Shown: positions 1-15,103 of the stretch, piece by piece
How positions within the stretch are numbered: position 1 is the stretch's first letter
Layout: each line of letters opens with the position of its first letter
Made by a program: the position numbers and the translations under genes
Assembly (NCBI GenBank): GCA_003557545.1
Contig: PWOD01000131.1
Coordinates: 1-15,103 of the forward strand
Direction of reading: 5' to 3'
Length of the DNA: 15,103 nt
From: a bacterium
Lineage (GTDB): Bacteria > T1Sed10-126
Notes under the pieces: model-generated
Database searches by the model: none
What the model was told of the DNA's origin: nothing
Seen by the model: only the letters and a program-made list of their open reading frames with translations

Positions 1-352
1 GCTGCCACAACATCTCACCACTGGATATATCGTAGGCGACAACCGTGTTGTCATCACCACCTGAGAAAAGAATCCCGTTGGCATAGGTTACAGCATTTAC
101 ACCAGCACTGTGTTCTGTATGTGACCAGATTTTTTCTTCCCCGACTTTACGCCAGCGAAAATAAAGATTGGCGCTGGAAAGATCTCCAATATCAAGTAGT
201 TCGCCGATCAGATATGCTTCATCCCCGGTAATCTCATCTGAACCAACAGTTGATATAAAGGGAGACATTTGAGCATAACTTGCCCCTGCTGAAAATATCA
301 TGAGAACGATTAAAAAAGGCAGGATAACGCTCAAACTAAACTGCTTACTCAA
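1..352 (-). CDS. Exported beta-propeller (WD40/PQQ-like repeat) protein, 3' end cut by window edge
   Basis: Reading from a TTG codon at 352 gives 117 residues, open to the left edge. TTG is chosen because a GGGAGG ribosome site lies 9 nt upstream; the nearby ATG at 362 stops after five codons. The N-terminus is a signal peptide: SKQ, then a hydrophobic run (about residues 6-20), then a likely cleavage after ASYA. The mature part ends in a WD40/PQQ-like blade: HSAGVNAVTYANGILFSGG, then DDNTVVAYDISSGEMLW. Such propellers are usually extracytoplasmic binding or scaffold domains. No function can be assigned from one blade. A putative promoter lies 130 nt upstream. Confidence 0.7.
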   Translation of the reverse strand, partial: MSKQFSLSVILPFLIVLMIFSAGASYAQMSPFISTVGSDEITGDEAYLIGELLDIGDLSSANLYFRWRKVGEEKIWSHTEHSAGVNAVTYANGILFSGGDDNTVVAYDISSGEMLWQ

Positions 353-955
353 AGGGTTTCATCCTCCCTTTGACCAAATAAAATGTGCAAATTATGAACT
401 CCATAGATAGAACTTTGAGCCTACTCACCCGTCCACCAGAATTAAACTAATCCGCCAGCGTTTTTTTAATTCCTTCACCCGCACACATAAAATACTACAT
501 TAAACTGGTAAAATCAAGCTTTTTTATAGTTAAAAAACAGCTTTTTGAAGAACATAGATGATTTTAAATTGAACTGCTTATCAGAATACTGATTTATTAA
601 TTTATACCTCATTTTTTGATTATTAAACGAACCTATAAACTTTCTGGTCTAGTACAAAAAACTATCTTTTATGTCAGTTTTATTCCCTAACTAATGTGGG
701 TTAGGATGATTTCACAACCCCTCTTCCTAAACTTTTAGGGAAACTATTTGACTACTTATATTATCGACATTATGACGAATAAAAAAACTGTAAGATTAGA
801 AAATTTCACCGACCTGTACCTGGCATATATTCAGTTTAGATAGGTTTGGGCCCGGTTCTTTTTAATTAATCTGGAAAAATAGTTTTCTAAGTTAAGCTCT
901 GTGCGACTGTTTGTCAGATAACTTTAAGGATAAGTCACCATTATTGAAGATCTGG
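353..955. other. About 600 bases without a recognisable gene
   Basis: No convincing ORF is seen. The stretch holds the beta-propeller promoter and an imperfect dyad at 517-542 (AGCTTTTTTA / TTAAAAAACAGCT). It also holds two small hairpins at about 687-707 (CCTAAC / GTTAGG) and 725-742 (CCTAAA / TTTAGG). None is followed by a T-run on a strand that would make it a clear terminator for the rsmF pieces. The rest is AT-rich and unremarkable. Confidence 0.5.
489..517 (-). promoter_or_regulatory. Putative sigma-A promoter of the beta-propeller gene
   Basis: On the minus strand TTGATT (512-517) is followed after exactly 17 nt by TATTTT (489-494). This would start transcription near 482, about 130 nt ahead of the TTG start codon. 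Each box matches consensus at 4 of 6 positions, so this is moderate evidence in AT-rich DNA. Confidence 0.35.
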
Positions 956-1330
956 TTAAATTAACTGTTCTAGGGGGAAAATTTTGGCCAGTCCTTTGGA
1001 AATCTGGCTTCTCAAACTGTCTCCACTCCAGAAACCACACCCCACTACAACCGTTTTATAACTAATAGCGACAAACCCACGTTCACAGTTCCTGACTTTA
1101 CCTGGAACTATCTCTTTTCGCTCAAGCAGCGCTGTTAGTTCCCCGGGCGTAACCTCAATAATATTTCTGGTAATTGTTTTTCCCAATCTTTGTAAAAACC
1201 GATTTCCTGGTTTAAAGGAGTTAGTCGTTAACCGGGCCACTCTCAATCCAATTCCTTCGAATTTCCAGCCGGCTGGATAGCTAATATTGCGGGAAACTAA
1301 ATATACAGATTTACCTTCTATCATAACCAA
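956..1330 (-). CDS. PUA-like RNA-binding C-terminal part of an RsmF-type methyltransferase, split from the catalytic part
   Basis: The 124-residue frame from TTG 1330 carries the PUA-like domain found at the C-terminus of RsmF/YebU-type rRNA methyltransferases (Pfam Methyltranf_PUA, COG3270). The signature is ERGFVAISYKTVVVGCGFW followed by RSQISKG. The frame stays open upstream to 1411 and reads as real protein there (DFIDYLEFRFGLDPISWKNY), but no ATG, GTG or TTG exists in that extension. It is in the -1 frame relative to the methyltransferase, whose stop is at 1408-1410. Catalytic part plus open frame would total about 469 residues, close to full-length RsmF (about 450-480). Frameshift mutation, sequencing error or a genuine two-gene arrangement (standalone COG3270 proteins exist in archaea) are all possible. 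Confidence 0.65.
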   Translation of the reverse strand: MVMIEGKSVYLVSRNISYPAGWKFEGIGLRVARLTTNSFKPGNRFLQRLGKTITRNIIEVTPGELTALLERKEIVPGKVRNCERGFVAISYKTVVVGCGFWSGDSLRSQISKGLAKIFPLEQLI

Positions 1331-1407
1331 ATAATTTTTCCAGCTTATAGGGTCCAGCCCAAAACGAAATTCAAGATAATCAATAAAATCTTGTGGTTTT
1401 TGACAGA

Positions 1408-2364
1408 TTAGTTACTCACCGGCTTTCTAACCAGACCGAAGACCATTCCGCCACTATTCAGATGGTGAGGATAACAACGACAAATTCCTTCTAAGGTCGG
1501 ATTAAATTGTTGATTATTCCAGCAGGTGACACCGTTATCCAGAGAGATTTTATCGAAACTATCAGAACTATTTATAGCTGCATTAAGTAGATTGTCAGTA
1601 TCTATATTGCTTAAAATTGCATCAGTATTTTGCAATAGCCGGTCAATTATCGCTTCATTCTCTGCCGGGTTAAAGGTACAGGTAGAATAGATAAGCCGAC
1701 CTCCCGGTTGAAGCAAACGATAAGCCTTGAATAACAGTTGGAACTGCCGTCCGGTTAATTTTTTTTCTTCGGCCGAAGACAGCTCCTGAGGAGTTTTATC
1801 AACATATCTTCGAGATCCTTCTCCACTGCAGGGAGCATCAACCAGAATTGCAGAAAATTTATTTTTTTCAGGAACCGATTGACCATCATAAGAGCTAATT
1901 AAAACATTTGTCGCAGCCAATCTCTGGATATTACTTTGCAGAGCCTGGCGTCTTACCGGCACCGGTTCATTGGCAATAATCAAACCATCAGAACCAACAT
2001 ATTCGGCTAAATATAGGGTTTTACCACCGGGTGCGGCACAGAGGTCAAGAACAGATTCGCCCGGTTTTACGTTGAGTGCCAGAACCGGGAGCAGGCTGGC
2101 CGGATCCTGAATATAATAATATCCAGCCCAGTGCAGAATCGTTTCTCCAGCCGAATGACGATCATCTGACCAGCAATAAAGATTGGGAAACAGGTCGGTT
2201 TTATTCACCGGCAGAGAATATCTAGTTACCAGTTCCTGGAAAGTTATATCGGTGGTTTTTAACCGGTTAATTCGTAAATATTGGGGAGCAGGCTGCTGAA
2301 TTATTTCACAAAAAAGCTGCCAGTCACCAATAATTTCTTGATATTTTTGAAAAACTTTTATCAA
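1408..2364 (-). CDS. rsmF: RsmF-type 16S rRNA (cytosine-C5) methyltransferase, catalytic part (NOL1/NOP2/Sun family)
   Basis: This is an S-adenosylmethionine-dependent RNA m5C methyltransferase of the NSUN/RsmF class. Seen in the 318 residues: SAM motif I LDLCAAPGGKT (106-115), motif IV DAPCSGEG (176-183, product-release Cys179) and motif VI STCTFNPAEN (227-236, nucleophile Cys229). RCYPHHLNSGGMVFGLVRK closes the Rossmann fold. The start is TTG at 2364, supported by AAGGAG seven nt upstream. The protein ends just where family members continue into a PUA-like domain, and that domain is found immediately downstream in the -1 frame. The substrate is probably 16S rRNA in the cytosol. The exact position methylated (1407 in E. 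coli RsmF; several positions in Thermus) cannot be read from sequence. Confidence 0.88.
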   Translation of the reverse strand: MIKVFQKYQEIIGDWQLFCEIIQQPAPQYLRINRLKTTDITFQELVTRYSLPVNKTDLFPNLYCWSDDRHSAGETILHWAGYYYIQDPASLLPVLALNVKPGESVLDLCAAPGGKTLYLAEYVGSDGLIIANEPVPVRRQALQSNIQRLAATNVLISSYDGQSVPEKNKFSAILVDAPCSGEGSRRYVDKTPQELSSAEEKKLTGRQFQLLFKAYRLLQPGGRLIYSTCTFNPAENEAIIDRLLQNTDAILSNIDTDNLLNAAINSSDSFDKISLDNGVTCWNNQQFNPTLEGICRCYPHHLNSGGMVFGLVRKPVSN

Positions 2365-2611
2365 ACAACAACTCCTTTTATACTATCAACAACGGTGGAC
2401 CGGACAGCGGAGATAGATCACTTAAATGGTACTTTTCAGAAACTAATAGCTTAACAGTAAAACAAACAATCAACCAGAAGTTAGTTGCTCTTCACAGGGC
2501 TCTTTTCCAACTTCCGGCGGTCAAACAGGGGTTTTTGTCAAGGGCCCGATAATATAAATTGTACAATTAGCTGCTATTAAACAACTTGCATTCAACTTTT
2601 AATTATTAACC

Positions 2612-2633
2612 GGATAATTTTAAAAAATTATCC
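2612..2633. repeat. Perfect inverted repeat, 10-bp arms with 2-bp centre; possible operator
   Basis: GGATAATTTT, two A residues, then AAAATTATCC form a perfect dyad. It lies 54 bp upstream of the predicted -35 box of the DUF4914 gene. GATAAT recurs in direct orientation at 2548-2553, 2680-2685 and 2700-2705, so the palindrome could be the centre of a multi-site operator. Low GC and the absence of a T-tail beyond the stem make a terminator unlikely. Confidence 0.4.
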
Positions 2634-2686
2634 CTCAGATTATTCCTGATCAAATCAAAAATTTCTGGTTATATTCCCCGATAATC

Positions 2687-2715
2687 TTGATTTTAAGCTG
2701 ATAATTTTTAATAAT
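2687..2715 (+). promoter_or_regulatory. Putative sigma-A promoter of the DUF4914 gene
   Basis: TTGATT (2687-2692), a 17-nt spacer, then AATAAT (2710-2715, 5 of 6 matches to TATAAT). The predicted transcript starts near 2722, leaving about 49 nt of leader before ATG 2771. Confidence 0.45.
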
Positions 2716-2770
2716 TTATTCTAACCTGTTGCATGGTAAATTTTAAACAGCTCAGGAGTGTTTTATAGTT

Positions 2771-4666
2771 ATGCAGTTAACAGAGAGCTTGATTCGTGAA
2801 AATTTTGATTTGATCCCCGAACTATTCGATCTTTTTAAGCAGGCTCCCCGGGTAAGCTTGGCCTGTTCAATTGAGGATCTTTACAACAGCTGTCTTCCTC
2901 CGGACGAAGATGGCTGGTTTGACGTCTCCTATGAAGTTGATGGTAAATCCGTTGTAGAAGCCCAGGTTTGTCGGGTTAAGAATGGAATAGCCGCCAACTA
3001 TACTGAACCCTACATGAGACGGCGCGATCCTGAATGTATGTATATTGGTGATCAGCTACCGACTGATAAAAAACGTTATGAAGAATACTGGGAAGAGGAT
3101 TTTGATCAGCTACGACAGGATAGTTTCAACTGGCTGGCTCAACAGAAATTATTGGTTTTTCCATTTATGGCCGGAGATTCCCGGTGTGGCATACCATCAC
3201 TTGCTGTTGCTCCGGATAATGCCGGTTTTTTCGCCTTCGGACTGGGCCTACTACAGGGTATGGTAGATATCAGGGAATTTGCCGGAAAATTTTCTCCCCG
3301 CACTTACCTGTTTGTAGCCCCGCCATACCGGCACACCCATTTTTCTGGGAAACAGGTTGTAGTTCATAATCGAACTGAAAAAAATCATGAAATCTTTAGC
3401 TATAATCTCTATCCGGGACCCAGTGCTAAAAAAGGTGTTTATGGTGCTTTGCTCCACTTTGGTGAGATAGAGGGCTGGGTTACCACCCATGCTTCCGTAG
3501 TTAGAACCCGTACACCCTACAACAACAAAATAACCATTATGCATGAAGGGGCCAGCGGGGGTGGAAAAAGTGAAATAAACGAGCATCTACACCGTGCAGT
3601 TGACGGGTCGATTGAACTCGGTCGTAACATTGTTACCGGGAAAAAACATAATCTGGTACTTCCAAGGACCAATCAGTTGATGCCCGTAGCTGACGATATG
3701 GTTCTCTGCCACCCAGATATTCAAAAAGCCAATGGAAAGTTAGGAGTGCTGGATGCCGAAGCGGGCTGGTTTATAAGAGTTGACCATATAGATAGTTATG
3801 GAACTGATCCTGATATTGAGGCCCGGGCAGTTCATCCCGAGTTACCCCTGTTATTCTTAAACATTGATGCCCATCCAAACAGCACAGCTTTACTCTGGGA
3901 ACATATTGAGGATGAACCCGGAAAAAGTTGTCCTAATCCAAGATTTATTTTGCCCCGCCAGATTGTCCCTGAAATTATTGATCAACCGCTCCAGGTGGAT
4001 GTTAGAAGTTTTGGAGTCCGCACTCCTCCCTGTACTGCAGAAAATCCAAGTTATGGGATTTTAGGGATGTTTCACCTGCTACCTCCGGCTCTCGCCTGGA
4101 TCTGGCGATTAGTTTCTCCACGTGGCTATGCTAATCCCAGCATTGTTGATACCGACGGTATCAGTGCTGAGGGTGTAGGCTCTTACTGGCCCTTTGCTAC
4201 TGGTAAGATGGTTCCCCAGGCCAATCTCCTGCTGGAACAGTTCATGACTACTCCGGAAGTTCTTAATCTGCTCTGTCCGGTCAAACATATCGGTGCGTGG
4301 GAGGTTGGTTTTATGGCCGAATGGATTATGCGGGAGTATATTCCCCGGCGTGGTGGAAAACTTGAACGGGAAGAACTTCGCGAAGCTCGCTCCAGTCTAC
4401 TCGGTTATTCTCTTCGGGAGCTAGTTGTGGAAGGGATTCAGATCGATTACAAACTGCTCAACGTTGAAAACCAGCCGGAAGTTGGAATTGAGGCTTATGA
4501 CACGGGCGCAGCAATTCTTGAACAGTTCTTTGCTCAGCAGCTAAAACAGTTTTTGACAGACGATTTAAATCAAACGGGCCGGAAAATAATCGAATGTTTT
4601 CTGGATGGTGGAACTGTCGAGGACTATGAACAGTTGATCCCCTGTTCCAATCTAGGAAACTCCTGA
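2771..4666 (+). CDS. DUF4914 family protein with HPr-kinase/PEPCK-like P-loop
   Basis: A 631-residue cytosolic protein that I recognise as DUF4914, a family of about this length with no established role. Around residues 259-268 it has [10 protein letters not shown], a Walker-A loop of the special form found in HPr kinase (GxSGxGKSE) and PEP carboxykinase rather than ordinary ATPases. About 45 residues later, [13 protein letters not shown] resembles the VADD element after the HPr-kinase P-loop. ATP- or PPi-dependent phosphotransfer is therefore plausible, but that is inference. AGGAG lies 12 nt before ATG 2771. No signal peptide or membrane segment is seen. It appears to be a single-gene transcription unit, with a promoter upstream and a possible small RNA gene directly downstream. 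Confidence 0.8.
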
Positions 4667-4734
4667 CCCCGAACTTTGGGATTTAAATCCTCGAAAAAGA
4701 TCGATTATGAAACCGATAAGTGTCATAAAGTGAC

Positions 4735-4761
4735 TTGATTGTTTTTATGATATGGTATTCT
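4735..4761 (+). promoter_or_regulatory. Putative extended -10 promoter for a small RNA
   Basis: TGGTATTCT (4753-4761) is an extended -10 element (TGn plus TATTCT). TTGATT lies upstream at 4735-4740 with a short 15-nt spacer. Transcription would begin near 4768, just before a block of nested stems. The same TATTCT -10 is used in the msrB promoter of this window. Confidence 0.35.
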
Positions 4762-4767
4762 TCAAAA

Positions 4768-4907
4768 TGGTGGGATCGGATACCGCTATAGAACCGGGTA
4801 ACCTTATCTGAGTAAACCGATGAGTTAATAAATTGATAAGCTGACCGGTGTTCTATAAACAGATCAACAAACTCTGCACCGATCTATAAATTGATCGGCG
4901 ATTTTTT
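4768..4907 (+). ncRNA. Candidate structured small RNA ending in an intrinsic terminator
   Basis: Between a predicted promoter and a terminator lie nested complementary segments. TATAGAACCGG (4787-4797) pairs with CCGGTGTTCTATA (4845-4857) as 11 bp with a 2-nt bulge. Inside it, CTTATC (4803-4808) pairs perfectly with GATAAG (4835-4840). GATCGG (4774-4779) can pair with CCGATC (4879-4884) to close the whole fold, but CCGATC is also the left arm of the terminator, so the two states exclude each other. No plus-strand gene follows, so a free small RNA or an orphaned leader is more likely than a working attenuator. It matches no riboswitch consensus that I know. Confidence 0.4.
4879..4907 (+). terminator. 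Intrinsic terminator
   Basis: CCGATC (4879-4884) pairs with GATCGG (4893-4898) around an 8-nt loop. CGA and a six-T run (4902-4907) follow. It would end the candidate small RNA and any read-through from the DUF4914 gene. Confidence 0.6.
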
Positions 4908-4909
4908 CA

Positions 4910-4937
4910 CGGAGGAGCCCGGTTCATGACTCCTCCG
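4910..4937. repeat. Perfect 8-bp hairpin just after the terminator
   Basis: CGGAGGAG (4910-4917) and CTCCTCCG (4930-4937) are exact inverted repeats around a 12-nt loop. On the plus strand the left arm is a Shine-Dalgarno-like GGAGGAG and the loop contains an ATG that opens only a five-codon ORF (MTPPV). There is no T-run after the stem on either strand, so it is not a standard intrinsic terminator. Confidence 0.5.
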
Positions 4938-5024
4938 GTTTAGGACCCTGAACAGTAAATCTAATATAAAAAAGCCAACAAAGAGTCTACGAACCTTTCA
5001 TTCGCTAGCTCGCTGAGGAGAAGC

Positions 5025-5516
5025 CTATTCCTCGTCAGAGTATTCCTTCTCGTCCTCCTCTTTCGACTCTTCTTCCTCTTCTTCGCAGGAAACAACCTCG
5101 ATTATACCCTCCATACCCTCACGCTGATGATCGCCAATGCTGCAGTGAAAACTAAGTGTAGTTGGCTCATCCGGGGCTGTAAATTCCATCGAAGCAGTAT
5201 CACCGGGATCGACTGCAGAGATTTTACCAATATCTTCAATTACGAGATCATGTACTACCTCGCCAGCGTTGACCAGGGTCAACTTAACTGTATCACCGGG
5301 ATTAACAGTTAATTCTGCCGGGTCAAATTGATAGTCTGTTGCAACGACCTCAAGAGTTACCAGATCAGTCTCTTTGACCTCTTCAACCTCCTCTTCAACT
5401 TCCGCATCCCCGTTCTCGTGTGAACCGCCATATACTGCGGGCGTTCCACCAACCAATAGACCCAGGGCCAGCAGGCCAACCAAAACTCCCATTAAGATAG
5501 ACAAACGAAACTGCAT
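5025..5516 (-). CDS. Exported type-1 (blue) copper protein, cupredoxin family, with acidic tails
   Basis: ATG 5516 is preferred over the in-frame GTG 5525 because the GTG overlaps the AGGGAG ribosome site. The protein is 163 residues. Residues 1-30 form a signal peptide with a long hydrophobic core. The cupredoxin fold covers about 52-143 and has all four expected type-1 copper ligands: His89 (VVHDL), Cys125, His130 and Met135 (FHCSIGDHQREGM). Such proteins carry electrons outside the cytoplasmic membrane. Acidic stretches flank the fold: EVEEEVEEVKE before it and a Glu/Asp-rich C-terminal tail after Cys144, fitting a halophile-type surface. The stop codon is TAG, with a TGA nine codons further on. 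The electron partner is not visible nearby. Confidence 0.85.
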   Translation of the reverse strand: MQFRLSILMGVLVGLLALGLLVGGTPAVYGGSHENGDAEVEEEVEEVKETDLVTLEVVATDYQFDPAELTVNPGDTVKLTLVNAGEVVHDLVIEDIGKISAVDPGDTASMEFTAPDEPTTLSFHCSIGDHQREGMEGIIEVVSCEEEEEESKEEDEKEYSDEE

Positions 5517-5844
5517 AACTATCACTCCCTACAAAGATATTAGGATCCCACAAACAAGCCTGTTACTTCTTCTATACTGGCCCACAGTGATAGGCAAAAT
5601 CGATTAACTACTGAACTTGTTAATTTTACTCATCCCCAGGATTGCCCGAGTAATCCTGTCTTACCATAATTATTTAACAACTGATCAAATATCAGTATAT
5701 AAAGATCTTTGTTAATCCACAAGCAAAACGAATGGTTGTAAAGATTGAGAGAATTAATCCTGCAGGCAAAATATGGTTGATGATTGAGTTTAGATTATAT
5801 CAGTTGTGAAATCATCGATTAAATTATCTGACAGTAAGTTTGAT
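5517..5844. other. Spacer between the cupredoxin gene and hydE
   Basis: 328 bases without a gene. It should hold the cupredoxin promoter on the minus strand; the best candidate is TATAGA near 5570 with a poor -35, too weak to list. A small dyad CTGAT/ATCAG occurs around 5681-5695. I see no convincing terminator for hydE. Confidence 0.4.
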
Positions 5845-6906
5845 TCACAAAATATGTCGGAGACGGAATGAACCCCCGGGATTTTCTGCTATTGGCCGGT
5901 TGAGTCGTGCAAGCCGCCTCCGGACACAGCCGGCACACTGGCTGGCTTTTTCATCAACACAGGGTTTTCCGGGATATAGCTGGTAATCCTTACGATAGCT
6001 TTTTGGGGTTAAATTCGGCATGAAAACGTTGCCGCCTCGCTGTAATACAAGATCCCGCCCGTGAGGGTCAATTGCGTCAAATGCGGTGGTCGCCGGGATA
6101 TGTGCTAGCGGATTCAAAATTCGTAAAATTGCGAGAGTATTATAATAGGTCGATTTATTTAAAAGAAGTGATGGGCGACCTGACAGCGGCGTCTGTGGGG
6201 CTCTTAAAAATGGTCCGCACCCGATCATATCGAGAGATAGAGCGCTGGTAAGGAGAATATCATCAGCAAGGGTTGAGGGGCTGGAACCCGGCAAACCTAT
6301 CAAAAAACCACTTCCTGTCTGCAGACCTGCCGCACGAATATCCAGCAGTGCCTGCAGCCGTTCTTCCAGCGTAATATCCGGGTGGAGACTATTAAATAAT
6401 TTTTGATCTGAACTTTCGAACCTTAACAAGTAACGATCGCAACCGGCGTCGGCAAACTGTCGATAAACCGCCGCCGGATAGACTCCACAGGAGAGGGTAA
6501 TCGCCAGATCTGTTGTTTGTTTTATCCGGGTTATCAGTCGACAGATACTATCAGGAGAATATGGTGCTGGTTCTCCTGACTGTAAAACTACGGTTCGATA
6601 GCCATATTCTCGAGCTTGCAAGCTTAATTTATAAACCTGCTCTAGCGGAATCTTGTACCGTTTAACGGTATGATTATCAGCTCTAATTCCACAATAAAAA
6701 CAGTTTTGGCCGCAATAGTTGGAAAACTCAATTATCCCCCGGAGATGGACCTCATCTCCCAGATGCCGGTGGCAGATTCGGGCCGCCAGCCTGTATAGAG
6801 ATTCTGAGTCGATCTCATTACGGTTTAAAATAGAAACAATCTTCGATTTTATCCGAGCGGAATATTTATTTTTGAGTTTATCTAATTCTTTACTGATTGT
6901 TGACAT
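5845..6906 (-). CDS. hydE: [FeFe]-hydrogenase H-cluster maturase HydE (radical SAM)
   Basis: HydE is the radical SAM enzyme that, with HydG and HydF, builds the 2Fe subcluster of [FeFe]-hydrogenase in the cytosol. The 353 residues match the family length. The radical SAM cluster motif CGQNCFYCG gives Cys65, Cys69 and Cys72 in CX3CX2C spacing. The second, non-essential cluster site of HydE is also kept near the C-terminus: Cys316, Cys324 and Cys327 (CX7CX2C), as in the Thermotoga enzyme. The ATG start at 6906 has AAGGGAG 13 nt upstream, a rather long spacing, with no better start in frame. Neither hydG nor hydF nor a hydrogenase gene is in the window. An unrecognised gene lies upstream with a gap of about 50 nt. 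Confidence 0.9.
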   Translation of the reverse strand: MSTISKELDKLKNKYSARIKSKIVSILNRNEIDSESLYRLAARICHRHLGDEVHLRGIIEFSNYCGQNCFYCGIRADNHTVKRYKIPLEQVYKLSLQAREYGYRTVVLQSGEPAPYSPDSICRLITRIKQTTDLAITLSCGVYPAAVYRQFADAGCDRYLLRFESSDQKLFNSLHPDITLEERLQALLDIRAAGLQTGSGFLIGLPGSSPSTLADDILLTSALSLDMIGCGPFLRAPQTPLSGRPSLLLNKSTYYNTLAILRILNPLAHIPATTAFDAIDPHGRDLVLQRGGNVFMPNLTPKSYRKDYQLYPGKPCVDEKASQCAGCVRRRLARLNRPIAENPGGSFRLRHIL

Positions 6907-6957
6907 AATCAGATTCGGGCTCCCTTGAGAAATTATCGAAAAAATTGCTCTTTTCGA

Positions 6958-7617
6958 TCAGAACAACTCATCTAAAAGTGCTGGCTCAATTTTAAAGATG
7001 AGATTCGCGGTCTGGAGTTGTAAATCCAGGATTTTTTCAAGATAATCGAGATATTCAACAGCAAACCCACGTTGTAGTTCACGGGGGAAATTAACCGGTT
7101 CTATCTGCTCGGGGGGAAGTTTCAAAAGTTTAACCGTTTCCTGTCGATCCTCAGAAGTTTCAAGGGCAAGAATTTGCTGTTTGAAATTATCCACATAGGG
7201 AAAAAGGTTTTTTGCCCTTTCTATAAGTAGTTGCAGTTTGAATTTTCTATGTGGGGGGATCTTCAAATCAGCTATCCGGCTGAGAAAGCTTTCTAATTGA
7301 GCGGCGGTCAGGGCTCCGGCTAAATTTTCAACAGTTAATTTTACGGGTAGTTTAACTGTTTTAGTTTTTAATAGGGTTAGATTGCGCCGCCGGGCTTCTG
7401 GCGGGCTTAGCCACAACTGATGATCTCTTTTAACCCAAAAACTTTGGACGTTACATTCCTTTAGCTTGACAACTGTTTTATCATTTAGCTCACGAGTTAA
7501 GGAGATAATTTTTTTCCCGGACTGTTTAATATCACGGTAAAAACTATCTCGATGGTGATCGACTGTATTAACCGTCACCTTTTTACATAGTTGCAGTTCA
7601 ACGCAGACAATTTTCAT
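6958..7617 (-). CDS. Hypothetical protein, likely co-transcribed with hydE
   Basis: I do not recognise this family. ATG 7617 is chosen because GGAG lies six nt upstream; the longer frame from GTG 7656 has no ribosome site. The product has 219 residues, no signal peptide and no membrane segment. The first half is basic and strand-rich (MKIVCVELQLCKKVTVNTV, then Lys/Arg-rich text). The second half looks helical and Leu-rich, ending in EYLDYLEKILDLQLQTANL, which may form a short coiled coil. Two Cys occur in the first 10 residues and one at about position 55, not in a cluster motif. The 51-nt gap to hydE on the same strand suggests one operon and possibly a role near hydrogenase maturation, which is inference only. 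Confidence 0.6.
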   Translation of the reverse strand: MKIVCVELQLCKKVTVNTVDHHRDSFYRDIKQSGKKIISLTRELNDKTVVKLKECNVQSFWVKRDHQLWLSPPEARRRNLTLLKTKTVKLPVKLTVENLAGALTAAQLESFLSRIADLKIPPHRKFKLQLLIERAKNLFPYVDNFKQQILALETSEDRQETVKLLKLPPEQIEPVNFPRELQRGFAVEYLDYLEKILDLQLQTANLIFKIEPALLDELF

Positions 7618-8015
7618 TTTATTCTCCGTCAACAGGATCAGTAAAATCCATTCCACGAGGCTGGCTTAATTACTCTGAAGTTCAGTTAACCACAGCGGTC
7701 TAACACTTAAAAAAATTATCAGATGATTGCTCAATCTCAATCCAATTTAATGACAGTTTATTCTAACAAATTCCAGAAAAATCCGGTTAAAAAAATGGAG
7801 CTCATCTATCTCCTTATCCACCTGCTGAAAAACGGTGAAAAAAGCTGAAGTTAGCTACGATTGCCAAATTAATCTGTTAATATTAAACGGTGAAAATGCA
7901 GTAAAAGCAGAATGGCTGAGAGTTATTAAGTTATTTTCAGCAGTTTTTTGCCAGAAAATCAATTGAAATATTCGGCACTTTAAAACTGTTAAAAGTTTTG
8001 AACCCCTTATTCTAG
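7618..8015. other. Divergent spacer between the hydE operon and msrB
   Basis: No gene is seen. It contains a 12-bp direct repeat AAACGGTGAAAA at 7830-7841 and 7885-7896, and a small dyad AAAACT/AGTTTT at 7984-8001 or so, just upstream of the msrB -35 box. A minus-strand promoter for the hydE operon should lie here, but only weak candidates were found (GATAAT near 7715 without a good -35). Confidence 0.4.
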
Positions 8016-8044
8016 TTGAAATACCATATTTTTAGTTATATTCT
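8016..8044 (+). promoter_or_regulatory. Putative sigma-A promoter of msrB
   Basis: TTGAAA (8016-8021), a 17-nt spacer, then TATTCT (8039-8044). Transcription would begin near 8051, giving a 46-nt leader to ATG 8097. An intact promoter argues that msrB is still expressed despite its internal UAG. Confidence 0.5.
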
Positions 8045-8096
8045 AATAATGGGCACTGGCGGATAGATCGATAAAATAAAGTCTGGAGGGAAGATA

Positions 8097-8498
8097 ATGA
8101 ATCGAACTGGAGCCTGTCAGCGGTCAGAAGAAGAATGGCGGCAAGTACTGTCGTAGGAAGAATTTGAAGTTTTGATAAAGGGGGAAACTGAGGAACCTTA
8201 TACCGGCGAATACTGTCATTTTAATGAGGATGGTATCTATCTTTGTGCCGGTTGTGGTAATCAGCTGTTTTCCTCTGAAGATAAATTTGATCCCGGTTCA
8301 GGCTGGCCAAGTTTTCATCAGACAATTGATCCTGGAAGGATTGAGCAAAAAGATGAAAAAACAGATGAGGATTCAAAAATTGAGGTTGTGTGTGCTAACT
8401 GTCACGGTCATCTGGGACATCTTTTTGGTGAAGGAGCAAGCCCGGAAGATAGACGTTACTGTATTAATTCAGCAGCCCTAAAATTTCAACCAGTATAA
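8097..8498 (+). CDS. msrB: Peptide methionine-(R)-S-oxide reductase MsrB with in-frame amber codon at position 20 (possible pseudogene)
   Basis: MsrB reduces methionine-R-sulfoxide in oxidised proteins. ATG 8097 has a strong GGAGGG site six nt upstream. The frame reads 19 residues (ending EEEWRQVLS), then TAG at 8154-8156, then continues as EEFEVL with GETEEPYTGEY to the end. Both sides match MsrB, whose members usually have W+..L+.EE at this point, so the UAG sits inside a conserved helix. All key residues follow: zinc Cys50, Cys53, Cys99 and Cys102, GSGWPSF, and catalytic Cys122 in RYCINSAALKF. Total length with the UAG codon is 133, normal for the family. A short product could start at TTG 8172, with AGGAAG upstream. 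Nonsense mutation, sequence error, suppression or pyrrolysine decoding are the options. Confidence 0.8.
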
Positions 8499-8527
8499 CT
8501 GCCGTGTCAATCGGCCATCCAACTGTT

Positions 8528-9712
8528 TCAGTCCTCCGCAAGACTATCAAAATACCCTTTTATATGGACTATTGGAGTCCCTTTGTCACCGCTTCCACTG
8601 ACCAGATCTGACAGGCTTCCCAACAGATCGGTGAGCTGTCTGGGAGTTGTTCCCTGGGCCTCTTCAGAGCCTACAAGATCGTGCTGTTTCTTACCGATTT
8701 TACCCCGTATTTCATCCATCAGCTTATCGCCCTTGAGATCAGCATACTGGTGATCGGCCAGGTATTTAATTTTAATCTCATTCGGTGTACCTTCCAATCC
8801 CGCGCTATATCCCGGAGAAACGGTTGGATCTGCCAGTTCCCAGATGCCACCAACCGGATCTTTGAAAGCACCGTCGGCAAAGACCATTACCTGAATCTTT
8901 GTCCCCGAACGCTGTTCAATTGCTTTTTGAAGATCGACAACAAATTTATCACAATCCCGGGGAAACAGTTTGAGAGTCTCCGGACCGGCTTTATTAGACC
9001 CCAGAAGTCCGTATTCAGGATTATAGCCCTGAACTTCCGCTTTTTTTTCAGTGCAGAGATCATCCAAACCAAAAACTGTTCGAGCCCCGGCAGTTTTTAA
9101 CCGCCGCTTAGTTTTGTGTCTGGTATGAATATCTGCTACCAGAACATCTTCTGTATAGTTAAGAATCGTGCAGGGATCGTTTGAAAAAACTATTTCCAGC
9201 TCACAATCCCCGGCCATTTCCCGGTAAAGATCAACATAGTTTATTCCGGTAAATGGGTGACGATAATCAGAAAAATGTTGTCTGTACTCCTCCTCTGAAA
9301 AACTGTCAGAATGAGGATTAATCTCTAGATCAAGAAGTTTTTCAGAGGGTAAGATAGGATTGCCAACCTCGTCATCTGGATAATTTAACTGGAGATAAAT
9401 CTTTTTGCCAGCCCGGGCGATTCCTTTCAAAATCAACGAAAACCGGTTACGGCTCAGTATCGGAAAAACAACCCCCAGGGGACCTGGAAATTTGGCTTTG
9501 ATTTCATGGGCCACATCATCGAGTTTAACATAATTTCCCCGGGCCCTCGCAACTAAAGATTCCGTAATGCTGAGAACATCAGTCCTCTCCAGTTGGAAAT
9601 TGTCCTCTGTTTGAGCTTTTTCTAATGATTCCACAATGATCTTTATCAGATTATCTCCCTGTTTGATAATTGGGGTTCTAATTCCCCGGACATGGGTGCC
9701 TGTGGAGCGCAT
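8528..9712 (-). CDS. CofE-like protein (coenzyme F420-0:L-glutamate ligase family)
   Basis: The N-terminal half reads like CofE: GIRTPIIKQGDNLIKII (10-26), then DVLSITESLVARARGNYV (45-62). A later block ADGAFKDPVGGIWELADP (279-296) fits the family's metal/GTP-binding region. CofE adds glutamate to F420-0 using GTP. This protein has 394 residues, much longer than archaeal CofE (about 250), as in the long versions found in Firmicutes. No other F420 gene is in the window and most Firmicutes lack F420, so another amide-ligase substrate is quite possible. The start is secure: GGAGG six nt before ATG 9712. It lies 45 nt after the mgtC-like gene on the same strand and ends 29 nt from convergent msrB. 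Confidence 0.75.
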   Translation of the reverse strand: MRSTGTHVRGIRTPIIKQGDNLIKIIVESLEKAQTEDNFQLERTDVLSITESLVARARGNYVKLDDVAHEIKAKFPGPLGVVFPILSRNRFSLILKGIARAGKKIYLQLNYPDDEVGNPILPSEKLLDLEINPHSDSFSEEEYRQHFSDYRHPFTGINYVDLYREMAGDCELEIVFSNDPCTILNYTEDVLVADIHTRHKTKRRLKTAGARTVFGLDDLCTEKKAEVQGYNPEYGLLGSNKAGPETLKLFPRDCDKFVVDLQKAIEQRSGTKIQVMVFADGAFKDPVGGIWELADPTVSPGYSAGLEGTPNEIKIKYLADHQYADLKGDKLMDEIRGKIGKKQHDLVGSEEAQGTTPRQLTDLLGSLSDLVSGSGDKGTPIVHIKGYFDSLAED

Positions 9713-9757
9713 GGTAATCCTCCTGTAAAAAAGTGACAGATGCCTCTTAGTCGATAA

Positions 9758-10453
9758 TTAATATTTATTAATATGAAAAGTTTTGACATCAGGAAGCTTT
9801 ATAATCTCTTCCTGTAACTGATTAAACAGGTACTTAGGACCGGTCGAATCATAACAGACTGTTAAGGTATTATCAGAGTTAGAACGGTCAAGCTGGGTTC
9901 GTTTAGCCCGCACGCCAACCTGGTTGATAATTGTTTCCAGACGTTCCAACAGATCAATATCATCTTTAACCTTCAGGTTGAACCAGTAGCCCGACTGATG
10001 CATTAATTTATTTTCAAGATAATTAAGCGGAACTAAAACTAGCAGAACAAAGAAGGTTGTTAAAGTTGCCCAGAAATCCAACCCGAGCCCAATAGCAGTT
10101 CCAATCGCAGCAACTACCCATAAAGTAGCAGCCGTGGTCAATCCCTGGACATTACCCCGCGATTGAATAATTGTGCCAGCCCCTAAAAATCCTATTCCTG
10201 ACACTATCTGTGAAGCAATTCGTGCCTGATCAGCCTGAACTATTATATCGAAAATTTCTCCGGTAAAATGAGTTGAAATAACGGTGAAAAGCATTGCTCC
10301 TACGCAGATTAAAATATTAGTCCGTAGTCCGGCCGGTTTGTCAGAAAGTTCTCTTTCTAACCCAATAAGTCCGCCCAACAGGGCCGCAAGTAATATTTGT
10401 AAAGAAAAACCAACTGCTTCATGTGTCATAACAACTGACAATATCTCAAACAT
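9758..10453 (-). CDS. MgtC/SapB family membrane protein
   Basis: The 231-residue product has the MgtC/SapB membrane domain in its first 140 residues. It shows AALLGGLIGLERELSDKPAG, then LRTNILICVGAMLF, then VSGIGFLGAGTII and GLTTAATLWVVAAIG, within about four to five membrane segments. A soluble C-terminal part (about 150-231) resembles the ACT-like tail seen in many members. Known MgtC proteins help cells live at low magnesium and modulate ATP synthase, but most homologues are uncharacterised and bacterial ones without a virulence context are simply called MgtC/SapB. ATG 10453 has AGGTG six nt upstream. It has its own extended -10 promoter and likely heads a two-gene operon with the cofE-like gene. 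Confidence 0.88.
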   Translation of the reverse strand: MFEILSVVMTHEAVGFSLQILLAALLGGLIGLERELSDKPAGLRTNILICVGAMLFTVISTHFTGEIFDIIVQADQARIASQIVSGIGFLGAGTIIQSRGNVQGLTTAATLWVVAAIGTAIGLGLDFWATLTTFFVLLVLVPLNYLENKLMHQSGYWFNLKVKDDIDLLERLETIINQVGVRAKRTQLDRSNSDNTLTVCYDSTGPKYLFNQLQEEIIKLPDVKTFHINKY

Positions 10454-10495
10454 TTAAATCACCTAATAAAAATCAAGAATCAGAAGGGTCAGAGG

Positions 10496-10524
10496 ATTAT
10501 AACAGCTGAAGCTTAAACAATAAA
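10496..10524 (-). promoter_or_regulatory. Promoter of the mgtC-like gene with perfect extended -10
   Basis: On the minus strand TGTTATAAT (10504 down to 10496) is a consensus extended -10. TTTATT (10519-10524) at 17-nt spacing is a weak -35, which an extended -10 tolerates. Transcription would start near 10489, 36 nt before the ATG. Confidence 0.6.
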
Positions 10525-10556
10525 TCGATGTTTTATAAATTAAACTGAAAAAATTA

Positions 10557-10584
10557 TTGACAAATTTTTAAATTAAGTTAGGAT
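10557..10584 (+). promoter_or_regulatory. Promoter of the peroxiredoxin gene
   Basis: A consensus -35 TTGACA (10557-10562), a 16-nt spacer, then TAGGAT (10579-10584) as -10. The predicted start is near 10591, inside the adjacent dyad. Confidence 0.55.
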
Positions 10585-10599
10585 TTAGAATAGTTCTAA
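10585..10599. promoter_or_regulatory. PerR-box-like operator at the peroxiredoxin promoter
   Basis: TTAGAATAGTTCTAA agrees with the PerR consensus TTATAATNATTATAA at 11 of the 14 fixed positions. It begins directly after the -10 box, where bound PerR would block transcription until peroxide oxidises it. The arms TTAGAA/TTCTAA are a perfect inverted repeat. A Fur-family relative is possible. No regulator gene is in the window. Confidence 0.5.
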
Positions 10600-10614
10600 A
10601 CTTAACCTTTAACC

Positions 10615-10630
10615 CTTTTTATATAAAAAA
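10615..10630. repeat. AT palindrome in the peroxiredoxin leader, shared with the acr3 operator region
   Basis: CTTTTTATATAAAAAA contains a perfect 14-bp palindrome TTTTTATATAAAAA. The same 16 bases occur at 14192-14207 downstream of the acr3 promoter. It lies about 25 nt after the predicted transcript start. Confidence 0.45.
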
Positions 10631-10664
10631 TTTTGTGTAATTAAATTCTATGTTAGGAGTGGTA

Positions 10665-11327
10665 ATGATGGAAGATACAAAAATGCCTTTGATCGGGGAT
10701 AAGTTCCCAGAGATGGTTGTTAACACTACGCAGGGGGAAATCAATCTACCGGATGATTACAGTGGTAAATGGTTTATTCTGTTCAGCCATCCTGCTGACT
10801 TCACTCCGGTATGTACAACTGAGTTTGTTGCTTTTCAGCAGCGGTATGATCAGTTTAGAGAGCTGAATACTGAACTTATCGGACTCAGTATAGATCAGGT
10901 ATTCAGCCATCTCAAGTGGGAAGAATGGATTAAAGATAATATGGGAGAAGAGATCGAGTTTCCAATTATTGCCGACGGTACCGGTGATGTTGGAAAACAG
11001 CTGGGTTTGCTCCACACAGCCAGTTCCACTGCAACTGTTCGGGCTGTATTTATTGTTGATCCAGAAGCGACCATCCGAGCAATCCTCTACTATCCGGCTG
11101 AGTTGGGAAGAAATATGGATGAAATTCTCCGGATGGTCAAAGGATTTCAGGTGGCCCAGAAAGAGGGAGTTGCCATGCCTGCTAACTGGCCCAACAATGA
11201 GCTGATCGGAGACAGTCTGATTATACCTCCGGCATCCACAGCCGAGCAGATTGCTGAACGTCAGGGACAGGTTGACCGGGGTGAAATTAAAAGTTACGAC
11301 TGGTGGCTCTGCTACCGGGAACAATAA
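10665..11327 (+). CDS. Peroxiredoxin, Prx6-type (AhpC/TSA family)
   Basis: This thiol peroxidase reduces hydrogen peroxide and organic peroxides in the cytosol. With ATG 10665 (AGGAG five nt upstream; the adjacent ATG 10668 is equally possible) the product has 220 residues. The ATG at 10650 precedes the ribosome site and is rejected. The peroxidatic Cys lies in [14 protein letters not shown] (Cys50). The long C-terminal extension of the Prx6 group is present ([11 protein letters not shown], then a tail ending [10 protein letters not shown]). The Cys in that tail matches the resolving-Cys region of archaeal Prx6-like 2-Cys enzymes. A PerR-like operator and a strong terminator bound it, so it is a monocistronic unit, probably peroxide-induced. 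Confidence 0.92.
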
Positions 11328-11331
11328 AGAT

Positions 11332-11374
11332 TAATCCGGACCGGAAAATTAGTCCGGTCCGGATTATTTTTTTT
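11332..11374 (+). terminator. Strong intrinsic terminator of the peroxiredoxin gene
   Basis: AATCCGGACCGGA (11333-11345) pairs perfectly with TCCGGTCCGGATT (11353-11365) around a 7-nt loop. An extra T-A pair closes the stem at its base, and an eight-T run follows (11367-11374). It starts 5 nt after the stop codon. The minus-strand arsenic operon ends 22 nt beyond and may use the same hairpin, though with few T residues on that side. Confidence 0.9.
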
Positions 11375-11395
11375 CAGTCTGGCAACTTAACCTTA

Positions 11396-11638
11396 TTATT
11401 TTAGAGACTCCAAAATCTCGATTATTTCTGCAGTTTGTGGTACTCTACCCTGGCTCTTCACCTCCCCATCAACAACCAGTGCTGGTGGAGTCATAATCCC
11501 ATATCCCACGATCTCATTCAGCTCTTTCACCTTTATCAGATTATATTCAAGCTCAAGTTTATCAGCTGCGGTAATTGTATTTTCCGCCAGCCGCCGACAG
11601 TTAGCACAACCGCTGCCAAGAATTTCCAGTTTTAACAT
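11396..11638 (-). CDS. Small thioredoxin-family protein (CxxC), arsenic operon
   Basis: An 80-residue minimal thioredoxin of the 'small redox-active disulfide protein' type. It carries GSGCANCRRLAEN (active-site Cys11 and Cys14) and TPPALVVDGE with the cis-Pro at about 51-52. ATG 11638 has AGAGGTG six nt upstream; the longer frame from GTG 11647 overlaps that site. No signal peptide, so it is cytosolic. It is the last gene of the run acr3, permease, thioredoxin, with 67 nt to the permease. Small thioredoxins of this sort are often found beside COG0701 permeases and arsenic genes, where they may pass electrons or handle metal-thiol intermediates; that role is inferred. Confidence 0.82.
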   Translation of the reverse strand: MLKLEILGSGCANCRRLAENTITAADKLELEYNLIKVKELNEIVGYGIMTPPALVVDGEVKSQGRVPQTAEIIEILESLK

Positions 11639-11705
11639 TTTAATCACCTCTGTACTAGATTTTTCTTCAGTTCTTCTAGCAAACTATTTTTGGGTAAATT
11701 TATAA

Positions 11706-13001
11706 TTAAACTATCAATCCATAAAAATATCCGGCCATACTTGAACTCAGTACTACTAAACAGAAATAAACAGCTGTTTTACGAGTACCGATAACTGAAT
11801 ATATGACCAATAAATTTGGTAATGATACGGCCGGTCCCGCCAGCAGAAGACTCAACGCCGGCCCCTTTCCCATTCCAGCCTCAATCAACCCCTCCAGAAT
11901 AGGAACTTCAGTTAATGTTGCGAAATACATTAAGGCACCGGACAGAGCGGAAAAAAAATTAGCTGTCCAGCTATTACCTCCCAGCAGATTTTGCACCCAT
12001 TCTGCCGGAATTATTCCCCCCTCTTCACCGGGCATACCAAAGAAAAATCCAGCAATTAAAACACCGGCCAGTAATAGCGGTAAGATCTGTCGGGCAAAAT
12101 TCCAGCTTTCTTCAAACCATCTGGTTCCATCAGGTCCCTCGGTTAAACAGATCACTGAAAAACAAACAATCCCCAGTCCAAAAGGAATTTCAGGTACCTC
12201 GGGGAAAACTATCGCCAGCGCCATTATCCCCAGAGCCAGCAGCGTTAACTTCCATTTGGTAAAGTTAAATAATCGAACCAGCATTACAGCTAACCCCAGG
12301 GCAAAACTGGCAGCCAGCCACCAGCGATAGCCATAAATAGCCGCCAGAACAGCTGTTTCACCCGGTTCAGCCAGCGTAGCTGTAATTAAAATCCCCAGCA
12401 TAAAAAAGAAATATAAGCCAGTTTCAAACAGCGAACGATCTTGCTCTTCCTCGGATAGATTGAAGCCGGTTGATGAGGAGGCTGTTTCATGTCTGAATAT
12501 CAGATGCATAATTAGTCCTATAATGATCCCCAGAAAGATTGCTCCGATCGCCCTGGCTAACCCAAGTTCCCAACCCAGGACCCGGGCGGTAAGCACAATG
12601 GCCAGTAGATTTATTGCCGGGCCAGAATAGAGGAAAGCAGTGGCCGGACCCAGACCCGCCCCCATCTTATAGATGCCGGCAAAAAGTGGCAGAATAGTAC
12701 AGGAACAGACAGCGATAACTGTACCGGAAACAGAGGCCACCGCATATGAAACCAGTTTTTGGGCTTCAGCGCCAAGATATTTAATAATCGCCTGCTGGCT
12801 GAGAAAAACGGCCATTGCCCCCGCAATAAAAAAGGTCGGTATAAGACATAAAACCAGATGTTCACGGGCATACCAGCGGGCTAGTTCAAGGGCCGATATT
12901 ATGGCTGAAACAAACCTGCTACTTTCCAGGGGTAGATGATAAAAAATCAAAAAAACAGCAATGAATAGAGAGGCAATTTTAGCCTGTTTTTTTAGTTTCA
13001 T
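11706..13001 (-). CDS. COG0701 (YraQ/UPF0718) permease, ArsP-like
   Basis: A 431-residue polytopic membrane protein with about ten hydrophobic segments. It belongs to the YraQ/UPF0718 permease family, whose best-studied member ArsP exports trivalent organoarsenicals. The family signature AVCSCTILPLFAGIYKMGAG (Cys99 and Cys101) is present, followed by GPATAFLYSGPAINLLAI, and the second half repeats the theme (GPALSLLLAGPAVSLPNLLV). The start ATG 13001 has CAGGGG six nt upstream. It begins 37 nt after acr3 and precedes the small thioredoxin on the same strand, which supports a role in arsenic or other thiophilic metal(loid) export. Substrate specificity cannot be told from sequence. Confidence 0.85.
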   Translation of the reverse strand: MKLKKQAKIASLFIAVFLIFYHLPLESSRFVSAIISALELARWYAREHLVLCLIPTFFIAGAMAVFLSQQAIIKYLGAEAQKLVSYAVASVSGTVIAVCSCTILPLFAGIYKMGAGLGPATAFLYSGPAINLLAIVLTARVLGWELGLARAIGAIFLGIIIGLIMHLIFRHETASSSTGFNLSEEEQDRSLFETGLYFFFMLGILITATLAEPGETAVLAAIYGYRWWLAASFALGLAVMLVRLFNFTKWKLTLLALGIMALAIVFPEVPEIPFGLGIVCFSVICLTEGPDGTRWFEESWNFARQILPLLLAGVLIAGFFFGMPGEEGGIIPAEWVQNLLGGNSWTANFFSALSGALMYFATLTEVPILEGLIEAGMGKGPALSLLLAGPAVSLPNLLVIYSVIGTRKTAVYFCLVVLSSSMAGYFYGLIV

Positions 13002-13038
13002 AACGAGCCCCTGGTATTATTCAATTTCTAACTATTAC

Positions 13039-14154
13039 TCATTGAGCCTGTAAGTTGAGCGGCGAAGCAAAATAGCTGCGAGTAGCCAGTGATAGTCGGA
13101 CAAGCAAAAGCATTATCGGTACTTCAATAAGCACACCAACAACCGCCGCCAGTGCCGCCGGGGAACCGGCACCAAACAACATGATAGCCACGGCTAAAGC
13201 CACTTCAAAATGATTGGAAGCTCCGATCATTGCCGCGGGAGCCGCATCTTGATAAACAATACCCAACAGTTTTGCAGCAAAATAAGCTATAAAAAAGATC
13301 GACAGCGTCTGTAGCAACAGAGGGATAGCTATCATAAAAATATTTAACGGTAACCGAACTATTTCTTCGGCTTCTAAAGTAAAAATAAAAGTCAGGGTAA
13401 GAAGCAGAGCAACTGTCGAGACGTTGTCTAATTTAGGCAAAAAAACTTTTTTAAACCAGCCTTCCCCTCGATATTTAATCAATAGCTGACGGGTCAGATA
13501 ACCTGTAACAAGTGGCAACCCAATATAAATTCCCACCGAAAAAGCCAGATAGCCCAGGGGAATTGCCTCCCCTACGCCAGCCGTCATTTCAACCACGCGC
13601 GGAACACCGACAACTCCCAGCAATAGTATTCCGAGAGGCGCATAGAGAAACAGCATACTCAGTGAATTTATTGCGACCATGATTAATGTATAACCCATGT
13701 TACCTTCTGCCAGGTAACTCCAGACTAAAACCATTGCGGTGCAGGGGGCGATCCCCAGTAAAATCATTCCGGCCATATAACCGTAGGCAACCTCTGTTTC
13801 CAACCACGGCCCCCACAGATGACGCATAAACAGCCAGGCCCAGAACGCCATAGTAAAGGGTTTGATTGCCCAATTAACCACCAGAGTTAAAAGTACCGGC
13901 CGGGGACGTTTGGTGGCATTAACTATTTCGCTAAATTTAATCTGAACCATTATTGGATAGATCATAAAGAACAGCAAAATGGCAATCGGTAGGTTAACGT
14001 CACGAATCTCATAATCGATAGCATCTGCAAATTGAGGAAAACCCAGGCCGATCAGAGTCCCGGTAAGAATGCAAAGAATAACCCAAACGGTCAAATAGCG
14101 TTCAAAAAAACTTAACTCGCGAATGGTTTCAGATGAATTTTCCTGGTTATCCAT
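13039..14154 (-). CDS. acr3: ACR3-type arsenite efflux transporter
   Basis: A 371-residue inner-membrane protein with ten predicted membrane segments that expels As(III) using the proton-motive force. ACR3 hallmarks are seen: GIAPCTAMVLVW with the conserved Cys (Cys138) and GASNHFEVALAVAI with the conserved Glu (Glu317), corresponding to Cys129 and Glu305 of the Alkaliphilus protein. Length is typical (about 350-400). ATG 14154 has GGAGGG 11 nt upstream. It is the first gene after a consensus promoter and a large dyad, and the permease and thioredoxin genes follow. No arsR, arsC or arsA is in the window. Confidence 0.95.
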   Translation of the reverse strand: MDNQENSSETIRELSFFERYLTVWVILCILTGTLIGLGFPQFADAIDYEIRDVNLPIAILLFFMIYPIMVQIKFSEIVNATKRPRPVLLTLVVNWAIKPFTMAFWAWLFMRHLWGPWLETEVAYGYMAGMILLGIAPCTAMVLVWSYLAEGNMGYTLIMVAINSLSMLFLYAPLGILLLGVVGVPRVVEMTAGVGEAIPLGYLAFSVGIYIGLPLVTGYLTRQLLIKYRGEGWFKKVFLPKLDNVSTVALLLTLTFIFTLEAEEIVRLPLNIFMIAIPLLLQTLSIFFIAYFAAKLLGIVYQDAAPAAMIGASNHFEVALAVAIMLFGAGSPAALAAVVGVLIEVPIMLLLVRLSLATRSYFASPLNLQAQ

Positions 14155-14180
14155 CAGATCTAAATCCCTCCAACGGCAAT

Positions 14181-14220
14181 CTCATAAAATTCTTTTTATA
14201 TAAAAAAAGTTTTATATGAG
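14181..14220. promoter_or_regulatory. Nested dyad operator in the acr3 leader, likely ArsR-type
   Basis: An inner near-palindrome CTTTTTATATAAAAAAAG (14192-14209) is enclosed by outer arms CTCATAAAA (14181-14189) and TTTTATATGAG (14210-14220). It abuts the -10 box and would cover the transcript start. Arsenite-responsive ArsR/SmtB repressors bind AT-rich dyads at such places. No regulator gene lies nearby. Confidence 0.5.
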
Positions 14221-14248
14221 TATAATCCTCTGGGGGGTGGACTGTCAA
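14219..14248 (-). promoter_or_regulatory. Promoter of the acr3-permease-thioredoxin operon
   Basis: On the minus strand a consensus TTGACA (14243-14248), an 18-nt spacer, and TATACT (14219-14224, 5 of 6). Transcription would start near 14212, within the dyad, about 58 nt before the acr3 ATG. Confidence 0.7.
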
Positions 14249-14311
14249 GTGAAATTTTCAGTTTTATTTTAGTTATTAAAAGTTTACATGAATTAGGAGT
14301 ATCATAACTGT

Positions 14312-14800
14312 CTAATCAACTTTATGATGGATTCTTCCCCGTCGCTGCTGGGGAGGCTGGGGAGAACGATTAAAATAATCGATCAATTTCTCCCGCTGTT
14401 CAGCTGTGAGAGCCTCGCTTAGATCAGTAAGATGTTGTGCGAGAAGTTCTGACTGTTGTTCACGCAGCCGTCCTAACTTCTGCTGTTTAATTTGAAATTT
14501 TTCCTGGTTTTCTGGATCGGCCAGAAGAAGCTGAATTTTTTCACTACGAAGTTGTTGGGTTTGCCTGTGGAGCTCTCTGAACTCCCGGGTAAAAAGCCGT
14601 AACTCCGATTGTAACTCTTCCCATTGCTGACCGCCCATATTGAGTCGTTGTTGAAAAAAATCTCCATGACCATTTCTGGATTCCCAACTCCCCCTTTGAG
14701 ATGGACTATAAGATAAAAAAATCACTATCAGTCCACCAATAAAAGCGATATTTAACCCGATAGAAAAATAAATCAAGACAGTTCTTAAACGTTCTGACAT
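14312..14800 (-). CDS. Periplasmic heavy-metal sensor / Spy-CpxP-like protein
   Basis: A 162-residue protein with an N-terminal membrane anchor (about 9-30, LIYFSIGLNIAFIGGLIVIF) and a long helical, Gln/Glu/Arg-rich body. LSEALTAEQREKLIDYF near residue 130-146 is the LTxxQ-type repeat of the Spy/CpxP/metal-resistance group (Pfam Metal_resist). These proteins sit outside the cytoplasmic membrane, bind metals or act as chaperones and tune envelope-stress signalling. It starts 2 nt after the upstream gene's stop, with AGGAGGGG 11 nt before the ATG inside that gene, so the two are translationally coupled. A His/Arg-rich C-terminus (RRGRIHHKVD) could bind metal. The stop is TAG. The arsenic operon downstream has its own promoter. 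Confidence 0.75.
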   Translation of the reverse strand: MSERLRTVLIYFSIGLNIAFIGGLIVIFLSYSPSQRGSWESRNGHGDFFQQRLNMGGQQWEELQSELRLFTREFRELHRQTQQLRSEKIQLLLADPENQEKFQIKQQKLGRLREQQSELLAQHLTDLSEALTAEQREKLIDYFNRSPQPPQQRRGRIHHKVD

Positions 14801-14802
14801 AG

Positions 14803-15103
14803 TTACTCATTCCCCTCCTGATAATAATCAAATAGCTCACCATAAACCCCTTCTAAAAGCGGATCGGCATCAGCCATCAATTCAGTCACATAACTTTCTT
14901 GAGCATTAGCCGCAGAATAAAAAATCTCCTCTTGAAAAATTCCAACGAATTGATTTGAAACGCTAATGCCGACCAGTAGACCAATCAATAGACTTGCAGC
15001 CGCAGCCAGTGGAAACCGCTCAGTAAACCGATCAACCAATTTAACCTGGTTGACCTTACTTATTGTTTTTGAGGAAAAATCGGTTGGAATAGAAGGTACT
15101 GGA
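14803..15103 (-). CDS. Partial membrane protein, possible anti-sigma factor (5' end beyond window)
   Basis: The frame is open to the right edge, giving 99 visible residues. The TTG at 15039 is probably internal, since the upstream text (PVPSIPTDFSSKTISKVNQVK) continues without a stop. One membrane segment is seen (about FPLAAAASLLIGLLVGISVSN), after a basic, cytosolic-looking N-terminal part. An acidic extracytoplasmic tail ends in EGVYGELFDYYQEGNE. This layout, directly before a Spy/metal-sensor gene, is typical of anti-sigma factors paired with an ECF sigma factor. The zinc-finger part, if any, would be outside the window, so this call is inferred from context. Confidence 0.5.
   Translation of the reverse strand, partial: PVPSIPTDFSSKTISKVNQVKLVDRFTERFPLAAAASLLIGLLVGISVSNQFVGIFQEEIFYSAANAQESYVTELMADADPLLEGVYGELFDYYQEGNE

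Follow-up and report, generated by a model that had tools for sequence, protein, structure and literature searches.

The peptide-methionine (R)-S-oxide reductase gene (msrB) in the window, as we call the whole 15,103-nucleotide stretch of DNA analysed here, which is an entire contig of the assembly, is interrupted at its codon 20 by an in-frame TAG. This UAG is very probably a plain stop codon, and the interruption a consensus error or else a nonsense mutation that arose recently in a divergent, dispensable paralogue. Only one substitution is needed to make a stop of codon 20; such a change would fall in the spare msrB of the genome, leaving the main MsrB intact beside msrA. Three observations together point to ordinary error or recent inactivation: machinery for decoding UAG was not detected in the genome, a second msrB copy is intact, and single stops of another kind break genes elsewhere in the assembly.

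Structure of the interrupted msrB frame

The features of the msrB region are given in Table 1. The frame runs from an ATG to a TAA at 8496–8498 with a single TAG inside it and no frameshift, so that a continuous reading frame is absent. The preliminary description had placed the ATG, the TAG and a GGAGGG site correctly, and its complete MsrB domain, with four zinc-binding cysteines and the catalytic one, was confirmed by profiles and by an alignment of 110 homologues. The read-through protein is one MsrB/SelR domain (residues 18–132 in the PF01641 profile search), and its match to TIGR00357 extends over residues 9–132; the part after the TAG alone scores 131.7 bits, the curated cut-off of this model being 113.05 bits. 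Homology to MsrB is found on both sides of the TAG, and the genome-wide profile search itself flagged '1 TAG' inside the gene. Alignments of homologous ORFs span the TAG in 104 cases, which puts the reading as an interrupted gene far beyond chance. The window copy shares with the MsrB/SelR family the whole domain, two zinc CxxC pairs, the catalytic Cys in RYCINS, and the GWPSF and HLGH motifs, but differs from it in the in-frame TAG and in substitutions at S66, D87 and R94. The solved structure nearest to it by score is 2k8d.

Table 1. Positions of features in and around the interrupted msrB of the window
Feature	Position	Strand	Evidence
GGAGGG, likely ribosome-binding site for ATG 8097	8085..8090	+	sequence
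Interrupted msrB (peptide-methionine (R)-S-oxide reductase), the redundant one of the two genome copies	8097..8498	+	TIGR00357 145.6 bits, PF01641 1e-42, read through
19 codons 5' of the stop, MNRTGACQRSEEEWRQVLS; resembling the family from about codon 9 on	8097..8153	+	alignment: intact paralogue KSEEEWRTELS, 110 homologues
In-frame TAG, codon 20; Glu in intact paralogue, mostly Pro in homologues	8154..8156	+	sequence, alignments
AGGAAG, weak ribosome-site-like, before TTG 8172; putative	8155..8160	+	sequence
ORF of 108 aa from TTG, a possible restart; lacks the N-terminal helices; use of this start inferred	8172..8498	+	127 bits, TIGR00357
First CxxC, zinc site (C50, C53)	8244..8255	+	sequence, 110-homologue alignment
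Second CxxC, zinc site (C99, C102)	8391..8402	+	sequence, 110-homologue alignment
Codon of the catalytic Cys, C122, in RYCINS; residue invariant among the 110 homologues	8460..8462	+	sequence, alignment

Other parts of that description need revision. It had placed the UAG inside a conserved helix. In a predicted model of the read-through protein (mean pLDDT 88.8), the second of two short N-terminal helices (11–17 and 20–26) does begin at the TAG, but the column is not a conserved one: the 110 homologues carry P in 60%, E in 12%, K in 8% and A in 7%. The position of the TAG is therefore not strongly constrained, codon 20 being both variable and non-catalytic. The promoter reported there does not rise above chance, with three sites in the region against 2.4 expected by shuffling.

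A second msrB and other interrupted genes

An intact msrB lies elsewhere in the genome (G000:C97, 5466–5852), and the gene that follows it reads as msrA (GCFWC motif). With the same family model it scores 183.1 bits and the window copy 144.4. The presence of this more canonical copy beside msrA makes the window copy redundant; the two are only about half identical, and thus do not represent a recent duplication. The window copy also departs from the family at columns that are at least 95% conserved (S66P, D87E and R94K), so that the earlier statement that nothing else in the gene is degraded was too strong, although the zinc and catalytic cysteines are kept. These are the most departures among the 111 MsrBs compared, and the intact copy has none; the 110 homologues of this set are not a random sample, since most were collected for their resemblance to the window copy. 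Redundancy and relaxed constraint, as looked for in a pseudogene or nonsense mutant, are thus both found here, although the departures could instead reflect a changed subfamily. A search of genome contigs yielded no sister strain, the MsrB relatives having at most 53% identity.

Our scan for coding sequence flanking one stop covered 1.10 Mb, about half the genome, and each case was then read. Besides msrB, three interrupted genes were left after this reading. The first is folP (dihydropteroate synthase; L178, G000:C129, 6439–7281, minus strand), in which an in-frame TAA near 6820 interrupts an otherwise complete 326-bit match. This is the only folP copy that profile searches found in the genome; in the relative G001 the gene is uninterrupted and scores 334 bits. 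Its cluster here, with neighbours that we take from their sequences to be tilS-like, hpt-like and cdaA-like, is otherwise intact. Folate synthesis normally requires dihydropteroate synthase, so the stop in folP is more likely to be a consensus error than a fixed mutation, and the breaking of a single-copy folP by TAA speaks for a recent change or a sequence error rather than for a cause peculiar to UAG. The second is an RND efflux permease gene (L244, G000:C183, 6451–9861, plus strand), in which the one TAA, at 8800, lies within an unbroken ACR_tran match (6–1007), and the third is a giant Flg_new_2 (InlB B-like) repeat frame (L217, G000:C214, minus strand), which fills a whole 16 kb contig and contains a TAG at 13380 and a TAA at 14850. 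In two of the three the only stop is TAA, a pattern that a mechanism acting on UAG alone would not explain.

The first scan gave nine pairs of same-frame segments separated by a stop, five of them by TAG. This apparent excess of amber codons disappeared on reading: in four of the five the TAG separates two ordinary adjacent genes (such as a murA-like gene followed by a flagellar rod gene, and an rsmI-like gene followed by a Sua5-like gene), and the fifth is the repeat protein. Likewise, a candidate TGA on L189 turned out to separate two V-ATPase genes, and a candidate TAA on L194 to separate a gene for S-adenosylmethionine synthetase from one that is histidyl-tRNA synthetase-like; the TGA at L178:16316, with no more than a weak domain match, was left out of the count. 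A stricter version of the scan gave one case only, and a homologue-based interruption scan of 50 kb added only a multiply broken gene on L236 (G000:C193, about 516–897, minus strand). This last gene, a homologue of an ORF beside msrB in L092, has four in-frame stops (TAA and TGA) and, from its sequence, looks decayed.

The window msrB has in common with nonsense-interrupted genes and consensus errors of draft assemblies a single substitution to a stop in an otherwise intact frame, and the occurrence of different stops in several genes; nothing sets it apart from them. Searches of the literature found no work on false stops in metagenome assemblies and nothing of use on MsrB pseudogenes. As to how this base arose, we lean to an error in the consensus of a draft assembly that is fragmented, to which we would give roughly an even chance; a genuine nonsense mutation, recent and in a gene whose constraint has relaxed, is somewhat less probable, at rather under one chance in two.

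Possible restart, read-through and decoding of UAG

Against a plain stop stand the retention of the zinc and catalytic cysteines and the lack of a frameshift, as one would also expect if read-through or a restart kept the gene in use. The best of these alternatives, though an improbable one, is that the TAG is real and that a restart, or an independent start, at TTG 8172 yields a 108-residue MsrB lacking the N-terminal helices. The shortened ORF retains every zinc and catalytic Cys and still exceeds the TIGR00357 cut-off, and solved chains of the mammalian-type MsrB1 match from residue 41 onwards only, so that an MsrB core without this N-terminal part does exist. However, at least 16 open codons precede the residue after the TAG in all 110 homologues, none of which is forced to start there; L18, T31 and E32, near the TAG, are invariant or nearly so; and the putative start combines a weak ribosome-site match with TTG.

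A natural amber suppressor tRNA, or strongly leaky read-through, giving some full-length MsrB is very unlikely. The downstream frame is intact and the genome incomplete, as such a reading allows, but none of the 40 tRNAs detected in the genome (by covariance model, with the DNA read by ARAGORN) has the anticodon CUA. The tRNA-Tyr gene is also missing from the detected set, which must therefore be incomplete, and a gap in the assembly could hide a suppressor tRNA. However, an amber suppressor would not rescue the folP and RND genes, interrupted as they are by TAA.

According to PMC3941956, a cell that uses pyrrolysine needs the enzymes for its biosynthesis, a synthetase specific to it and an amber suppressor tRNA. 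Profile searches of the genome (2.15 Mb in 239 contigs, 91.9% complete) gave at best 19.9 bits for PylS (cut-off 178.15) and 18.5 bits for PylD (cut-off 150), and no family match for MttB, whereas in each search one control genome passed the cut-off, named in the MttB search as Methanosarcina acetivorans. A tRNA-Pyl anticodon-arm pattern gave one match with three mismatches, the same number as in the reversed control. The radical SAM gene of the window is HydE, with 295 bits to that family and 112 to PylB. RF1 (prfA) is present above its cut-off, apparently split over two contig ends, and TAG terminates about a fifth (115 of 553) of the coding-like ORFs that end inside a contig. It also terminates two genes of the window, those for the cupredoxin and the Spy-like protein, where its use as a terminal stop had been seen before.

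The window msrB thus resembles pyrrolysine-decoding genes, such as mttB with its in-frame UAG, in having coding sequence in frame on both sides of the codon, but it differs from them in that searches for PylS, PylD, a pylT-like sequence and an amber tRNA detected none, UAG terminates, TAA breaks other genes in the same way, and the position is variable and non-catalytic. Pyrrolysine at codon 20, which had been raised in the preliminary description, can hardly be entertained, and pyrrolysine and suppression taken together account for only a very small share of the probability. Of the three explanations offered there, recent change and sequence error remain, whereas for read-through by pyl genes or a suppressor tRNA no such gene was found in these searches of the 91.9% complete genome. 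Scarcely credible, too, is the broader idea that this bacterium of a little-sampled phylum tolerates in-frame stops (the TAG of msrB, the TAAs of folP and the RND permease) by unusually leaky termination that leaves some full-length protein.

Lineage of the contig and significance of the TAG

The earlier appeal to pyrrolysine had drawn on its use by some Halanaerobiales (Acetohalobium); the premise that the organism belongs there finds no support. In the collection its phylum is represented by two genomes only, and the other one (G001) belongs to the same family and has no msrB. Many species of Halanaerobiales would be expected in a genome collection, so a phylum with two genomes does not fit that order, and the organism is not evidently a member of it. 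The contig itself belongs to this lineage, because an F420-ligase-like gene of the window (8528–9712) is 68% identical to one in G001, whose neighbours there match the window genes at 956–1330 and 1408–2364; in G001 these genes lie close together with no msrB between them. The F420-ligase-like gene (minus strand) encodes 394 amino acids with a full F420_ligase Pfam match, yet scores 45.9 bits against a CofE cut-off of 274, and its product may belong to a different ligase-like family. The window also encodes a DUF4914 protein (2771–4666, plus strand; 956 bits to PF16260) with a P-loop-like stretch.

Leakiness of stop codons here would, if true, matter far more, but nothing found points to it. 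The TAG in the window msrB changes no ideas on the genetic code, and the phenomenon is an ordinary one. When a draft genome shows an amber codon in frame, the other stop codons, the tRNAs and the paralogues should be compared before recoding is proposed.
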